Positions 1 through 64,000 of a stretch of DNA of 64,000 nucleotides are shown piece after piece. The DNA lies in assembly GCA_021780495.1 (NCBI GenBank), contig JAJXYO010000027.1, positions 114,507 to 178,506 on the forward strand, given 5' to 3'. Below the pieces are notes generated by a model, which saw only the letters and a program-made list of their open reading frames with translations, did no database searches and was not told the DNA's origin. The stretch's first letter is position 1; each line of letters opens with the position of its first letter. Source of the stretch: Deltaproteobacteria bacterium (GTDB taxonomy: Bacteria > Desulfobacterota > Desulfuromonadia > Geobacterales > Pseudopelobacteraceae). A program made the translations under genes and the position numbers.

Positions 1-660
1 AGGAAAACCGGCCGGTACCACCGTCACGTCGCACCCGGCATCCACCAGGCAACGCAGAATATTGTACTTGATGCCGAAATCATAGGCCACGACCTTGTAT
101 TTGAGCGTCGCAACGTCAATTTGGGGATAGCCCCCCTCCAGGTCCCACAGTCCCTCGCTCCAGTGGTACGGCTTGTCGCAGCTGACGCCACTGGCCAGAT
201 CGAGGCCGGCCATGCTGGGGATGGCGCGTGCCTTGGCAACCAGGCTGTCATGATTGAAGTCCGTGGTGGAGATGATGCCGTTCTGGGCGCCCTTGTCCCG
301 CAGGTGACGCGTCAGGGCACGGGTATCCAGGCCATGGATACCGACCACCCCGTTTTCCCGAAGGTAGGATCCGAGACTCATGGTTGCCCGCCAGTTGGAG
401 TAACAGTCCTGATACTCCTTGACGATGAATCCGGACAGGAACAGGCCGCGGCTCTCGATATCCTCCGGATTGATACCGGTATTGCCGATCTGGGGGTAGG
501 TCATGGTGACCATCTGCCCCTTGTAGGACGGATCGGTCAAGACCTCCTGATACCCGGTCATGGCCGTGTTGAAAACGACTTCACCGCTGGCTTCGCCAGT
601 AGCACCAAACGATCTGCCTTCAAAGATGCGCCCATCGGCGAGCGCAAGGATTGCTTTCAT
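1..660 (-). CDS. carA: carbamoyl-phosphate synthase small subunit, N-terminal part (cut by window edge)
   Basis: Glutamine-hydrolysing small subunit of carbamoyl-phosphate synthetase, which supplies carbamoyl phosphate for pyrimidine and arginine synthesis. The ATG is at 660 and the frame stays open to base 1, giving about 220 N-terminal residues. It opens MKAILALADGRIFEG and contains the typical small-subunit segments TAMTGYQEVLTDPSYKGQ and GLDTRALTRHLRDKG. Near the window edge the start of the class I glutamine amidotransferase domain appears (VVAYDFGIKYNILR). The catalytic Cys-His-Glu residues would lie beyond the edge. It is the last visible gene of the pyrR-pyrB-pyrC-carA operon, starting about 25 bases after pyrC, so it probably shares that operon's UMP-responsive control. 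carB is presumably further left. Confidence 0.96.
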   Translation of the reverse strand, partial: MKAILALADGRIFEGRSFGATGEASGEVVFNTAMTGYQEVLTDPSYKGQMVTMTYPQIGNTGINPEDIESRGLFLSGFIVKEYQDCYSNWRATMSLGSYLRENGVVGIHGLDTRALTRHLRDKGAQNGIISTTDFNHDSLVAKARAIPSMAGLDLASGVSCDKPYHWSEGLWDLEGGYPQIDVATLKYKVVAYDFGIKYNILRCLVDAGCDVTVVPAGFP

Positions 661-685
661 GATTTCAAACTCCAGTTAGTGAGAA

Positions 686-1963
686 TTAGGCTCGTGTATA
701 GACAACGTTTCCTGCCAGGATTGTTGCAGATGCTGCGCCGGTTACGTTCCACCCCAGAAAGGGCGAGTTCTTCGACTTGCTGACAAGCCTGTCGGGATCG
801 ACCGTCCACGCGGCCTGCGGGTCGATCACCGTGATGTCGGCTATGCTGCCTGCCACAAGAGTGCCGCGCTGCAGCCCCAGGATATTCGACGGGTTGCATG
901 ACATCTTTTCAATCAATTGATCAATGGTCAGCACGCCATCGCTGACCAGCCTGAGCGAGAGCGGCAGGGAGGTTTCCAGTCCGATGATGCCGTTCATGGC
1001 AGCATCGAATTCCACATCCTTCTCGTCCCGATGGTGGGGGGCATGGTCGGTGGCAATGGCATCGATGGTGCCGTCCGCCAGTCCGGCCTTGATAGCGGCC
1101 ACATCGGCGGCCTCCCGCAGCGGCGGGTTCATCTTGGCATTGGTGTCATATCCCCGGACGGCGTCATCGGTCAGGGTGAAGTAGTGCGGGGCCGTCTCGC
1201 AGGTCACGCGGACACCACGGGCCTTGGCCTCGCGGATGACCCGCACCGACCCTGCGGTAGAGACATGGGCAACATGGATGGGAGAACAGGTGTACTCGGC
1301 CAGCATCACATCGCGGGCCGTGGCAATATCCTCGGCGATACGGGGGATGCCCTTGAGACCAATCTCGGTCGAGGTAAAACCCTCGTTCATGACACCTGCT
1401 CCCACCAGGGAAAGCTCCTCGGCGTGGGTAATGACCAGAATGCCCATGCCACGGGCGTATTCCAGGGCTCGGCGCATCAATTCCGCATTTTTCACCGGTT
1501 TTCCGTCATCGGAAACCGCCACGCATCCCGCTTCCTTGAGTTCACCCATCTCGGACATACGCTCGCCATCCAGACCGTAGGTGATGGAACCGACCGGAAA
1601 CACGTTTGCAGCCCCCTCATTCCTGGCCTTGGTGATGATATAGCCGGCTATGGCCTTGTTGTCGATGACCGGCTTGGTGTTAGGCATACAGACTACCGAG
1701 GTAAAACCGCCGGCCGCGGCAGCCCGCGTCCCGCTGACGATGTCCTCCTTGTACTCCAGGCCAGGGTCGCGCAGGTGTACATGCATGTCGATCAGACCCG
1801 GTACCACGTATTTACCGGTCGCGTCGATGGTCTCGGCACCGGCCGGCGCCTTCAAACCCGTGCCGATCTCCTTGATCACACCGTTATCCACCAGCACGTC
1901 CAGCGTGTCATCCAGCTTCTGGCTCGGGTCGATCACCCGGCCTCCCTTGATCAACAGATTCAT
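686..1963 (-). CDS. pyrC: dihydroorotase
   Basis: Zinc amidohydrolase that cyclises carbamoyl aspartate to dihydroorotate, the third step of UMP synthesis. It is 425 residues from an ATG at 1963, preceded by GAGGTGA; an upstream in-frame extension to 2014 lacks a ribosome site and runs into a repeat element, so I reject it. Family signatures are visible: HVHLRDPG (metal-binding His pair), [19 protein letters not shown], and [15 protein letters not shown] with the catalytic Asp. The length fits the class I (PyrC/AllB-type) dihydroorotases. It lies between pyrB and carA. Unlike the other junctions in this operon, the pyrB-pyrC gap is long (about 185 bases) and contains an inverted repeat element. 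Confidence 0.96.
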
Positions 1964-1992
1964 ATGGTCACCTCGTAAAAGAAAATTTATTT

Positions 1993-2138
1993 CACCACGG
2001 AGACACAGAGACACGGAGAAAAAACTTTATTTTTGTAGAATCAAGAATACTGAAGCAACATCAATTTAAGTAACTGAACTCAACACAGACAATTCATAGC
2101 CCTCATGATTTTCTCCGTGTCTTCGTGTCACTGTGGTA
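1993..2138. repeat. inverted-repeat element inside the pyrB-pyrC gap
   Basis: Two arms of about 30 bases, 1993-2022 (contains CACGGAGACACAGAGACACG) and 2109-2138 (contains CTCCGTGTCTTCGTGTCACT), are near-perfect inverted copies separated by about 86 bases of AT-richer DNA. The 'accacggagacacagagacacgg' type of sequence is a dispersed repeat in many bacterial genomes. A transcript could fold into a long hairpin and may affect pyrC/carA expression or mRNA stability. No coding capacity was seen. Confidence 0.75.
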
Positions 2139-2148
2139 GATTTTGACT

Positions 2149-3084
2149 TTATTCTAATTCTCCTCCACAGACGTGGTAGAGCATCGCCATCCTGACCGCC
2201 ACCCCGTTTTCAACCTGCTTGAGGATATGGGACTGTCCGCCGTCCACCACGTAGGAGGACATCTCGACCCCGCGGTTGATCGGGCCGGGGTGCATGACCA
2301 TGGCATCCGGCTTGGCCAGCTTGAGATTCTCCGGATTCAGACCGAAATAGCGTGAGTATTCGCGGGCATTGGGCATCAGGGTCTTGCCCTGACGTTCCTG
2401 CTGAATACGCAGCATCATGACCACATCGGCATCCTGGATGGCCTCTTTCATGGAGGCACAGACAGTGACATTGCCCAGACGCTCGGCACCCGGCGGCATC
2501 ATGGTCGGCGGCCCGGCCAGGAAGACCTGCGAGCCCATCTTGGTCAGTCCCTGGATATTGGAACGGGCCACGCGGCTGTGAGTTATGTCACCCACAATGG
2601 CCACCTTGAGACCGTCCAGACGCCCGAAGCGGTCCTTCATGGTCAGCATATCCAGCAGCCCTTGGGAGGGGTGCTCGTGGGTGCCATCACCGGCATTGAT
2701 GATCGAACAACCCGGCATCTTGCTGGAGAGGAAATAATGCGAACCGGAGACGGCATGGCGCATGACAATGATGTCCGGCTTCATGGCCAGCAGGTTGAGG
2801 GCCGTATCCGCCAGGGTCTCACCCTTGGTGGCCGAACTGGAGGATGGCGTAATATTGACCGTATCGGCCGAAAGGCGCTTGCCGGCGATCTCGAACGAGG
2901 TGCGGGTGCGGGTCGAGGCCTCGTAGAACAGGTTGATGATGGTCTTGCCGCGCAAGGTCGGAACCTTCTTGATGTCGCGACTGTTGATCTCGCGCATGCT
3001 CTCGGCCGTGGACAGGAGCAGTTCGATCTCCTCCTTGTTCAGATCACGCAGCGCAATGATGTCCTTATGCTTGAATTCAGCCAT
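2149..3084 (-). CDS. pyrB: aspartate carbamoyltransferase catalytic subunit
   Basis: Condenses carbamoyl phosphate with aspartate, the committed step of pyrimidine synthesis. The 311 residues match the usual catalytic-chain length. Visible motifs are STRTRTSFE (phosphate-binding loop), [26 protein letters not shown] and [13 protein letters not shown]. The start ATG at 3084 follows the pyrR stop by 15 bases, indicating translational proximity in one operon. No pyrI regulatory chain is present, consistent with the Bacillus-like arrangement in which regulation comes from PyrR attenuation. Confidence 0.97.
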
Positions 3085-3099
3085 GCCGCCCTCCCCTCG

Positions 3100-3711
<612 letters not shown>

Positions 3712-3725
3712 TCAATCATGCTGTA

Positions 3726-3755
3726 ACCCTTGCTAGCCTCTCGGGCTAGATTAAA
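3726..3755 (-). promoter_or_regulatory. PyrR-binding anti-antiterminator loop
   Basis: Minus-strand RNA has AATCTAGCC-CGAGA-GGCTAGCAAGG: a 6-bp stem (3749-3744 with 3738-3733) closed by the loop CGAGA. Known PyrR binding loops carry a conserved GAGAGG segment closed by a short stem, with AATC before it and AAGG after it, and all of these are present. It lies about 35-60 bases upstream of the leader terminator, which is the expected geometry. The assignment is by pattern, not experiment. Confidence 0.75.
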
Positions 3756-3861
3756 AGGTGGTGGTGTATGTGTAGAGGGACTTTAGCACCGACCGTCCGG
3801 CAGGTCAAGGAGAGATTATCCGTATCCATCTCCCGCCCGAAACTATTCGCCGGGTGTCAGA

Positions 3862-4740
3862 TTACTCCACATTCTGGACCTGCTCGCGCATCTTCTCCAT
3901 CTCGGCCTTGATCTGGATCACCAGGGCAGCGATGATCGCGTCATTGGCCTTGGAACCGATCGTGTTGACCTCGCGGTTCATCTCCTGCATCAGGAAATCC
4001 AGCTTGCGTCCGACCGGTTCTTTCAGCCGCAAGGCTTCATCGAACTGGGCAAAATGACTGGAGAGCCGGACCAATTCCTCGGTAATATCGCAGCGGTCGG
4101 CCAGCAGCGCCACCTCCTGGGCCAGCCGGGCCGGATCCAGCTCGGTGTCACCCAGCAGCTGTTCCAGGCGGAGCATCAGTTTCTGCTTGTACTCCAGCAC
4201 CATCAGCGGTGTCCGCTCGCTGATCTGATTGACCCATTGGGCAATCTGCTCGCGCCGGGCCAGCAGATCGGCGGCCAGCGTCTCGCCCTCCCTGGTGCGC
4301 ATCGCATCAATGGCAGCCATGGCAGCCGCCACCGCCTGGGTCAATTGCGGTTGAAACTCGCTCTCCTCGATGGTCGTAGAAACATCCCGCATGACCCCCT
4401 TTTGGGCCAGCACCAGATTCAAGGGCACCTCAACCGTCAGCCCCAACTCCCGCGACAGATGGCTGAAGGCATCAAAGTAGCCCTTGGCCAGCTGGTTATT
4501 AATCTGCGGAACCGCCTCTACCCCGGAGACCTCCTCCCACAGGACCGTCACATCGATCTTGCCGCGTTTGAGCAGGGTTGAGATCTGGCGCTTCAGTTCG
4601 TTCTCAAGGGCAAGAAACTGGCGCGGCATCCGTACGGTGGGCTCACCATAACGATGATTAACCGAGCGGATCTCCACAGAAAACACCCCCCGTGGCGAGG
4701 CGGCCTCACCTTTGCCGTAGCCGGTCATACTCTTTATCAT
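3862..4740 (-). CDS. yicC: YicC-family endoribonuclease-like protein
   Basis: Belongs to the YicC/YloC stress-induced family, some members of which are endoribonucleases. The start at 4740 gives MIKSMTGYGKGEA, the characteristic N-terminus, preceded by GAGGAGG; an upstream in-frame start at 4797 is unlikely. It is 292 residues, normal for the family. The family-typical C-terminus, LDFLMQEMNREVNTIGSKAND, is intact, with the Glu-rich putative metal-site region after it. It stands alone between the pyr operon and a toxin-antitoxin region; the gmk gene that often follows yicC is not adjacent. Confidence 0.93.
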   Translation of the reverse strand: MIKSMTGYGKGEAASPRGVFSVEIRSVNHRYGEPTVRMPRQFLALENELKRQISTLLKRGKIDVTVLWEEVSGVEAVPQINNQLAKGYFDAFSHLSRELGLTVEVPLNLVLAQKGVMRDVSTTIEESEFQPQLTQAVAAAMAAIDAMRTREGETLAADLLARREQIAQWVNQISERTPLMVLEYKQKLMLRLEQLLGDTELDPARLAQEVALLADRCDITEELVRLSSHFAQFDEALRLKEPVGRKLDFLMQEMNREVNTIGSKANDAIIAALVIQIKAEMEKMREQVQNVE

Positions 4741-4844
4741 GGTTTTCGCAACCTCCTCTGGTTGTATCTGAAATGAGTCAAATAAACGGTTCAACATCGA
4801 GCCGAATTGAAAGTCTGAGTATCAATTTGGCCAACCATCCGGAA

Positions 4845-5213
4845 TTACGCAGCCAACCTGAACGTCGCATCAATTTCATCCCATGGCACGTAGAAATGAC
4901 CGCTGGCATCCTTTTCCACCAGCCCCAGCCGCTCCATGGTTTTGACATCGTCAAAGACATTGCGGTATTGACGGTGCAGATGTTTTGCCAGTGCATTGAT
5001 GCTGGCGTGACCCATGCGGCGCAGTTCGGCCAACAGTTTAAAGCGTTTGGGGGTCAGGTGTTTGAGAAGTGAGGCCAGGTCGTCGAAATAGAGGCGCTCG
5101 ACCGGCTTATCCGGCAACCAGCCGTCGTCAATCCGGCCGGTCAGCTCTTTCAGCTCGTCAAAAAACTCCTTATCGCTCTTGATCCCGATTGTAAGATTCC
5201 GTATTTTTTTCAT
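4845..5213 (-). CDS. winged-helix DNA-binding protein (HVO_A0114/MarR-like, antitoxin-type)
   Basis: A 122-residue protein with a central winged-helix region (LTPKRFKLLAELRRMGHASI, then NALAKHLHRQYRNVFDDVKT), ending in a short beta strand that fits the wing. Proteins of this type (COG4190 / HVO_A0114 family) usually lie beside a small toxin-like gene and are thought to act as antitoxins or repressors. AAAGGTGA lies upstream of the ATG at 5213. Here the upstream neighbour is the broken relE of a different module, and no dedicated partner is visible in the 95-base gap, so it appears to be an orphan. The family call is from pattern recognition and the function is inferred. Confidence 0.7.
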   Translation of the reverse strand: MKKIRNLTIGIKSDKEFFDELKELTGRIDDGWLPDKPVERLYFDDLASLLKHLTPKRFKLLAELRRMGHASINALAKHLHRQYRNVFDDVKTMERLGLVEKDASGHFYVPWDEIDATFRLAA

Positions 5214-5309
5214 GGCGTTAACGTCACCTTTAATAAACCTTGGCGGTGAGATGATCTAAGCTCGCTCAGCCAGCGTTTGATCTTTATCGGCTTCTTTTTG
5301 CTGATGCAA

Positions 5310-5566
5310 CTATCGATAAACTTCCCGCCGGTGGCCTATCTTAACGACCAGAACAGTCAAAATCTCCTGCTCTATTCGATAGATGATGCGGTAATCGCTT
5401 ACTCTCACACGGTACAGGCCGTCGCTGTTCTTGAGCTTTTTAACTCCCGGCGGCAGGGGATCGTCAGCCAGTCCGAGGATGCAGGCATCCAGGCGTTTCA
5501 ACATTGGTTTGGGGACAGCCGTTAATCCCGTTCCGCCGCCTTGGTCAACTCGATCCGAAAGGCCAT
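5310..5566 (-). pseudogene. RelE-type toxin, frameshifted
   Basis: The reading frame opens at 5566 with MAFRIELTKAAERD and hits TAA after 14 codons. One base out of phase, the frame continues LTAVPKPMLKRLDACILGL and runs to the stop at 5310. Joining the two (a single T missing at about 5523-5526) restores a complete RelE/ParE-fold toxin of about 85 residues. The C-terminal half is intact, with LYRVRVSDYRIIYRI and KIGHRREVYR carrying the Arg/His/Tyr residues typical of RelE ribonucleases. The gene starts directly after the antitoxin stop (TAAATG). The toxin is therefore probably dead unless this is a sequencing error or the frame is recoded. Confidence 0.82.
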
Positions 5567-5815
5567 TTAAAGCCCCAGCTCACGCCGCAAATCCAGATAG
5601 GAAACCCGCTCGTCGGATTCTGCCAGGGCCGCCTTTGCCGCTGCAACGTCCATTTGGTCTTCCAGCTCTTCGAGAAGATCCAGGTCTTCAACCGGTACAA
5701 TTGCTACCAGTTTTTTACCACGCCGGGTCAGAACAAATCGCTCCTTGCCAAATGATGCCCGGTTGATGACATCAGCAAAATCGTTGCGGGCTTCTGCTGT
5801 TGATATATTGGTCAT
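5567..5815 (-). CDS. Phd/YefM-family antitoxin
   Basis: An 82-residue antitoxin from the ATG at 5815, preceded by GGAGG eight bases upstream; a frame extension to 5830 is less likely. The N-terminus MTNISTAEARNDFADVINRA is the Phd/YefM DNA-binding fold signature, followed by RFVLTRRGKKLVAIVPVEDL. The acidic C-terminal tail would neutralise the toxin. Its stop abuts the ATG of the frameshifted relE, so they form one operon. A palindrome just upstream is a probable operator for autoregulation. It may be kept as a remnant or act in trans on another RelE. Confidence 0.88.
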   Translation of the reverse strand: MTNISTAEARNDFADVINRASFGKERFVLTRRGKKLVAIVPVEDLDLLEELEDQMDVAAAKAALAESDERVSYLDLRRELGL

Positions 5816-5832
5816 GATGATAACCTCCATTT

Positions 5833-5845
5833 GTACAAATTGTAC
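5833..5845. promoter_or_regulatory. operator palindrome of the phd-relE module
   Basis: GTACAA-A-TTGTAC is a perfect 6-bp inverted repeat with a one-base centre, 18 bases upstream of the antitoxin ATG. Phd/YefM antitoxins commonly repress their own promoter at such short GTAC-containing palindromes. Binding is inferred. Confidence 0.5.
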
Positions 5846-6055
5846 GTTACGGACAAGATAAGGTCAAATAGTTTGTGCATGCCCACAGTTGCCGATTTTC
5901 TGGATGGTGAGGATCTTGGGGTACAGCATAGTTCCGTTCGGATACAATGGCTGTAGAGTAGTACCAGATTTGCGGCGGGGATTCCATGAAAATAGATGAA
6001 TGATTTTAGTTAAAATCAGCGTCTTCCGGTTTGGTGTGTGCATAAGTCAAAAGCG

Positions 6056-6154
6056 CCCCTCATCCGCCCCTACGGGGCACCTTCTCCCGGTGGGAGAAGG
6101 GAAAATGTATCCCCTCTCCCACCGGGAGAGGGTGGCCGAAGGCCGGGTGAGGGG
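6056..6154. repeat. GC-rich inverted repeat upstream of recC
   Basis: Arms 6056-6101 and 6111-6154 are inverted copies around CTTCTCCCGGTGGGAGAAGG / CTCTCCCACCGGGAGAGG, flanked by CCCCTCA and TGAGGGG. The 'cccctcacccggccttcggccaccctctccc' type of unit is a dispersed palindromic repeat in many proteobacteria. The rest of 5846-6283 shows no gene. Confidence 0.7.
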
Positions 6155-6283
6155 ACAAGGCAGGGTTTTAGCATCTTTGCAATTACCAAACCGGACACTA
6201 CTGAGTTAAAATCCGCCAGCCGATCCGCCAGCCAGCCTACTTCCTGCTTGTGTGTCCAGCCATTTCGGGTATAGTTTAGCGCC

Positions 6284-9200
6284 ATGAACAACCTGAACGT
6301 ACATACCAGCAGCTCCCTGACCAGCCTCGCCGCCGCGCTGGCCCAGAGCCTGGCGGACAAACCGGCCGCGCCGCTGGCCCGCGAAACGGTTGTGACCCTG
6401 AGCACCGGCATGGGACGCTGGCTCTCCATGGAACTGGCGGCTGCCCAGGGGATCTGTGCCGGCATAGATTTCCGCTTTCCCAACGACACCATCGACGCCT
6501 GTTTCCGGGCCGTTATCCCCGGCCTTCCGGAGCACTCCCCCTTTGCTCTGGACACCATGACCTGGCGCATCGCTGCCCTGCTCCCTACCCACCTGCATCT
6601 CCCGGCCTTCGGCACCCTGGCCGCCTATCTGCGGGATGGCAGCGATGACCGCCGCCTGCTGCAGCTGACCCGCACCCTGGCCGATACCTTCGACCAGTAC
6701 ACCATCTTCCGGCCGGAGATGATCCTGGCATGGGATCAGGGTAAGGACCAGGAAGAATGGCAGGCCGTGCTGTGGCGCGCCCTGACAAGCGGCTACCCCG
6801 GCCTGCACCGGGCGGCGCTCTTGCACACATTCCGCCGGACGCTCGATTCAGGCCGGCTGCCGCCGGCGGCGCTGCCTGCCCGCATCAGCCTGTTCGGCAT
6901 CTCGTTCCTGCCCCCCTTCCACCTGGAGGTTTTTTCACTGCTCTCCCGCTTTATCGCTATCGACATCTATCTCTGCAATCCCTGCGGCGGTTTCTGGGGC
7001 GACCTGCTCTCCGAAAAGCGCCGGGCCGGCCTGGCCCTGAACCCGGCCCTGCCGCCCGAGGCGCTCGAATTTTACGAAACCGGCAACCCGCTGCTCTCGT
7101 CCCTGGGCACCCAGGGACAGGAGTTTTTCAACCTGCTGCTCGATTTCGACGCCGGCTGGCACGACCTGGACAACGGCCGGAGGGCCGGCAACGACACCCT
7201 GCTGGGCATCATCCAGAACGACATCCTGGAGTTGCGCGACCGTGGCGGGAAGGAATCGCGGGCAATGGTGGCCGGACACGACCGTTCGCTGCAGGTTCAC
7301 TCCTGCCATGGCCCCTTGCGCGAGATGGAGGTGCTGTACGACCATCTGCTGCGTATGTTTGACGAACTGCCGGGTTTGGAGCCGCGCGCGATCTGCGTGA
7401 TGACGCCGGACATCGAGAGCTATGCCCCCTACATAACGGCGGTATTCGGCAGCCGCTGCGGCGGTCGCCCGGCCATCCCCTTCACGATCGCGGACCAGAG
7501 CGCCCGGGCGGAAAATCCGCTGATCGAGACCTTCCGGCGGATCCTGGGTCTCTCGGACAGCCGCTTCGGGGTCAACAGCCTGCTGGAGATCCTGGAATGC
7601 CCGCAGGTCATGGCTTGCTTCGACCTGTCCACTGCCGAGCTGGGCCAGATCCGCGAGTGGCTCTCCGACAGCGGGGTCCGCTGGGGCATCGATGGCGCGC
7701 ATCGCGCCGCGCTCGGCTTTCCGCCCTATGAGGATTTCAGCTGGCAGGCCGGGCTGCAGCGCCTGTTCCTGGGCTATGCCCTGGCCCCGGACGGCGACGC
7801 GCTCTTTGCCGGCCGCCTGCCCTGCGACAACATCGAGGGGCGCCAGGCCGTTGCCCTGGGTAAACTGGCCCTGTTCGTCGATAACACCGCCCGCCTGCGG
7901 GCCAGGCTCTCGACCGAGCAGACCCTCGACGAATGGGCCGCTACCCTGACCGCGGCCGCCGACGGGTTGCTCCGCCCGCTGGATGAGAACGATACCGGCT
8001 GCAGCTCGCTCTACAGCGCCTTCCAGACCTTGCGGGAAACCCGGGCTGCCTCCGGCTTTGATCAGCGCATCGGGATAGCGGCCGTGAGCGACCATCTCAC
8101 CAGGCTGCTGGAACAAGGCGCGGGCGCCTCCGGCTTCCTGAACGGCAGGCTGACCTTCTGCGCCATGCTGCCCATGCGCAGCATCCCCCAACGGGTGGTC
8201 TGCCTGGTGGGGATGAACGACGGCCTCTTCCCGCGCAACCCGCGCCAGCCCGGATTCAGCCTGATGAACGGCAGCCGGCGGCGCGGCGACCGCTCGGTGC
8301 GCGACGAGGATCGCTACCTGTTTCTGGAGGCGCTCATGTCGGCCTCCGAGCGCCTGTATATCAGCTACACCGGCCAGAATGACCGGGACAACGCGCTCAT
8401 GCCCCCCTCGGTGGTGGTGTCCGAGCTGCTGGATTACGTACGGCGCGGCTTCCTGCTGCAGGGAACGGACACGCCGCCCGATGTCGTCACCAGGCAGCGC
8501 CTGCAAGCATTCAACAGCGCGTATTTCAGCGGCGACGACGGCTCACAGCTGTTCAGCTATGCCGGTGAGATCCGGGATGCCCTGGCATCCCTGCGCACAG
8601 ACGGCCGTTCCCGGCGGGACTTCATCGGCGCCCCCCTGGCCGATGATCCCCTGTTGTGGCAACAGCTCGATATCCGGCAGCTGACCAGATTCCTGGACAA
8701 CCCGGCCAGAGCGTTTCTGGCGCTGCGCCTGAACGTCCAGCCATACAACCTGGCCGATGAACTCGATGAGCGTGAGCCCTTTGCCCTGGATAACCTTGCC
8801 GGCTATGGACTCACCCAGGATCTGGTGGCACAGGCCCTGCGCCATGAAGAACCGGGCCGCCTGTATGCCGCTGCCCGGGCCCGGGCGGTGCTGCCGCCGC
8901 TGCAGGCCGGTCAGATCGCCTTCAACGCCCTCCAGCAGACAGGTTCTGCCTTTGCCGGACTGGTGGCCCCCCACCTGGGTGCTGAGCTCGATGCGCTGCC
9001 GCTGTCTTTGGAGATACACGGCACGCTCCTGACCGGTGTCCTGGCGGGGCTGCGCCAGGGGCGGCACGTGCGCTGGCGCTGTGCCAGCATAAAAGGCAAG
9101 GATCGCCTGGCCCTGTGGGTCGAGCACCTGATCCTCAATACCCTGCGGCCGGACGGCTACCCCCGTGAAAGTCTGCTGGTCTGCAAGGATGCCACCCTGA

Positions 9201-9505
9201 GCCTGCCGCCCGTGCACAATGCCGCCGAACTGCTGGCCGATCTGATCGCCCTGTACCGCGAAGGGTTGTGCCGGCCGCTGCACTTTTTTCCCCAGATATC
9301 CTGGTTGTATCTCAGCCAGGGGCTGGATGCGGCCGAGGCGCGCTGGAACGGGAGCGACCATTCCCCGGCCCCGCCCGAATCGGCCCATCCCGCCTATGCG
9401 CTCTGCTACAACGGCCAGGAGGTTCTGGACGAGGAATTCATCCGCCTGGCTGAGCGGGTGTACGGCCCGTTGCGGGCCATAGCGATCGAGGAGACACTGA
9501 AATGA
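6284..9505 (+). CDS. recC: exodeoxyribonuclease V gamma subunit RecC
   Basis: Chi-recognition subunit of the RecBCD helicase-nuclease, which processes double-strand DNA ends for recombination. At 1073 residues it is close to E. coli RecC. The N-terminal motif LSTGMGRWLSMELAAAQGICAG matches the family, as do FGISFLPPFHLEVF, VHSCHGPLREMEVLYD and VVCLVGMNDGLFPR. RecC is an inactivated SF1 helicase fold with a dead nuclease-like C-terminal domain. Its TGA overlaps the recB ATG (ATGA at 9502-9505), so the two are translationally coupled. No strong ribosome site precedes the ATG at 6284, but homology begins within the first residues. No recD is found in the window. Confidence 0.94.
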   Translation: MNNLNVHTSSSLTSLAAALAQSLADKPAAPLARETVVTLSTGMGRWLSMELAAAQGICAGIDFRFPNDTIDACFRAVIPGLPEHSPFALDTMTWRIAALLPTHLHLPAFGTLAAYLRDGSDDRRLLQLTRTLADTFDQYTIFRPEMILAWDQGKDQEEWQAVLWRALTSGYPGLHRAALLHTFRRTLDSGRLPPAALPARISLFGISFLPPFHLEVFSLLSRFIAIDIYLCNPCGGFWGDLLSEKRRAGLALNPALPPEALEFYETGNPLLSSLGTQGQEFFNLLLDFDAGWHDLDNGRRAGNDTLLGIIQNDILELRDRGGKESRAMVAGHDRSLQVHSCHGPLREMEVLYDHLLRMFDELPGLEPRAICVMTPDIESYAPYITAVFGSRCGGRPAIPFTIADQSARAENPLIETFRRILGLSDSRFGVNSLLEILECPQVMACFDLSTAELGQIREWLSDSGVRWGIDGAHRAALGFPPYEDFSWQAGLQRLFLGYALAPDGDALFAGRLPCDNIEGRQAVALGKLALFVDNTARLRARLSTEQTLDEWAATLTAAADGLLRPLDENDTGCSSLYSAFQTLRETRAASGFDQRIGIAAVSDHLTRLLEQGAGASGFLNGRLTFCAMLPMRSIPQRVVCLVGMNDGLFPRNPRQPGFSLMNGSRRRGDRSVRDEDRYLFLEALMSASERLYISYTGQNDRDNALMPPSVVVSELLDYVRRGFLLQGTDTPPDVVTRQRLQAFNSAYFSGDDGSQLFSYAGEIRDALASLRTDGRSRRDFIGAPLADDPLLWQQLDIRQLTRFLDNPARAFLALRLNVQPYNLADELDEREPFALDNLAGYGLTQDLVAQALRHEEPGRLYAAARARAVLPPLQAGQIAFNALQQTGSAFAGLVAPHLGAELDALPLSLEIHGTLLTGVLAGLRQGRHVRWRCASIKGKDRLALWVEHLILNTLRPDGYPRESLLVCKDATLSLPPVHNAAELLADLIALYREGLCRPLHFFPQISWLYLSQGLDAAEARWNGSDHSPAPPESAHPAYALCYNGQEVLDEEFIRLAERVYGPLRAIAIEETLK

Positions 9506-12500
9506 AACACCTCGATCTGACCAGCATCGAAACCCGCGGCCGGCATCTGATCGAAGCCAGCGCCGGCACCGGCAAGACCTGGACCATCACCGCCCTGTAT
9601 ATCCTGCTGCTGCTGGAAGAGCGCCTGCGGCCGGAAGAGATCCTGGTGGTGACCTATACCAAGTCGGCCACCGCCGAGCTGCGCGACCGCATCCGCAGCC
9701 GCATCAGCGATACCCTGGAGCTGTACGGCAGCGGCCGCGCCCCCCGGGATGGGCTGGAGGAGATCCTGCTCAACTCACGCCGGACGGACCGGGATGCGGC
9801 CATAAAGCTGCTCACCCGGGCGCTGTATTCCTTCGACGATGCCGCCATCTTCACCATCCATGGATTCTGCCAGCGGGCCCTTCAGGAAAACGCCTTTGAA
9901 AGCGGGTCGCTCTTCGATACGGCCATGATCAGCGATCAAGCGGCCATGCTGCGCGATGTCTGCGATGACTTCTGGCGCCTGCGGATCATGACCGAGACGG
10001 AGGGCTTCCTGAAACGCCTGGCTGCCGCGAGCTACACCCCCGCCAAACTGGCAGAGCCGTTCAAGGGTCACTATCAGAACCCGGCCCTGCGGGTCGTCCC
10101 GCTCACGGATAATCCCGATCTGACGGCGCTGCTCTCGCGCTGCGAACGGCTCGTGCCGGGGCTTGCCCACGCCTGGGGCACGGAGCGGTCTGTCATTGTG
10201 GGGCAACTGGCCCAGGCCGACCTGAAGCAGACCAGCTACAAACCGGCCCAGATCGATGCCGCCGCCCATGGTCTGGACAAGTGGCTGGCCGCGGGCGATG
10301 CTGCGGCCCCCTGCCCCGGCCTGAGGTTGTTCACGAGCGCTGCGCTGCAGGCCGGCCAGAAAAAAGGATCCACCCTTCCGGTCCATCCATTTTTCGACCT
10401 GTGCCAACAGCTGCATGACGCCCTGCAGCAGGTCGAACTCGCCTTCCAACACAGGTTGATCCATCACCAGACCGCCCTGCAGCTCTGGGTACGCCAGGAA
10501 CTGAGCGACCGCAAACAAGGCATGAACCTGCGCTGCTACGATGACCTGCTGCTCGATCTGCAGCGGGCGCTGACTTCAGCTGGAGGCGAGCAACTGGCCC
10601 AGAACCTGCGCTGGCGCTATCACGCCGCCTTGATCGATGAATTCCAGGACACCGACCCGCTGCAGTGGCAGATCTTTCACAGCATCGGCAATCAGGGAGA
10701 CTACCCCCTGTACCTGATCGGCGACCCCAAACAGGCCATCTACAGCTTCCGGGGAGCCGATATCTACGCCTATCTGGCGGCAAGACAGTCGGTCGCGGTC
10801 CGCAATCAATCCACGCTGGTCACCAACCGCCGCTCGGTCGCGCCGCTGGTAACCGCGGTCAATGCCCTTTTCGAGGCTGCGGCAGACCCGTTTCTCTGCC
10901 CGGAGATCGGCTTCAGCCCGGTAGACTCAGGCAGGGAGACGGGACACCAGCTCCTGCGGCATGGCCGCGCGCTGGACAAGCCCTTGCAGTTCTGGGTCTA
11001 TCCCCGTCAGGATCAGACCCGGGCCGTAAAGAAGAATGAGGCCTGCCGGGCCATTGTGCGGACCGTGGCCGAAGAGATCGCCCGCCTGCTGGACGGGACC
11101 TATGAGATCATCGACAAACAGGGGCGGCGCAGGCTGGCACCGGGGGATATGGCCGTGCTGGTCAAGGCCCATTACCAGGCCGACCTGGTCCAGACCGCCT
11201 TGAACGCACTCGGCATTCCCTCGGTACAGCATGGCAGTGCCACCATCTTCGAGTCCAACGAGGCCCTGGACCTGCTGCGCATCCTGCGGGCCGTGCATGA
11301 ACCGTCCCGGGAACGGCTGCTGCGCGAGGCGCTCCTGAGCGGCAGCCTGGGGCTGACGGCCAATGAGGTGGCCGGGTATCTGGCGGCGGGTGATGGCAGC
11401 AGCCAATGGGAAACGTGGTTGCTGCGTTTTCGCAGGCTGCACGAGGCCGCCCTGTCAGGCGGCGTCATAGCCATGGCAGAGCTCTTGCTGGGCGACTGCG
11501 GCCTGCGCCAGAGAAGCCTGACACGGGTGGGTGGTGAACGGATTCTGACCAATATCCTGCAGTGCGTCGAACTGCTGCACCAGGCCGAACAGGAACATGC
11601 CGGCGGCCTGGAGGCGCTGATCATCTGGCTGGAACGGCACATCACCGCCGCTGAACCGGACGACGCAGCACTGTTGCGGCTGGAGACGGACGAGAATGCG
11701 GTGCAACTGGCCACCATTCACGCCAGCAAGGGTCTCGAATACCCGATCGTATTCCTGCCCTTCAGCTGGGATGCGCCTGCCAACCGGAGCGGCCAGGTCC
11801 TCTTCCATGACGATGACGGGGCCTTGACGCTCGACCTGGGCTCGGACCAGCTGGAGGAACACGCATCGGCAACCAGGCAGGAGCGCGCCGCCGAAGCGGC
11901 CAGGCTGCTGTATGTCGCCATTACCCGGGCCGAGTTTCTCTGTTACATCGCCTGGGGCTGCATCGGCGATGCACACTCATCGCCGCTCTTCAAAATGCTG
12001 CACGCTGCAACGGTTAAAGACGGCAAGACCTTCAAGACATACCCGGACCAGAATATCCTGGCCGACATTGCAACTCTCGGTTCCCGGGCAGGAGGGCTGG
12101 CGGCCGGGTTCATGCCGGTTGACACCCCTGCACCGACGTATCACCCGCTGGAGGCGGACTCGCTGCCGTTGGTCTGCCGCAGCCTGAAACAGGCCATTGC
12201 CGGCGATTGGCGCGTCACCAGCTTCAGCGGCATGGTTGCCGGCAGCGAGCGCAGCCAGCAGCCCCGGGATTACGACGCCCTGGCCGCCCAGCCGGGATCA
12301 CTGCCGGATGAAGCGGCCTATCGCCCCGACGGCCGGACCATCTTCGATTTCCCCCGCGGGGCCGCGGCCGGCACCTGCCTGCATGCGATCTTCGAACAGC
12401 TGGATTTTGCCGCTCTGAGCGGCAACCATATCAGCCGCAGCAGCCGTTCCTGCCTGCTGGCCAATGGTTACCACGAGCAGTGGCTGCCGGCCGTAAGCGC

Positions 12501-13071
12501 CATGGTGACAGCCGTGACACACGCGGCACTGCTGGCGGATGCGCCGGACTTCAGCCTGTCGCAGCTGCCCGCCGGTTCCTGGCAGACCGAGATGGAGTTT
12601 TACCTGCCGATTGCGCAGCTCTCCCCGGACCGTCTGCGGACACTCTTCGACGGGTTGCTTCAACCGGCGCGCCACGGGCGTTTCAATGAACTTCTGACCG
12701 CGCTCGATTTCCGCCAGAGCCACGGCATGCTGCACGGTTTCATGGATATGGTGTTCGTGCACCGGGGCCGCTATTACATCATCGACTGGAAATCCAACCA
12801 CCTGGGCAACAGTTACCAGCAGTATGCGGCGGCGGACCTGACCCGCTCCATGGCCGAACATGCCTATATCCTGCAGTATCATCTCTACGCCCTGGCCCTG
12901 GACCGGCACCTGCGACAGCGGCTTCCCGGCTACAGCTACGACACACACTTCGGTGGCGCCATCTATATCTACCTGCGGGGCGTTTCCAGCGAAACCCCGG
13001 GCTTGGGCATCTACCACGACCGCCCTGCGGCGGAGTTCATCAAGCGCGCCAACGATCTGCTGCTGGCCTGA
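9502..13071 (+). CDS. recB: exodeoxyribonuclease V beta subunit RecB
   Basis: A 1189-residue SF1A helicase with a C-terminal nuclease. The Walker A motif is IEASAGTGKTWT near residue 20, the DExx box is ALIDEFQDTDPLQW, motif III/IV is LIGDPKQAIYSFRGAD, and motif V/VI is IHASKGLEYPIVFLP and LLYVAITRAE. The nuclease core near the end reads MDMVFVHRGRYYIIDWKSNH, with the Asp and Lys of the RecB nuclease motif, so both activities should be intact. recB overlaps recC by four bases. The usual downstream partner recD (the 5'-3' helicase) is absent; the next 290 bases are noncoding. Confidence 0.95.
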   Translation: MKHLDLTSIETRGRHLIEASAGTGKTWTITALYILLLLEERLRPEEILVVTYTKSATAELRDRIRSRISDTLELYGSGRAPRDGLEEILLNSRRTDRDAAIKLLTRALYSFDDAAIFTIHGFCQRALQENAFESGSLFDTAMISDQAAMLRDVCDDFWRLRIMTETEGFLKRLAAASYTPAKLAEPFKGHYQNPALRVVPLTDNPDLTALLSRCERLVPGLAHAWGTERSVIVGQLAQADLKQTSYKPAQIDAAAHGLDKWLAAGDAAAPCPGLRLFTSAALQAGQKKGSTLPVHPFFDLCQQLHDALQQVELAFQHRLIHHQTALQLWVRQELSDRKQGMNLRCYDDLLLDLQRALTSAGGEQLAQNLRWRYHAALIDEFQDTDPLQWQIFHSIGNQGDYPLYLIGDPKQAIYSFRGADIYAYLAARQSVAVRNQSTLVTNRRSVAPLVTAVNALFEAAADPFLCPEIGFSPVDSGRETGHQLLRHGRALDKPLQFWVYPRQDQTRAVKKNEACRAIVRTVAEEIARLLDGTYEIIDKQGRRRLAPGDMAVLVKAHYQADLVQTALNALGIPSVQHGSATIFESNEALDLLRILRAVHEPSRERLLREALLSGSLGLTANEVAGYLAAGDGSSQWETWLLRFRRLHEAALSGGVIAMAELLLGDCGLRQRSLTRVGGERILTNILQCVELLHQAEQEHAGGLEALIIWLERHITAAEPDDAALLRLETDENAVQLATIHASKGLEYPIVFLPFSWDAPANRSGQVLFHDDDGALTLDLGSDQLEEHASATRQERAAEAARLLYVAITRAEFLCYIAWGCIGDAHSSPLFKMLHAATVKDGKTFKTYPDQNILADIATLGSRAGGLAAGFMPVDTPAPTYHPLEADSLPLVCRSLKQAIAGDWRVTSFSGMVAGSERSQQPRDYDALAAQPGSLPDEAAYRPDGRTIFDFPRGAAAGTCLHAIFEQLDFAALSGNHISRSSRSCLLANGYHEQWLPAVSAMVTAVTHAALLADAPDFSLSQLPAGSWQTEMEFYLPIAQLSPDRLRTLFDGLLQPARHGRFNELLTALDFRQSHGMLHGFMDMVFVHRGRYYIIDWKSNHLGNSYQQYAAADLTRSMAEHAYILQYHLYALALDRHLRQRLPGYSYDTHFGGAIYIYLRGVSSETPGLGIYHDRPAAEFIKRANDLLLA

Positions 13072-13362
13072 TTTCAGCGCCGGGATATCCGTTCGAGCGC
13101 TCAGCCGCACCCACGCAACGTGCTCTTTTTATGCACGCCCAACGCAGAGCTGCCGAACGCAGAGACAAAAAAAGGCGGTCACATGACCGCCTTTGCTGAT
13201 GTACAACCACTTTCCCCTGAGTTTTGCCGTTAAATTTTTAACGGCTACTCCCTCCCCTGCGATTAGTGCTGCGATCGTCACAGCTTGTTTGGTTCGTGAG
13301 GACGAGAGCATAGCGGCAGGGATTCTACCTGTAACGCTTCTCGCCCCCGAGACCTGGTAAAC
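13072..13362. other. intergenic region after recB
   Basis: Nothing resembling recD is present in any frame. The only recognisable element is the hairpin at 13165-13194, oriented as a terminator for the minus-strand Lys-rich gene. Confidence 0.6.
13165..13194 (-). terminator. intrinsic terminator of the Lys-rich gene (possibly bidirectional)
   Basis: Arms 13171-13181 (AAAGGCGGTCA) and 13184-13194 (TGACCGCCTTT) are perfect inverted copies. On the minus strand the stem is followed by a run of T (13173-13167). It sits about 170 bases after the stop at 13363. Confidence 0.75.
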
Positions 13363-13470
13363 TTACTTCTTTTTTTCCGCTTTTTTGATCTTTTTATCAG
13401 CCTTTTTTTCCTTCGGTGTCTTGACCGGTGCTTTCTTCTCTGCTTTTTTACTGTCCTCACCTTTGCTCAT
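13363..13470 (-). CDS. lysine-rich 35-residue protein
   Basis: A small gene too short for usual ORF cut-offs. It encodes 35 residues starting MSKGEDSKKAEKKAPVKTPK and ending KKAEKKK; about half the residues are Lys, the rest mainly Ala, Glu and Asp, with two Pro. Support for its reality: AAGGAG seven bases before the ATG at 13470, a perfect TATAAT at 13522-13517 at the right distance for a short leader, and a strong downstream terminator. No fold is expected. Such Lys/Ala/Glu/Pro tails resemble histone-H1-like or ribosome-associated basic peptides, so nucleic-acid binding is a guess. It lies beside the HU gene on the opposite strand. Confidence 0.6.
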   Translation of the reverse strand: MSKGEDSKKAEKKAPVKTPKEKKADKKIKKAEKKK

Positions 13471-13610
13471 ACGACGCTCCTTTTGAACGGGTCTCGCCAT
13501 GACGCGGCTGACTGCAATTATACCACCCTTTTGAGCCAGGCGGGTATATTACTGTGCCAGTCTCTTTCAGTGGTTCCTTCACAGAATACCTCTCAAACAG
13601 AGTATGCTTG

Positions 13611-13639
13611 TTGACCAAACCCGAATTTTGTGCTAGAAA
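13611..13639 (+). promoter_or_regulatory. possible sigma-70 promoter for the HU gene
   Basis: TTGACC (13611-13616), a 17-base spacer and TAGAAA (13634-13639). This would give a leader of about 215 bases before the HU ATG. No other gene was seen in 13471-13860. Confidence 0.35.
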
Positions 13640-13860
13640 TCCGCCTCTATTTTCAATATGTGTCGATGGCATGTTTGTGATGAACCGTCTGCGCCGAAGA
13701 AACCACGGTAAACATCGGACGTTTTCATCTGTGGGACCCAGATGTCGAAAGAAATGGTTCGCTTTCACCGGGCTGTGAGGACTCTTCAGGTCATGACACT
13801 CGCAAAGCGGAACCAATTACATGCGGGATATCCCCTGCAATACACATCAAGGAGATTAAC

Positions 13861-14127
13861 ATGACAAAAGCAGAATTTGTGGCATCGGTAGCTGAAAAGA
13901 CAGGTCTGACCAAAGTAGCCGCTGCCGAGGCAGTCGACGCATTTGTGGGTACCGTCGCAGAAGTGCTCAAGGCCGGTGACAAGATCACCCTTCCCGGTTT
14001 CGGCACCTTCAGTGTTTCAGCACGGGCTGCTCGCAAAGGGCGCAATCCCCAGACCGGCGCAGAAATCCAGATCGCCGCATCCAAAAGCGGTAAATTTTCA
14101 GCTGGCAAGGATTTGAAGGGGCTGTAA
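13861..14127 (+). CDS. HU-family nucleoid protein
   Basis: An 88-residue histone-like DNA-bending protein. It starts MTKAEFVASVAEKTGLTK, has the hinge segment LPGFGTFSVSARAARKGRNPQTG with the conserved Gly-Phe-Gly and the Arg-Asn-Pro beta-arm tip that intercalates DNA, and ends in a family-typical C-terminal helix (KSGKFSAGKDLKGL). AAGGAG lies six bases before the ATG. Monocistronic, with a hairpin after the stop. It may be one of several HU paralogs, so no specific symbol is given. Confidence 0.94.
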   Translation: MTKAEFVASVAEKTGLTKVAAAEAVDAFVGTVAEVLKAGDKITLPGFGTFSVSARAARKGRNPQTGAEIQIAASKSGKFSAGKDLKGL

Positions 14128-14180
14128 GCCATCTACTGAACTTCAATCCTCACGTCTGCCTTCCGGAAGGGAGACAATCC

Positions 14181-14208
14181 GAAGGCTGCGCCTCCACGCG
14201 CAGCCTTC
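14181..14208 (+). terminator. hairpin after the HU gene
   Basis: Eleven-base perfect arms, GAAGGCTGCGC (14181-14191) and GCGCAGCCTTC (14198-14208), with a six-base loop, 54 bases after the HU stop. The T tract after it is weak. The rest of 14209-14539 shows no gene. Confidence 0.65.
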
Positions 14209-14539
14209 ACTGTTTCTGCCAAACTCCCACTGCACACCCCGCGCCCCGCAATCCGCAACAATCTACTGAGAAGCGGGAATATAAGGCCCTCGCATATAAC
14301 AACCTGGCTGTTGCCGGTATTCCTGCCGCAGTGATTTGGGTTGCTGTTCCATCTGATAGCAGAAATTCAACCCAGAAGGCGATGGGCGGCAGCCGGCCCT
14401 GAGCTAACGCCATGAGTATCAGTGCCGTAAGAGCTTGTTATGTAAGGGCTGACTAAAACGGGGAAACAGGAAATAGGCGATCTAGCGAGCAGACTGCACG
14501 CTGCAAGCGCCTGTTGCATTTCTGTGATAAGGTTATGAC

Positions 14540-15094
14540 ATGAACCTGGAAGGATTCATCAGCGCATACGGTTATCCGGCCCTTGCGATCGGTACCCTCG
14601 TGGAAGGGGGGACGGTCGGCATGATCGCCGGCGGCCTGGCCAATCGCGGCTATCTGCAGTTGGCATGGGTGATCGGCATCATCTTCGGCTGCGCCTTTTG
14701 CGCCGACCAATTCTTCTTCCAGGTCGGCAAGAGAAGCGGCAAGAACCTGCTGATAAAGCGGCCCGCCTGGGAATCACGGGTTAAGCGGGTACGCCGTTTC
14801 CTGGTCAGATATCATATCATTGCCGTGCTCGGTTTTCGCTTCGTCTACGGCATGCGAACCATTACCCCCATCGTCATCGGCGCCAGCGGCTTCGACACCC
14901 GCCGCTTCGTGATGCTGAACCTCTGCAGCACCCTGCTCTGGGCCACGGTCGTCGGTTGTTCCGGCTACTTTTTCAGCCACGTTCTGGAAACGCTGTTCAG
15001 CGATGTGAGGCACCACATCGGAGCAATTATCTGTGCGGGATTGGTTTTCAGCGCAGGGGTATGGTTGTGGCGCCGCTGGGCAAAGGGGAGGTAG
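14540..15094 (+). CDS. DedA/VTT-family membrane protein
   Basis: A 184-residue inner-membrane protein of the DedA (SNARE-associated/VTT) family, whose members act as lipid flippases or transporters. Visible segments are the re-entrant region YPALAIGTLVEGGTVGMIAGGLANRG, the conserved basic stretch with FRFVYGMRTITPIVIGASG (the RFxPxxR-like functional motif, here RFVYGMR), and a C-terminal membrane helix. It lacks the longer C-terminus of E. coli DedA but the core is complete. The ATG at 14540 is close to the start of conservation; a ribosome site (AAGG) is weak. Monocistronic. Confidence 0.85.
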   Translation: MNLEGFISAYGYPALAIGTLVEGGTVGMIAGGLANRGYLQLAWVIGIIFGCAFCADQFFFQVGKRSGKNLLIKRPAWESRVKRVRRFLVRYHIIAVLGFRFVYGMRTITPIVIGASGFDTRRFVMLNLCSTLLWATVVGCSGYFFSHVLETLFSDVRHHIGAIICAGLVFSAGVWLWRRWAKGR

Positions 15095-15153
15095 CCGGCA
15101 GTGCATACCGGAATGTTGCGCCTGGCCCCGGAATGACCACAGAAACGCACGAG

Positions 15154-15876
15154 CTAGCCATGGGCGATATTGATGGCTCGGGCCACGATCATCGCAACGA
15201 CCGCCAGGGACATGGTGCTTTCGATACCCATAACGAATTTGACCCGCTTCGAATAGGGCATGGTGTCGGTCGGCGAGAACGCGGTAGCCGCCGTGAGCGA
15301 CACGTACAGATAGTCGGGAAAGGCTGGTTTCCAGTTGGCGGGCGCCAACCCTTGCTGGTCGGATTGCTGCTGCGGAAAAACGAGGTCCGGGAAATCCCGG
15401 TAGCCATCGGCGCGCATATCGGGCCCATCGCCGTCCAGTTCCCAGTACACGAGGGCAAAGATGGCGATATTGACAATCCACAAAACAATGCCCACGAGCA
15501 GCAGGCCGACCGGGTCGAGCCCCGATCCTCCCACAAAGATACTCCGCACGAGCTCAACCAGACTGACGGCGTTCGCGATGACGAGCATGCCGACAAGGCT
15601 CACCGCAAGCGCCCGCATGAGCGGGCTGGGTTCCGTCCGCTTGGGCAGGTAGACCGCCACAGAAGCGGCCAGCAGAATCGCCGAGATGGCCGGGAACAGC
15701 CAGACCGGCTTGAGCGCGAGGCTCCCGGCCACCCAGGCCTGGCCGGCCATGATCACTACGGCCGCGCCGAACGCGGGCCAGCGCGACTCGGGGTCGGTCG
15801 GGATCTGCCATGAGCGCAGGAAACCGCCGCTGGGCGGTTGTTTCGGCTTCCGGTCGGGGTGCGGTCGGTAGACCAT
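15154..15876 (-). CDS. predicted polytopic membrane protein (DUF1345-like)
   Basis: 240 residues with a Pro/Lys-rich cytoplasmic N-terminus and about five membrane segments (residues ~38-56, 60-76, 88-108, 122-144, 215-236). The segment FPDYLYVSLTAATAFSPTDT before the last helix resembles the conserved C-terminal block of DUF1345/ion-channel-like proteins, where a YxS/T-loop precedes the helix. The ATG at 15876 has AGGAGG eight bases upstream. It converges on the dedA-like gene. I cannot assign a substrate; the family link is moderate only. Confidence 0.6.
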   Translation of the reverse strand: MVYRPHPDRKPKQPPSGGFLRSWQIPTDPESRWPAFGAAVVIMAGQAWVAGSLALKPVWLFPAISAILLAASVAVYLPKRTEPSPLMRALAVSLVGMLVIANAVSLVELVRSIFVGGSGLDPVGLLLVGIVLWIVNIAIFALVYWELDGDGPDMRADGYRDFPDLVFPQQQSDQQGLAPANWKPAFPDYLYVSLTAATAFSPTDTMPYSKRVKFVMGIESTMSLAVVAMIVARAINIAHG

Positions 15877-16591
15877 AGGATTATCCTCCTGAGATAACCG
15901 CCATAAACCTGAACGGTTGACTCTTGCTCGATCTTGGTACTAGTTGGACATTGGGTACTGAGGGAAGAAGCAGGGCGCGGCATCAAAACACGACTGCCAA
16001 CACGTTCCGGAAGAATTGAAGGATAAAAACAGCCCCCCGGTTTTTAACCCGGTCGCCGCAGAAACACTTCAGTAATACGGTGAGCGTCCATAACACTTCC
16101 GAGCAATGTTCGATACCTGCTCTGGAGTGGTTTGAGTCTTCTTGATAAATGCGTCCAGTCGTAGTACGATCCATTGTCCGGCAACACACACAAATAGACC
16201 ATAAAAAGCAGTCAACCGCAGCCAGGAGTAGGCGCTTCTAAGTGACATCGATGGGACGTCTCGTGTGGATAGGTTAGCGAATTTACCAGCCAACGTCAAT
16301 GGCCTTTCAAATCAGTGGCTGAAAGGACGCACGCCCCCGCCTCCTGGGACGCGGGTCGTACTCGTGGTGGATGTGGTTACCAGCAGCGATTCTCCCATGA
16401 AGACGCTCCGGCGTACGAAACAATAAGAACCCATGTTGCTCGGAATCGTTACCCAGGTGGATCGTGAAGAGGGTGGGCGTGATCATATGGAAACTGAGGG
16501 TCACCGGTTGAGAACGATCTTTAACAAGCCGCGGTTGATGGGGGCATAACCTGTTGATTGCCGCAAATACTATTTATATTTAAAAAGTATA
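15877..16591. other. intergenic region without a recognisable gene
   Basis: About 700 bases. Short open frames exist on the minus strand (for example 16069-16299 from a TTG, with one hydrophobic stretch) but none has a convincing ribosome site or family sequence. It may hold a decayed gene. Confidence 0.4.
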
Positions 16592-16619
16592 TTGAAAAAA
16601 ACTTTTTAACCGTTATACT
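16592..16619 (+). promoter_or_regulatory. sigma-70 promoter of the lipoprotein gene
   Basis: TTGAAA (16592-16597), a 16-base spacer and TATACT (16614-16619) in an AT-rich stretch, 78 bases before the lipoprotein ATG. Confidence 0.6.
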
Positions 16620-16696
16620 GCTGGCAATACAATTGTCATGGATCTTGGCGAATTTTTTTGTAAAGCCTGAATACACTTAAGTGAAAGGAGAGTAAA

Positions 16697-17365
16697 ATGA
16701 GCAAAAATGTGACGAGGTTTGCAAAAAGTGTAACATCCTTCAGTACAACAATGGTGCTGGGTTCTCTGCTGATGCTCGGCGGTTGTGGTGGTGGCAGTTC
16801 GACGCCGGCAGCGACGACAACAACCAAAACAACCGCCATCCCTGCCGGTAGCGTGACTGCGTCCTCCGGTTCGTTAACCGTCGCAGCGGGGCAGACGGTC
16901 ACCGCTACGCCCCAAGGCAGTACTGTAAACGCAATAAGCATTCCGGCGGGCGTTACGATAACCCCCCCGGCGGGCACAACGTATACCGCAGCAACAACCA
17001 TCGATGTTACAACGTTTAACACACTGTCTGCAATGCCGGCCCCGCTAACCGCCGGCTATAGGATCGACGCGACTGCCGGCGCAGTCGATGTTAAAATTGG
17101 TGGTGTGAATGGCGCAACCTTCAGTGCTCCGGTAACGATAAAGATCCCGCTCAACGGCACGACGGCAACAAGTTGTGAAGTATATGTCAACAAGGGCACG
17201 GGAAACGGGTATGTTGATTTAGGACCTGCCAGCAACCATGCGACCTGTAACACCGATGGATTCGCTCAAATCACTGTAAATGATCTCTGCACGTATACAG
17301 TTGACCCCCACTTTACAAACGGCAGCACCGGCAGTACCGGCAGCACCGGCGGCACCGGCTTCTAG
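16697..17365 (+). CDS. putative secreted lipoprotein, Thr/Ala/Gly-rich
   Basis: 222 residues with an N-terminal signal ending in the lipobox LMLGGC (Cys near residue 30), followed by a Gly/Ser/Thr linker. The mature part is rich in Thr, Ala and Val, with segments such as SIPAGVTITPPAGTTYTAAT that look like beta-sandwich or adhesin-like repeats, and a domain resembling ZU5/filamin-type folds in which SAPVTIKIPLNG recurs. The C-terminus is a short GSTGSTGSTGG repeat. AAGGAG precedes the ATG. It has its own promoter and terminator, so it is monocistronic. The exact family is not recognised; a surface or structural role is inferred from the signal and composition. Confidence 0.7.
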   Translation: MSKNVTRFAKSVTSFSTTMVLGSLLMLGGCGGGSSTPAATTTTKTTAIPAGSVTASSGSLTVAAGQTVTATPQGSTVNAISIPAGVTITPPAGTTYTAATTIDVTTFNTLSAMPAPLTAGYRIDATAGAVDVKIGGVNGATFSAPVTIKIPLNGTTATSCEVYVNKGTGNGYVDLGPASNHATCNTDGFAQITVNDLCTYTVDPHFTNGSTGSTGSTGGTGF

Positions 17366-17381
17366 AGAGATTACTATTCCG

Positions 17382-17415
17382 GCAAAAAGGGGGAGCTTTC
17401 GCTTCCCCTTTTTGC
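17382..17415 (+). terminator. intrinsic terminator after the lipoprotein gene
   Basis: GCAAAAAGGGGGA and TCCCCTTTTTGC form a long stem around GCTTTCGCT, 17 bases after the stop codon. The A and T runs make it potentially bidirectional. Confidence 0.85.
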
Positions 17416-17533
17416 GTCCGCAGTATTCATACGCCCTTCCTTGTTCTTCCACCTCCTGAGATCGAAACTGGTCAGGTCCTCTTCGCACGCAGTGCCTCTC
17501 CCGGTGCCTTTTATGCGTTAATGGCTTTCAATC

Positions 17534-17562
17534 TTGTCATATAGCGTGATTGAGTGTAATAC
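17534..17562 (+). promoter_or_regulatory. sigma-70 promoter of the YjbH-like gene
   Basis: TTGTCA (17534-17539), exactly 17 bases, then TAATAC (17557-17562), 46 bases before the ATG at 17609. Confidence 0.55.
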
Positions 17563-17608
17563 ATATAGCGCTAAAAATACGTGTGCATAAATCTTGCTTG
17601 AGGTGTCC

Positions 17609-19774
17609 ATGAAACTTTTTTCAGGTGTGTCGCTGCTTGGATTGATAGTGCTGTGCTCCATCGCGTGTAGCGCAGCCGAATCACCCAAAGAATCAATGCT
17701 CTCGTATCAGGGTTTCACCGGTATTCTCAATACTCCCAGTGCCCATGTAAGCGATGAAGGCAGCATGCACCTGATATTCAGCGATCAGCGTGAGAACCTC
17801 TGGCGCAATGACCCGCAAAAACGTCAAGAAAACTATCTGCTGTCAATCGGCCTGTTCAGCTTTTTCGAGCTGGGTGGCAGATTGACGGAAGCGCCCGGCA
17901 GGGCACGCGATCTGTCGGCATCAATCAAGCTGACAACGGCACCCCTGACAAAGAACCGCGCCTACTGGCCGGTCCTGGCGGCCGGCATCCAGGATGTCGG
18001 AGGCGGGTCCAATCTGCTCCAGTCCCGATACGCGGTTATCTCCGAAGACCTGTGGCGATTCAGGCTTTCTGCCGGTTACGGCTTCAAATCCGGGCGCATG
18101 CAGGGAGGCTTCGGCGGGGTCGAGTTCCAAGCCCACGATTGGGTAACACTGCTGGGTGAATATGATACCAGGGATACCAACGCAGGTATCCGCATCCTGA
18201 CACCGGAGATCTGGAAAACCCCCATTCAGTTGACCGCCTTGTTTAAATCCGCTCTTAACCACAAACCCGGTAATATCGATGTGGCGGTTGGCTTGACGTT
18301 CCCGCTGGATTTTCGAAAGAAAACCGGGCGCGCTCTGGAAGGCAGCGCCCCGCTAACAACCGGGACAGCTAGCGAGCAGAAAGATAATGTCACCGTTTCG
18401 AGCGCAGCGTCCCCGCTTCCACCCGCTTCACTCCCGGCTCCGCCGCTGCCCACACCCCCCGTTAACTCTGCACCGGCAAAGGACACTGCAACGAACACAA
18501 TTTCTCCTGCAACCGCCGCAAACCTCGCCATTCTGCAAGACCGGCTCGTGGCGGCCGGTTTTATCAATATTCGGGTAGGGCAGCATGTCAACCAGGAACT
18601 GGTTGTGGAGTACGAAAATACGATCTACAACCACAATGAACTGGATGCCCTTGGAATTGTCGCCGGTATCGTCTCTGAGCTCGCCCCGAAGCATTTCGAG
18701 ACCGTACGAATTGTGATCAGGCGAAAAGGTATCCGGATGGCCGTTGTTTCGGCGCCCCTGAAAGAGCTGCGCGAATATATGCAGCAGACCCCGCACAAAT
18801 CCGGGGGACTGAAGGATGCCCTTGCCTTCAGTTATGACACGAGCTTCACCGAGGAGACCTCCTATTATCCTCGGGTCAGCGGCTTCCCGTTTCCCACTAC
18901 CGCGCTGATCCTGGCTCCCGGTTTGCAAACGTTTGTCGGAACTGACGTTGGGGTCTTTGACTACCTTCTGTCCTTCAGGCCCGAGATCCTTTCCAACCTA
19001 TGGAAAGGGGGCGTGTTCCAGGCGCGTTGGGACATCCCCCTGGCGTGGAGTAAAAACCTGGATGACGGCAATATCTATCGTGGGAGCAGACACGATGCCC
19101 GTATGGACCGGGCCATGCTCTTCCAAGGGATCAATCTGTTCCCGGGTGTCATGGCAAACCTTGGCGCAGGCCTCGTGCTCCATGACACTTACGGCACGTT
19201 GAATGAGCTCACCTGGAGCTCGGTCGAAGGCACCCATCGCCTGCGGGGAGTGCAGGCCTGGGCCCGAGATCCGGACGCCCGTCGCACCATGGACGTGTAC
19301 CTGGGCTCATACCGATATTTCTATGCCCCTCTGGACCTGTCGTTGGAGGCGACCGGAGGGCAATTCTGGGGGCAGGATCGCGGTTTCAGCCTCGAACTGA
19401 AACGTTTTTTCTCTGATACGGCTATCTCTATTTTTTACAAAAACTCGACGACCGCCGAAGACAAGCATTGGCAGGCGGCCGGTATCCAGTTTGCGTTTCC
19501 GCTGACCCCCAGAAAGGATCTGCAGGTCGGGCCGATCCAGGTGCGCGGCACCGACGAATGGGCCTATGCCCAGGAGACGACACTGGCTATCGGAGGTCAG
19601 AAGACCAATGACGTGCTCACCCAGTCGCTCGCCGTAAATCCTCAGCCAACCACGGCCCTGTATCACTCATACTACAATCGCGATCGGTTCGGCGCCGGTT
19701 ACATCAGACAGCATCTTGACCGCCTCAGGGAGGTGTGGCTGAAGTACGGTACAGCCCAGGTCGGGGAGAAATAG
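17609..19774 (+). CDS. YjbH-domain outer-membrane protein
   Basis: 721 residues from an ATG at 17609 (GAGG upstream); an in-frame start at 17594 adds five unlikely residues. A hydrophobic signal peptide is followed by LSYQGFTGILNTPSAHVSDE, the opening signature of the YjbH family (PF06082), exopolysaccharide-associated outer-membrane proteins. Two beta-rich halves (residues ~35-245 and ~390-710) are split by a Pro/Ala/Ser linker near residues 255-300. Other family-like stretches are FFELGGRLTEAPGRARDLSASIKL and PGVMANLGAGLVLHDTYGTLNE. In enterics yjbH sits in yjbEFGH; here it stands alone with its own promoter, so a role in exopolysaccharide export or surface assembly is inferred. Confidence 0.85.
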   Translation: MKLFSGVSLLGLIVLCSIACSAAESPKESMLSYQGFTGILNTPSAHVSDEGSMHLIFSDQRENLWRNDPQKRQENYLLSIGLFSFFELGGRLTEAPGRARDLSASIKLTTAPLTKNRAYWPVLAAGIQDVGGGSNLLQSRYAVISEDLWRFRLSAGYGFKSGRMQGGFGGVEFQAHDWVTLLGEYDTRDTNAGIRILTPEIWKTPIQLTALFKSALNHKPGNIDVAVGLTFPLDFRKKTGRALEGSAPLTTGTASEQKDNVTVSSAASPLPPASLPAPPLPTPPVNSAPAKDTATNTISPATAANLAILQDRLVAAGFINIRVGQHVNQELVVEYENTIYNHNELDALGIVAGIVSELAPKHFETVRIVIRRKGIRMAVVSAPLKELREYMQQTPHKSGGLKDALAFSYDTSFTEETSYYPRVSGFPFPTTALILAPGLQTFVGTDVGVFDYLLSFRPEILSNLWKGGVFQARWDIPLAWSKNLDDGNIYRGSRHDARMDRAMLFQGINLFPGVMANLGAGLVLHDTYGTLNELTWSSVEGTHRLRGVQAWARDPDARRTMDVYLGSYRYFYAPLDLSLEATGGQFWGQDRGFSLELKRFFSDTAISIFYKNSTTAEDKHWQAAGIQFAFPLTPRKDLQVGPIQVRGTDEWAYAQETTLAIGGQKTNDVLTQSLAVNPQPTTALYHSYYNRDRFGAGYIRQHLDRLREVWLKYGTAQVGEK

Positions 19775-20351
19775 GCGTATTTTTATTACGAACTGATTGA
19801 CTGGTTGGGAGGAGGCTAGCTTCATTCCAAATTATGCAGCTTGATGGCTCCCTGGTTCTTGCGAAAATTGACCCGCGAGAACAGGGAGCTGCGAACATCT
19901 TTCGTAGTGGCGTCCGGAGCGTATCGACTCCGTTTCTCTCTCACCCCGTCCTGCACTCCAAAATCACAGCCCTGAAACAGAGATAATGCGGCCACGACCT
20001 CAGGTATAAGAAAGAATTCCAATATACCGATACTGCTTCACAATACCCCACCACCCGCCTGTCTAAGAACAGCCCGTACACCACCCTGACAGTGACATGT
20101 TCTGTATGAGGTCACGCCCAACCACCTTCATTGTTCTAGATCGTACCGGATTGAGACGTGCCCCATCCCTGTACCTCCCGTGTTGACCGAAGCCGGATAC
20201 CAACGCCCACCATTTTTTAACAATTCCGTTACATCTGACGGCTGACCGTGACGGCTTTCACGTTTTCAGACTCTTACCCTGTACTCTTACCCTGTAGAGT
20301 ATACCACCTAAAACCAGACCCTTAGCCCCGGCATTGCCTGCCAGTCTCCCC
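19775..20351. other. intergenic region, no gene seen
   Basis: Roughly 580 bases between the YjbH-like gene and the sigma-54-like site. It contains a short tandem duplication, CTCTTACCCTGTA twice at about 20270-20300. Small frames here have no start signals and no recognisable sequence. Confidence 0.5.
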
Positions 20352-20367
20352 TGGCATGCTAGTTGCG
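20352..20367 (+). promoter_or_regulatory. candidate sigma-54 promoter upstream of the DUF3494 gene
   Basis: TGGCATGCTAGTTGCG matches the -24/-12 consensus (TGGCAC-N5-TTGC) with the invariant GG and GC ten bases apart and one mismatch (T for C). The start site would be near 20378, about 225 bases before the GTG at 20603. Two sigma-54-type activators are encoded in the window. Confidence 0.45.
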
Positions 20368-20602
20368 AAGTACTGCCGTCACACAGCTCGCTCATATACC
20401 CGGTTTCGCGATATTACGCTGAATTCGGCTCCCAATCTGCGACAGTACCATATGAGCTATCGACATGTTTACTGGCATGAATCGTATCAATATGTCTGAC
20501 GCTCCAACGTGCAGCCTTGAACTCTCGACGATGAAGCCACACACAACCTATGCGATTTACTTTTTCTTGTAGATTACCAGCCTGGATCAAAAGGAGTAAC
20601 AC

Positions 20603-21745
20603 GTGAAAAGAATTATGCTGATATGCCTGCTGTTGTTGTTTGAACAATCTTCGGTATTTGCTGCCACCAATTGCACGATAGTGCAATATCCTGATCATAC
20701 CGAAGCTATTTGCAGTGATGCCAGCGTAGCGAAGCCGCTGTTACAAACTTCCTCGGCAACGGGCAGTGTGCTGGCAAGCAGCGCCGTATCTGCACCAATG
20801 GCGCAGATAGTCGGTAATACCGGTTCCTATGCAACGGTACAGCAGGCCTATAATGCCGCAGTTGATGGCGACGTAATACAAGTGAGTGGCGCAACCATTG
20901 CTGGTCCCCTGATGGCAAACAACCCGTTGCTGAGCGTTGTTTCCTACAAGGGTGGCTACGACAGTTCGTTCACACAGGTTCCGGGAAATACGTCAACGAT
21001 TCTTGGCGCGGTCATAGTCCAGCAGGGCAGGGTCAACGTGAATGCCATTAAAGTAAGGCCAGGCAGCGCCTCAGCACGCTTGCCGGTAAACCTCGGTACA
21101 GCCGGTAATTTTGTGATTCTGGCAAAAACGGGCGTATCAACCACCGGAACCACCGCAGTAGTTGGTGACATCGGGGTGAGCCCGGCCGCTGCCAGCTTCA
21201 TAACCGGATTTGGGCTGATCGCCGATTCGACGAATACATTCTCATTATCGTCTTTCGTAAGCGGGAAAATATACGCCGCCAACTATGCAACGCCCACTCC
21301 AGATATGATGACCACGGCGATTAGCGACATGCAGACCGCGTTCACCGACGCGGCCGGGAGAACATTACCCGATTTTACCGAACTGGGCGCCGGTGATATC
21401 AGCGGACTGACCATCGTTCCCGGCCTCTACAAATGGGGTACCGGAGTATTAATTACAAGCGCCGGCGTTACTCTGGCGGGGGGCGCAAATGACGTCTGGA
21501 TCTTCCAGATAGCACAGGACCTGACCGTAAACAACAGTGCCGTTATCACCCTGAGCGGCGGTGCCCAGGCCAAGAATATTTTCTGGCAGGTGGCCGGCCA
21601 GGCGACCCTTGGAACAGCGGCAGACTTCAAGGGAATAATATTGAGCCAAACGCTGATTTCTCTGAATACCGGAGCACAGATGACCGGCCGGGCACTGGCA
21701 CAGTCTGCGGTAACATTAAACGCAACGGCCATGACAGCACCGTAG
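20603..21745 (+). CDS. secreted DUF3494 (ice-binding-like) protein
   Basis: 380 residues starting at GTG 20603 with AAGGAG seven bases upstream. It has a signal peptide (MKRIMLICLLLLFEQSSVFA) and a spacer of about 130 residues. A DUF3494 ice-binding-type beta-solenoid domain then runs from about residue 165 to the end: LGTAGNFVILAKTGVSTTGT, VVGDIGVSPAAASFITGFGL, then VWIFQIAQDLTVNNSAVITL and MTGRALAQSAVTLNATAM. These are the standard family blocks. Members bind ice or serve as extracellular adhesins; in a mesophile an adhesive or matrix role is as likely. The N-terminal spacer (TVQQAYNAAVDGDVIQVSGA) looks like a right-handed beta-helix/pectate-lyase-like repeat. Monocistronic. Confidence 0.85.
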   Translation: MKRIMLICLLLLFEQSSVFAATNCTIVQYPDHTEAICSDASVAKPLLQTSSATGSVLASSAVSAPMAQIVGNTGSYATVQQAYNAAVDGDVIQVSGATIAGPLMANNPLLSVVSYKGGYDSSFTQVPGNTSTILGAVIVQQGRVNVNAIKVRPGSASARLPVNLGTAGNFVILAKTGVSTTGTTAVVGDIGVSPAAASFITGFGLIADSTNTFSLSSFVSGKIYAANYATPTPDMMTTAISDMQTAFTDAAGRTLPDFTELGAGDISGLTIVPGLYKWGTGVLITSAGVTLAGGANDVWIFQIAQDLTVNNSAVITLSGGAQAKNIFWQVAGQATLGTAADFKGIILSQTLISLNTGAQMTGRALAQSAVTLNATAMTAP

Positions 21746-21903
21746 GACAGTCGTAGTTTCAAGCCGAACCATATCCAAGTGCAGCACAAACCGCACGCCA
21801 GCCAGGTACATCAAGCGATTGAGAGCGCGTCACAGCTGATACGCGTACCCTCACGACTGGCATGGCGATGCGGTGTAATTATTCTATGCCTGCCCACAGG
21901 TGT

Positions 21904-22527
21904 CTACTCCCTGAAACCTCCCGCAAAATCGATTACACACATGCTCCCGAAGCGCGGATGGGGACCGCAGGCAACCCCGGCCGTATCAAAGGCCGCGCTG
22001 AAGATATTCGTACGATGCCCCCGGTTCGGCACCCCGTCGTCGATGATCAGTTGCATGACCATGTTGCGGGCATCGCTGGGGCCATAGCCGATATCCTCCG
22101 CGATCTGCCGCTCCCACCGCCCGTGCCGCTCGATCCGTTCCTGCATACCGTGACTCTGCCGGCCGGTATGGCCGGTATCCCCGGAGCGGCCCTGCTCCTG
22201 CGCCAGTTCGTCCGCTGCCGCGGCAAGCCTTCCCGACCACCTGAGCGGCAGCCGGGGCCTCTGGCGGGACAGGAAACGGATCGCCTCATCGACGGCCTTA
22301 GTCCCCTCGTTGGTCAGGATACGGACATCGCTGCCCGGCAGCAGATAGTATGAACCGTGATACTGCCTACGGAAGCTGCGCAGAAACCCGGCATAGCTGC
22401 GCGGTGCGCTGCGGGCCAGATTGAGTTCTGTCAGTACCTGCCCGGCCAGACCTTGATCCAAGGCAGCCGCCGGGGCTGCCAACACGAGCAGGATACAGAT
22501 CGCAACATATACACATCTCATTTTCAT
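21904..22527 (-). CDS. secreted CAP-domain (SCP/PR-1-like) protein
   Basis: About 205 residues with a signal peptide (ICILLVLAAPAAALDQ) and a CAP domain. Features are LTELNLARSAPRSYAGFLRS at the N-terminus, then LPLRWSGRLAAAADELAQEQ, HTGRQSHGMQERIERHGRW, IAEDIGYGPSDARNMVMQLI and NRGHRTNIFSAAFD. The cavity residues of CAP proteins (two His, one or two Glu) are visible in SHGM, AEDI and GHR. Function in bacteria is mostly unknown. GGGGAT lies eight bases before a second in-frame ATG at 22521, which may be the true start. Divergent from the kinase at 22754. Confidence 0.88.
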   Translation of the reverse strand: MKMRCVYVAICILLVLAAPAAALDQGLAGQVLTELNLARSAPRSYAGFLRSFRRQYHGSYYLLPGSDVRILTNEGTKAVDEAIRFLSRQRPRLPLRWSGRLAAAADELAQEQGRSGDTGHTGRQSHGMQERIERHGRWERQIAEDIGYGPSDARNMVMQLIIDDGVPNRGHRTNIFSAAFDTAGVACGPHPRFGSMCVIDFAGGFRE

Positions 22528-22753
22528 ATCCCCGATGCCACTGAAAGTGCTTCACCCTACCCCACCACCACCCGCCTGTCAAAGGAAACACCCGACCATA
22601 ACCAGCAGAGCCGGGCCGGGTGATCATCTCGATTCGACCTTGTACGGGTATTTTCATATTTTGCGGTTCCGGCCTTTGATGTTCAACGACCGTTTGGTAT
22701 TCTGATCTGAGCACAATGGACATGGCAGCATGCTTCATGCTATCACGTACGTC

Positions 22754-24346
22754 ATGAATCCGCTCAGCTACTATAGGCGTTTCCGCGCCAGCTTCAGCAG
22801 CAGGCTGTTCCTGATCTTCACCCTCTTCACGGGCCTGATCGCCGCGCTGTTCGTGGTGGTGCTCATCTCCGCGGAGCTGCGCAACTACCGGGAGCGTTCC
22901 TCGGAAAAGGCCCATTTGCTGGCTTCCCTGCTGGCCGGCAGTATTCGCGTGCCGCTGTATGTAGAAAACATCGGCGAGCTGACCCGCAACACCCGGGAAC
23001 TGCTCGAAACGCCCCACCTTGCCCGGGTCACCATCAGCAACAGCGACAACAGGGTGCTGGTTGACCTCAGATCCGTTTCCGTACCGTCGGATAGCGAGAT
23101 GGTCACCTCCAGCGTAACGGTGACCTCATCCAGCGCCAGCCGCTCGGCAGAATCGGCCCTGAGCGGGGTCAGCTCCCCACCCGCCTACCCGCTGGGAACG
23201 GTCTCCGTTGCCATCGACACCGGCGACCGGCTGGCATCGATCCGTTCCGCGATCATCAAAAGCTGCGGCATGGCCATGCTGTTCTGGTTTGCGGTGGTGC
23301 TGGCCTGTTATCCGGTCTTGCGGAGGGTGACCCGTTCGTTCAACGCCCTGACCAATGGCCTGGGGAGCATGATGGCAGGCAACTTTGCGGAAAAGATCGA
23401 GGTGGAGAGTGACGATGAGGCCGGCCGGGCCGCTCTGGCGGTCAACCTGCTGGCCGAGACCCTCACGGAACGGGAGTCCGAAAACCGCAGGTTGCAGGAA
23501 GAGCTGCTGGAGGCCATGCAACGCAAGCTGGAGGAAGAAAAGCAGCAGAACATAGCCAAGCTGATTCAGACCAACCGCATGACATCCTTGGGGCTGCTGG
23601 TCAGCAGCATGGCCCATGAAATCAACAACCCCAATGGAGCCATCCGCCTGGACGGCAACTTTCTGGACAAGATGCTGCAGGGCATGATTCCGGTGTTTGA
23701 TGGCCTGGCTGCGGAGAATGCGGATTTCAGGGTCAATGGCTTGGGGTATGACGAGGCCCGCAAAGAGTTGTTCCGGGCCACGGACAATATCATCCACAAC
23801 ACCAACCGCATTGAGACGGTCATCAAGGATCTGCGGGCCTACAGCCTGGGGGCCGACACCCCGTTTACCCCCGGCATTGACGTAAACCGGGTCGTGAGCA
23901 GTGCCCTGACCATCGTCCGCGCCCACGGCCATTACACCAATGCCGCTATCACCGAGGAGCTCCTGCCCGCATTGCCGGGCATAACCGGCAGCCACCACCA
24001 ACTGGAGCAGGTCGTGGTAAATCTGCTGCTGAATGCGCTCCAGTCGCTGCCGCCCGGGGGAGGCAGCGTTACCGTCAGCACCTGCTGCGACCCGGCCAAT
24101 GATGAGATCGTGGTGGCCGTCCGCGACACCGGCGAAGGCATCCCGCCTGAACACCTGGAACGGTTGTACGAACCGTTTTTCTCAACCCGCATCAAATCGG
24201 GCGGCAGCGGACTGGGGCTGTACATCTCCAATTTCATAGCCGCTGAACATGGCGGCCGGCTTGAGTTCGATTCCCGGGTCGCTGTCGGCACGACCGCCCG
24301 GATACATCTGCCGTCCGGCACAGCGTCGCCGGTCGAGGCGGCTTAG
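22754..24346 (+). CDS. membrane sensor histidine kinase (system 1)
   Basis: 530 residues from an ATG at 22754, chosen because the paralog at 53142-54710 aligns from the same point (RRFRASFSSRLFLIF against QRFRASFRFRLLLIF). Layout: membrane helix at ~20-40, periplasmic sensor domain at ~40-170, second helix, HAMP at ~195-250, coiled coil, HisKA with SSMAHEINNPNGAIRLDGNF, and HATPase_c with VVNLLLNALQSLPPGG (N box), DTGEGIPPEH (G1) and SGGSGLGLYISN (G2). Complete and probably active. Its 3' end overlaps that of the sigma-54 regulator on the other strand by four bases, so the pair are tail-to-tail partners. Confidence 0.92.
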   Translation: MNPLSYYRRFRASFSSRLFLIFTLFTGLIAALFVVVLISAELRNYRERSSEKAHLLASLLAGSIRVPLYVENIGELTRNTRELLETPHLARVTISNSDNRVLVDLRSVSVPSDSEMVTSSVTVTSSSASRSAESALSGVSSPPAYPLGTVSVAIDTGDRLASIRSAIIKSCGMAMLFWFAVVLACYPVLRRVTRSFNALTNGLGSMMAGNFAEKIEVESDDEAGRAALAVNLLAETLTERESENRRLQEELLEAMQRKLEEEKQQNIAKLIQTNRMTSLGLLVSSMAHEINNPNGAIRLDGNFLDKMLQGMIPVFDGLAAENADFRVNGLGYDEARKELFRATDNIIHNTNRIETVIKDLRAYSLGADTPFTPGIDVNRVVSSALTIVRAHGHYTNAAITEELLPALPGITGSHHQLEQVVVNLLLNALQSLPPGGGSVTVSTCCDPANDEIVVAVRDTGEGIPPEHLERLYEPFFSTRIKSGGSGLGLYISNFIAAEHGGRLEFDSRVAVGTTARIHLPSGTASPVEAA

Positions 24347-25767
24347 GAATCAAGCTCTTCGTTCAGTTTTTTGTTTAAGGTGGTACGGCTGATGCCCAGC
24401 ATGCGGGCCGCCAGCACCTTGCTCCCCTCCGCACTATGCATGGCCTCGCCGATCGCCAGGCGCTCCAGCTCATCCAGACTCGGAAAACGTTCGAAGGCCC
24501 CCTGCAAGCGATAGAAGGTATCCTGGATCACCCGCAGATTGCCGCTTGACGGTGAAACCGCCGACACACCCGGAAAGTCTTCGATGCTCAACCCACGGGC
24601 GTTGGACGAGATCAGCGCCTGCCGGATCTGGTTAATCAGTTCCCTGACATTGCCGGTATAGGGGTGGCGCTGGAGCGCCTGCAGCACGCTGTCCGGAACG
24701 ATCGGCGGTTGCCTGTCCAGCGCCCGGGCCTCCTGCTCCGCAAAATGCCTGGCCAGCAGCGCGATATCCTCGGGCCGCTCCCGCAAGGCCGGCACATGGA
24801 CCTGATAGCCGCACAGCCGATAGTACAGGTCATGCCTGAATCTGCCATGGGCACGCAGCTCATCGAAATTGCAGTTGGAAGCGGCCACGATCCTGGCCTT
24901 GCATTTCTGCACCTTGTCCGAGCCGATCCGGTAATACTCCTGTTCCTGCAGCAGGCGCAGCAGCTTCACCTGGGCTTCGCGCCCCAAGTCTCCGATTTCG
25001 TCGAAGAACAGGGTCCCGCCGGCCGCCTGGCCGATCAGTCCTTCCCGTGCCTCCGAGGCGCCGGTATAGGCCCCCTTGACATGGCCGAAGAGGGTGTCGG
25101 AGAAGATCTCGTCATCCAGGCTGGCCACATTTACCGGGATGAACTGTCCCGCCAGGTTGCTGGCCCGGTGAATGGCGCGCGCAACCAGCTCCTTGCCAAC
25201 CCCGGTCTCGCCCGTAACCAGGATGGGGCTGCCGGAAGGCGCCACCGATTCGATGGTCTTCAACATCGATTGCATCTTGGGGCTGCAGGTTATGATCTCG
25301 CCAAACAGTTCCGGCCTGGCCAGTGGCGCACCCTGCAAATAGGCTGACAGGCGCTGGACGCGTTCTTCGTAGGCGCTGATCTGCACCGCCTTGTGCAGGC
25401 AGGAGAGCAGGCGGTTCTCGTCGATCGGTTTGGTGATGAAGTCTGAGGCCCCCTGGCGGATGCACTTGACAATGGTTTCCGTATCGGTCACGGCCGTCAT
25501 GATGATCACCGGGACGTTCGGATGGTTCTGCGTCAGCCGCTGCAGGAGCTCCGCGCCGGAGAGGTGAGGCATGATCCAGTCCAGCAGCACCACGGAGATG
25601 CCGCCCCGCTCCAGTTCGCTCATCACCTTGCGGCTATCGTTGAGCATCATGATATTGGTGCATTCATTCATCATGAGCATGCGGCGCACGCTCTCCAGAA
25701 ATCCGGCATCGTCATCCACCAGGAGGATCGTGCCGGTGATCGTATTCAGTCGTAAGGTATCGGGCAT
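24343..25767 (-). CDS. sigma-54-dependent response regulator (system 1)
   Basis: 474-residue NtrC-type activator. The receiver domain is at ~12-125 with acidic LLVDDDAGF, phospho-acceptor Asp in VVLLDWIMPH and Lys in FITKPID. The AAA+ domain has Walker A GETGVGKE, sigma-54 contact loop GAYTGA, Walker B GGTLFFDEIGDL and arginine-finger region RFRHDLYYRL. A Fis-type HTH lies at the C-terminus (GSKVLAARMLGISRTTLNKK). All key residues are present, so it should activate sigma-54 promoters after phosphorylation by the adjacent kinase. It is a clear paralog of the regulator at 51703-53133, with the same DDDxxFLES opening. Confidence 0.93.
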   Translation of the reverse strand: MPDTLRLNTITGTILLVDDDAGFLESVRRMLMMNECTNIMMLNDSRKVMSELERGGISVVLLDWIMPHLSGAELLQRLTQNHPNVPVIIMTAVTDTETIVKCIRQGASDFITKPIDENRLLSCLHKAVQISAYEERVQRLSAYLQGAPLARPELFGEIITCSPKMQSMLKTIESVAPSGSPILVTGETGVGKELVARAIHRASNLAGQFIPVNVASLDDEIFSDTLFGHVKGAYTGASEAREGLIGQAAGGTLFFDEIGDLGREAQVKLLRLLQEQEYYRIGSDKVQKCKARIVAASNCNFDELRAHGRFRHDLYYRLCGYQVHVPALRERPEDIALLARHFAEQEARALDRQPPIVPDSVLQALQRHPYTGNVRELINQIRQALISSNARGLSIEDFPGVSAVSPSSGNLRVIQDTFYRLQGAFERFPSLDELERLAIGEAMHSAEGSKVLAARMLGISRTTLNKKLNEELDS

Positions 25768-25890
25768 AGGGTTTCCAGGCTATGAAACAGATAGTCACAA
25801 CATCTGCTGCGTCAGGTGTGATGTACTATATTTGCGCGGTCCGGTCCAGCATTACCTTCGCAGCCGGCGGCATGCATCCGGGAGCCGGTT

Positions 25891-26406
25891 TCAGGCCTGT
25901 TGGCCCCTGGCGGTGATCCGCTCCAGCCAGCATTGCTCCGTGGCGCACACCCTGAGGAATTCGCCGGCAAAGAGAAACTTTGTCAACGGCATCGCGACAC
26001 CGATGAACTCCTTGCCCCGTCCCACTGTCAGGGCAAAGCCGCTCTTGCCGCCCCGCTCCCACTTTTCCACCGAGACGGTTGTCACGGTTTCGCCCCCCTG
26101 CCCGCCATTGGCAAACCTATGGGGATTGAGCTTTTCCTTGCACGGCACGGAAGAACCGGCTACCTGGCCGATCATGAGCGCCAGGGCAAAGGCCTCATCC
26201 GGTTCGCAGATAAAGCGGATCTGGGTGACCTCATCCGCTGTGGTCTTGGGCGTCAGTTTGAAAAAGCGCAGCTGAATACGCCCGGCCCGCTCCACCACCC
26301 GCCCCTGTTCCTCATGGTTCTTGATCGCCTCGCGGATCTCGACCCCGGCGGACTGGGCATAGATCTCGTAGCAGCGGAGGCGTTTGAATTCATCGGTCTG
26401 ATACAT
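25891..26406 (-). CDS. conserved-looking hypothetical cytoplasmic protein
   Basis: 171 residues from the ATG at 26406, chosen because GGGAGG sits six bases upstream; the extension to 26421 would place that site inside the gene. No signal peptide or membrane segment. The sequence alternates strands and helices (IQLRFFKLTPKTTADEVTQI, IRFICEPDEAFALALMIGQV, VTTVSVEKWERGGKSGFALT), which suggests a compact alpha/beta fold, and it has three Cys residues. I do not recognise the family. It lies 37 bases downstream of the amylase on the same strand, so the two may be co-transcribed. Confidence 0.65.
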   Translation of the reverse strand: MYQTDEFKRLRCYEIYAQSAGVEIREAIKNHEEQGRVVERAGRIQLRFFKLTPKTTADEVTQIRFICEPDEAFALALMIGQVAGSSVPCKEKLNPHRFANGGQGGETVTTVSVEKWERGGKSGFALTVGRGKEFIGVAMPLTKFLFAGEFLRVCATEQCWLERITARGQQA

Positions 26407-26442
26407 GCTGTCCTCCCGCAATTTTCCAGGTAATCCCGGGGC

Positions 26443-27771
26443 TTATACCCCGTAGACCACATAGCCGCGCTGCGGCGCCTCGACCTCGCACCAGCCGTCG
26501 GCCCCGGTGGTCACCGGTTGGGGGTCGTAAATCTCGCCCTGCGCCCGCCAGGCCTTGGGGCTCAGGGTCGTATTCTTGAAGCGGCTCCGGACCGAATGCC
26601 TGATGGTGCCCCCGGAATTGTTCAGGGCCATTACCAGTCCCGGCTGATCACCCTCGCCGCTGCGTTCCATGGCGTAGAAGCGGTCGTCCACGTACAGGAT
26701 GTTCGTCTGGCCGCCGGCATGGCTCTCATGCAGCTGCACCAGGGCCTCGATCCCGCTCGGCTGCCCCGGTTGGCCCAGGCCGTAGCGGAAATAGTCCTTC
26801 CAGTAGACGCAGGGATAGCCCTCGTGGGTCAGGATGTAGGCATAGGCCAGCATCTTGTCGCTGATGACCTCATCCCCCCCGCGGAAGTCGTGGTTGTCAA
26901 CGAAGGTGACCGCCTCGAAGGGGCGGTCCTTCATCAGGACGCCCCCCTCCGCCAGGGTGCGCAGGCTGAAGCCGGGGGTGTCGCAGAGCGACTTCAGGCG
27001 GTAGCGCAGGGGAAAGTCGAAGGCCCCGACCCGGTTGGCGGCCCACTGGTTGACCGAATCGAGCCAGGAGTCGATATACTCGTCGCCGGCCCAGCACTCC
27101 CCGACCCCGTAGACATCCACCGGCTGCTTGTTGCGCGTGTACTGACGGTCGTGGATCCCCCGCACGATCCAGCCGCCGAAGCCCTTGACGAAGTCGTAGC
27201 GGAAGCCGTCGAAGCCGATCTCCTCGACCAGCCACTTGGCGTGGTTGAGGATGCCGGTCATGACCCGCGGGTTGGTATGGCAGAGGTCCGGCATGTCGCC
27301 GAAGGCCCCCGGGTCCGAATCGGGATAGGGAGAGGGATTGAAGCAGGTCCAGTCGCGGGTGAAGATGTTGCTCTTGGGTTTGAACAGGGTCCACCTGTCC
27401 TGTTGCAGGATCGGGTTGAACTCCTGGGCGTCGGCGCCGTTGTTGTGGTTGAGCACCAGGTCGGCGTAGACCTTCATATCCAGCCCGTGGGCGGTGTTGA
27501 TGAGCGCCTTCAGCTCCGGCTCGGAGCCGAACCAGGTCTTGACCGACCCCTTCTGATCATACGTCCCCAGGTCGTAGTAATCGTAGACATCGTACCCCAT
27601 GGACATCTGGCCGAAGAGGTTCGAGCCCTTGCCGGCGGGCGGCAGCCAGAGCGCCGTAAACCCGGCGGACCTGAGCTGCTCCAGCTTCGTGGCGACGAAG
27701 TTCCACCAGGTCTGTTCCTGGTTCTCTTCCCGCGGACAATCCCAATAAAATCCCTGCATGAGTACGCCCAT
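26443..27771 (-). CDS. GH13 alpha-amylase, cytoplasmic
   Basis: 442-residue glycoside hydrolase family 13 enzyme hydrolysing alpha-1,4 glucans. The TIM-barrel motifs are in order: VYADLVLNHNNG (region I), GFRYDFVKG (region II, nucleophile Asp), GVGECWAG (region III, acid/base Glu) and FVDNHD (region IV). It starts MGVLMQGFYWDCP, as in glucan 1,4-alpha-maltotetraohydrolase/AmyA-like enzymes, and has no signal peptide, so an intracellular role in glycogen or maltodextrin turnover is inferred. A short C-terminal beta domain ends VEAPQRGYVVYGV. AAAGGAG precedes the ATG. Confidence 0.93.
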   Translation of the reverse strand: MGVLMQGFYWDCPREENQEQTWWNFVATKLEQLRSAGFTALWLPPAGKGSNLFGQMSMGYDVYDYYDLGTYDQKGSVKTWFGSEPELKALINTAHGLDMKVYADLVLNHNNGADAQEFNPILQQDRWTLFKPKSNIFTRDWTCFNPSPYPDSDPGAFGDMPDLCHTNPRVMTGILNHAKWLVEEIGFDGFRYDFVKGFGGWIVRGIHDRQYTRNKQPVDVYGVGECWAGDEYIDSWLDSVNQWAANRVGAFDFPLRYRLKSLCDTPGFSLRTLAEGGVLMKDRPFEAVTFVDNHDFRGGDEVISDKMLAYAYILTHEGYPCVYWKDYFRYGLGQPGQPSGIEALVQLHESHAGGQTNILYVDDRFYAMERSGEGDQPGLVMALNNSGGTIRHSVRSRFKNTTLSPKAWRAQGEIYDPQPVTTGADGWCEVEAPQRGYVVYGV

Positions 27772-27786
27772 TTGATTCTCCTTTCG

Positions 27787-27924
27787 TAACCACCCCCAAC
27801 CCCCTCCTTGACGGGAAGGAGGGGGCTTTATACATCTGGTTTTTTGCCTTCCTCTATTTTAGGGTGGGCTTTACGCCTCTGGTTTTTACCCCCCTCCTGT
27901 TTTAGGAGGGGTTGGGGGTGGTAA
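27787..27924. repeat. inverted-repeat element between amylase and rhomboid genes
   Basis: Arms 27787-27809 (TAACCACCCCCAACCCCCTC...) and 27904-27924 (AGGAGGGGTTGGGGGTGGTA...) are inverted copies. A shorter internal hairpin, CCTCCTTGACGGGAAGGAGG, lies at 27803-27822. This resembles the dispersed 'accacccccaaccccctcct' palindromic repeats found near operon ends. Confidence 0.7.
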
Positions 27925-27987
27925 GGTTTCGGGGTTCTGGGTGTAGTAAGCTTCTCCCCCCTTCTCGCTGCTGAATCTCAGATCCGA

Positions 27988-29625
27988 TCACACCGGGACC
28001 AGGCTCTTGCACCCCGGATAGCCGGCGCAGACCCAGAACCACCGGCCGGCCTGGGGACCCTTGTTGACGCAGCGTTTCTGCATGGCGGAGCGACAGAGCG
28101 GGCAGGTCATGGCATGGCTGCCCGCGGTTGCAGCGCCGCTGACCGCTGCGTCTGCCGTCCGGACCGGCGCCTCGGTGGGCGGCTCCGGCAGGGGGCGTCC
28201 CAACCGGACGTAGGCCCGCTGGGTAACCTCGGCCTGCGGGAACTCCCGGATCAAGGTTTCGTAGTACCCCCCCGCCACCTCTTCAAAGCCCAGCTTGTCG
28301 AGCATGGCGGCACACTGGGCCAGGGCGCGCTGGCGCACGGCCGGGGCCACATCCGCAGCGGCGATGACCGCATCCAGGCAGCGGGTGGCGCTATCCAGGT
28401 CGCCCTGGCGCTGGAAGATGCCCGCCAGGGCCACCAGGGCACCCGGCTCAAGCGGCTGGCGGTAGGATTTGCCGTACTCCAGGTAGGCCCGGGCCGCCTC
28501 CGGCGGATCGGCGGCGATCAACAGCGGGATCACCCTGGCGTACAGCTCGCGCCCCTCATCCGTGGCGACATACTTGGACTTGACCCTGGCCAGCATCAGC
28601 ATTGCCTCGACGTTGCCGGGATTGCGCTGCAGCACCAGGCGCAGCGACTGCTCCCCCTCGCAGTAGCCGACCGTGGCGCCGGCCGCCTTGACGCCGATCT
28701 CCAGATGCCGCTCCTCGACCGCCCCTTCCCCCAGCTTGAGAAATCCGGCCAGGAGCATGCCCGAGATCATCCCGCCCAGATGGGCCCAATGCCCGACCAT
28801 CGAGGCGCTCTGCCCCGAGAGTTGGCCGATGCCGCCCGACAGATTGGCCAGGAAGAACAGGCCGATGATCACCAGCGAGTTGAGCCGCACCTTGAGGCTG
28901 ATGGGCAGGATCAGGGAGAAGATCCCCAGGATCGGCAGGGGAAAGATCATGCTCTTGAAGTAGCAGCGCACGGCGAAAACGCCCATGATGCCCGCGATGG
29001 CGCCGGAAGCGCCCAGAACGTGGCCCGGCTCGCCGGAGGCGATGAACCAGGCCAGCACAAAGGCCACGCCGCCGAACAGTCCGGTGATCAGGTACAGCAG
29101 GGCAAAGCGGCCAGGGCCGATGCGCCGCTCGACCGACGTGCCCAGAGCCCACAGGAACAGCATATTGCCCCACAGGTGGACCCCATTGGCGTGCAGGAAC
29201 ATGGAGGTGAAGGCGCTGACCACCACGTTCCACAGATTGGGCTCGCGGGGCAGGAACACCAGGTTGTTCATGATGAACTTAGCATCGCCCCAGGGGGCGG
29301 CCTCGTACAGATAGAAGATCAGAACATTGAGCAGGATGATGCCGTAGGTGACCCAAGGCACCACCTCTTTCTTGCGGTCGCCCTCGGTGTACATGATCGG
29401 GATGAAGGTGACGTGCTGTTTGAGCAGTTCATAGGGGCTGGTGCCCTCGGTGGCGGCCTTGAAGCGGATGTAGAGCAGGAAGATGATGGGGAACATGATG
29501 AACAGCAGCAGAAGCAGGCCGCTCAGGTAGGTCTTGACGAGGATGATCAGAAAGATGGTCAGGAAGGCCTTGGCGATAAAGGCCTGTTCTTCGTGGCGTT
29601 CGAAGTATTCTTGTATGGCCTGCAT
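27988..29625 (-). CDS. rhomboid protease fused to TPR region and C4 zinc ribbon
   Basis: 545 residues. An N-terminal amphipathic and hydrophobic region (1-55) is followed by a six-helix rhomboid core (~90-300). The catalytic Ser is in VLGASGAIAGIMG and the His in GHWAHLGGM, with the N-terminal HxxxN-like element FLHANGVHLWGNMLFLW, so it should be an active intramembrane serine protease. A helical TPR-like region (~330-480) has repeats such as VALAGIFQRQGDLDSATRCL. The tail CPLCRSAMQKRCVNKG, then WFWVCAGYPGC, is a topoisomerase-I-type C4 zinc ribbon. The combination is unusual. AGGCC/GGAGG precedes the ATG; the gene appears monocistronic. Confidence 0.9.
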   Translation of the reverse strand: MQAIQEYFERHEEQAFIAKAFLTIFLIILVKTYLSGLLLLLFIMFPIIFLLYIRFKAATEGTSPYELLKQHVTFIPIMYTEGDRKKEVVPWVTYGIILLNVLIFYLYEAAPWGDAKFIMNNLVFLPREPNLWNVVVSAFTSMFLHANGVHLWGNMLFLWALGTSVERRIGPGRFALLYLITGLFGGVAFVLAWFIASGEPGHVLGASGAIAGIMGVFAVRCYFKSMIFPLPILGIFSLILPISLKVRLNSLVIIGLFFLANLSGGIGQLSGQSASMVGHWAHLGGMISGMLLAGFLKLGEGAVEERHLEIGVKAAGATVGYCEGEQSLRLVLQRNPGNVEAMLMLARVKSKYVATDEGRELYARVIPLLIAADPPEAARAYLEYGKSYRQPLEPGALVALAGIFQRQGDLDSATRCLDAVIAAADVAPAVRQRALAQCAAMLDKLGFEEVAGGYYETLIREFPQAEVTQRAYVRLGRPLPEPPTEAPVRTADAAVSGAATAGSHAMTCPLCRSAMQKRCVNKGPQAGRWFWVCAGYPGCKSLVPV

Positions 29626-30415
29626 GCGCGGTGGCCTCCGGTTGGGTTAGGATGGCATTACAAGTTGAGTGATGATTTCGTTGGAGTAGAGGCTACCTTT
29701 CGTCTTACGTTGATCATAACGTGGCCTGTGCCATTGCTGGTCACCTTTATCTGCCAGGCATGTTTCAAAATCCCGGAAATCTCGAACCAATCATGATGCT
29801 GAAAGGCCTTTAGTTTTTCAGCAAATAAGCGTCTTGACGTCACAACGTCACAGCACTATAGTTACAGGCAGGAGGTACAACACATGGGCGCACTTACCAA
29901 ACGGGTAGCTGATATGAAAATCTCATGGTTACGGTGTTTCATTTTGAGCTCCTTTTTTTGCTAGAATGAAAAACAAACATTATCAAGCCTACTCCCATGA
30001 CAAACCGAGTCAATTTCCCGCTGGCCATCTTTTAAAAACTACTCTTCCCTTTCGAGTTCCAACAAAAAAAGCCGCTCAATCAGCACACAGCTGACCAAAG
30101 CGACTTTTCCAACATCAAATAGCCCCACTCGCGTGAAACCATTATTCCCCCCAGCCATTTACACATTTCAATGAATGCATTTTTAATACTCCTTCGATAT
30201 AGGTGTGTCAATGGATTCGTATACAGATTGCCAAGGTATCGTATGAATGGTGCCGGGAGGTGCAGCGAAGTGCGCACCCTGACACCGTTTGATACAATTT
30301 AATGCCATTTAATACCGTTTGACGCTTACTGCTAAGGAAAAATATGAAGATCAGGTCTGCATTCAACAGTAAAGGGATAACTCCCATCTCCTTGAGCTCC
30401 GAACTATCTCCCGCC
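29626..30415. other. intergenic region with little coding signal
   Basis: About 790 bases, more AT-rich than its surroundings. It holds one possible micro-ORF with a strong ribosome site (29884-29964) and a short imperfect repeat of 'aat(g/a)ccatttaataccgttt' near 30290-30325. A 61-codon minus frame at 29658-29843 has no clear start signal. Confidence 0.4.
29884..29964 (+). CDS. possible 26-residue micro-ORF
   Basis: The ATG at 29884 has AGGAGG eight bases upstream and reads MGALTKRVADMKISWLRCFI followed by a short hydrophobic end and TAG. A basic start and hydrophobic tail could make a membrane micropeptide, or it may be the 5' stub of a decayed gene. Only the ribosome site argues for it. 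Confidence 0.25.
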   Translation: MGALTKRVADMKISWLRCFILSSFFC

Positions 30416-31033
30416 TCAACACATCACAATGTTTTCGAGACTGAACTCAAACGGCGCGGCATCGGCTCCCGGACCGCCTCCGGTCATGACGATGTCGGCA
30501 CTGGCGATGCCCAGCAGGTTCAACTCGGTATTAACGCTGGAGATGACGGCCGAATTCATAATCTGGCCCTGTTCGACCTGCGAAACCACCCCGATCCAGA
30601 GGCTGGGATTGAATGCGAAAGCGGCCTGTTGCAGCGGGGCAATCGAGGTTGTGACCGCCAGCAGCTTGCCATCCCTGTAGATGCTGGCATTGATAGCGCC
30701 CCTGGCCAAGGCGTTGAGTACCTGCACCTCGTGACGACTGGTGGCGCTGCCGGCCAGCACTAGCTGGTCACCCGATGGGGTCAGGACCATCTGGAACAGC
30801 TGGCCGTTGTGCGCGTCCAGATGGGGGGTGTAGTTGCCATAGCTGTCGCTGGCACTGACCTGCATGGTCGTCGGGAAAAGGAAGGGATGGTTATCACCCT
30901 GCCCGCAGTAGCGGATGACCAGCCAGGCCACAACCAGTTCTTCGAAACCAGCTGCGATGTTTCTCTGGAAAATAACAACCGCCGAGTTGTTGGCGTCGTC
31001 TGATCGGTTGATGAAGTTCAATCGAATATCCAT
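30416..31033 (-). CDS. hypothetical beta-rich protein, last gene of the YG-repeat RiPP-like operon
   Basis: 205 residues with AGGAGG eight bases before the ATG at 31033. No signal peptide. It begins MDIRLNFINRSDDANNSAVV and contains WLVIRYCGQGDNHPF and SDSYGNYTPHLDAHNGQLFQ, a pattern of alternating strands consistent with a soluble beta-sandwich. It starts 76 bases after the decarboxylase-carboxypeptidase fusion on the same strand, so it is probably the last gene of that operon. I recognise no characterised family. It could be a partner, immunity or binding protein for the product; that is speculation. Confidence 0.7.
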   Translation of the reverse strand: MDIRLNFINRSDDANNSAVVIFQRNIAAGFEELVVAWLVIRYCGQGDNHPFLFPTTMQVSASDSYGNYTPHLDAHNGQLFQMVLTPSGDQLVLAGSATSRHEVQVLNALARGAINASIYRDGKLLAVTTSIAPLQQAAFAFNPSLWIGVVSQVEQGQIMNSAVISSVNTELNLLGIASADIVMTGGGPGADAAPFEFSLENIVMC

Positions 31034-31109
31034 GCTTGCCTCCTGTTGCTGAAAGTAATCACAACACCCACCCCGAATTCCGGTACTGCCGGAACATCGT
31101 GCTTACCCC

Positions 31110-34100
31110 CTATGATCGGGTCTCTGCCTGTTCAGACAGCGGATCATAGGTCTTGAACACCTCATTGAAAATCCAGGCATGCAGCATATCCAGGGCGATC
31201 TTGGGCTGATACAGCGGCACCTGGTGGCCGGACATGGGGATCTCGATCTGCATCAGGTTGGCATAGCGCTTAAGGCAGCCCTGGGTAACCTTGTTGTTGC
31301 TGCTGTCGGTGGTGTACCACACCTGGCGCTTGAGCTTGGCCCAGCTGTCCCTGCCCGACCACTCCATGTTCCGCAGAATCTGTTCGGTGCCGGAAAAACC
31401 GCAGGACATATCGAAGTTGCCGGTATAAAAGAGCAGTTGGTAGGCCGGCTTGCCGTTGATGAGCGTTTCAACCAGAGGCGGAATAACCGTCGTAACCGAG
31501 GCCATCATGTCATTGATCAGGTTGTCGGAAACCGGTCCGGCGGCATCCTCGAAACTCCAGACAACCTCTGGCGGCACATGCAGGGCCTGCTTTACCAACG
31601 GGCTGCCCAGGTAGCTGCGCAGGGGCTGCAAGGAGGCATCCGACCAACTGCGGACATCGTAGATATTTTCGCCGCCGCCGCAGGCGGTCAGCGTGGAACT
31701 TAGCTTGGTTCCATCCGTGAAGGCCTGTTTCATATCCCCTTTTCTCAAATCCACGGAGAACTGTTCAAACTGGTTGAATGCGGTCTTCTTCTGATTGGTA
31801 TCGACCAAACCGAGCATAAAGGCGTACTGAATCTGATCAAAGGTCTGCTTTTCCGGGTACATCCAGCCGTCGCCGATAGCCATGCCCCGCAGCGGGATAT
31901 ACAGTCCATTGCCGGTTTTGTTGCGTGTGGTGATCTCTGTGGCGATGTACGGCAGATATTTGCCGGCATAACTTTCCCCGGTCAGATAGAGCGGATTGGC
32001 GCGGTATTCCGGGTGTTTGGCATAGAAATCCTGCAGGGCGGTGACGAACTGCCGGGCCAGTTCCGCTTCGGTTTTGACATAGGTATGCGGCTGTTTGGTG
32101 CTGAAGCCGGTGCCGACCGGCTGATCCCAGTAGATCAGATGGCTTTTGCTGTTCCAGCTGTAACTGTTTGGCGTCAGCAGGCCGTCGCTGCCCATGGCAA
32201 AGGGACCGTTTTCCAGAAACAGACCGGCCAGGGAGGAGGCGCCCGGGCCGCCATTGAGCCACAGCACCAGTGGCGTCTGTTCATCCGGTTTTGTCTGGCT
32301 TTCGAAGAACCAGTAAAACAGCTCGTTGCCGTTTTTATCGGCGGTGGCATACCCGGCGTAGGAGTTGTTGAGGGTGTACCAGCGGGCCGGTCGGGCGCTG
32401 GCGTCGCTCGGGATCGCCGCGACACGGTCGGGTGATTCGGCGGGCATGACGCGCTGTTGCAGGGTTTGCGCTGTTTGCAGGGTGGCGATCTGCTGCAAGA
32501 CCTCCTGTTTGAACAGCCCCATGATCATGTCGATAAAGCCGTTGGTGGTCGGCCAGGGATGCAGGATCGTGTTGATGATAAAGGTCATGGACTGATCGTC
32601 GGGTATGGTAATCCCCAGCTCGTTACCAATGCGTGTCAAGGGCACCTTGTAGTTCTGATTGCTGAGATTGGAGCTGGTGATGATAAAGGGGGTGTCTTTT
32701 TGATGGGCCTGTTCAGGGGTGGTAATGGAAAATTTCAGCAACAGGTTGTTGTTGAGCGTATTCAGCTTGCCAAGGTCCGTATTCCAGTGACCGTCCTTGT
32801 TCTTGAAGTTGACCACGAAGGAGTTGATCAGCGCATCCGAACCGATCTGTTGCAACACGGCAATCAGGTCCTGGTTCTGAGCCAGCTGCTCGTTGCTTGT
32901 GCCGATGATGTTGTCTCTGATGTAGCGGATGATGCCGGCCTTGCCGGTGGCCAGGGTTTGCCCCTGACAGCCGGTGATCTTTTCCGGCAGCGGCACCAGC
33001 GATTCTATCCGGAAGATATCGTCGTCGCCGGCCAGTGTCAGCCAGTAGCAGTAGTACAGTTTGGCGCTGAAGGCGCACTCGCCCAGGATCAGGCCGTAGC
33101 CGCTGTTGTCCAGCGGGATGCTGCGATGGGCCATCCAGACGGCTGCCGCGGCAGCGCCCGGCTTGGAGCCTTCCAGGCCGAAGATCCCCATGTTGAGACT
33201 GGCATCCGAATGGATGTAGGCGGCGTTGAAGGTGATGAAGTAGCGCATCAGGCCGTTACGGTAACAGAGCGAGCCGGCCGGGTACGGTATGAAACCGGCC
33301 TTGTGCGGATCGACCGTCAGTGTATCGGCCAGCTGTAAGAGCGCATACTGTTTCTGGGCATATGCCGAGAGCGGCACGGTGGCCACAAACCCGGACGGTT
33401 TCGCTGCTGCGCCGGCGGTGTGAGGATCGATCATCATGGTGCGCAGGTAGCCGCCCCAGGCGGCATCGCAGTGCACCAGGAAATTCAGTCCGTTGAAGCG
33501 AGAGCTGCCGCTGATGGTCTCCCGGCGCAGATCGAGGATACCTTCAAGGTTATCCACCACCCCTTCTTCGGTGCTGCCGATGACAACGACCACCATCAGC
33601 ACCGGGATACCGTTGCTGGCGCAATCCAGGAGTTGATCCCGTAACCGGCCGATATCCATGCGGCAGTTATCGTCGACCGGGATACCCACGACGCTGTCTT
33701 GCCCCAGCCCCAGAACGGTTCCCGATTTCGGCCAGGAATAGTGGTTGGTGGCCGGCACGAAGACCCGCATGGCCTTGATCTCGGGGTACCTCTGGCTGTA
33801 GTACATCAGCCCCTTGTTCTGGATCAGAAACGGGGTCAGAAATTTATCGATACCGGTCTCTTTATAGCGCGGACAGTAGTGAATGATATTTTCGGCCAGG
33901 CAGGAGACCTCATCGGGCAACAGGTTGAGCAGCTGCCAGGTCGTGCACTCGACGAGCGGTTTCGTTTTCAGCACCATCACGGCCGGGTTGCCTTCCGCTT
34001 CATACACGGTGACGGTAAGGTTTTGGTAGGCCTCGGCCAGTTCGTTCTTCCGGTAGCAAAACAGGGCCTCCTTGATTGCCAGGGGGTAGAATTTCAGATT

Positions 34101-34694
34101 CCTGGCTACCCACATGGATTCCAGATTGGCAATGGTGCCGTCAGCGGTGATATGCCCCCAGGGATTGACCTTGACCGGATTATCGTTGCTAGCCACCACG
34201 AACTCCCGGGCAAATCCCATCAGGCTGCAAAGCTGCCCGCCGACCTCCTTTTCCAGTGCACAGGTCTGGGGGCCGCCTTCGGTGGCAACATTATTCTGGT
34301 TGTACATCATGGCGGTGATATAGCCGACATTGGCCGGCAGAACCGTATCCCAGTTCATGTGGGCCTGGTAGCGCTCGCTGAAAAACGGCACACTGTCATG
34401 CAGTTTTTTTGACAGCTCCTGACGGGCAAGCTCCAGGTTCGTGCAGGCTGTCTGGTACTCCGGCGAGGATGTGATCTCCGCATCGATGTAGGGGGGATCG
34501 TTGTAGTAGGTCTTTCGGAACGCGGCATGCTCACTGAGGCTGGCGTTCACCAGCGTTTCCAGCAGGCCGGCATTTTCACCGCATGCCCCCAGAAACCAGG
34601 CGCCAACACGCTTGTAGCTCTCGTCAGCTGTTTCTTTTGTCTGGTTCTGCGCCATTGAAAACAGGGAATTCCGTTGGTTGCTTTGTTCTGACAT
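31110..34694 (-). CDS. tyrosine-decarboxylase-like PLP enzyme fused to S10 serine carboxypeptidase
   Basis: 1194 residues from the ATG at 34694 (AAGGAG nine bases upstream). Residues ~1-620 are a group II PLP decarboxylase very like enterococcal tyrosine decarboxylase: NPWGHITADGTIANLESMW, VPATNHYSWPKSGTVLGLG, VIGSTEEGVVDNLEGI, VHCDAAWGGYLRTM and the PLP lysine in VDPHKAGFIPYPAG near 463. Residues ~770-1190 are a peptidase family S10 domain: LWLNGGPGASSL, nucleophile Ser in GESYAGKYLP near 907, Asp in YTGNFDMSCGF near 1096 and His in MSGHQVPLYQP near 1155. Both active sites look complete. There is no signal peptide, so it is cytoplasmic. S10 enzymes are mainly eukaryotic, lysosomal or vacuolar, so the fusion is odd. 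It lies in the operon of the YG-repeat protein and radical SAM enzyme; processing of peptide ends and Tyr decarboxylation is an inference. Confidence 0.9.
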   Translation of the reverse strand: MSEQSNQRNSLFSMAQNQTKETADESYKRVGAWFLGACGENAGLLETLVNASLSEHAAFRKTYYNDPPYIDAEITSSPEYQTACTNLELARQELSKKLHDSVPFFSERYQAHMNWDTVLPANVGYITAMMYNQNNVATEGGPQTCALEKEVGGQLCSLMGFAREFVVASNDNPVKVNPWGHITADGTIANLESMWVARNLKFYPLAIKEALFCYRKNELAEAYQNLTVTVYEAEGNPAVMVLKTKPLVECTTWQLLNLLPDEVSCLAENIIHYCPRYKETGIDKFLTPFLIQNKGLMYYSQRYPEIKAMRVFVPATNHYSWPKSGTVLGLGQDSVVGIPVDDNCRMDIGRLRDQLLDCASNGIPVLMVVVVIGSTEEGVVDNLEGILDLRRETISGSSRFNGLNFLVHCDAAWGGYLRTMMIDPHTAGAAAKPSGFVATVPLSAYAQKQYALLQLADTLTVDPHKAGFIPYPAGSLCYRNGLMRYFITFNAAYIHSDASLNMGIFGLEGSKPGAAAAAVWMAHRSIPLDNSGYGLILGECAFSAKLYYCYWLTLAGDDDIFRIESLVPLPEKITGCQGQTLATGKAGIIRYIRDNIIGTSNEQLAQNQDLIAVLQQIGSDALINSFVVNFKNKDGHWNTDLGKLNTLNNNLLLKFSITTPEQAHQKDTPFIITSSNLSNQNYKVPLTRIGNELGITIPDDQSMTFIINTILHPWPTTNGFIDMIMGLFKQEVLQQIATLQTAQTLQQRVMPAESPDRVAAIPSDASARPARWYTLNNSYAGYATADKNGNELFYWFFESQTKPDEQTPLVLWLNGGPGASSLAGLFLENGPFAMGSDGLLTPNSYSWNSKSHLIYWDQPVGTGFSTKQPHTYVKTEAELARQFVTALQDFYAKHPEYRANPLYLTGESYAGKYLPYIATEITTRNKTGNGLYIPLRGMAIGDGWMYPEKQTFDQIQYAFMLGLVDTNQKKTAFNQFEQFSVDLRKGDMKQAFTDGTKLSSTLTACGGGENIYDVRSWSDASLQPLRSYLGSPLVKQALHVPPEVVWSFEDAAGPVSDNLINDMMASVTTVIPPLVETLINGKPAYQLLFYTGNFDMSCGFSGTEQILRNMEWSGRDSWAKLKRQVWYTTDSSNNKVTQGCLKRYANLMQIEIPMSGHQVPLYQPKIALDMLHAWIFNEVFKTYDPLSEQAETRS

Positions 34695-34824
34695 GTGCGT
34701 GTTCTCCTTACGAATAGAAATATGATTGCGGAAGTTCACTTGGGTCACGCCTACAGATTTCGTGTCCCTGAATCTGTAGACTCGATGCGTTTGCCGGATA
34801 TAAGAAATACTTATGTGTTGACAG

Positions 34825-35316
34825 CTACCCGTCGCTTATATTTACAGCGATCATCAATCGCTCATCTCCGGCGTACAACGTGCATGCAATGGCTTCGGAA
34901 GCGGACGGGAATATTTCACGAAAATCCCCATCCGTCACAAACACCGATGGTGTCGATAGCCGTACCTGCCGGCCTCTCCTGTCCAGGAACAGCTTTATGT
35001 CTCCACTGAGGATATTGACAATCTCGCCCATGGCATCAAACACATCAACTAAGAGCAGTTCATCACCCATGCACAACATCTCGGCAGAGGTACGCCGAGC
35101 CAGCGATTGCGGGCAATGCAGCGCCACTACCCCGCAATACGACCCTTCAAAACCAACCAGGGCTGTCAACCAGCCTTCCTGTTGTCCGGCCAACTGGCAC
35201 TGGCTCACCTTCAGGACAATATCAGCCGTCACCCGAAAGACATTACGGGCGCTATCCATCAGACATTGCTGCAGATCACTGCGTGAAATCATAGGACGTT
35301 GAGAATTACACAACAT
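34825..35316 (-). CDS. CheX-like phosphatase-fold protein
   Basis: About 163 residues. The segment DAMGEIVNILSGDIKLFL carries the ExxN motif used by CheC/CheX/FliY phosphatases to dephosphorylate CheY~P. The flanks (VLKVSQCQLAGQQEGW, VALHCPQSLARRTSAEML and FPSASEAIACTLYAG) fit the CheX alpha/beta fold. Only one ExxN motif is seen, as in CheX. The start is uncertain: ATG 35316 follows AGGAAC, while 35331 and 35289 are alternatives. It lies 32 bases after the radical SAM gene and 130 before the decarboxylase fusion. No chemotaxis gene is nearby, so its target could be one of the orphan receivers or it may have been recruited to another role. Confidence 0.75.
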   Translation of the reverse strand: MLCNSQRPMISRSDLQQCLMDSARNVFRVTADIVLKVSQCQLAGQQEGWLTALVGFEGSYCGVVALHCPQSLARRTSAEMLCMGDELLLVDVFDAMGEIVNILSGDIKLFLDRRGRQVRLSTPSVFVTDGDFREIFPSASEAIACTLYAGDERLMIAVNISDG

Positions 35317-35348
35317 GCGGTTCCTAACCATGGTTGTGATAGCCGGCT

Positions 35349-36890
35349 TCAGACTGCAACCGGGGTGAACATGCTACTCATCATTCCATGCAACATATCG
35401 CCTAATTGAGCGAACTGCGGAGACATCTGCCTTCCCCTCTCGATGACTTCACACGCTTCATCTTTCCGGCTGTTTTCGATCAGTAGCAGTGCCAGATCAT
35501 AGTAGGGGTCCATAAAGTGCTCGTCCGTCAGCTCGACCGCTCTATACAAGTACCGTATGCCTTCGTCTACGTGGCCAAGTCTGCTGAGAGACAAGCCCAT
35601 GCCCTTGTTGGCATAGACACTGTGCGGGTCGAGGTTCAGCACCGCTTCACTGGCCTTTCGGGCGGCGCTGTAATTGCCCAACATGAAGTTCACATAGCCA
35701 TGGTAATTGAGCAAATCGGTGTCGTGCGGTGCGGTTTCGAGGGCTTTTGAGATGGCCAGCTCGGCCAGTTGCAGTTCGCCTTTGTGGGCAAACTTTTTAC
35801 CAAGTCCGGCCAGTGATCGTTCATCGATATCGTGCAATTTATCGCTTGCCTTGCGCATCCCGACGTTATAGGAGCAGTATCTGTTTTCCGAGTGGATGTC
35901 GTTATTCATGGTGAGCCGTGTGTTTGGGCAGCCACCAAGACAGGTTTCGCCATATTTGCAGGTACCGCAGAGTCCGCCCAATTTCTCTTTGGTTATCCCC
36001 CTGCTCCAGCCGAACGTATCTTCACTGCTCCAGATGTCCGTCAGAGACCGGTCCCTGATATTGCCTTCAATGAACTGCCGGTCCCGTATGGAGGTACAGC
36101 CCAGGATGTCGCCATTATGCAGGATCCCGAAGCTGCGTTTCCCGGCGGTACACCCTTGCCATAACAGCGGCTGTTCCGAACGGTAGGCCTTGCTCCTCAC
36201 CTGCACTTCCCGGGAGTTGTAATAGCCGATGCAATCGGCGGGATAGATGCTGAGTCTGGGGTCATTCACACTCTCAAAGGTAAAATCTATGATCTCGTCT
36301 ACCTGTTCCGGCGAGATCAGCAGGTGATTGTTCTCGGCGAAGTTGCCCATGGGCAGACCGATTTGGAGTTGCCAGACAGTTACACCTTTGTCCAGCAGGA
36401 TCTCTCGTAATGCCGGCAATTCACGTATATTGCTTTTGTTGATGGTAGTTATGATCCCGGCCGTAATATTTTTCTTTCCGGCGAGATCGAGAGCCGCCAT
36501 GATTCTGTCGAACGATCCCTCTTTGCGCATAAAATCATGGGTTTCACGAATGCCATCAAGGCTGATGGCAAAGGTGCCGATGCCGCTCTCAGCCGCCTTG
36601 TCCAGGATCTCTTCCGTGATATACCACCCATTGGTGATGATGTTCGGGACCACCTTGTTCTGCCTGAGCCTTGCGGCAATCAGATGCCAGTCTTTCCTGG
36701 TCAGTGGTTCTCCGCCGGAAAGTGTGATCCACTTTAGCCCCAGCCTGCCTATGTCATCACAGAGACGGAGAGCTTCTTCGGTAGTCAGTTCGTCCGGCAA
36801 CGCACCTTCACAGCTTGATCCGCAATGCTTGCATCTTAGATTGCACCCCATGGTTATTTCCCACACGGCTGTTACTGGTTTATATTTCAT
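35349..36890 (-). CDS. radical SAM/SPASM enzyme with C-terminal TPR, putative YG-motif peptide maturase
   Basis: 513 residues from the ATG at 36890 (AAGGGG upstream); the frame continues upstream to 37046 but this is not homologous. The N-terminus MKYKPVTAVWEITMGCNLRC holds the radical SAM cluster CxxxCxxC at Cys16, Cys20 and Cys23, and LSGGEPL follows. A SPASM region at ~260-390 has the Cys ladder GCTAGKRSFGILHNGDILGC, then GLCGTCKYGETCLGGCPNTR, for auxiliary Fe-S clusters. Residues ~395-505 form TPR repeats (AELAISKALETAPHDTDLLN; AARKASEAVLNLDPHSVYAN). It lies directly downstream of the YG-repeat protein, separated by a hairpin. RiPP maturases of this class modify neighbouring precursors; the TPR may hold the long substrate. 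Splicease chemistry on XYG sites is inferred. Confidence 0.88.
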   Translation of the reverse strand: MKYKPVTAVWEITMGCNLRCKHCGSSCEGALPDELTTEEALRLCDDIGRLGLKWITLSGGEPLTRKDWHLIAARLRQNKVVPNIITNGWYITEEILDKAAESGIGTFAISLDGIRETHDFMRKEGSFDRIMAALDLAGKKNITAGIITTINKSNIRELPALREILLDKGVTVWQLQIGLPMGNFAENNHLLISPEQVDEIIDFTFESVNDPRLSIYPADCIGYYNSREVQVRSKAYRSEQPLLWQGCTAGKRSFGILHNGDILGCTSIRDRQFIEGNIRDRSLTDIWSSEDTFGWSRGITKEKLGGLCGTCKYGETCLGGCPNTRLTMNNDIHSENRYCSYNVGMRKASDKLHDIDERSLAGLGKKFAHKGELQLAELAISKALETAPHDTDLLNYHGYVNFMLGNYSAARKASEAVLNLDPHSVYANKGMGLSLSRLGHVDEGIRYLYRAVELTDEHFMDPYYDLALLLIENSRKDEACEVIERGRQMSPQFAQLGDMLHGMMSSMFTPVAV

Positions 36891-36972
36891 GTAAAGTTTT
36901 CCCCTTCCGCGGTATGAGTCTCTACCTCTACAAAAGCTGGATGCTGCGAGCGAACCGGGTGAGATACAAAAC

Positions 36973-37000
36973 GGGAACACCTCCATCAGGAAGTGTCCCC
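36973..37000 (-). terminator. hairpin between YG-repeat precursor and radical SAM gene
   Basis: On the minus strand, arms 37000-36989 and 36984-36973 pair over 12 bp (two G-U) with a 4-base loop and GTTTTG behind, 14 bases after the precursor stop. It probably acts as a leaky terminator so that precursor mRNA exceeds maturase mRNA, as also seen at 57639-57664. Confidence 0.6.
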
Positions 37001-37014
37001 GGAACGCAGAGCAG

Positions 37015-38082
37015 TTAGTTCTCTCTCGGTTCAGCCGGTACTCCATACTTCAGCAGACAATTTTCGTGTTCCTCAGCGGCGACGGGAAAGCCGTATTTGA
37101 CAACACAGCTTTCCGCATCCTTGGCAATACCGGTCGGTATCCCATATTTGACCAGACAACTCTCACCATCGCCAGCCTCCCTGACATGTACCGGCATGCC
37201 GTATTTCACCAGGCAGTTATCATGGGCCTCCGCCATGAGGCCAGGTATGCCGTATTTGAGGATACAGTTTTCCTGATCTTCCATGATTTCAACCGGGCAG
37301 CCATATTTTACCAAGCAGTTTTCCGCGTCTTCCTCGGCATGAATAGGAAAACCGTACTTCATAACCGGGACACCATACTTCAGCACACAACTGTCCTTAT
37401 CTAGCGCGCCTTGAACCGGAACGCCGTATTTCATAACAGGAATGCCGTACTTCACATGCGGCATGCCGTATTTCACATGACAATCATCGGCGTGCTCCGC
37501 GAGATGAACAGGAAATCCATACTTCAGCACACACTCTGCATCAGTTTTTGCTACTCCAAGTGGAGTGCCGTATGCCAGTAAACATTTTTCGTCATGATGC
37601 ACAACGCGAAGCGGGAATCCATAGGGCATTGCGGCAACTGAAGTGCCGCATTTTGTAGGCGCCATATACAGCGCCGAGCTGGGAGAGACGGGCCGCCACA
37701 GATTTTGCGCAGATACTCCGGCAACAAACCTGCCGCAGCCGATGGTATCTTCCAGATCCTGTTCAACAGTTTTTTGGGCGGCCTTGATCGTCAAGGCAAA
37801 TACTCTTTTATCTACGACGTTGTTGGGTTGCGTTGGCCTTATTTTTTGGAATTTGAGAAAGGATTGATCTTCCTTGACTGCAACAAAGACATACACAAAC
37901 TCCGATGAACTGCCGCTCATTGCAGAAGACGCTACCTCGTGCCGGACATCCAGCAAGTTAATACAGTCAGGCATATGTGACAGAACCCATCTGAACCCGG
38001 TTGACGCGGATTGAGAAGAATCAAGCCTGACTTCAAAAAACCCTCCAACAGTTGCAGCAATGTTGCCCATGGTACCTTCCAT
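37015..38082 (-). CDS. chagasin-like (I42) domain fused to 14 YGxP motifs; putative RiPP precursor protein
   Basis: 355 residues, with AGGAGG upstream of the ATG at 38082 and no signal peptide. Residues ~8-105 resemble the chagasin/inhibitor I42 fold: GGFFEVRLDSSQSASTGFRW (Ser25-Trp32, matching the NPTTGYxW loop), then SSSEFVYVFVAVKEDQSFLK and a RPT loop like the RPW loop. From ~150 onward come 14 Tyr-Gly-x-Pro motifs, 12 of them preceded by Lys: CVLKYGFPV, CHVKYGMPHVKYGIPVMKYG, CLVKYGCPV, CILKYGIPG, CLVKYGMPV and others. Most are preceded by Cys and separated by acidic spacers (HAEEDAEN, EIMEDQEN). Multicore precursors look like this, and XYG is the recognition motif of radical SAM spliceases that excise tyramine and leave alpha-keto-beta-amino acids. 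The maturase gene follows. Modification is inferred. Confidence 0.85.
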   Translation of the reverse strand: MEGTMGNIAATVGGFFEVRLDSSQSASTGFRWVLSHMPDCINLLDVRHEVASSAMSGSSSEFVYVFVAVKEDQSFLKFQKIRPTQPNNVVDKRVFALTIKAAQKTVEQDLEDTIGCGRFVAGVSAQNLWRPVSPSSALYMAPTKCGTSVAAMPYGFPLRVVHHDEKCLLAYGTPLGVAKTDAECVLKYGFPVHLAEHADDCHVKYGMPHVKYGIPVMKYGVPVQGALDKDSCVLKYGVPVMKYGFPIHAEEDAENCLVKYGCPVEIMEDQENCILKYGIPGLMAEAHDNCLVKYGMPVHVREAGDGESCLVKYGIPTGIAKDAESCVVKYGFPVAAEEHENCLLKYGVPAEPREN

Positions 38083-38305
38083 AACTTATTCCTCCTTTTA
38101 TTTTTTGTAGCCCGCCGGAGATCTGAAATCCATCCGACACCCGATACTGATCCACCTCGACCTAGGTACCCACTTAACAGCACCTTCCATTTTGACACCG
38201 GACTGGACACTGATCCTGCGAACTCTCCTTCCCCTGCTCATCATCGCAACGCCAGCGGCATCACGACCTCCTGCGGGCACGTTTATCTGTCGGGTTGCCC
38301 ATACT

Positions 38306-40042
38306 CTACCTGCGCGCTGCCTCCAGCGAACCGAGCTGTTTCCGGAGCGTTGTCCCATACACCCTGTCAAAATCGGCCAGTTTTCCTTCATAGCGCCACT
38401 GGGCACCGGCCTTGGCGTTCAAGGTGATAAAGCTGCTGCATGGTTCGCCGGGCCGGGCGCTGCCCAATGTTTCCCCCCGGCACTGGCTGACAACCCTGGT
38501 TGCCGGCGCCGCCTGCCAGAGGGATTGGCCGGGCAGGAAGCTGTACTCCAGGCTCGCCCGCGCCAAACGTACCACTTCGGGGTAGCTCAGGTGGTACTGG
38601 CCGACGGCGTAGAGCCACTCGCTGGTGAAATCCGTATGGGAAACCCCCTCGTCGTCCGTCGAGAAGGCCACCGCCACGCCGTACTTCCGGAAATATTGCT
38701 CAAAGGGATGGTCAGCGCCCGAGACCCCCAGGATCTGGGCATTACTGGCCATGGGGACTTCCACCAGGGTGTTGTTCCGTTTCATCAGCGCCGCCAGCGC
38801 TGCCTGGTCGCTAGCGTTGAGATAGGCAAAGGACACGGCATGCCCTATCCGCTTTGCCCCGGCCTGGATCGAAGCGCTGATATGGTCCAGCAGCGCCGGA
38901 TTGCTGCTGCCCACGAAACAGGGGGTGAGCTCGCCAGCATGCAGGGCGATGTTGACCCGAGGAAAGCGGGTATGGAAGTAGCTGAAGAACTGCATCTGCG
39001 GTGAAAAGCTTTGCATCGAAACGGGCGAGTCTTCAGCGCTGAGCAGGTTCACCCCCACCACCCGCGGTTCCCTGTCCGCCAGCATGCTGTACAAGGCCAC
39101 CTGGGTGAATATTTTCGGCAGGTCGGGGTTCCCGTCTGGCAAGGCCGCATTCCGGTTTACGGCAGCCTGGAAGTTGAAAGCAACCTCGCAGGCCGGGTCC
39201 GGGGCGGCGCTGCCGCAGCCGAGGAAGGAGCGTACCCCGTTCACGTAGGACACGGCATCAGCCTGCGCCGCCTGCACGGCATCCTGCAACCCCGCTCCCA
39301 GCAGATACGCGAACATGGCCGGGTAATTGCCGCTCTGGGTGAAGGCGGCCGGGTCCGGATACCGCTGGCGCAACAGATCGGCCAGACGGCTGATTGCAGC
39401 GGATTGGAAGGAGGTCATGGTTTCCACATAGCTGACATTGTCGTCATGGGCCTGTTGCAGGAGTTTCGCCAGCATCGGCGCCATGTTGGGGGGATAACCG
39501 GACACCGCCCCGAAACGGCCGAAGGTCGCAAAGAACTGGTCATGACCGGCCTGGATCGAGCTGAACCCTGTTTCGTTGAAGCGGTACAGGGAAAGCGACT
39601 GCAGCAATCGTTGCCGTTCCCCGGCGCTGGCCTGCGTCAATGGTTTGAACCCGCCGGCGCAGACGCCGGGCGCTGTGGCCGGCTGGATCGTGTACATGGC
39701 CGGTACGGGCGCATCGGGCCCGAAGCAGTTCCCGTGTGCGCTGCCGAGGGCCAGGTACTCTTCCGGCATCACGCTCCCCGAAAGGTGGTTATGGAGGTCA
39801 GCCCCCTTGGGGAATTTCTTCAGGATGCCGGCCAGGTCGGGCCGCTTCGTTGTGATGTTGTCGATAACACCGAAATAGGCCTGCACGGCGCGGTTGTCCT
39901 GGCTGCAACCGATAACGGAAGACGATGGTAGCAGCTGCGCATCCCTGCCCGTTGGGCCAAGGTTCGCGCAGCCTTGAAGCAGAGCGAGTCCCAGAACGAA
40001 TGACGGAACGAATACACGGGATAGCATGCTGCTACGGATCAT
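38306..40042 (-). CDS. lipoprotein adenosine deaminase-like amidohydrolase
   Basis: 578 residues, with AGGAG six bases before the ATG at 40042. The signal peptide ends in the lipobox LALLQGC (Cys25), so the protein is membrane-anchored outside the cytoplasm. The deaminase barrel carries all zinc-site motifs: KGADLHNHLSGSVMPEEYL (HxH), IALHAGELTP (His and catalytic Glu), RIGHAVSFA (His) and FSTDDEGVSHTDF (Asp pair). It resembles secreted adenosine deaminases of the ADGF type, longer than cytosolic Add by an N-terminal insert. Expected reaction: adenosine to inosine, for extracellular purine salvage. It precedes the YG-repeat operon by 223 bases on the same strand; whether it belongs to it is unclear. 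Confidence 0.88.
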   Translation of the reverse strand: MIRSSMLSRVFVPSFVLGLALLQGCANLGPTGRDAQLLPSSSVIGCSQDNRAVQAYFGVIDNITTKRPDLAGILKKFPKGADLHNHLSGSVMPEEYLALGSAHGNCFGPDAPVPAMYTIQPATAPGVCAGGFKPLTQASAGERQRLLQSLSLYRFNETGFSSIQAGHDQFFATFGRFGAVSGYPPNMAPMLAKLLQQAHDDNVSYVETMTSFQSAAISRLADLLRQRYPDPAAFTQSGNYPAMFAYLLGAGLQDAVQAAQADAVSYVNGVRSFLGCGSAAPDPACEVAFNFQAAVNRNAALPDGNPDLPKIFTQVALYSMLADREPRVVGVNLLSAEDSPVSMQSFSPQMQFFSYFHTRFPRVNIALHAGELTPCFVGSSNPALLDHISASIQAGAKRIGHAVSFAYLNASDQAALAALMKRNNTLVEVPMASNAQILGVSGADHPFEQYFRKYGVAVAFSTDDEGVSHTDFTSEWLYAVGQYHLSYPEVVRLARASLEYSFLPGQSLWQAAPATRVVSQCRGETLGSARPGEPCSSFITLNAKAGAQWRYEGKLADFDRVYGTTLRKQLGSLEAARR

Positions 40043-40165
40043 AAATTTCTCCTGTATCCACGTAAGGCTGGTGGCCGCGCCGCATGCGTCAGCGCCCTTC
40101 GGCCACGCCCGAACCGTTGATGAGTATCGGACTCGTCAAGGGACCATCCACTTCCCCGGCAGCCG

Positions 40166-40645
40166 TTACGGCTTTTTTATCAAGAGTCCGTCTTCATTCG
40201 CTTTGTTGCCGCTGAAGGTTACGGAGTAGAAGAGTTCATTCGGGGCGGTTTTCTTGACCGTCAGAGTTTCAAGTGTGTCGCAAAATACGCCGCCGGTTTG
40301 CGAGGTCAGGGCAAAGACCGGTGTATCGGTATTGCCCGACTGATCGTTACCCTCCGCCGTACATGCGCGGCTACCGCCATAGGTCAAGCTGGCATGTTTT
40401 TCCCCAGACGTGATAACCAGATGCAGAGCGGTTGTTGCCCCGACGATTCCGCTCCATTCGCCATCAGAACCAGCGGAGAGCACCACTGCGGGATCCGGCG
40501 CTACGGCGCTCCCCGTATCCTTGACCTGGGGACCGGCCGAAGCTGTGCGGCTGTTGGTGTCACACACCGTTACCGTCGATAACAAGGCCGGGACGAGCGC
40601 CAGGAACACCAATCGCCTGATTGCTGTTTTGCCGACTACATTCAC
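40166..40645 (-). CDS. small secreted hypothetical protein
   Basis: About 159 residues if started at the GTG at 40645, which has GGGGG seven bases upstream; the longer frame to 40687 is less likely. The N-terminus VNVVGKTAIRRLVFLALVPA is a signal peptide. The mature part has four Cys residues and alternating strands (GEWSGIVGATTALHLVITSG, ASLTYGGSRACTAEGN, NELFYSVTFSGNKANEDGLL), suggesting a small beta-barrel with a disulfide. Family not recognised. Same strand as the adenosine deaminase, 123 bases upstream of it. Confidence 0.65.
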   Translation of the reverse strand: MNVVGKTAIRRLVFLALVPALLSTVTVCDTNSRTASAGPQVKDTGSAVAPDPAVVLSAGSDGEWSGIVGATTALHLVITSGEKHASLTYGGSRACTAEGNDQSGNTDTPVFALTSQTGGVFCDTLETLTVKKTAPNELFYSVTFSGNKANEDGLLIKKP

Positions 40646-41774
40646 GATGTATCCCCCCGCATCACCAGGCGTAATAGCTGTCAGCAACCGGCTGCGGCCG
40701 CGCAGACTGATTCCCGATCCCCTTGGTCACGACTGCTCCGCTGTCATTACAAACAGTTTCGTTGGGCTTTTACAGGTTGTATGCCAAACTGCTCATTATT
40801 ATTTTATTCAGTTATATCGACAGGTTGCGTAACAGACCCGACCACAGAGACCACGCATGCAGACGGGGCGTATTGATAAGTTTCTGATCGTTTTTACGCA
40901 GGCCCCTATGGGAGCTGCCCCGGAACGGCTGGCCAGAAAGTGGACAGAGCGGCGCAAACCCAGTCCTGGTGAGATTATGCCAACGTCCAGAATCTGACAG
41001 ATCGGGCGAACCCGTTATAGCATTGCTGAAGATTGCGAGATGGGTACTGGCGGGGAAGGCGCTGCCGGTTTCAGGATGCCGGCTCATGGCGAATGCTATC
41101 GGGGGTGGCACGCGGATAATGCGCTCTAGGTCGTGGTGGGCCGCTACTCGCTATGAAGGGTTGTGCACCGGCTGCAAACGACTGCTTCTGTAAAGGTTCT
41201 TTACACCGGGCGTATCATGTTGTTGTTATTGGGTTTATTCCGTTCGAGGTTCGCCCTGTAAAATAACTTGGCAGGTGCTCACCCTGGAAGCCGAGCGTGG
41301 CACGAATCGCTTGCCCCCGCTAACCAGCTGAAACTGCGCAGCTGTTGCGATAATCGGCCGGCGTGTGCAACTTTGGCACCATCTGTGTAAACACCCACCA
41401 CACAACTCCTGATACGATCCCATGGTTTCTGTATAGCGCAGTAGCGGCTGGTGAGCGGGATCCGGAGTTCATATTTCATTCGGGATGATGACGCCAGCTC
41501 CGTCCGGAAGCGGCAAAGAGATCGCTGAAGCGTGCGGTGTCTGCCGCTGATACCTCTGCCAGATCCTGCTCGTTCGAGATCGGCACTGACGGTTGGTTTT
41601 TTGATATTTCACCGGTTCTCGTCGGCCTGCTGTCGGATCGTCCCGCCATATGAAATCAAAGACACCACTATCGTTGCCCATTACGCAGTTATGTTACATC
41701 CCGCTTTGCCACAGCGGCGGCTACCTGTAACCGTTGGTATTGTACGTTCAAGTCCACAATAGCAAGGAATCTAC
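40646..41774. other. 1.1-kb intergenic region before the T6SS genes
   Basis: No frame shows a convincing start or family sequence on either strand. It may contain decayed DNA at the boundary between the adenosine deaminase region and the type VI cluster. No tRNA or insertion sequence ends were recognised. Confidence 0.45.
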
Positions 41775-42344
41775 ATGAATCACGTCATCAGAATGCTGCT
41801 CTATCTCTCGGTTGCCGTACTGCTTTCGGCATGTTCTTCGACACCGCTTGTCAAACAGCCCCCTGAATGGGGTTATGAGAAAGATGCCATCCAGCTGCAC
41901 GTGGTCAGCGATCCGCACCTGAACCTCTATCAGAAGCGCGCCCACTCGCTGATCGTATGCCTTTACCACCTGCGCGATCCCAATGGCTTTAACCAGCTGA
42001 TCGATGAAAAAGACGGTCTGCCCCGGCTGCTGGAATGCAACCGCTTTGATCCGAGCGTCACCTATTCCAGGAGACTGGTGATCCAGCCGCACCAGGAAAT
42101 AACCGAACTGCTGGACCGGACGGACGGTGCAAAATTCATCGGTATCGTGACGGGCTACTACGATCTGCAGAAAGAGAGCACGACCAGATCCTATCGTATC
42201 CCCATCACCGAGGTCAAAAGAGGTTCCGTGCTCGTGCAGAAGACAGCCAAACTGAACATTGAGCTGTACCTGGGGTCACAGGGCATCACGCAACCTGTCA
42301 CGCCGAACGTTACATCAAATATTCAAGCCAAGGACACGCAATGA
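41775..42344 (+). CDS. tssJ: type VI secretion lipoprotein TssJ
   Basis: 189 residues; signal and lipobox VLLSACSS (Cys near 20) anchor it in the outer membrane, where TssJ holds the TssL-TssM complex. The fold-typical segments IQLHVVSDPHLNLYQKRAHS and LIVCLYHLRDPNGFNQLIDE are present, as is the second half (FIGIVTGYYDLQKEST). AAGGA lies nine bases before the ATG. Its stop overlaps the tssK ATG by four bases, and it heads the tssJKLM operon. Confidence 0.94.
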   Translation: MNHVIRMLLYLSVAVLLSACSSTPLVKQPPEWGYEKDAIQLHVVSDPHLNLYQKRAHSLIVCLYHLRDPNGFNQLIDEKDGLPRLLECNRFDPSVTYSRRLVIQPHQEITELLDRTDGAKFIGIVTGYYDLQKESTTRSYRIPITEVKRGSVLVQKTAKLNIELYLGSQGITQPVTPNVTSNIQAKDTQ

Positions 42345-43729
42345 ACGCACAGCGGCCACTATTCTGGGACCAGGGCATCCTGCTGCAACCGCAGCACTTT
42401 CAGTTATTCGACCGGAGCTGTCAGGGGCTGCTCGCCCCCTATCAAAAATACCTGGAGCCGCATTTCTGGGGGGTCGGGGCAATGACGATCCAGAAAAGCG
42501 CACTCGGCACACGAACCTTCAACCTGCAGGCGGGTGAATTCCTGTTTCCCGACGGCAGCTTTGTGTCACTACCCGACAACGGCTGTATCGATACCCGCGC
42601 CTTCGATGAAGCCTGGGTGGAGGGCGGCAAGCCGTTCACCGTCTACCTGGGACTCAAAAAATGGCGCGAGACGGGAGAAAACGTCACCGTCCTGCCGACC
42701 CTTGAAACGGTTGCTGCCGTCTCCACCCGGTTTGTAACGACTACCGGCCACGAAGAGGTCAAGGACCTGCACGCCGGCGGCCCGGAGAGCCAGGTCAAAC
42801 GGCTGCGCTTCGTCCTGAAAATCTTCTGGGAGACCGAGCAGGATCAGCTGGGTGAGTATGAACTGATCCCCCTGGCCCAACTGGAGAGGTTCGGTGCTGA
42901 GATCCGACTCTCGGAGGACTTTATCCCCCCTTCCCTTTCCTGCTCATCAGCGCCAGCGCTCTACACGCTGATCAGGGAGATCCGCGACCAGATTACGTCC
43001 CGCAGCTACCAGCTGGAAGAGCACAAGAGCAAACGGGGCATCCAGACCGCCGAGTTCGGTTCCCGGGATATGGTCTACTTTCTGGCCCTCAGGTCGGTCA
43101 ATCGTTACGTCCCGCTGCTGTTCCACTACACCGAGACCGAGCAGGTCCACCCCTGGCATCTGTACGGCATCCTGCGGCAGCTGATCGGCGAACTGACCGC
43201 CTTTTCGGAGCGGGTCAGCGTCCTGGGTGAACTGCCGGACGGGAAGAAGATGCTGCCCGCCTACGACCACGGCAACCTGTGGGGCTGCTTTTCTGCTGCC
43301 CAGGACATGATTTCCCACCTGCTCGACGAGATCACCGCCGGCCCCGAATACGTCATCCGCCTGGCCTACGACGGGACCTTCTATGCAGCCGATCTCAAGC
43401 CGGCCATCTTTGAAGGGCGCAACCGCTTCTACCTGGCGGTAAAAACCGAAGCGGATCCCGCGACCGTGCTCCAGGCCCTGGAAGACATTGCCAAGCTGAG
43501 TTCCCGCGAGCATCTGGACATGCTGGTTTCCCGGTCGCTGCCCGGCATCGGCCTGCAGCACCTGCAGATCCCGCCCCAGGAACTCCCCCGCCGGTCAAAC
43601 ACACTCTATTTCGCGATCAACCACCACGACGACCAATGGACGGCGGTGGGCAAACAATACTGCCTGGCCCTGTACTGGAACAGCGCTCCGGCGGATATGG
43701 AAATTGAACTGATGGTAGTGGGGAGATAA
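42341..43729 (+). CDS. tssK: type VI secretion baseplate protein TssK
   Basis: 462 residues. TssK trimers link the baseplate to the TssJLM membrane complex. The N-terminus RPLFWDQGILLQPQHFQLFD is the family signature (WxxGxxLxPQHFQ), and the C-terminus includes GIGLQHLQIPPQELPRRSNT and YFAINHHDDQW, typical of the family. The length is normal. It overlaps tssJ by four bases and precedes tssL by three, so expression is coupled. Confidence 0.95.
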   Translation: MNAQRPLFWDQGILLQPQHFQLFDRSCQGLLAPYQKYLEPHFWGVGAMTIQKSALGTRTFNLQAGEFLFPDGSFVSLPDNGCIDTRAFDEAWVEGGKPFTVYLGLKKWRETGENVTVLPTLETVAAVSTRFVTTTGHEEVKDLHAGGPESQVKRLRFVLKIFWETEQDQLGEYELIPLAQLERFGAEIRLSEDFIPPSLSCSSAPALYTLIREIRDQITSRSYQLEEHKSKRGIQTAEFGSRDMVYFLALRSVNRYVPLLFHYTETEQVHPWHLYGILRQLIGELTAFSERVSVLGELPDGKKMLPAYDHGNLWGCFSAAQDMISHLLDEITAGPEYVIRLAYDGTFYAADLKPAIFEGRNRFYLAVKTEADPATVLQALEDIAKLSSREHLDMLVSRSLPGIGLQHLQIPPQELPRRSNTLYFAINHHDDQWTAVGKQYCLALYWNSAPADMEIELMVVGR

Positions 43730-43732
43730 CAC

Positions 43733-44413
43733 ATGCACTTGAGCGACTGTTTTATGGATGTCATGGCCTACGTTACCTATTTGTTGAAATCGGTGGAAAC
43801 GAAACAACCACCCTACGAGGAGGTCAAAAACGACATCCGCAGACTGCTGGCGGACAGTGAAGGCTCCGTGGCCCGGGGAGTTGTCCAGCGCGACGACTAT
43901 GACCAGGCGCGCTTTGCACTCTGCGCCTGGGTCGATGAGGCCATTCTCAGCTCCTGCTGGCAGCATAAAAACCGCTGGCTGAACGATCAGCTGCAGCGCC
44001 TCCATTACAACACCACCGATGCCGGGGAGGAATTTTTTCAACGCCTGGCCAATATCGGCCTGCACCAGCGGGATGTGCGCGAGGTCTACTATCTCTGCCT
44101 GGCCCTCGGATTTACCGGCCGCTATTGCCATCCCGGTGATGAATACAACCTGGAGCAGATCAAGACCTCCAACCTCAAGCTCCTTCTGGGCAGCTCGGTC
44201 GGCATCCCTTCGCTGGAGCGGGCGGACCTGTTTCCCGAAGCCTATCCCAGCGGTGCCGTGGAATTGGGCAAGCAGAAGATGCGGGCGGGTTCGCGGCTGG
44301 TGGCGGCCATCTGTCTGGCCGCCCCGCTGGTGCTGTTCTGCATCCTGTACCTGATTTATCACTTCACCTTGAGCGGGATCAGCGAAAACTTTCTAAGGAC
44401 GGTGACCAACTGA
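43733..44413 (+). CDS. tssL: type VI secretion protein TssL (DotU/IcmH family)
   Basis: 226 residues. The cytoplasmic DotU domain contains ALCAWVDEAILSS, LQRLHYNTTDAGEEFFQRL and VYYLCLALGFTGRY, followed by a single C-terminal membrane helix (LVAAICLAAPLVLFCILYLI). There is no peptidoglycan-binding OmpA extension, as in many short TssL. It anchors the membrane complex with TssM and TssJ. The stop is one base before the tssM ATG. Confidence 0.95.
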   Translation: MHLSDCFMDVMAYVTYLLKSVETKQPPYEEVKNDIRRLLADSEGSVARGVVQRDDYDQARFALCAWVDEAILSSCWQHKNRWLNDQLQRLHYNTTDAGEEFFQRLANIGLHQRDVREVYYLCLALGFTGRYCHPGDEYNLEQIKTSNLKLLLGSSVGIPSLERADLFPEAYPSGAVELGKQKMRAGSRLVAAICLAAPLVLFCILYLIYHFTLSGISENFLRTVTN

Positions 44414-44414
44414 G

Positions 44415-47400
44415 ATGAAAGCCGCTATCAACGCACTCCTCAAGTATTCCCTTTTCATTGCCGGCGCCTGCCTGGGCATCCTCCTGGTGGTGGGTCTGGT
44501 ACTCGTCTTCGACTGGCCCTGGTGGGTCGGCCTGTTCCTGTTGCTGCTGCTCACCGGCCTGACCCTGGGCGGTTTTTTCCTGCGCACGTTCTGGATCAGG
44601 CGCCGGGAACAGAATTTTGTCAACGATATCGGCGAGCAGGATCTGGCCCGGGCCAAGGCCCTGTCGCAACAGGAAAAAAGCGAGCTGAACAGTCTGCAGG
44701 AACGCTGGAAAACGGCCATCGACACGCTGCGCAGCTCACACCTCAACAAGCTCGGCAACCCGCTCTACGTCCTGCCCTGGTACATGGTGATCGGCGAGAG
44801 TGGTTCCGGCAAGAGCACCTCCCTGAACAGCGCCCGCCTGGCCTCCCCTATCCGCGACACCAGCCGGGTCCAGGGCATCTCGGGTACGAAACAGTGCGAA
44901 TGGTGGTTCTTCGAGCAGGCGGTCGTCATCGATACCGCCGGCCGGTATGCCATGCCGGTCAACGAGGGACAGGACAAGGATGAATGGCAGAAATTCCTGT
45001 CGCTGCTGATCCGGTACCGCCGCAAAGAGCCGCTCAACGGGCTGATCGTCACCGTGGCCGCCGACCGTTTGCTGGAGGCCGGTCAGGAGCAACTGGAAAA
45101 GGACGGCTGCACGATTCGCAGCCGCATCGACGAACTGATGCGCGCCCTGGGTGTCAGGGTACCGGTCTATGTCCTGGTCACCAAATGCGACCTGATCCAG
45201 GGTGTCAACCGCTTCTGCGAGCATCTTCCGGCCAAAAGCCTCGATCAGCCCATGGGGATTATCAACCAGGATCTTTCAACCGATGTGGACAGCTTTGTCG
45301 AGAGCGCCCTGCACACCATCGATGAGCGCCTGCGAACGCTCCGTCTGCAGCTGCTGCATCAGCCGGAGGCAAAGGGCGCCGACCCGGAACTGCTGCTCTT
45401 TCCGGAAGAGTTTGAAGTCCTGAAACAGGGCCTGGCCACCTTCATGAACAACGCCTTCAGCGCAAACCCCTACCAGGAAACCCCCCTGCTGCGCGGCATG
45501 TTTTTCAGCAGCGGCCGCCAGGAAGGGAATCCGCACTCCCACTTTTCCCGCAGCATGGGACTGAGCGGGACCGAGGAAGCCCTGCCCGGTACGAGCAAGG
45601 GCTTGTTCCTGCATGACTTCTTTTCCAGGATTCTCCCCCGGGACCGCTGCCTGCTGGCGCCGACCCGCAAGTCCATCGAATGGCGGACCCTGACCGGCAA
45701 TCTGGGACTGACCTCCTGGGTCATCCTGGGTGTGGCGCTGTGCGGCCTGCTCAGCTTCTCCTTTGTCAAAAACATAAAAACCATCCGGGATTTTTCCCAC
45801 GGCTTTGCCAAAACCGCCCCCCTGCGGGGCGATATGCTGGCGGATCTGGCCAGCATGGACCGTTTCCGTCAGGACATCCAGCGGGTTGAGGAGCGCAACC
45901 GCCACTGGTGGATTCCCCGCTTCGGGCTCACGGAAAGCATCAAGGTGGAACAAGGCCTCAAGGCCAGGTACTGTCAACAGTTCCAGGAGATGATCCTGAC
46001 CCCCTTTGACAAACAGCTCAACGCAGGCATGGCTACGGTGTCCCCGGCCACCTCCGACGACGTCTATGGCCAGTATGTGGTGCATCTGGTGCGGCGTATC
46101 AACATCCTCAAAACCCGCCTGAATGACAGGGAGATGGTCGCGCTGCGGGCACAGCCACAGCCGGCTTACATCTCGCTGATCAACTCACCGGCCGCGACAC
46201 CGGAACTCCGTAAAACGTTCGGCACCCTCTATCTCTCCGATCTGCTCTGGAGAAGAGAACCCGGCGACATCAACAAGGAGATGGCCGCACTCCAGTCATC
46301 TCTCAAGCAGCTGATCGCCGTCAGGGGCGGCAACCTGCAGTGGCTGGCGCTGTGGGTCGACCGCCAGAGCGGTATCCCGGCGGTGACCCTCAAGGATTTC
46401 TGGGGCGGCAGCCAGGCGGCCGCCGGAGAAAAGTCGGTAGCCCCCGCCTTTACCCGCAAGGGAAAGGAGACGTTGGATGCCCTGATCAACGAACTGGAAG
46501 CTGCCGTTCCGGATTCGTCTCCCATAACCGCCCAGAAGGCCGCCTTTGCGGCCTGGTATCGCAGTTCCGCTTTCGAAGCCTGGCGCAACTTTGCCGCGGA
46601 TTTCGCCAAGGGTGAGGAGCGCTTGCGCAGCGGCGCCGAATGGCAGCAGGCCGCCGCCGGCATGGGCACTGACAATGGGCCCTATTTTGCCCTGCTGAAC
46701 AAGATTGCGCTGGACCTGCAGCCGCTGACCCTGGAAGCGCCCCTGCCCGTCTGGCTGCAGCAGGTCTATCAATTCCAGAGCGCCCGGGCACAGGGCATTG
46801 TTCAGGAAAATGCCACCATCAACAAGGCCGCCACAGACGGCAAGAAGCTCCTCACCACCATCCAGAAGAACGTCGGCCAGGAAGCCGGGGCACGCAAACT
46901 GGAGGTGCAGATGTCAACTGCCAAGGCCTGCCAGGAGTACTGCGGCGCCCTCAGCGCCATCACGCCGGCCGTCGCCTCGCGCACGCAGGTCTTTCAGCTG
47001 ACCTCCCAGACCTTTAATGACGACCCGGTTACCAGCAAATCACCGCTCTATACCGCCGCTGCCGCGGCAAACCGCCTGAAGGGCGGGATTTCGGGAGCTG
47101 TTGCCGACCCCGTATTCAGCCGCTTGCTGAACGGGCCGCTGGATTTCCTCTGGACGTACCTGCGCAAGGAGAGCGCCACCCAGCTCCAGGCCCTGTGGGA
47201 GGAACAGGTCCTGGCCGGCACCATGGGCATGAGCAGCCAGCAGGCCATACCCGCCCTGCTGGGTCCGGACGGACTGGCCTGGCGTTTCGTCAAGGGCCCG
47301 GCCGCCCCCTTCCTGACCCGCAGCCTGTCCGGTTATCGCGCCAAGGAAGCCCTGGGAGGCACAATCCCCTTTGAAAACGCCCTGTTCACCTTCATGGAAA

Positions 47401-47630
47401 AAGGGGCCAGGGCCCAGGCGGCCGTCATGGCCATGGGCCGATCACAGAACTACAGCGTCGGCATCAAGGGGCTCCCCACGGATGCCAATGCCGAAGCCAG
47501 GATCAAGCCCCAGACCACCCGGCTGGAACTGCAATGCAACGGAAGCAGCCAGAGCCTGGTCAACAACAACTATCCGGTCGGCAAGACCTTTTCCTGGTCA
47601 CAGGCAGATCATGACGTTGAAAGACTGTAA
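44415..47630 (+). CDS. tssM: type VI secretion protein TssM (IcmF family)
   Basis: 1071-residue inner-membrane scaffold. Two N-terminal helices (~10-60) precede a cytoplasmic NTPase-like domain with Walker A VIGESGSGKSTSLNS and Walker B-like VVIDTAGRYAM, then a third helix near 435-455 (TSWVILGVALCGLLSFSFVK) and a large periplasmic region (RDFSHGFAKTAPLRGDMLAD onward) that contacts TssJ. The length is slightly short but complete. It ends 77 bases before the tssB remnant. Confidence 0.94.
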   Translation: MKAAINALLKYSLFIAGACLGILLVVGLVLVFDWPWWVGLFLLLLLTGLTLGGFFLRTFWIRRREQNFVNDIGEQDLARAKALSQQEKSELNSLQERWKTAIDTLRSSHLNKLGNPLYVLPWYMVIGESGSGKSTSLNSARLASPIRDTSRVQGISGTKQCEWWFFEQAVVIDTAGRYAMPVNEGQDKDEWQKFLSLLIRYRRKEPLNGLIVTVAADRLLEAGQEQLEKDGCTIRSRIDELMRALGVRVPVYVLVTKCDLIQGVNRFCEHLPAKSLDQPMGIINQDLSTDVDSFVESALHTIDERLRTLRLQLLHQPEAKGADPELLLFPEEFEVLKQGLATFMNNAFSANPYQETPLLRGMFFSSGRQEGNPHSHFSRSMGLSGTEEALPGTSKGLFLHDFFSRILPRDRCLLAPTRKSIEWRTLTGNLGLTSWVILGVALCGLLSFSFVKNIKTIRDFSHGFAKTAPLRGDMLADLASMDRFRQDIQRVEERNRHWWIPRFGLTESIKVEQGLKARYCQQFQEMILTPFDKQLNAGMATVSPATSDDVYGQYVVHLVRRINILKTRLNDREMVALRAQPQPAYISLINSPAATPELRKTFGTLYLSDLLWRREPGDINKEMAALQSSLKQLIAVRGGNLQWLALWVDRQSGIPAVTLKDFWGGSQAAAGEKSVAPAFTRKGKETLDALINELEAAVPDSSPITAQKAAFAAWYRSSAFEAWRNFAADFAKGEERLRSGAEWQQAAAGMGTDNGPYFALLNKIALDLQPLTLEAPLPVWLQQVYQFQSARAQGIVQENATINKAATDGKKLLTTIQKNVGQEAGARKLEVQMSTAKACQEYCGALSAITPAVASRTQVFQLTSQTFNDDPVTSKSPLYTAAAAANRLKGGISGAVADPVFSRLLNGPLDFLWTYLRKESATQLQALWEEQVLAGTMGMSSQQAIPALLGPDGLAWRFVKGPAAPFLTRSLSGYRAKEALGGTIPFENALFTFMEKGARAQAAVMAMGRSQNYSVGIKGLPTDANAEARIKPQTTRLELQCNGSSQSLVNNNYPVGKTFSWSQADHDVERL

Positions 47631-47707
47631 TTGAGCGCTCTACAATCAGTAACAGCAACAATCGCCACAGAACAATTTTGAAACAACCTCAAAAAGGAGC
47701 TCACAAC

Positions 47708-47956
47708 ATGGCAAAACAGGCAACCGTAGCACCAAAGGAACGGGTCAACATCGTCTACAAACCATCCCTCGACGACGCGCAGGAAGACGTTGAACTGCCG
47801 TTGAAGATGCTGGTGCTGGGAGACTTTACCGGCAACCCCGCCGGACATACACCCGACCGGCGCGATGACGGCTACAGAACAGAGTACCACCGTACCCCCG
47901 GCGGCCGCAGATACAACCCAGGCCCCCAGGACCAGCGCCACCAGGATCAATCATAA
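47708..47956 (+). pseudogene. tssB: tssB (contractile-sheath small subunit), 5' remnant
   Basis: AAAGGAG precedes the ATG at 47708. The first 42 residues are a normal TssB/VipA start (MAKQATVAPKERVNIVYKPS, then LPLKMLVLGDFTG). After GDFTG the sequence turns into a Pro/Arg/Asp/Gly-rich non-homologous tail (PAGHTPDRRDDGYRTEYHR) ending at 47956. The same DNA in another frame belongs to an SH3-domain gene. The remaining ~120 residues of TssB, and TssC normally just after it, are missing. A deletion junction near 47834 explains this. The product cannot form a sheath. Confidence 0.85.
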
Positions 47957-48143
47957 AGAACGGTACGTAAACGTCAGGAGCGCTCCATCCGCAAAAAGCC
48001 GGGTTCTGGCTGTACTCAGGGATGGGCATGCGGTTGAGGTCCTGGAGAGCAGGGACGGCTGGGTAAAGATCGCCTGGCACAGAGGCCACGCCGTGCACCA
48101 TGGCTGGATGAAGAATGATTTTGTAGCGGGCTACGAACCATAG
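47865..48143 (+). CDS. SH3-domain (SH3b) protein, probably 5'-truncated
   Basis: 92 residues as an ORF. Residues ~30-90 form a bacterial SH3 domain: RYVNVRSAPSAKSRVLAVLR, HAVEVLESRDGWVKIAWHRG and a closing GWMKNDFVAGYEP. The N-terminal 28 residues are Thr/Ala/Pro-rich, like the linker after a signal or lipobox, but no signal peptide is present and no ribosome site precedes the ATG. The open frame continues upstream past the ATG into the tssB junction. I infer that the original gene encoded a secreted SH3 protein and lost its 5' end in the deletion that removed most of tssB. It may still be translated by coupling to the tssB remnant. Confidence 0.6.
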   Translation: MTATEQSTTVPPAAADTTQAPRTSATRINHKERYVNVRSAPSAKSRVLAVLRDGHAVEVLESRDGWVKIAWHRGHAVHHGWMKNDFVAGYEP

Positions 48144-48243
48144 CCTTCGCAGGACACTGCAAGCTGCGAGCAGGACCGGATAGAACAATCGAGACGAATG
48201 GCTCCCGACTCCAAACCATCCCATCACCAAGGAAAGGCCCGAC

Positions 48244-50922
48244 ATGCTCACCGTTGACATCAAAAACCTGCTCAACCGCCTGACACCCCACTGCACCCGC
48301 GCACTGGAAGGGGCGGCCGGGCTGTGCGTTTCCCGCAGCCACTACGAGGTCACAGTGGAACACCTGCTGGCCAAACTCATGGAAGATCCGGCGGGGGATC
48401 TGCCGCTGATCCTGCGCCACTTCGAGATCGATCCGGCGAATGTCCAGCGGGGTCTGGAACAGACCATCGAGCGGCTGCAGACCGGCAACGGCGGTAAGCC
48501 GGTCTTCTCGCCGGTGCTGATCCAGTGGTTTCAGGATGCCTGGCTGATCTCCTCCATCGACCTGGCGGATGACCGCATCCGCTCCGGGGCCCTGCTGGCC
48601 GCGCTGCTGGCCAAACCGCTACAGCTGGCCGAAGGGAAGTACGTCGACAGCCTGCGCCCCATCGTGCGGGAGGCGCTGCTGAAGCAGTTCGGCGGCATTG
48701 TGCCGGGTTCGCTGGAGAACAGCGCACCAGGTGAGCGGTCAGCGAGAGAGGAAACAGCGCCGATCGGGAGCAGCGCCCTGACCAGGTACTGTACCGACTT
48801 TACCGCCAAGGCCGAGGCAGGCGAGATCGACCCGGTCTTCGGTCGGGACCGGGAGATATCCCAGATGATCGACATCCTGGCCCGGCGGCGCAAGAACAAC
48901 CCGATTGTGGTCGGCGAGGCCGGGGTGGGCAAGACCGCGGTGGTGGAAGGGCTGGCCCTGCGGATCGTCCAGGGGGATGTGCCCGATTCCCTGCGCGGTG
49001 TGGCCATCCTGGGGCTGGACATGGGGCTGCTGCAGGCCGGCGCCGGGGCCAAGGGAGAGTTCGAGAACCGCCTCAAGTCGGTGATCAGCGAGATCAAGGC
49101 CTCGCCCCGGCCGATCATCCTCTTCATCGATGAGGCCCACACCCTGATCGGCGCCGGGGCCCAGGCCGGCGGCGGCGATGCGGCCAACCTGCTCAAACCG
49201 GCCCTGGCCCGGGGCGAGCTGCGCACGGTGGCCGCCACTACCTGGTCCGAATACAAGAAGTACTTCGAGAAGGATGCCGCCCTGGCCCGCCGCTTTCAGC
49301 CGGTCAAGCTGGACGAGCCGTCGGTGGAGACCGCGGTGCTGATCCTGCGCGGCCTGAAGGAGACCTATGAGCAGGCCCACGGCGTGGTGGTGCGCGATGA
49401 TGCCATCGTGGCCGCGGCCGAGCTGTCCGGCCGCTACATCTCGGGACGGCAGCTGCCCGACAAGGCGGTTGACCTGCTGGATACCAGTGCGGCGCGGGTC
49501 AAGATCCTGCTGACCGCCAAGCCGTCGGTCATTGAGGATCGCGAGCGCGCCATCCAGGCTCTGGCGCGGGAGAAACGGGCGCTGGAGCGGGACAGCCTGC
49601 ATGGCGCTCAGTCCGATAGTGAACGGATGCAGGGTATTGAACTGCGCCTGGCCAAACTGCAGCTGGAGCTGGGCGAACTGAGTGTACACTGGCTGGAGGA
49701 ACAGGGTCTGGCCCGGCAGTTGGTGTCACTCCGCACGGAGCTGGGCGCTGCGGCCGGCCAGGATGGCGCGCAAGAGCGGCAAACAGAGATCAAAGCGGAG
49801 ATTGCCACCCTGACCGACCGTTTGAACACGCTGCAGGATGGCGCCCCGTTGGTGCGGATCGAGGTCGATCCGGACGTGGTGGCCAAGGTGGTCTCCGACT
49901 GGACCGGCATCCCGCTGGGCAAGGTGCTGCGCGACCAAGCCGGCAGCGTCATGCAGCTGGAGGGCGATCTGCGCCAGCGGATCAAGGGCCAGGACGAGCC
50001 GATCCGGATCATCGGCGAAACAATGCGCGCCGCCCGGGCCGGCCTGAACGATCCCGATCGTCCCCAGGGGATCTTCTTGCTGGTGGGCCCTTCGGGTGTC
50101 GGCAAGACCGAGACCGCCCTGGCGGTGGCCGACCTGCTGTTCGGCGGCGACCGCTTCCTGACCACCATCAACATGAGCGAGTTTCAGGAGGCGCACACGG
50201 TCAGCCGCCTGATAGGTTCGCCCCCCGGTTACGTCGGCTTCGGCGAGGGGGGCCTGTTGACCGAGGCGGTGCGGCGCCAGCCCTATTCGGTGGTCCTGAT
50301 GGATGAGGTGGAGAAGGCGCATCTGGATGTGGTCAACCTGTTCTACCAGGTCTTCGACAAGGGCAGCCTGTCCGACAGCGAGGGACGCGATATCGACTTC
50401 AAGAATACGGTCATGTTCCTGACCAGCAACCTGGGCTCGGAACAGATCAGCCGGCTCTGTTCAGGAACAGATCGGCCCACGCCCGAGGCGCTGAGCGAGG
50501 CGATCAGGCCCCTGCTCTCCCAGCATTTTAAACCGGCGCTGCTGGCCCGTATGACGATTGTACCCTACTATCTGCTCGATCCGGGCTTCATGAAGCAGAT
50601 CGTGACCCTCAGGATGGAAAAACTGGCCAACCGTCTGTTTGAGAGCCACCGCATGCAACTGTCCTACGCGGATGAGGTACTGGTATGCATCGCCGGGCGT
50701 TGCACCGAGGTGGAAACCGGGGCCCGCAATATCGACCACATCATGCGCGGGACCATCCTGCCCCAGCTCTCGGAACGGATCCTGACCCGGATGGGCACCG
50801 GCGACCTGCCGGGCACGGTCCGCCTGGATATGGCGAAAGGCGGTGATTTCAGTATCGGCTTCGGGGAAATTCCGACACCTGCTAAACCACGTAAAAAAAG
50901 GATAACATCAGGTGTACGATAG
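48244..50922 (+). CDS. tssH: type VI secretion ATPase TssH (ClpV)
   Basis: 892-residue class II AAA+ unfoldase that disassembles contracted TssBC sheaths. It has an N domain (1-160; LTPHCTRALEGAAGLCVSRS is typical of ClpV rather than ClpB), a first AAA+ domain with Walker A VVGEAGVGKT and Walker B ILFIDEAHTLIGAGA, a middle coiled coil (~420-520), and a second AAA+ domain with LVGPSGVGKTETALA and VVLMDEVEKAH. The C-terminal domain continues to a basic tail (KPRKKRITSGVR). Apparently intact, although its substrate gene tssB is broken just upstream. Confidence 0.93.
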   Translation: MLTVDIKNLLNRLTPHCTRALEGAAGLCVSRSHYEVTVEHLLAKLMEDPAGDLPLILRHFEIDPANVQRGLEQTIERLQTGNGGKPVFSPVLIQWFQDAWLISSIDLADDRIRSGALLAALLAKPLQLAEGKYVDSLRPIVREALLKQFGGIVPGSLENSAPGERSAREETAPIGSSALTRYCTDFTAKAEAGEIDPVFGRDREISQMIDILARRRKNNPIVVGEAGVGKTAVVEGLALRIVQGDVPDSLRGVAILGLDMGLLQAGAGAKGEFENRLKSVISEIKASPRPIILFIDEAHTLIGAGAQAGGGDAANLLKPALARGELRTVAATTWSEYKKYFEKDAALARRFQPVKLDEPSVETAVLILRGLKETYEQAHGVVVRDDAIVAAAELSGRYISGRQLPDKAVDLLDTSAARVKILLTAKPSVIEDRERAIQALAREKRALERDSLHGAQSDSERMQGIELRLAKLQLELGELSVHWLEEQGLARQLVSLRTELGAAAGQDGAQERQTEIKAEIATLTDRLNTLQDGAPLVRIEVDPDVVAKVVSDWTGIPLGKVLRDQAGSVMQLEGDLRQRIKGQDEPIRIIGETMRAARAGLNDPDRPQGIFLLVGPSGVGKTETALAVADLLFGGDRFLTTINMSEFQEAHTVSRLIGSPPGYVGFGEGGLLTEAVRRQPYSVVLMDEVEKAHLDVVNLFYQVFDKGSLSDSEGRDIDFKNTVMFLTSNLGSEQISRLCSGTDRPTPEALSEAIRPLLSQHFKPALLARMTIVPYYLLDPGFMKQIVTLRMEKLANRLFESHRMQLSYADEVLVCIAGRCTEVETGARNIDHIMRGTILPQLSERILTRMGTGDLPGTVRLDMAKGGDFSIGFGEIPTPAKPRKKRITSGVR

Positions 50923-51175
50923 CACTCAGGTGCGGGAATCTCTGTACCACTGTTGTTGGTGACGATCGGCGCACCAATTGCAAGATCTGTAAAAAGGGAC
51001 AGCAGGCCTGTTATATGCTGCTACCGTGATGCCACCACTCCCGATTTACAACTGACCTCAATCGTTCGTTTCGTGTGAAAGATTCCAGATTGGCACACTT
51101 CATGTATCAACCTGGTAACCGATGCGGGATCCGCTCGATCACACTATGCAGCTGCAACCAGAGGGAGCAGTAAAC

Positions 51176-51562
51176 ATGATCAACATTCTGGCAATAGACG
51201 ATGACATTGAAATCACCAACCTATTGGTAAAGGCACTTTCCAGAGATAATTCCCATGTTCGGACGGCCCATAACGGACAACTGGGGCTGCAGTTACTCAG
51301 AGACCAGCATTTTGATGTTGTCATCACTGACATTCTCATGCCGGAAACAGACGGTTTTGAAGTCATCATGGCGGTCAAGAAAATACAACCAACGCCGAGG
51401 CTGATTGTTATCACCGGTGGCTCGGAGCGACTTGCCAGCTCGTTTCTGTCCGACATTGCCAATGTTTTTAAAGTCCAGTGCATACTGCGCAAACCATTCA
51501 CCATTTCAGAGCTGCTGAATTCCGTTTTTCTGGATGAGATGCAGGCCGAAGCGATGGGATAG
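51176..51562 (+). CDS. single-domain response regulator (orphan receiver)
   Basis: 128 residues from the ATG at 51176 (GGGAG nine bases upstream), comprising only a receiver domain. It shows ILAIDDDIEITN (acidic pair), phospho-acceptor Asp in VVITDILMPETDGF, Thr/Ser switch in LIVITGGS and Lys in CILRKPFTIS. There is no output domain. It lies 140 bases upstream of the sigma-54 regulator on the same strand, so it may be co-transcribed and could act in a phosphorelay with the kinase at 53142-54710, or be the target of the CheX-like protein. Both links are inference. Confidence 0.9.
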   Translation: MINILAIDDDIEITNLLVKALSRDNSHVRTAHNGQLGLQLLRDQHFDVVITDILMPETDGFEVIMAVKKIQPTPRLIVITGGSERLASSFLSDIANVFKVQCILRKPFTISELLNSVFLDEMQAEAMG

Positions 51563-51702
51563 ATGCTCAACCGGCATGGATGAGTTGAGTTCGGGGGCCA
51601 TACATACCATCACTGTTGCGCTCGCTTCATCCATTCTCCGCCGCATGCGGCACAACTTCATGCCATTTTTTTTGAACAACAATCGCCCCTGGGAGCCTTT
51701 TG

Positions 51703-53133
51703 ATGACCACAATAACTACGCAGGATCACGTACGGGAACATGCCATCTTGGTTGTCGATGATGACGTGGAATTTCTCGAAAGCATACGACTTCAACTGCT
51801 CTCCAACAACTTCAAGAATGTCACGACCTTGTCCGACAGCGGCGCTCTCTTCAAGGAACTGTCGCAGGATAATTATGCCATCGTTCTGCTTGACTGGCTG
51901 ATGCCCGGAAACATTTCCGGAGAGAACATCCTGCCCCAACTTGCAGACCAGTGTCCCCAGATTCCGGTCATCATCATGACCGGTGTCAGCGACACGGAAA
52001 ACATCGTGAATTGCATCAAAGTCGGAGCCTATGACTACATCACCAAACCGCCCGATACGTCGCGCCTTATTTCCACCATCAACAAGGCGCTGGAACACTT
52101 CGACCTCTATGACCAGAACCGGAGATTGACCGGGTACCTGCTGGGAGAACCGCTCTCCAATCCGGAGATCTTTAGCAGCTTCATTACCTGCAACGAGAGA
52201 ATGCAGTCTATTTTCAAGATCATCGAGACCCTGGCGCCTTCCCGGCAGCCGATTCTCATAACCGGCGAAACAGGCGTCGGCAAAGACTTGATTGCCGAGG
52301 CGATACATAAAGCCAGCGGCGTTAAAGGTCCCTTCGTGCCGCTCAATGTGGCAGGCATGGATGAGACCATGCTGGCCGACACCCTTTTTGGTCACAAGAA
52401 AGGCGCCTACACCCATGCCAACGACAGCCGGGACGGCCTTATCGAGCAGGCCAAGGGCGGTACGCTCTTTCTGGACGAGATCGGCGATCTCAGCATCCAG
52501 TCCCAAGTCAAATTGCTCCGCCTGATCCAGCAAAAAGAGTACTACCGGCTCGGTTCCGACGTCCTGCAAAAGAGCTATGCACGCATCATTGCCGCTTCAA
52601 ATGGCAACTTCGACGAACTCCTGGCAGCCAAGGCCTTCAGAGCGGATCTCTACCATCGGCTCAGCACCCATCTGATTCACATTGAGCCGCTCAGACAGCG
52701 GCGTGAAGACATACTTCCGCTCGTCAATCATTTCCTGAACGAGACCGCCGGCGAGCTTCAACAGGATGTCCCGGTCCTGAGCCGTGACGCCAGGCTGGCC
52801 CTGCAAGCCTTCGACTTTCCGGGGAACGTGCGGGAACTTATGAACAAGATCAGTCATGCCATGATCTATAACCGGAGCGGAACACTTGAGTTGTCAGATT
52901 TTCCCGGCCTTAAAGCCAGCGGCAAGGTGTATCGCAAAATCATATCCAGGCATAGCGATGGCAAGTTTGCCCTCTGCGGGCTTTTTACGGAGTTTCCGAC
53001 CCTGGAGGAGATTGAAGAGTTACTGATGGTAGAGTCTTTGAGGGTTACGAACGGCAACAAGAGCCAGGCCGCCGACCTGCTGGGAATCACCAGACCGACG
53101 TTGCAGAAGAAATTTGAGGCGATTACGGTGTAG
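51703..53133 (+). CDS. NtrC-type response regulator with altered GAFTGA loop (system 2)
   Basis: 476 residues from the ATG at 51703 (GGGAG eight bases upstream). The receiver has LVVDDDVEFLES, Asp in VLLDWLMPG and Lys in YITKPPD. The AAA+ domain has Walker A GETGVGKD and Walker B GGTLFLDEIGDL, with RADLYHRLSTH. The Fis-type HTH (GNKSQAADLLGITRPTLQKK) is intact. The sigma-54 contact loop reads GAYTHA: Gly is replaced by His238 (codon 52414-52416). Since this loop touches sigma-54, activation may be impaired or altered. It is a paralog of 24343-25767. Its stop is nine bases from the 3' end of the kinase on the other strand. Confidence 0.92.
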   Translation: MTTITTQDHVREHAILVVDDDVEFLESIRLQLLSNNFKNVTTLSDSGALFKELSQDNYAIVLLDWLMPGNISGENILPQLADQCPQIPVIIMTGVSDTENIVNCIKVGAYDYITKPPDTSRLISTINKALEHFDLYDQNRRLTGYLLGEPLSNPEIFSSFITCNERMQSIFKIIETLAPSRQPILITGETGVGKDLIAEAIHKASGVKGPFVPLNVAGMDETMLADTLFGHKKGAYTHANDSRDGLIEQAKGGTLFLDEIGDLSIQSQVKLLRLIQQKEYYRLGSDVLQKSYARIIAASNGNFDELLAAKAFRADLYHRLSTHLIHIEPLRQRREDILPLVNHFLNETAGELQQDVPVLSRDARLALQAFDFPGNVRELMNKISHAMIYNRSGTLELSDFPGLKASGKVYRKIISRHSDGKFALCGLFTEFPTLEEIEELLMVESLRVTNGNKSQAADLLGITRPTLQKKFEAITV

Positions 53134-53141
53134 ACCGCCCC

Positions 53142-54710
53142 TCACACGGCGGGCAGGTGAACCGTTGCAGCAGTCCCTTTGCCGGGCCCGGACTGGAGCG
53201 TAATTCTGCCCTTATGCTCTTTGACGAGAAAATTCGAGATATACAGCCCCAAGCCGCTGCCGCCCCGGTCGAGCCGGGTCGATATAAATGGTTCGTCCAG
53301 GCTGCGCAAGGTATCTTTCGTGATCCCTTCCCCCTCATCCTGAACAACGATCTGGACTTCATTGTTTTCAATGTCGTAGCGGGTGCTGACAGTAACCTTA
53401 CCTTCGTCAGGCTTCATGGCCAACAATGCATTCTGGAGCAGATTGACAACAACCTGCTCCAGCTGGTACAGGTTGCCGCTCACAGGGGGAACGGTCTGGT
53501 CCAGCTGGGGAGCAATCGGTATGGCCGCGTATTTTCCATGTGCGCGTATGACCGACAGACCGCCTTCCACCGCTTTATTGACGGATATGTTCGAGCAGAA
53601 TTCCCAGCTGGCGCCGATGCTGTAGCAGCGCAGATCGTTGATGACCCTGTCGATGCGATCGGCATTATGGACGACCGAGTCCGCCGCCTTTTGAAACTCT
53701 TCCCGGGCGATGCTGAAAGGCAGCCCTCCCACCACGAAATCGCCTTCCTCCTTCGTCACACCATCCAGTACCGGCACCACGTCCTTCCAACTGCGAGACA
53801 GGTGCTGCCCGGCCATCTTGACCGCGCCATTGGGCGTATTGATGTTATGGGCCATACTGGAGACCAACAGACCGAGCGAGGTCATCCGGTTGGTCTGGAT
53901 GAGCTTGGCCATGACCTTCTGTTTCTCCTCGGATACCTCCAGCCGCATAACCCTGACCAGTTCTTCCTGCAAGTTGCGGTTTTCGGTCTCCCTGGCGTTC
54001 AGGGCCTCAGCCAGCCGATTCACCGCACAGGCCGCCCGTCCGGCTTCGTCATCGGATTCTATCTGGATTTTCAAGGAGAAGTCGCCGGTCATCATGCTGT
54101 CCAGTCCGTTTATCAGCGTCTGGAACGAATGGGTGACCTTTTTCAATATCGGGTAACTCAAGACGATGACGACAACACAAAAACCAAGCGCCAGAACGCT
54201 GGCCAGGATAAGTGAGCTGGTGATGGCTGAGTGCAGATCGCCGGCGTCGATATCTACGGTCACCGTACCAAGGACCATCTGTTTGTTGCTGGATACGCCG
54301 GCGAGGGCGGAATCGGCTGTAAGCACGGAAGGGGCGGTATTCACCGGAACGGTGGCTGAAACGACCTGTGAATCCGCGGGAATCTTAGGGGAACGTATAT
54401 CGCTCAATACCCTGCCATCTGAGCCGTGTATGATAATCCGGGCGACGTGCGGTGTATCAAGCAGTTCAATCGAGCGCTGGGAGAGCGCATCCCGGTTTTC
54501 TGCATAAAGCGGAATGCGAACCCCGCTGGCCAGAAGGTTTGCCAGCAGATAGGCCTTGTCCGACAAACGGGATTTGAACAAATGGATCTGATTCGTTATG
54601 AAAGCGCCTACCAGAGCTGATGCAATAAAGATTGTCGCTGTCGTGAATATCAGCAGCAGCCTGAAGCGAAAGCTCGCTCGAAAACGCTGCATGTGCCTGA
54701 AAAGGGGCAT
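53142..54710 (-). CDS. membrane sensor histidine kinase (system 2)
   Basis: 522 residues from the ATG at 54710 (GGTGAG upstream), four bases after the binding-protein stop; a longer frame to 54758 would overlap that gene. Same layout as the kinase at 22754: N-terminal helix (RLLLIFTTATIFIASALVGA), periplasmic sensor of ~130 residues, second helix, HAMP, HisKA and HATPase_c (VVNLLQNALLAMKPDEG; DEGEGI; RGGSGLGLYISNFL). The H box reads SSMAHNINTPNGAVKM, with Asn in place of the usual Glu/Asp after the phosphorylated His, a variant also seen in other kinases with AHNINTP boxes. Probably partner of the regulator at 51703 and sensor for the upstream binding protein. Confidence 0.92.
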   Translation of the reverse strand: MPLFRHMQRFRASFRFRLLLIFTTATIFIASALVGAFITNQIHLFKSRLSDKAYLLANLLASGVRIPLYAENRDALSQRSIELLDTPHVARIIIHGSDGRVLSDIRSPKIPADSQVVSATVPVNTAPSVLTADSALAGVSSNKQMVLGTVTVDIDAGDLHSAITSSLILASVLALGFCVVVIVLSYPILKKVTHSFQTLINGLDSMMTGDFSLKIQIESDDEAGRAACAVNRLAEALNARETENRNLQEELVRVMRLEVSEEKQKVMAKLIQTNRMTSLGLLVSSMAHNINTPNGAVKMAGQHLSRSWKDVVPVLDGVTKEEGDFVVGGLPFSIAREEFQKAADSVVHNADRIDRVINDLRCYSIGASWEFCSNISVNKAVEGGLSVIRAHGKYAAIPIAPQLDQTVPPVSGNLYQLEQVVVNLLQNALLAMKPDEGKVTVSTRYDIENNEVQIVVQDEGEGITKDTLRSLDEPFISTRLDRGGSGLGLYISNFLVKEHKGRITLQSGPGKGTAATVHLPAV

Positions 54711-54714
54711 CTTC

Positions 54715-55593
54715 TCACCACCCGTTCTGTTGCAGCTTGCTGGCAAGTTCCGTTGCAATCCCGAGCCGCTTCATAACGGTCTGATTGAGGCGCAGTACCG
54801 CTTTTCTTGGGGCCGACCCGCCGACAGGGGGCTTACCGGCCAAAAGTTCGACCATCATCTCTCCGGCCTGCACCCCCAGGTCAGTCCGGTCGATCTCGAC
54901 CACAACCGAGGCGCCATGGGATAGGTAAACGCTGGCGTACGACACCAACGGCACCTTCTGTTCTATGGAAAAATTAGCAAATCCCTCAACCGTCAGTTGC
55001 GAGATTACCGCTGAATCGGGTAACATCCAGAGCGCGTCGACACTGTCTTTGAGCACGTCCAGCTGAGCAAAGACCTCTTTGGGCGACGAAACCTCCTTCG
55101 GGACCAGTACAATGCCGAATTTCGACGCGATCCTTTGGGCATGCAGCACGTAGCCTCCTGTTTTATTCTTGCTGTAAATGACCCCCACCCGGTGCGTTTT
55201 CAGTCTTCTGAACAGGGCCAGATACCGTTCCGCTGGTATCAAGATCTCTATCCCATTCACAGAGCCATGGTTTCCGGCGGTTTGACGGTAACTGATCGCC
55301 ATGAGGGGAAGCACGGCGACCCGCTGCACTTTACGCGCGGATTCCAGAGCCAGGTCCCCCAGCGTAACAACAATCGATGGTCTGTCTTCCCTGACGATCC
55401 GCTTGACATCGACCTCGGCATAGTCGGATAGGGTTATCACCCGTTCGCTGAATTTCCGGACGGAGTGGATGCCGTGCAGCACCTCATCATACATCGGTGA
55501 ATGCTGGCTCTGGACGATCAGGAGGTCATACGCTTGCGCCGGAAGCGGTAACAAGAGTACCAGGATGTATATCAACCGGGTAATGTGCCTCAA
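54715..55593 (-). CDS. ABC-type substrate-binding protein (PF04392-like), probable kinase ligand sensor
   Basis: 292 residues with a signal peptide (IYILVLLLPLPAQAYD) and no lipobox, so it is free in the periplasm. It has two Rossmann-like lobes: LIVQSQHSPMYDEVLHGIHS, VVTLGDLALESARKVQRVAV, then HRVGVIYSKNKTGGYVLHAQ and VDALWMLPDSAVISQLTVEG, matching ABC_sub_bind proteins. No permease or ATPase gene is nearby. It overlaps the TonB-dependent receptor gene by four bases and precedes the kinase by four, so it more likely presents a ligand to the kinase sensor domain than to a transporter. The ligand is unknown. Confidence 0.85.
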   Translation of the reverse strand: MRHITRLIYILVLLLPLPAQAYDLLIVQSQHSPMYDEVLHGIHSVRKFSERVITLSDYAEVDVKRIVREDRPSIVVTLGDLALESARKVQRVAVLPLMAISYRQTAGNHGSVNGIEILIPAERYLALFRRLKTHRVGVIYSKNKTGGYVLHAQRIASKFGIVLVPKEVSSPKEVFAQLDVLKDSVDALWMLPDSAVISQLTVEGFANFSIEQKVPLVSYASVYLSHGASVVVEIDRTDLGVQAGEMMVELLAGKPPVGGSAPRKAVLRLNQTVMKRLGIATELASKLQQNGW

Positions 55594-57440
55594 AATCGCA
55601 CCTTTATCCCGGCTTCATACCAACGCTTCGGATTCTGGAAATACGTAGCCGGAAATTGGGAGCCGTTGAACAGGTTGTGCCCCGAACAGAACAGTTCCAC
55701 GGCGGTGTCATTATGGCTGTAAAGGGTGGCCCCCAGGTGCAGATCCCAGATCAGGCCGCGATAACGGCCACCATCAACGGGATCGGCATTCCAGAAGATA
55801 TGGCGCCCGATCAGAGCAGCCCGCAGCAGACGTTTGTCATCATAGCGCAGCGCCAGCTGCACTGTGTGGCGGGGGGCGCCCACCACCTGGCTGCCGTCGC
55901 TGGTGCGGGTGGTATCGGTGAAGGTGTAGCCGGCCCCCAGAGCGGTGTTGAACAGGGGGACCGTGCGCAGCTCTGTCTCGCCGCCCAGGGCGATCTGGCG
56001 TTGCGAGGACCGGGCGCCGCTACTCGAATCTCGTACCGTTATATCCCAGGCCTCATTGCGAAACAGGGTTCCCTTCAGCCACAGATACGGGATGGCACTC
56101 GTTTCGAAGCCGGTCTGGATCGTCCAGACCCTTTCAGATGGGCGGTCAAGATTTATTGACGGCAGACTGAAGCCCTTGGCCGTGTACAGCCGCAGCACCG
56201 TACTATCGTTGAGTGTCAGCGTCGTGCCAAGCGATGAGCTTACCTGGTTGCCGCTGCTGGCGGTGTGATCGACTCGAATCCCCCCGGATATCGCCAACGA
56301 GTCAAAAACCAGCGTGTCGTTGGCATACAGGTCCCAGCGGTCTACGGTTCTCTCCAGGCGGTCAACGGCTACAAAGGCGTTCGTACTCTTGAAGCCGGCA
56401 TGTTCAAAGTCGCTGCCGGCAACCAGCAGGTTGGCACTGCTGCGCCAGGTCAGCTTTGCACTGCCGCCGCTAACACACTCTCGCGAGTTGACCAACTGCT
56501 GCAACTCATTGTCACTCAACCGGGACAGAGAGACATCCATCTGGCGGGTGGTGTGATAGCCAGCCAGTTCCAGCTCCAGCCCTTCAAACAGCACCGTGCG
56601 AAAGCCCAGGGTGGCGGTCAGGTAGCGGGCGCTGTCGTCAGCCTTGCTATCGTAGGGTTGATAGGCAAACTCGCCCCGGTTGGCCTGGGTATAGGCCAGG
56701 GTGCTCCACAGCTCCCGGTTATCGGGCAGCGCCAGGGTAAGCTTGGCATAGCCGTTGCTTGAGTGAACCTGGTTGTTGGGCAACAGTCCGCTGGAGTCGA
56801 GATACCCACGGGCCAGGTAGTAGCCCACTGCCCCGGCCGTGCCGGACAACGCCAACCGTCCATCGGCGGTACTGCGGCTGCCAAGGGAGCCGGAGGCCTC
56901 ACCCGACACGACACGATGGTTCGGGGATTTGGTGATGACGTTGATGACACCGCCCAGGGCCTGCCCCCAGGCGGCGGAGGCAGCCCCCTTGACGATCTCG
57001 ATCCGCTCGATGATCTGGGCCGGGACCAGGCTGATGTCGGAGAAATTGTCGCCGAGATTGTTGATGGAGACGCCATCCACCAGGATCTGGACATGGTTGG
57101 TTGAGGCACTCTGCACATTGGTATAGGCAAGGCTGCCGGGACCGCCGTGGAGATCGACCTGGATACCGGAGATGGTGGCCAGGACATCGGCCAGGGTGTG
57201 GGCGTTCAGGGCCTCGATCTCGGCAGCGGTGACGACGGTGACGTTTTCTGCGGTCTGGGAAAGAGGTTTGGGGACCCGGCCGGCCGAGACCGGCTGTTCC
57301 TGCCAGCCGCCGTACAGCCCCAGGGTCTCGTCCTGAAGCTCTGCAGCGACAGCAGGGCGGGCCATGGCCAGCATGGTCAGGGAGATGAGGAGTACCGCTT
57401 TCGAGCGGCTATGAAGAGGTTTGAAGATCGGCATGGGCAT
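55590..57440 (-). CDS. TonB-dependent outer-membrane receptor
   Basis: 616 residues. A signal peptide (AVLLISLTMLAMARPAVAAE) is followed by a plug domain (~45-165: VTVVTAAEIEALNAHTLADV, QILVDGVSINNL, IERIEIVKGAASAAWGQALG and VINVITKSP), then a 22-strand barrel ending in the terminal aromatic signature RWYEAGIKVRF. It is similar to BtuB/CirA-type receptors, and the size suggests a small ligand such as a cobalamin, siderophore or metal chelate; the ligand is not identifiable. It heads the operon with the binding protein and kinase, so uptake and sensing of the same ligand are likely coupled. No strong ribosome site precedes the ATG at 57440. Confidence 0.93.
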   Translation of the reverse strand: MPMPIFKPLHSRSKAVLLISLTMLAMARPAVAAELQDETLGLYGGWQEQPVSAGRVPKPLSQTAENVTVVTAAEIEALNAHTLADVLATISGIQVDLHGGPGSLAYTNVQSASTNHVQILVDGVSINNLGDNFSDISLVPAQIIERIEIVKGAASAAWGQALGGVINVITKSPNHRVVSGEASGSLGSRSTADGRLALSGTAGAVGYYLARGYLDSSGLLPNNQVHSSNGYAKLTLALPDNRELWSTLAYTQANRGEFAYQPYDSKADDSARYLTATLGFRTVLFEGLELELAGYHTTRQMDVSLSRLSDNELQQLVNSRECVSGGSAKLTWRSSANLLVAGSDFEHAGFKSTNAFVAVDRLERTVDRWDLYANDTLVFDSLAISGGIRVDHTASSGNQVSSSLGTTLTLNDSTVLRLYTAKGFSLPSINLDRPSERVWTIQTGFETSAIPYLWLKGTLFRNEAWDITVRDSSSGARSSQRQIALGGETELRTVPLFNTALGAGYTFTDTTRTSDGSQVVGAPRHTVQLALRYDDKRLLRAALIGRHIFWNADPVDGGRYRGLIWDLHLGATLYSHNDTAVELFCSGHNLFNGSQFPATYFQNPKRWYEAGIKVRF

Positions 57441-57521
57441 ATTCGTGTAGCTGCTATAGCAGATTCCATGCCGTGTTGTCCAGTTGGCAGGGCATATCAG
57501 AGCGAAAAGAGGTGAAAAAAC

Positions 57522-57626
57522 ATGTTGACGGAGAGCTCAGTGCTAGTGCTTGATGCGGGATTCGACCCCGAGGACGTTGAAGGCGCCATGATCTGCTGTA
57601 GTACAAGTTTCGGACCGTTTCGATAA
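57522..57626 (+). CDS. geopeptide-type RiPP precursor (34 residues)
   Basis: Not found by normal ORF cut-offs. The ATG at 57522 is preceded by AGAGGTG. It encodes 34 residues: MLTESSVLVLDAGFDPEDVE (leader-like, acidic), then GAMICC and STSFGPFR before TAA. The core-like end has two adjacent Cys, Ser/Thr and aromatic residues. The radical SAM maturase starts 54 bases downstream, after a strong terminator-like hairpin. This precursor-terminator-maturase order and the CCSTSFGPFR end match what I recall of Geobacter 'geopeptide' loci (Haft TIGRFAM descriptions). Modified residues are unknown; Cys thioether or similar crosslinks are a guess. Confidence 0.8.
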   Translation: MLTESSVLVLDAGFDPEDVEGAMICCSTSFGPFR

Positions 57627-57638
57627 GTGCGTGACGAG

Positions 57639-57664
57639 GGGGGCTGCGGCCCCCTGACTTTTTT
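57639..57664 (+). terminator. terminator between geopeptide precursor and maturase
   Basis: GGGGGC-TGCG-GCCCCC (57639-57654) followed by TGAC and six T (57659-57664), 13 bases after the precursor stop. Expected to be leaky, giving excess precursor transcript over maturase. Confidence 0.8.
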
Positions 57665-57679
57665 AAGCGAGGGCGAGCT

Positions 57680-58984
57680 ATGGAAGTGACCAGGTACCTG
57701 GCATGCTATACCGGCCCTGAACGCCCGGGCAAGGTCATGCTGTTTGTCATGCGCCGCGCCGCAATACTGGAGCTATCGGCAGAACTCTGGGATGGGTTGC
57801 AGGCTGACGATGTGCCGGACTGTGAACGTGAGACCCTGGTCCGCTTGGGGGTACTGGTCGCAAGCCGGGATGCCGAGCGCGCGGAGATGCGCAGCATATT
57901 CGAACGGCTGAATGCCCGAAGCCGCCGCTTTACAGCCCTGGTGACCCTGACCCTGGAGTGCAATCTGGCCTGTCCTTACTGCTATGAAGAACCGTTCCGG
58001 GGCAACGTCGCAATGAGTGAGTCAACGGCAGACCTGTTGATACAAAAGACGATTGAGCGGATGGATGCCGGCATGGACGTGGTCTTCGATTTCTATGGCG
58101 GCGAGGCGCTGCTGGCGCTGCCGATCCTGCGAAGGATTGCAGGTCAACTATCCCACGCAGCCAGCCAGCGCGGCCGGATCTTTGAGTTCAATCTGGTTAC
58201 GAACGGGACACTCCTGAACCGTCAGACGGTGCAGGATCTGGTCGATCTGGGGCTTAAAGGCGCCAAGCTCACCCTGGATGGCCCGAAGGATATTCATGAC
58301 AGACAGCGACCCTTCATATCCGGAAGCGGCAGTTTCGATGCCATCCTGGCCAATATAAAAGCGACCTGGGACCTCGTCCGGATTCAGCTGGGCAGTAATT
58401 ACAACAGGGATAATTATGAACGTTATCCGGAATTACTCGACCAGTTGCTGGCGGAAGGAATAACACCCGACCAGCTGCATATGATCGTCTTCTACCCGGT
58501 GCTCCCCAAATCGGACAGCAGTACCTTTGGCGACTTCAGCGCCTCCTGTTCCTGCAGCAGCGAACCCTGGCTCATCGAGGCAAGCCTGTATCTCCGGGAA
58601 GCGATCTTGAAAAAAGGCTTCAACACCCCCAAGCCGCTGCCGTCGGCCTGCATGGTCGAGTTTTTAAACGACCTGGTGATCGGGTATGATGGCGGACTTT
58701 ACAAGTGTCCGGCCTTCATGGGACAGGAAGATTTGCGGGTAGGCACCCTGCTGGAAGGGATTGGAGACTATGGCGCCACGTACAACATGGGAGTCTGGAA
58801 AACCGAAGAATGCCTTGACTGTCCCTATCTACCCTTTTGTTATGGCGGCTGCCGTTATCTGCTGCGCTTACGGACGGGAGCGATAGGTGGTGTTGATTGC
58901 CGCAAGGATTTTCTGGATGCTGTTCTGGAAAAGTTCGTCCGGCAAGACCTGGAACTTCGCAGCAGCCCTTCCCCAATGAGCTGA
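57680..58984 (+). CDS. radical SAM/SPASM peptide maturase (geopeptide type)
   Basis: 434 residues; GAGGGCGAG precedes the ATG. An N-terminal RRE/PqqD-like region (~1-85) holds the peptide (LVRLGVLVASRDAERAEMRS), then the radical SAM cluster in LTLECNLACPYCYEEPFRG and FYGGEALLALP. A C-terminal SPASM region with CSCSS, a Cys at ACMVEF, KCPAFMGQ and ECLDCPYLPFCYGGCR carries auxiliary clusters. The organisation matches anSME/peptide-maturase-type enzymes. Its substrate is very probably the 34-residue peptide immediately upstream. Specific chemistry is not predictable from sequence. Confidence 0.88.
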   Translation: MEVTRYLACYTGPERPGKVMLFVMRRAAILELSAELWDGLQADDVPDCERETLVRLGVLVASRDAERAEMRSIFERLNARSRRFTALVTLTLECNLACPYCYEEPFRGNVAMSESTADLLIQKTIERMDAGMDVVFDFYGGEALLALPILRRIAGQLSHAASQRGRIFEFNLVTNGTLLNRQTVQDLVDLGLKGAKLTLDGPKDIHDRQRPFISGSGSFDAILANIKATWDLVRIQLGSNYNRDNYERYPELLDQLLAEGITPDQLHMIVFYPVLPKSDSSTFGDFSASCSCSSEPWLIEASLYLREAILKKGFNTPKPLPSACMVEFLNDLVIGYDGGLYKCPAFMGQEDLRVGTLLEGIGDYGATYNMGVWKTEECLDCPYLPFCYGGCRYLLRLRTGAIGGVDCRKDFLDAVLEKFVRQDLELRSSPSPMS

Positions 58985-58991
58985 TTCAAGC

Positions 58992-59133
58992 CTTTACACC
59001 TTCGTAACCAATTGGTTTAATTGCTCTATTTAGCACTTTTACTGATGTGTAAAATTTCTTTACACCTTCCGTAACCATCTGTTATATCAGGTTAAATCGG
59101 TTAAATAGCCAGTAGTGTAAAGTTTCTTTACAG
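58992..59133. repeat. cluster of TTTACAC-containing direct and inverted repeats
   Basis: Two copies of CTTTACACCTTC(C)GTAACCA (from 58992 and 59058) form a direct repeat 66 bases apart. Two inverted repeats occur as well: GTGTAAA-ATTTC-TTTACAC (59047-59065) and GTGTAAA-GTTTC-TTTACAG (59115-59133), 68 bases apart. Period and symmetry suggest tandem duplication of a regulator site. The gap 58985-59320 has no gene. Confidence 0.6.
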
Positions 59134-59320
59134 TTAATAGTTCAGGATTTTGGTCTGACATGCACATTTCAGACAGGTATTTTACCCGCCGGTAAAAAAT
59201 ATTTCCGCCGCCAAAATAATTGTATCTTCCAGCGCACCTATTCACCGGATGAGTCCATCAATCATTAATCTTCCGTTGCCGGATTCAAACCGGTAATATG
59301 CGGGGTAGTTTTGACAACAC

Positions 59321-59986
59321 TTACTTCTTTACCCCGGCCTGCAACACGTAGGGATAGATCATATCGGCAATAATCCGGTATCCGCCTGCAACGGGATGCA
59401 GACCATCGCTCTGATTGAGTCCCGGATCGCCGGCGACTCCTTGCAGAAAGAATGGTATCAGTATCAGGTCATACTGCTTGGCCAGCTCGGGGTAGATAGC
59501 GGCAAAAGCAGATGTGTACTCGCGACCCATGCTGGTTACCATGCGCATGCCGGCCAGAACCACCGTAACCTGCTGTTCTTTGAGTATACGGACAATTTCG
59601 GCGATATTTTTTTTCGTCACCTGCGGGTCAATGCCGCGCAGGCCGTCATTGGCTCCGGTTTCAAGGATGACGATATCGGGTTTGAGCCTGAGCACCCACG
59701 CAACTCGCGAGAGCGCACCGCTGCTCGTCTCTCCGCTGATACCGGCATTAACCACCCGCCAGCGATAACCCGCGGCCCGCAGTTTCTTTTCCAATTGAGC
59801 CGGGTAGGCATCGGCTTCATTGAGACCGTAGCCAGCGGTGAGGCTGTCTCCGACGGCGACTATGGTTCCGGTAACCGGCGTCTGTTCCTGCGTTGCCACA
59901 GGCGCCGGTGAAGTCTGCTTTTCGCAACCGCAAAACAGGCAACCAAGGGCAACAAGCACAGCAACGTATTGAAATGATTTTGTCAT
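59321..59986 (-). CDS. tesA: SGNH-type esterase/thioesterase (TesA-like), lipoprotein
   Basis: 221 residues; GGGAGAAG precedes the ATG. The signal peptide has lipobox LFCGC (Cys near 21). Catalytic blocks: Ser in IVAVGDSLTAGYGLNEADAY (block I GDS), Gly in NAGISGETSSGALSR, Asn in LETGANDGLRG and the Asp-x-x-His pair SDGLHPVAGGYRII. This is the TesA/lysophospholipase L1 family, acting on acyl-CoA, lysophospholipids or short esters outside the cytoplasm. It lies next to ybbP-ybbA, the same association as tesA-ybbAP in E. coli, here in one orientation. Confidence 0.92.
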   Translation of the reverse strand: MTKSFQYVAVLVALGCLFCGCEKQTSPAPVATQEQTPVTGTIVAVGDSLTAGYGLNEADAYPAQLEKKLRAAGYRWRVVNAGISGETSSGALSRVAWVLRLKPDIVILETGANDGLRGIDPQVTKKNIAEIVRILKEQQVTVVLAGMRMVTSMGREYTSAFAAIYPELAKQYDLILIPFFLQGVAGDPGLNQSDGLHPVAGGYRIIADMIYPYVLQAGVKK

Positions 59987-60027
59987 CGATCTTCTCCCTT
60001 ACAAAAGTGTAGCGCCACCACATCACA

Positions 60028-62523
60028 TCATTCTTCTGCCTGTTCCCGCAGGAATACGGCCGGCTTGGCCCGCAGGACCGAGAGCGAAGCTGCGAGACCA
60101 ACGGCAATGATCAGCAGCGTCGTTGTCAGAACCATTGCTAGACTGACAGCCGCGAATGGTTGGCAGGGAACCTCCAGCGCAAATCGGCAGATGATCCAAC
60201 TGCCGGTCTGGGCCAGCACCAGGGCACTTGCGGCGCTTGCCAGCCCGAGAAATAGGTTCTCGGCAGCAAAGGTCGCCAGGACGAACCGGCTGCGGGCACC
60301 CAGGATTGTGTAGAAGACCGCCTCCCGAATGCGGGCGGTACGCGTAGCGATGACGGAACTGACAACGATCAGGACACCGGCGATGACGCTGAACAAGGTA
60401 AAGAAGCGTATGATCGTCGAAAGCTTTTCCATGATCCTGGCAAAGATCGCAACCGTTTCCGTCAGGTTAATAACCGTCACGTTCGGGAAGCGGGTTACGA
60501 TCCGGTTCTGGAGCGAGGCAATGCGTTGCCTGTCCACCCGAACGGCTGCGAAGTATGTCTGCGGGGCGTCCTTGAGGTCCTGGTCCGGAAATACGAAGTA
60601 GAAATAGGGCTGGAGAGCCTGCCGGGAACTGGTACGGATGCTCGTTATCCGAGCTGACAGGGGAAGCCCCTGGATGCGGAAGGTGATGGTATCACCGATG
60701 TGCAGATCCCGCATCTTCAAGACCGTATCCAGCACCGAGACCTGAAGTCCGGACCACTCTTTGCGAAAGAGAGCACCGCCCGCTACAATCCGCTCGTCCT
60801 GCAGGAGCTGATCCCGATAGGTCAGATTGAACTCTCTACCCAGGTTGTCGCTCCGTTTTTGACGTTCTTTCTCCCGATCCACCTGGACGCCGTTGACGGC
60901 GATAACGGAGCCCCTGACAATGGGATAGTAGATGGTATCGATATTGAGCAAGCGGGCAAAGTCGGCCTTCTGTCCCGGCTGAATGTCAATAAAGTACAGA
61001 TTGGGTGACGAGGGGGGATAGGATTGAACAAAGGTCGTATCCAGGTTTTTCTCGACGAGAGTAATGGAGAAGATGACCGCCAGGGAGGCGGTCAGGGTAA
61101 CAATGGTCGACCGGGTGGCGTTGCCGGGCCGAAAGAGTCCTTTCAGCGCCTGGCGCAGGATCAGGTTTCGAGGCTGCTGCTGTCTGAGCAGCCACATGAT
61201 TCCCTCGGCGCAGAGCAGTGACACGAGAATCAGCGTGCACACCCCGAAAACAAAATACAGGCCGGTCTTCACCTCCCGGATACGCCAGACAACCATGACG
61301 AGCAAAAACAACAGGACAGCGCCAGCAGTGAACCAGACCGGTCTGTTACGAACCAAACGCTGTTCATCCTTGCCGAAGATGGCCCGGGGTTTCAATTCTC
61401 TCAAGCGGTAGATCGGCAGGATGGTGAAGAGGAACACGACCATAAAACCCAGGATGAGACCTTCCGCCACCGCACTGCCGGATATGGTCAGCTCCACTGA
61501 ATCGGGAAGCAACCCGCTGAATAGTTCGGGGAGCAGCATCTGCAGGAGAAAGCTGGCCACCAGACCGCAGAGCGTCCCGACCAGGCCGAGCATCAAGGCT
61601 ACAGCGATATAATGTCTGAAAATGAAGCGGCTCCCGGCCCCCAGCGCTTTCATGATTGCAATGGTCCGCTCCTGCTCTTGCAACAGGGCGGCCAGGGAAC
61701 TCTGGATGCCGATTCCTGCCAGGAGCAGGGTAAAGATTCCGATCAGATTGAGAAAGAAGAGCAGATTGTCGAAGAAACGCTTGACGCCCGAAGAGGCCGT
61801 CCGGTAGGTTTCAACCCGTTCCCGTCCCTTGACGGCCGAACGGCCCAGTTCTTTGGCCACGCGGTCGATGCCCTGCTGATCATTTACCTTGACCAGGATG
61901 GAGTAATTGACCCTGCTCCCCGTACCGACGAGTTTCAGAGCCGCGAGATCCGCTGCTGCAACAAAGATGCGCGGTCCGAGGGCAAAAAGGTTCACCGGCC
62001 GGTCGGGCTCGGCCTCTACGATATCCCGGATGGTCAGGACGGTGCTGCCTATCCTCAGCCTGTCGCCCAGCCGCAGATGCAGGCGGTCGAGGAGTTGTTG
62101 CTCCACAATAACGCTGCCCGCGGCAAGCACCGTACTGAACGCCCGCCCGGAAGCCAGTTTCACGCTGCCGTAGAACGGATAACCCGGTGCGACAACCTTC
62201 AGATCGCTGAGCAGAGACGCTTTGTTGTCCATGGCCCGCACGACCGAGTAAAACTCATAGACGCGGGCGGTCGTAAGCTCGTGCCGTTGCTCTGCGCCGG
62301 CCACGGCCTGGGTGAGTGCCGGCGAGAAGGGGGAGTGGGACGAGAGTATGATATCCGCGGCATGGAGAACGCGAGCGTCCCGCAGGAGTGAGGAATGGAC
62401 GCTGCGGCTGAAACTTCCCAGGGACACCAGCGTAACGACCGAAAGCGCTACACAGAGGACGAAGACGGTAGACTGGCGCACGGCCCCTCGAATCTGGCGA
62501 AACAGGAGCCGTGCGTTAAACAT
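60028..62523 (-). CDS. ybbP: ABC transporter permease, YbbP-like (FtsX fold)
   Basis: 831 residues from the ATG at 62523, which overlaps the ybbA stop by eight bases; an upstream TTG at 62541 is less likely. N-terminal membrane helix, a MacB-like periplasmic domain (~50-240), and two FtsX permease units with helices near 260-280, 310-345, 365-385, 415-450 and four more at the C-terminus (LGLASAASALVLAQTGSWII). It is full length. With YbbA it forms a type VII/MacB-like mechanotransducing ABC complex; proposed roles are lipid or hydrophobic compound handling, consistent with neighbouring tesA. Confidence 0.9.
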   Translation of the reverse strand: MFNARLLFRQIRGAVRQSTVFVLCVALSVVTLVSLGSFSRSVHSSLLRDARVLHAADIILSSHSPFSPALTQAVAGAEQRHELTTARVYEFYSVVRAMDNKASLLSDLKVVAPGYPFYGSVKLASGRAFSTVLAAGSVIVEQQLLDRLHLRLGDRLRIGSTVLTIRDIVEAEPDRPVNLFALGPRIFVAAADLAALKLVGTGSRVNYSILVKVNDQQGIDRVAKELGRSAVKGRERVETYRTASSGVKRFFDNLLFFLNLIGIFTLLLAGIGIQSSLAALLQEQERTIAIMKALGAGSRFIFRHYIAVALMLGLVGTLCGLVASFLLQMLLPELFSGLLPDSVELTISGSAVAEGLILGFMVVFLFTILPIYRLRELKPRAIFGKDEQRLVRNRPVWFTAGAVLLFLLVMVVWRIREVKTGLYFVFGVCTLILVSLLCAEGIMWLLRQQQPRNLILRQALKGLFRPGNATRSTIVTLTASLAVIFSITLVEKNLDTTFVQSYPPSSPNLYFIDIQPGQKADFARLLNIDTIYYPIVRGSVIAVNGVQVDREKERQKRSDNLGREFNLTYRDQLLQDERIVAGGALFRKEWSGLQVSVLDTVLKMRDLHIGDTITFRIQGLPLSARITSIRTSSRQALQPYFYFVFPDQDLKDAPQTYFAAVRVDRQRIASLQNRIVTRFPNVTVINLTETVAIFARIMEKLSTIIRFFTLFSVIAGVLIVVSSVIATRTARIREAVFYTILGARSRFVLATFAAENLFLGLASAASALVLAQTGSWIICRFALEVPCQPFAAVSLAMVLTTTLLIIAVGLAASLSVLRAKPAVFLREQAEE

Positions 62524-63196
62524 GGCCAGTGTTGGCGACAATCGTGCCGGCCTGGAGGGTGATAACCCGATCCGCGGTACGGGCGATCTCCAGGCTGTGG
62601 GTAACGAGAATCAAGGTCGTCCGGTGTTCGTGGTGCAGTTCTCGCAGCAGTTCCAGAACAGCCCAACCGTTTGCCTGGTCAAGGTTGCCGGTCGGTTCAT
62701 CGGCAAAGAGAATCTGCGGATCGTTGACCAATGCCCGGCAGATGGCGCAACGCTGCTTCTCGCCACCGGAGAGTTGGTGGGGGAAGCTGGTAGCCCGGCC
62801 GGAGAGCCCGACCCGCTCCAGGAGCCGATCCGCTTTTTCCCTGGCCTGGGGATCTCCGCGCAGCTCGGCCGGGAACATAACGTTCTCACGGGCCGTGAGC
62901 GAAGGGATCAAATGGAATGACTGGAAGACAAAGCCGAAGGTGGCGTTTCTGATTGGCGCCAGATCATCTTCAGTGAGATCGGTGATGTCCCGTTCGCCGA
63001 GCAGGACTCGACCGGCATCCGGGCGGTCGAGACCCGATAGAATCGAGAGGAGTGTTGATTTGCCGCTGCCGCTCTCGCCTTTGATGACGAGGAACTCACC
63101 CTCTGCCACACTGAGAACGATGCTGTCCAGGACCGTCATCCTGCGGCTGTCGATGGTATACGTCTTTGAAACCGAGCGGGCTTCGAGAGCGGGCAT
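62516..63196 (-). CDS. ybbA: ABC transporter ATP-binding protein, YbbA-like
   Basis: 226 residues from the ATG at 63196 (GGAG five bases upstream); the in-frame extension to 63253 has no signal. Walker A GESGSGKSTLLS, Q loop FVFQSFHLIPSLTARENVM, signature LSGGEKQRCAICRAL, Walker B ILFADEPTGNLD and H loop LILVTHSLEIA are all intact. It belongs to the LolD/MacB/YbbA group. It overlaps ybbP, showing one operon ybbA-ybbP-tesA. Confidence 0.92.
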   Translation of the reverse strand: MPALEARSVSKTYTIDSRRMTVLDSIVLSVAEGEFLVIKGESGSGKSTLLSILSGLDRPDAGRVLLGERDITDLTEDDLAPIRNATFGFVFQSFHLIPSLTARENVMFPAELRGDPQAREKADRLLERVGLSGRATSFPHQLSGGEKQRCAICRALVNDPQILFADEPTGNLDQANGWAVLELLRELHHEHRTTLILVTHSLEIARTADRVITLQAGTIVANTGHV

Positions 63197-63434
63197 GAAT
63201 ACTCCGTTAGGCAACTGGTGTGTACCGGCATCTGCCGTAATACATACCACCATTCGGTAGAATTGTGAAACAATCCTCTGCGCTGGTTCACGAGAGCACC
63301 GGCTGCTGTTTATTGAATTGCTTATATGGATTTGTTTTCGTATTTTAAGGGGAGGAATGATTTTTAGTCATCGGCCCAATCCTGCGCCGAAACCATACAA
63401 TCGAATTGAAACCTGCTGCCTAATGTGAGGTTCA

Positions 63435-63917
63435 ATGATGAACAGCCTTCGCATCATTACCTACAACATTCACCGCTGCATCGGTGGAGACCACAAGCTA
63501 GCGCCGGAACGTATTTCAGACGTAATTGCCGCCCACCAGCCGGATATCGTGGCGCTACAGGAGGTTGACTGCGGGCAGTCGCGGCCGACATCGTATGATC
63601 AGGCCGCCATCATTGCAGAACGTTTGGATTTTGAAACGATGTGGATCGAGAGAGAGCGTTGCGGAAATGCGATACTGAGTCGTTACCCGATGAAAAGGGT
63701 CAAAGCGGGTGGGCTGCATAAGCCCCGCAGATGGCATTCGCTGGCCAGACGGGGCGCACTCTGGGTGGAAGTTGAGGCTTTCGGTCTCCACATTCAGATA
63801 CTGAATACCCACCTCGGTCTTACCCACACATCACGCCACAACCAGGCAAAGGCGCTCGCCGGCCCGGAATGGTTCGGTCGTTGTCAAGGGAGTTGTCGCC
63901 TTTGTCCCGAATGCTAA
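63435..63917 (+). pseudogene. endonuclease/exonuclease/phosphatase-family gene, interrupted
   Basis: The ATG at 63435 (GAGG upstream) starts an EEP fold: RIITYNIHRCIGGD (Asn), VALQEVDCGQSRPT (metal Glu), MWIERERCGNAILSRYPM and QILNTHLGLTHTSRHNQAKA. After residue ~150 (GPEWFGRCQGSC) homology stops and the frame ends at 63917 with a foreign tail. The catalytic GDFN and SDH motifs are missing. The DNA beyond belongs to another gene on the opposite strand that looks like a transposase, so the gene seems to be interrupted by an insertion near 63880-63890. Inactive if so. Confidence 0.75.
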
Positions 63918-64000
63918 GCCGCTTTTTTCAACTCCAGGATCGCATGATCTTTGCTGTTTCTGGAATGGTTGAGAGTGACTACAGCAGGACGATCCCAGTT
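63914..64000 (-). mobile_element. C-terminal end of a probable transposase (partial)
   Basis: Minus strand from the window edge: WDRPAVVTLNHSRNSKDHAI then LELKKAA and TAG at 63914. Such a short basic C-terminus directly inside a broken EEP gene is best explained by an insertion sequence. The family cannot be assigned from 28 residues, and the terminal inverted repeat would lie just left of 63914, around TGTCAAGGGAGTTGTCGCC. Confidence 0.45.

What the first reader, a model, noticed from the sequence alone, without database searches (positions are those of the whole stretch)
35349..38082. Chagasin-like protein with 14 YGxP motifs beside a radical SAM/SPASM-TPR enzyme: probable multi-site protein splicing RiPP system
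Seen: a 355-residue protein with an N-terminal I42/chagasin-like domain and 14 Tyr-Gly-x-Pro sites, 12 as Lys-Tyr-Gly, most preceded by Cys and separated by acidic spacers, followed by a radical SAM/SPASM gene. Known: radical SAM spliceases (PlpX type) recognise XYG motifs, excise tyramine and leave an alpha-keto-beta-amino acid. Inference: this is a splicease system acting many times on one large protein whose N-terminal domain is itself a protease-inhibitor fold. I know of no described example with this architecture.
Basis: partly seen in the sequence, partly recalled or inferred. Interest (0 to 1): 0.95.

Follow-up and report, generated by a model that had tools for sequence, protein, structure and literature searches.

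The report
Chagasin-headed protein spliced at fourteen sites
A bacterial gene pair encodes a protein with a protease-inhibitor-like (chagasin-fold) domain and a tail of fourteen Tyr-Gly-x-Pro motifs, next to a radical SAM enzyme that likely cuts a piece out of each of these tyrosines and rejoins the chain, which would stud one protein with many reactive, possibly protease-blocking groups.

Summary
In detail: the 355-aa protein (37015-38082, minus strand) has an I42/chagasin domain and 14 YGxP sites (12 KYG, 10 with Cys at -4); 20,000 shuffles give at most 2. The radical SAM/SPASM/TPR gene follows, likely starting at 36890, not 37046. The splicease reading gains independent support. Forty-three relatives of the precursor have 6-22 YG each. 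Against two relatives about 78% alike, motif positions never change (0 of 64) while spacers do (50 of 138, 49 of 136). I read the DNA at 21 loci of this enzyme family: 20 of 21 have an XYG precursor beside the enzyme, on unrelated scaffolds: 4 I42-like proteins, 15 GG-leader peptides (cores like PIRPLYGIEP, close to the PlpA2-derived splice tag), one tiny ORF. The exception is an I42 protein with KYMAP repeats. The enzyme shares residues with a PlpX-type enzyme but scores 222 bits against that model's cut-off of 725. Most likely a divergent splicease turns up to 14 XYG sites into alpha-keto-beta-amino acids. Chemistry and protease inhibition are untested; multi-site splicing is known, and the key survey (Scott et al. 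2022) could not be read. New variant of a known kind.

The parts
37015..38082 (-). Precursor/substrate protein, 355 aa: I42/chagasin domain plus array of 14 YGxP motifs
   Evidence: ORF; Pfam; motif counts; Shine-Dalgarno-like AAGGAGG upstream of the ATG read directly
37786..38052 (-). I42/chagasin-fold domain (residues 11-99)
37657..37671 (-). Variant site LYMAP (Y139), same form as the LYMAP/KYMAP repeats of the relative in L068
37036..37626 (-). Array of 14 XYGxP sites (Y154 to Y346), mostly CxxKYGxP, many 17 residues apart; predicted disordered
36972..37001 (-). Terminator-like hairpin (13 pairs, T-rich tail) between precursor and enzyme genes; possible attenuator giving more precursor than enzyme
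   Evidence: 4 such sites found in 3.8 kb, 3.0 expected in shuffles; fold z -2.96; weak
35349..36890 (-). Radical SAM/SPASM/TPR enzyme, 513 aa from MKYKPVTAVWE: predicted splicease
36408..36860 (-). Radical SAM core, CxxxCxxC at C16/C20/C23
   Evidence: Pfam; invariant columns
35955..36152 (-). SPASM domain; cysteines C247, C265, C308, C311 (and C317, C321, C339 just beyond the Pfam match) invariant in 57 rows
   Evidence: Pfam
35406..35816 (-). TPR region (about residues 359-495), possible substrate-docking part
   Evidence: Pfam; TPR matches to solved structures; role inferred

Best explanation
[quoted passage not shown] Shown by sequence: the gene pair, the conserved array, the full set of radical SAM and SPASM cysteines, linkage of the enzyme family to XYG precursors on unrelated scaffolds. 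Inferred: the I42 domain (and perhaps the TPR region) brings enzyme and substrate together in place of a short leader and PlpY; the ketoamides act as electrophilic warheads, so that the product would be a many-headed protease inhibitor, the I42 fold adding a docking surface for papain-like peptidases of another organism (no papain-family enzyme was detected in the host genome, which is 90% complete).
For: (1) Substrate array: 43 relatives of the precursor (39, 4 more); in P0001-P0039, 412 YG sites lie beyond residue 100, 375 with Pro at +3, 277 preceded by Lys. Window against P0002: 0 of 64 motif positions changed (Y, G, P, K-1, C-4), 50 of 138 spacer and 16 of 105 I42 positions; P0001, P0003 and P0004 also 0 changed in the motif, P0006 (about 52% alike) 5 of 63. 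(2) Enzyme-substrate logic: 21 loci of the enzyme family read at DNA level: window, L005, Agathobacter L015 and 18 Clostridia loci including L007. 20 of 21 have an XYG precursor next door: 4 I42-like proteins, 15 short GG-leader peptides with 3-6 XYG each (66 of 80 tyrosines after GG are in YG), and a 35-residue MYG ORF with a Shine-Dalgarno in L015. In the GG type Pro is at +3 in 6 and at +4 in 49 of 66 sites and Cys at -4 in 0 of 66, so XYG is what the two types share. (3) GG cores (PIRPLYGIEP in L053) resemble the PlpA2-derived tag PIRPGYGLPI/PIRPLYGLPI; its GYG form was spliced in an Affibody and two FtsZ constructs (PMC10533398, passages). (4) Enzyme kinship: best NCBIfam hit TIGR04103 for the window and for 5 of 6 relatives scanned (TIGR03913 for P0048); PlpX is described as IPR026482 (PMC11002830, passage; that this is the InterPro form of TIGR04103 is recalled). 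V9, G24, W68, Q174, Q176, W244, G255, I262, G264, N336 are shared by at least 90% of 21 family enzymes with the Nostoc nif11_3 and two DUF1843-linked enzymes, and absent from all 5 host SPASM enzymes compared (of 10 others found). (5) Enzyme subclades track scaffold type: 2 changes for 3 groups, shuffled mean 12.7. (6) The array is predicted disordered (residues 126-353 nearly all under pLDDT 50), the I42 domain well folded.
Against: No mass or activity data. The enzyme scores 221.9 bits against a cut-off of 725 for TIGR04103 and is about 33% identical to the Nostoc member. PlpX works with PlpY (literature passages); a search with the 71-aa ORF beside the Nostoc enzyme found no relative among small frames of the window stretch and eight loci (only itself), though a divergent partner could be missed. 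L068, inside the I42 enzyme clade, has LYMAP/KYMAP sites and no YG. Across 43 relatives 112 of 558 tyrosines beyond residue 118 are not in YG. A conserved Cys at many I42-type sites (233 of 412) is not explained by tyramine excision. In FtsZ, both LYG versions of the tag in the published table were not spliced, so a look-alike motif is not enough. The window's I42 loops only partly match the inhibitory motifs of chagasin.
Confidence: 0.7

Rival explanations
1. The enzyme makes a different radical modification at the same sites, most likely a thioether or carbon-carbon crosslink between the conserved Cys at -4 and the Tyr/Gly (or neighbouring) residue, giving a string of small rings.
For: Cys at -4 in 233 of 412 sites, and C184/K187 among invariant columns of A1; SPASM enzymes commonly make thioethers (general knowledge); the enzyme is far below the TIGR04103 cut-off; KYMAP repeats in L068 lack Gly.
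Against: 179 of 412 sites lack that Cys; in the 15 GG-type precursors it is at 0 of 66 sites; XYG motifs like these go with related enzymes, and the one studied (PlpX) excises tyramine.
Confidence: 0.18
2. Splicing happens, but the I42 domain is only a folded leader (recognition handle) and no longer a protease inhibitor; the spliced tail has another role.
For: No papain-family match and no other I42 in the host genome (90% complete); the window's inhibitory loops deviate (SASTG for NPTTG, RPT for RPW/F; loop motifs from PMC2607524, passages); RPW is kept in only 14 of 43 relatives; no signal peptide is evident by eye (no tool run).
Against: All 24 hits of a search with the array alone also have the I42-type N-terminus (20 of 24 with the Pfam label, the other 4 by homology); TG..W is kept in 39 of 43; spliced beta-residues are reported as protease-inhibitory (PMC10373908, passage).
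Confidence: 0.4
3. The repeats are a structural or metal-binding (Cys-rich) module and the radical SAM gene acts on something else.
For: Regular 17-residue spacing (143 of 373 intervals) and conserved Cys could fit a metal-binding repeat.
Against: Array predicted disordered; enzyme and XYG precursor close together in 20 of 21 loci; the same enzyme family sits by unrelated XYG peptides without that Cys.
Confidence: 0.05

Closest known systems
PlpX/PlpY splicease and PlpA precursors (spliceotides, Pleurocapsa)
   Same: Radical SAM/SPASM enzyme next to an XYG precursor; the PlpA2-derived tag PIRP(L/G)YGLPI resembles LYGFPP and PIRPLYGIEP sites here; several splicing events per precursor are possible (PMC10373908, passage)
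   Different: About 33% identity to the Nostoc relative used as proxy (the PlpX sequence itself was not available); C-terminal TPR; no PlpY-like gene found; I42 protein with 14 sites instead of a Nif11/nitrile-hydratase-leader peptide; mostly KYG
Chagasin / I42 cysteine-peptidase inhibitors (chagasin, EhICP2, PaICP)
   Different: Followed by a repeat tail of about 245 residues; loop 4 and loop 6 motifs not kept in the window protein; no evident secretion signal
GDL-motif/DUF1843 peptide maturases (TIGR03913)
   Same: Share WQxQ, MGN, GYY, WxGCxAG with the window enzyme; the precursors have one or two Tyr near the N-terminus
   Different: Separate clade with the Nostoc enzyme; short non-repeat precursors, XYG in 2 of the 5 peptides read, YA in 2, YM in 1
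Clostridial GG-leader multi-XYG peptides with C39 exporters (found here)
   Same: Enzymes 49-58% identical to the window enzyme, matching over its whole length, TPR region included; 3-6 XYG sites per core
   Different: Short peptides with double-glycine leaders; a C39 peptidase-transporter ORF in 10 of 15 loci by a motif scan; Pro at +4 (49 of 66) rather than +3

Membership tests
PlpX-type splicease (TIGR04103 / IPR026482) | Radical SAM CxxxCxxC and SPASM with two auxiliary-cluster cysteine sets | tested here: met
   Invariant C16, C20, C23, C247, C265, C308, C311, C317, C321, C339 in 57 aligned rows
PlpX-type splicease (TIGR04103 / IPR026482) | Score above the curated cut-off of the family model | tested here: not met
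   221.9 bits against 725; still the best of 95 models. The Nostoc enzyme scores 853
PlpX-type splicease (TIGR04103 / IPR026482) | Adjacent precursor with XYG motif | tested here: met
   Window, and 20 of 21 family loci read; L068 has XYMAP instead
PlpX-type splicease (TIGR04103 / IPR026482) | Separate RRE partner protein PlpY | tested here: inconclusive
   phmmer with the 71-aa ORF beside the Nostoc enzyme against 987 small frames of window 33001-40000 and L005, L007, L015, L016, L049, L053, L054, L068 found only itself; no RRE profile was searched, and that this ORF is PlpY is inferred from its place
[quoted passage not shown]
   Needs co-expression and mass spectrometry
I42 chagasin family | Sequence profile and Ig-like chagasin fold | tested here: met
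I42 chagasin family | Inhibitory loops NPTTG, GXGG, RPW/F | tested here: not met
   Window has SASTG, SGSS, RPT (read; motifs from PMC2607524, passages); 14 of 43 relatives keep RPW
I42 chagasin family | Tight inhibition of C1 cysteine peptidases | not testable with these tools
   Needs enzyme assays
Spliceotide precursor (Nif11/nitrile-hydratase leader type) | Nif11 or nitrile-hydratase-like leader | tested here: not met
   Only I42 above cut-off in the window protein

The most novel reading that the evidence does not exclude
A previously undescribed class of many-headed protease inhibitor found in bacteria and methanogenic archaea: one chagasin-fold docking domain carrying a disordered tail in which a processive TPR-bearing splicease installs up to 14 (in a relative up to 22) alpha-keto-beta-amino acid warheads, so that a large protein, not a small peptide, becomes densely beta-amino-acid-modified.
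Probability: 0.4. Interest if true: 0.87.

Novelty: new variant of a known kind. Interest (0 to 1): 0.7.

Why it matters
If true, a ribosomally made protein can be edited in the backbone a dozen or more times by one enzyme, which would give a natural source of a multi-site splicease (the tetrazine-labelling paper PMC10533398 says that more processive spliceases would broaden its method; passage) and a ready series of substrates (KYG, LYG, MYG, KYMAP) to learn its rules. It also makes a testable link between a classical protease-inhibitor fold and ketoamide warheads with Lys at P1.

Tried and rejected
A DNA-pattern scan of genome contigs gave 8 stretches; only L005 and L007 hold array genes, the other six look like chance. 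A viral-contig pattern scan gave one phage contig that looks like chance. Scans of viral contigs with the enzyme gave no relative or 8 loci of 22-32% identity that I did not read. The enzyme has no match in the phage records; the precursor has none in the plasmid records. The enzyme matched 6 plasmid records, of which I read four (H1, H2, H5, H6); H3, H4 and a seventh record (Tropicibacter) were not read. Only H1 (Agathobacter) is close enough to count in the family; the others are PlpX/DUF1843-type.

The idea that the CheX-like gene or the decarboxylase-carboxypeptidase gene belongs to the cassette was dropped: neighbours in L005 and L007 differ. A tyramine link to the decarboxylase next door is only a coincidence of names so far. 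The first YG scan of L068 picked an overlapping ORF in another frame; reading all frames showed the true neighbour, an I42 protein with KYMAP, and I recounted. The first such tree labelled L068 wrongly; one search is the corrected one. The YG scan also flags stray ORFs (two more in L068, one each in L069 and L073), and an earlier filter missed the precursor of L049 (found). Enzyme labels P0041, P0043, P0046, P0049, P0052, P0055, P0125, P0138, P0156 are paired only by equal longest-contig length with precursors P0002, P0003, P0006, P0012, P0010, P0160, P0020, P0025, P0028: 9 of 43 precursors, with only the best 120 of 2902 enzyme hits shown; they serve as labels in the trees and are not among the 21 loci. 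In Methanococcus both proteins occur but linkage was not read. A Methanococcus voltae proteomics paper (PMC9431491, passages) names two unassigned SPASM proteins, but nothing ties them to this family. Pfam did not recognise the I42 part of L054; it is called I42-like because it matches P0039 (46% identity), itself below the Pfam cut-off.

The main prior-art paper, Scott et al., Chem 2022 (10.1016/j.chempr.2022.09.017), is not held; I saw only its citation and what citing papers say of it. Morinaka et al. 2018 and Lakis et al. 2022 were not read. Whether the I42 or GG types are already in print is therefore open.
Full report
What is there. On the minus strand, 38082-37015 encodes a 355-residue protein and 36890-35349 a radical SAM/SPASM/TPR enzyme. 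The enzyme ORF can be opened at 37046, inside the precursor, but the database copy and the consensus of 12 relatives start at MKYKPVTAVWE or its like. Upstream of the precursor ATG is AAGGAGG; the 124-base gap between the genes holds a 13-pair hairpin with a T-rich tail, which could make more precursor than enzyme, though such sites are about as frequent as chance in this stretch (4 found, 3.0 expected).

The array. Fourteen of 14 YG sites are YGxP; 12 are KYG; 10 have Cys at -4; shuffled sequences reach 2 at most. A protein search gave 39 relatives and a search with the array alone 24, four of them new, 43 in all. They carry 6-22 YG beyond residue 100, 2-22 of them YGxP. The alignment (window plus P0002-P0039) has F16, W32, F78, F119, C184, K187, P191, Y313, G314, Y330, G331 invariant. 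Against P0002 (about 78% identical), motif positions changed at 0 of 64, spacers at 50 of 138, the I42 domain at 16 of 105; P0003 gives 0 of 64, 49 of 136 and 19 of 105; P0004 0 of 59, 58 of 124 and 51 of 104; P0006 5 of 63, 81 of 131 and 52 of 104. The motif is under strong selection in a freely changing linker. Counter-observation: 112 of 558 tyrosines beyond residue 118 in the 43 proteins are not in YG; 17 are Y[AM] and 13 of these have Pro at +3, so LYMAP/LYAFP look like variant sites; the window has one (Y139).

The enzyme. Its best NCBIfam models are TIGR04103 (nif11-class maturase 3) and TIGR03913 (GDL maturase), both far below cut-off; five of six relatives scanned have TIGR04103 first, P0048 has TIGR03913. 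A Nostoc plasmid enzyme labelled nif11-class maturase 3 stands next to a Nif11 precursor ending GGRGSIALYGLPPELF. Ten residues, including the WQxQ glutamines and W244, are shared by at least 90% of 21 family enzymes with this enzyme and two DUF1843-linked ones and are missing in all 5 host SPASM enzymes compared (10 others were found; five were used). GYY, M and N of MGN are shared too but occur once among the five. PlpX is described as IPR026482 (PMC11002830, passage); its own sequence was not at hand.

The decisive comparison. Where else does this enzyme family occur, and next to what? Host class: 1 of 277 genomes (itself); phylum: 1 of 395 (itself). The array was found in 0 of 3 other genomes of the genus; in 57 relatives only the host and one weak 94-position match (G039, E 7e-4), with no YGxP-rich frame in its locus L003. 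The cassette looks horizontally acquired. Class of the L005 genome: 1 of 369 (itself). Class of the L007 genome: 7 of 391. Order of G1004: 13 of 58 genomes, 16 loci, 5 of them known already. I read the neighbourhoods of all 18 Clostridia loci, the window, L005 and the Agathobacter plasmid locus L015: 21. Results: I42-type arrays with YG in window, L005, L007, L054 (4); GG-leader peptides with 3-6 XYG in 15 (L049-L053, L062, L067, L069-L076); a 35-residue MYG ORF in L015; and in L068 an I42 protein with one LYMAP and four KYMAP but no YG. So 20 of 21 have XYG. As a control, the same scan around 10 other SPASM matches of the host (about 3.2 kb each, some overlapping the same region) gave 1 stray hit; in the family loci it also gave strays in L068, L069 and L073. 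I42 and GG precursors share no recognisable scaffold; Pro sits at +3 in 375 of 412 sites of one type and at +4 in 49 of 66 (+3 in 6) of the other, which also has no Cys at -4 (0 of 66); in both, Lys or Leu is common before YG. XYG is therefore the likely site of action. The GG core PIRPLYGIEP (L053) resembles the PlpA2-derived tag PIRP(L/G)YGLPI; in PMC10533398 (passages) its GYG form was spliced in an Affibody and in two FtsZ constructs, while many FtsZ constructs, both LYG ones among them, were not spliced, so context matters.

Tree. GG-linked enzymes form one group (90/95 with the Agathobacter enzyme), I42-linked ones surround it, the Nostoc/DUF1843 enzymes are outside; three labels need 2 changes, shuffled mean 12.7. 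L068 fell among the I42 enzymes before its I42 gene was recognised. Nine of the I42 labels rest on equal contig lengths only.

Mechanism. [quoted passage not shown] The cassette seems to need only two genes: L005 and L007 have different neighbours, and a search with the Nostoc PlpY-like ORF found no counterpart. No papain-family peptidase was found in the host genome (90% complete), so if the protein inhibits one, the target is probably foreign. GG-type loci often carry a C39 peptidase-transporter (10 of 15, motif scan; L049 checked by NCBIfam and Pfam); in the I42-type loci L005, L007, L054 and L068 the scan found none. How the I42 product would leave the cell is unknown.

Known or new. Splicing, its XYG motif, several events per precursor and protease inhibition by products are in print (PMC10373908 and PMC10533398, passages). 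What I could not find in the searched library is an I42 scaffold (0 papers for chagasin with radical SAM); the survey most likely to contain it is not held. Hence: new variant of a known kind.

Noticed in passing
L068 3350-3904 (+): I42 protein with one LYMAP and four KYMAP repeats next to an enzyme placed among the I42-linked ones: a natural motif variant (Gly replaced by Met) that would show whether Gly is needed.
   Followed up: partly
L049-L053, L062, L067, L069-L076: Family of short Clostridia GG-leader peptides with 3-6 XYG sites beside TPR-bearing radical SAM enzymes, often with a C39 exporter; a second such peptide in L052 and L069. No NCBIfam hit for the three precursors scanned, no Pfam hit for the two of them.
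   Followed up: partly
L015 about 5805-5912 (+): Unannotated 35-residue ORF ending PVMYGTGVRM with a strong Shine-Dalgarno, just upstream of a radical SAM gene on an Agathobacter rectalis replicon from human gut.
   Followed up: partly
window 31110-34748 (-): One 1212-aa ORF joins a pyridoxal-dependent decarboxylase domain to a serine carboxypeptidase (S10) domain, an unusual fusion.
   Followed up: no
window 41775-44413 (+): Type VI secretion genes (TssJ, TssK, TssL-like).
   Followed up: no
P0016-P0018: The I42 array occurs in methanogenic archaea (Methanococcus), beyond the bacterial range given for spliceases in the passage read; a family enzyme also occurs there (P0059), linkage not read.
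   Followed up: partly
L017 4168-4881, L018 3293-3748: DUF1843 peptides beside related enzymes have one or two N-terminal Tyr (YG in 2 of 5 peptides, YA in 2, YM in 1); they may be substrates of related chemistry.
   Followed up: no
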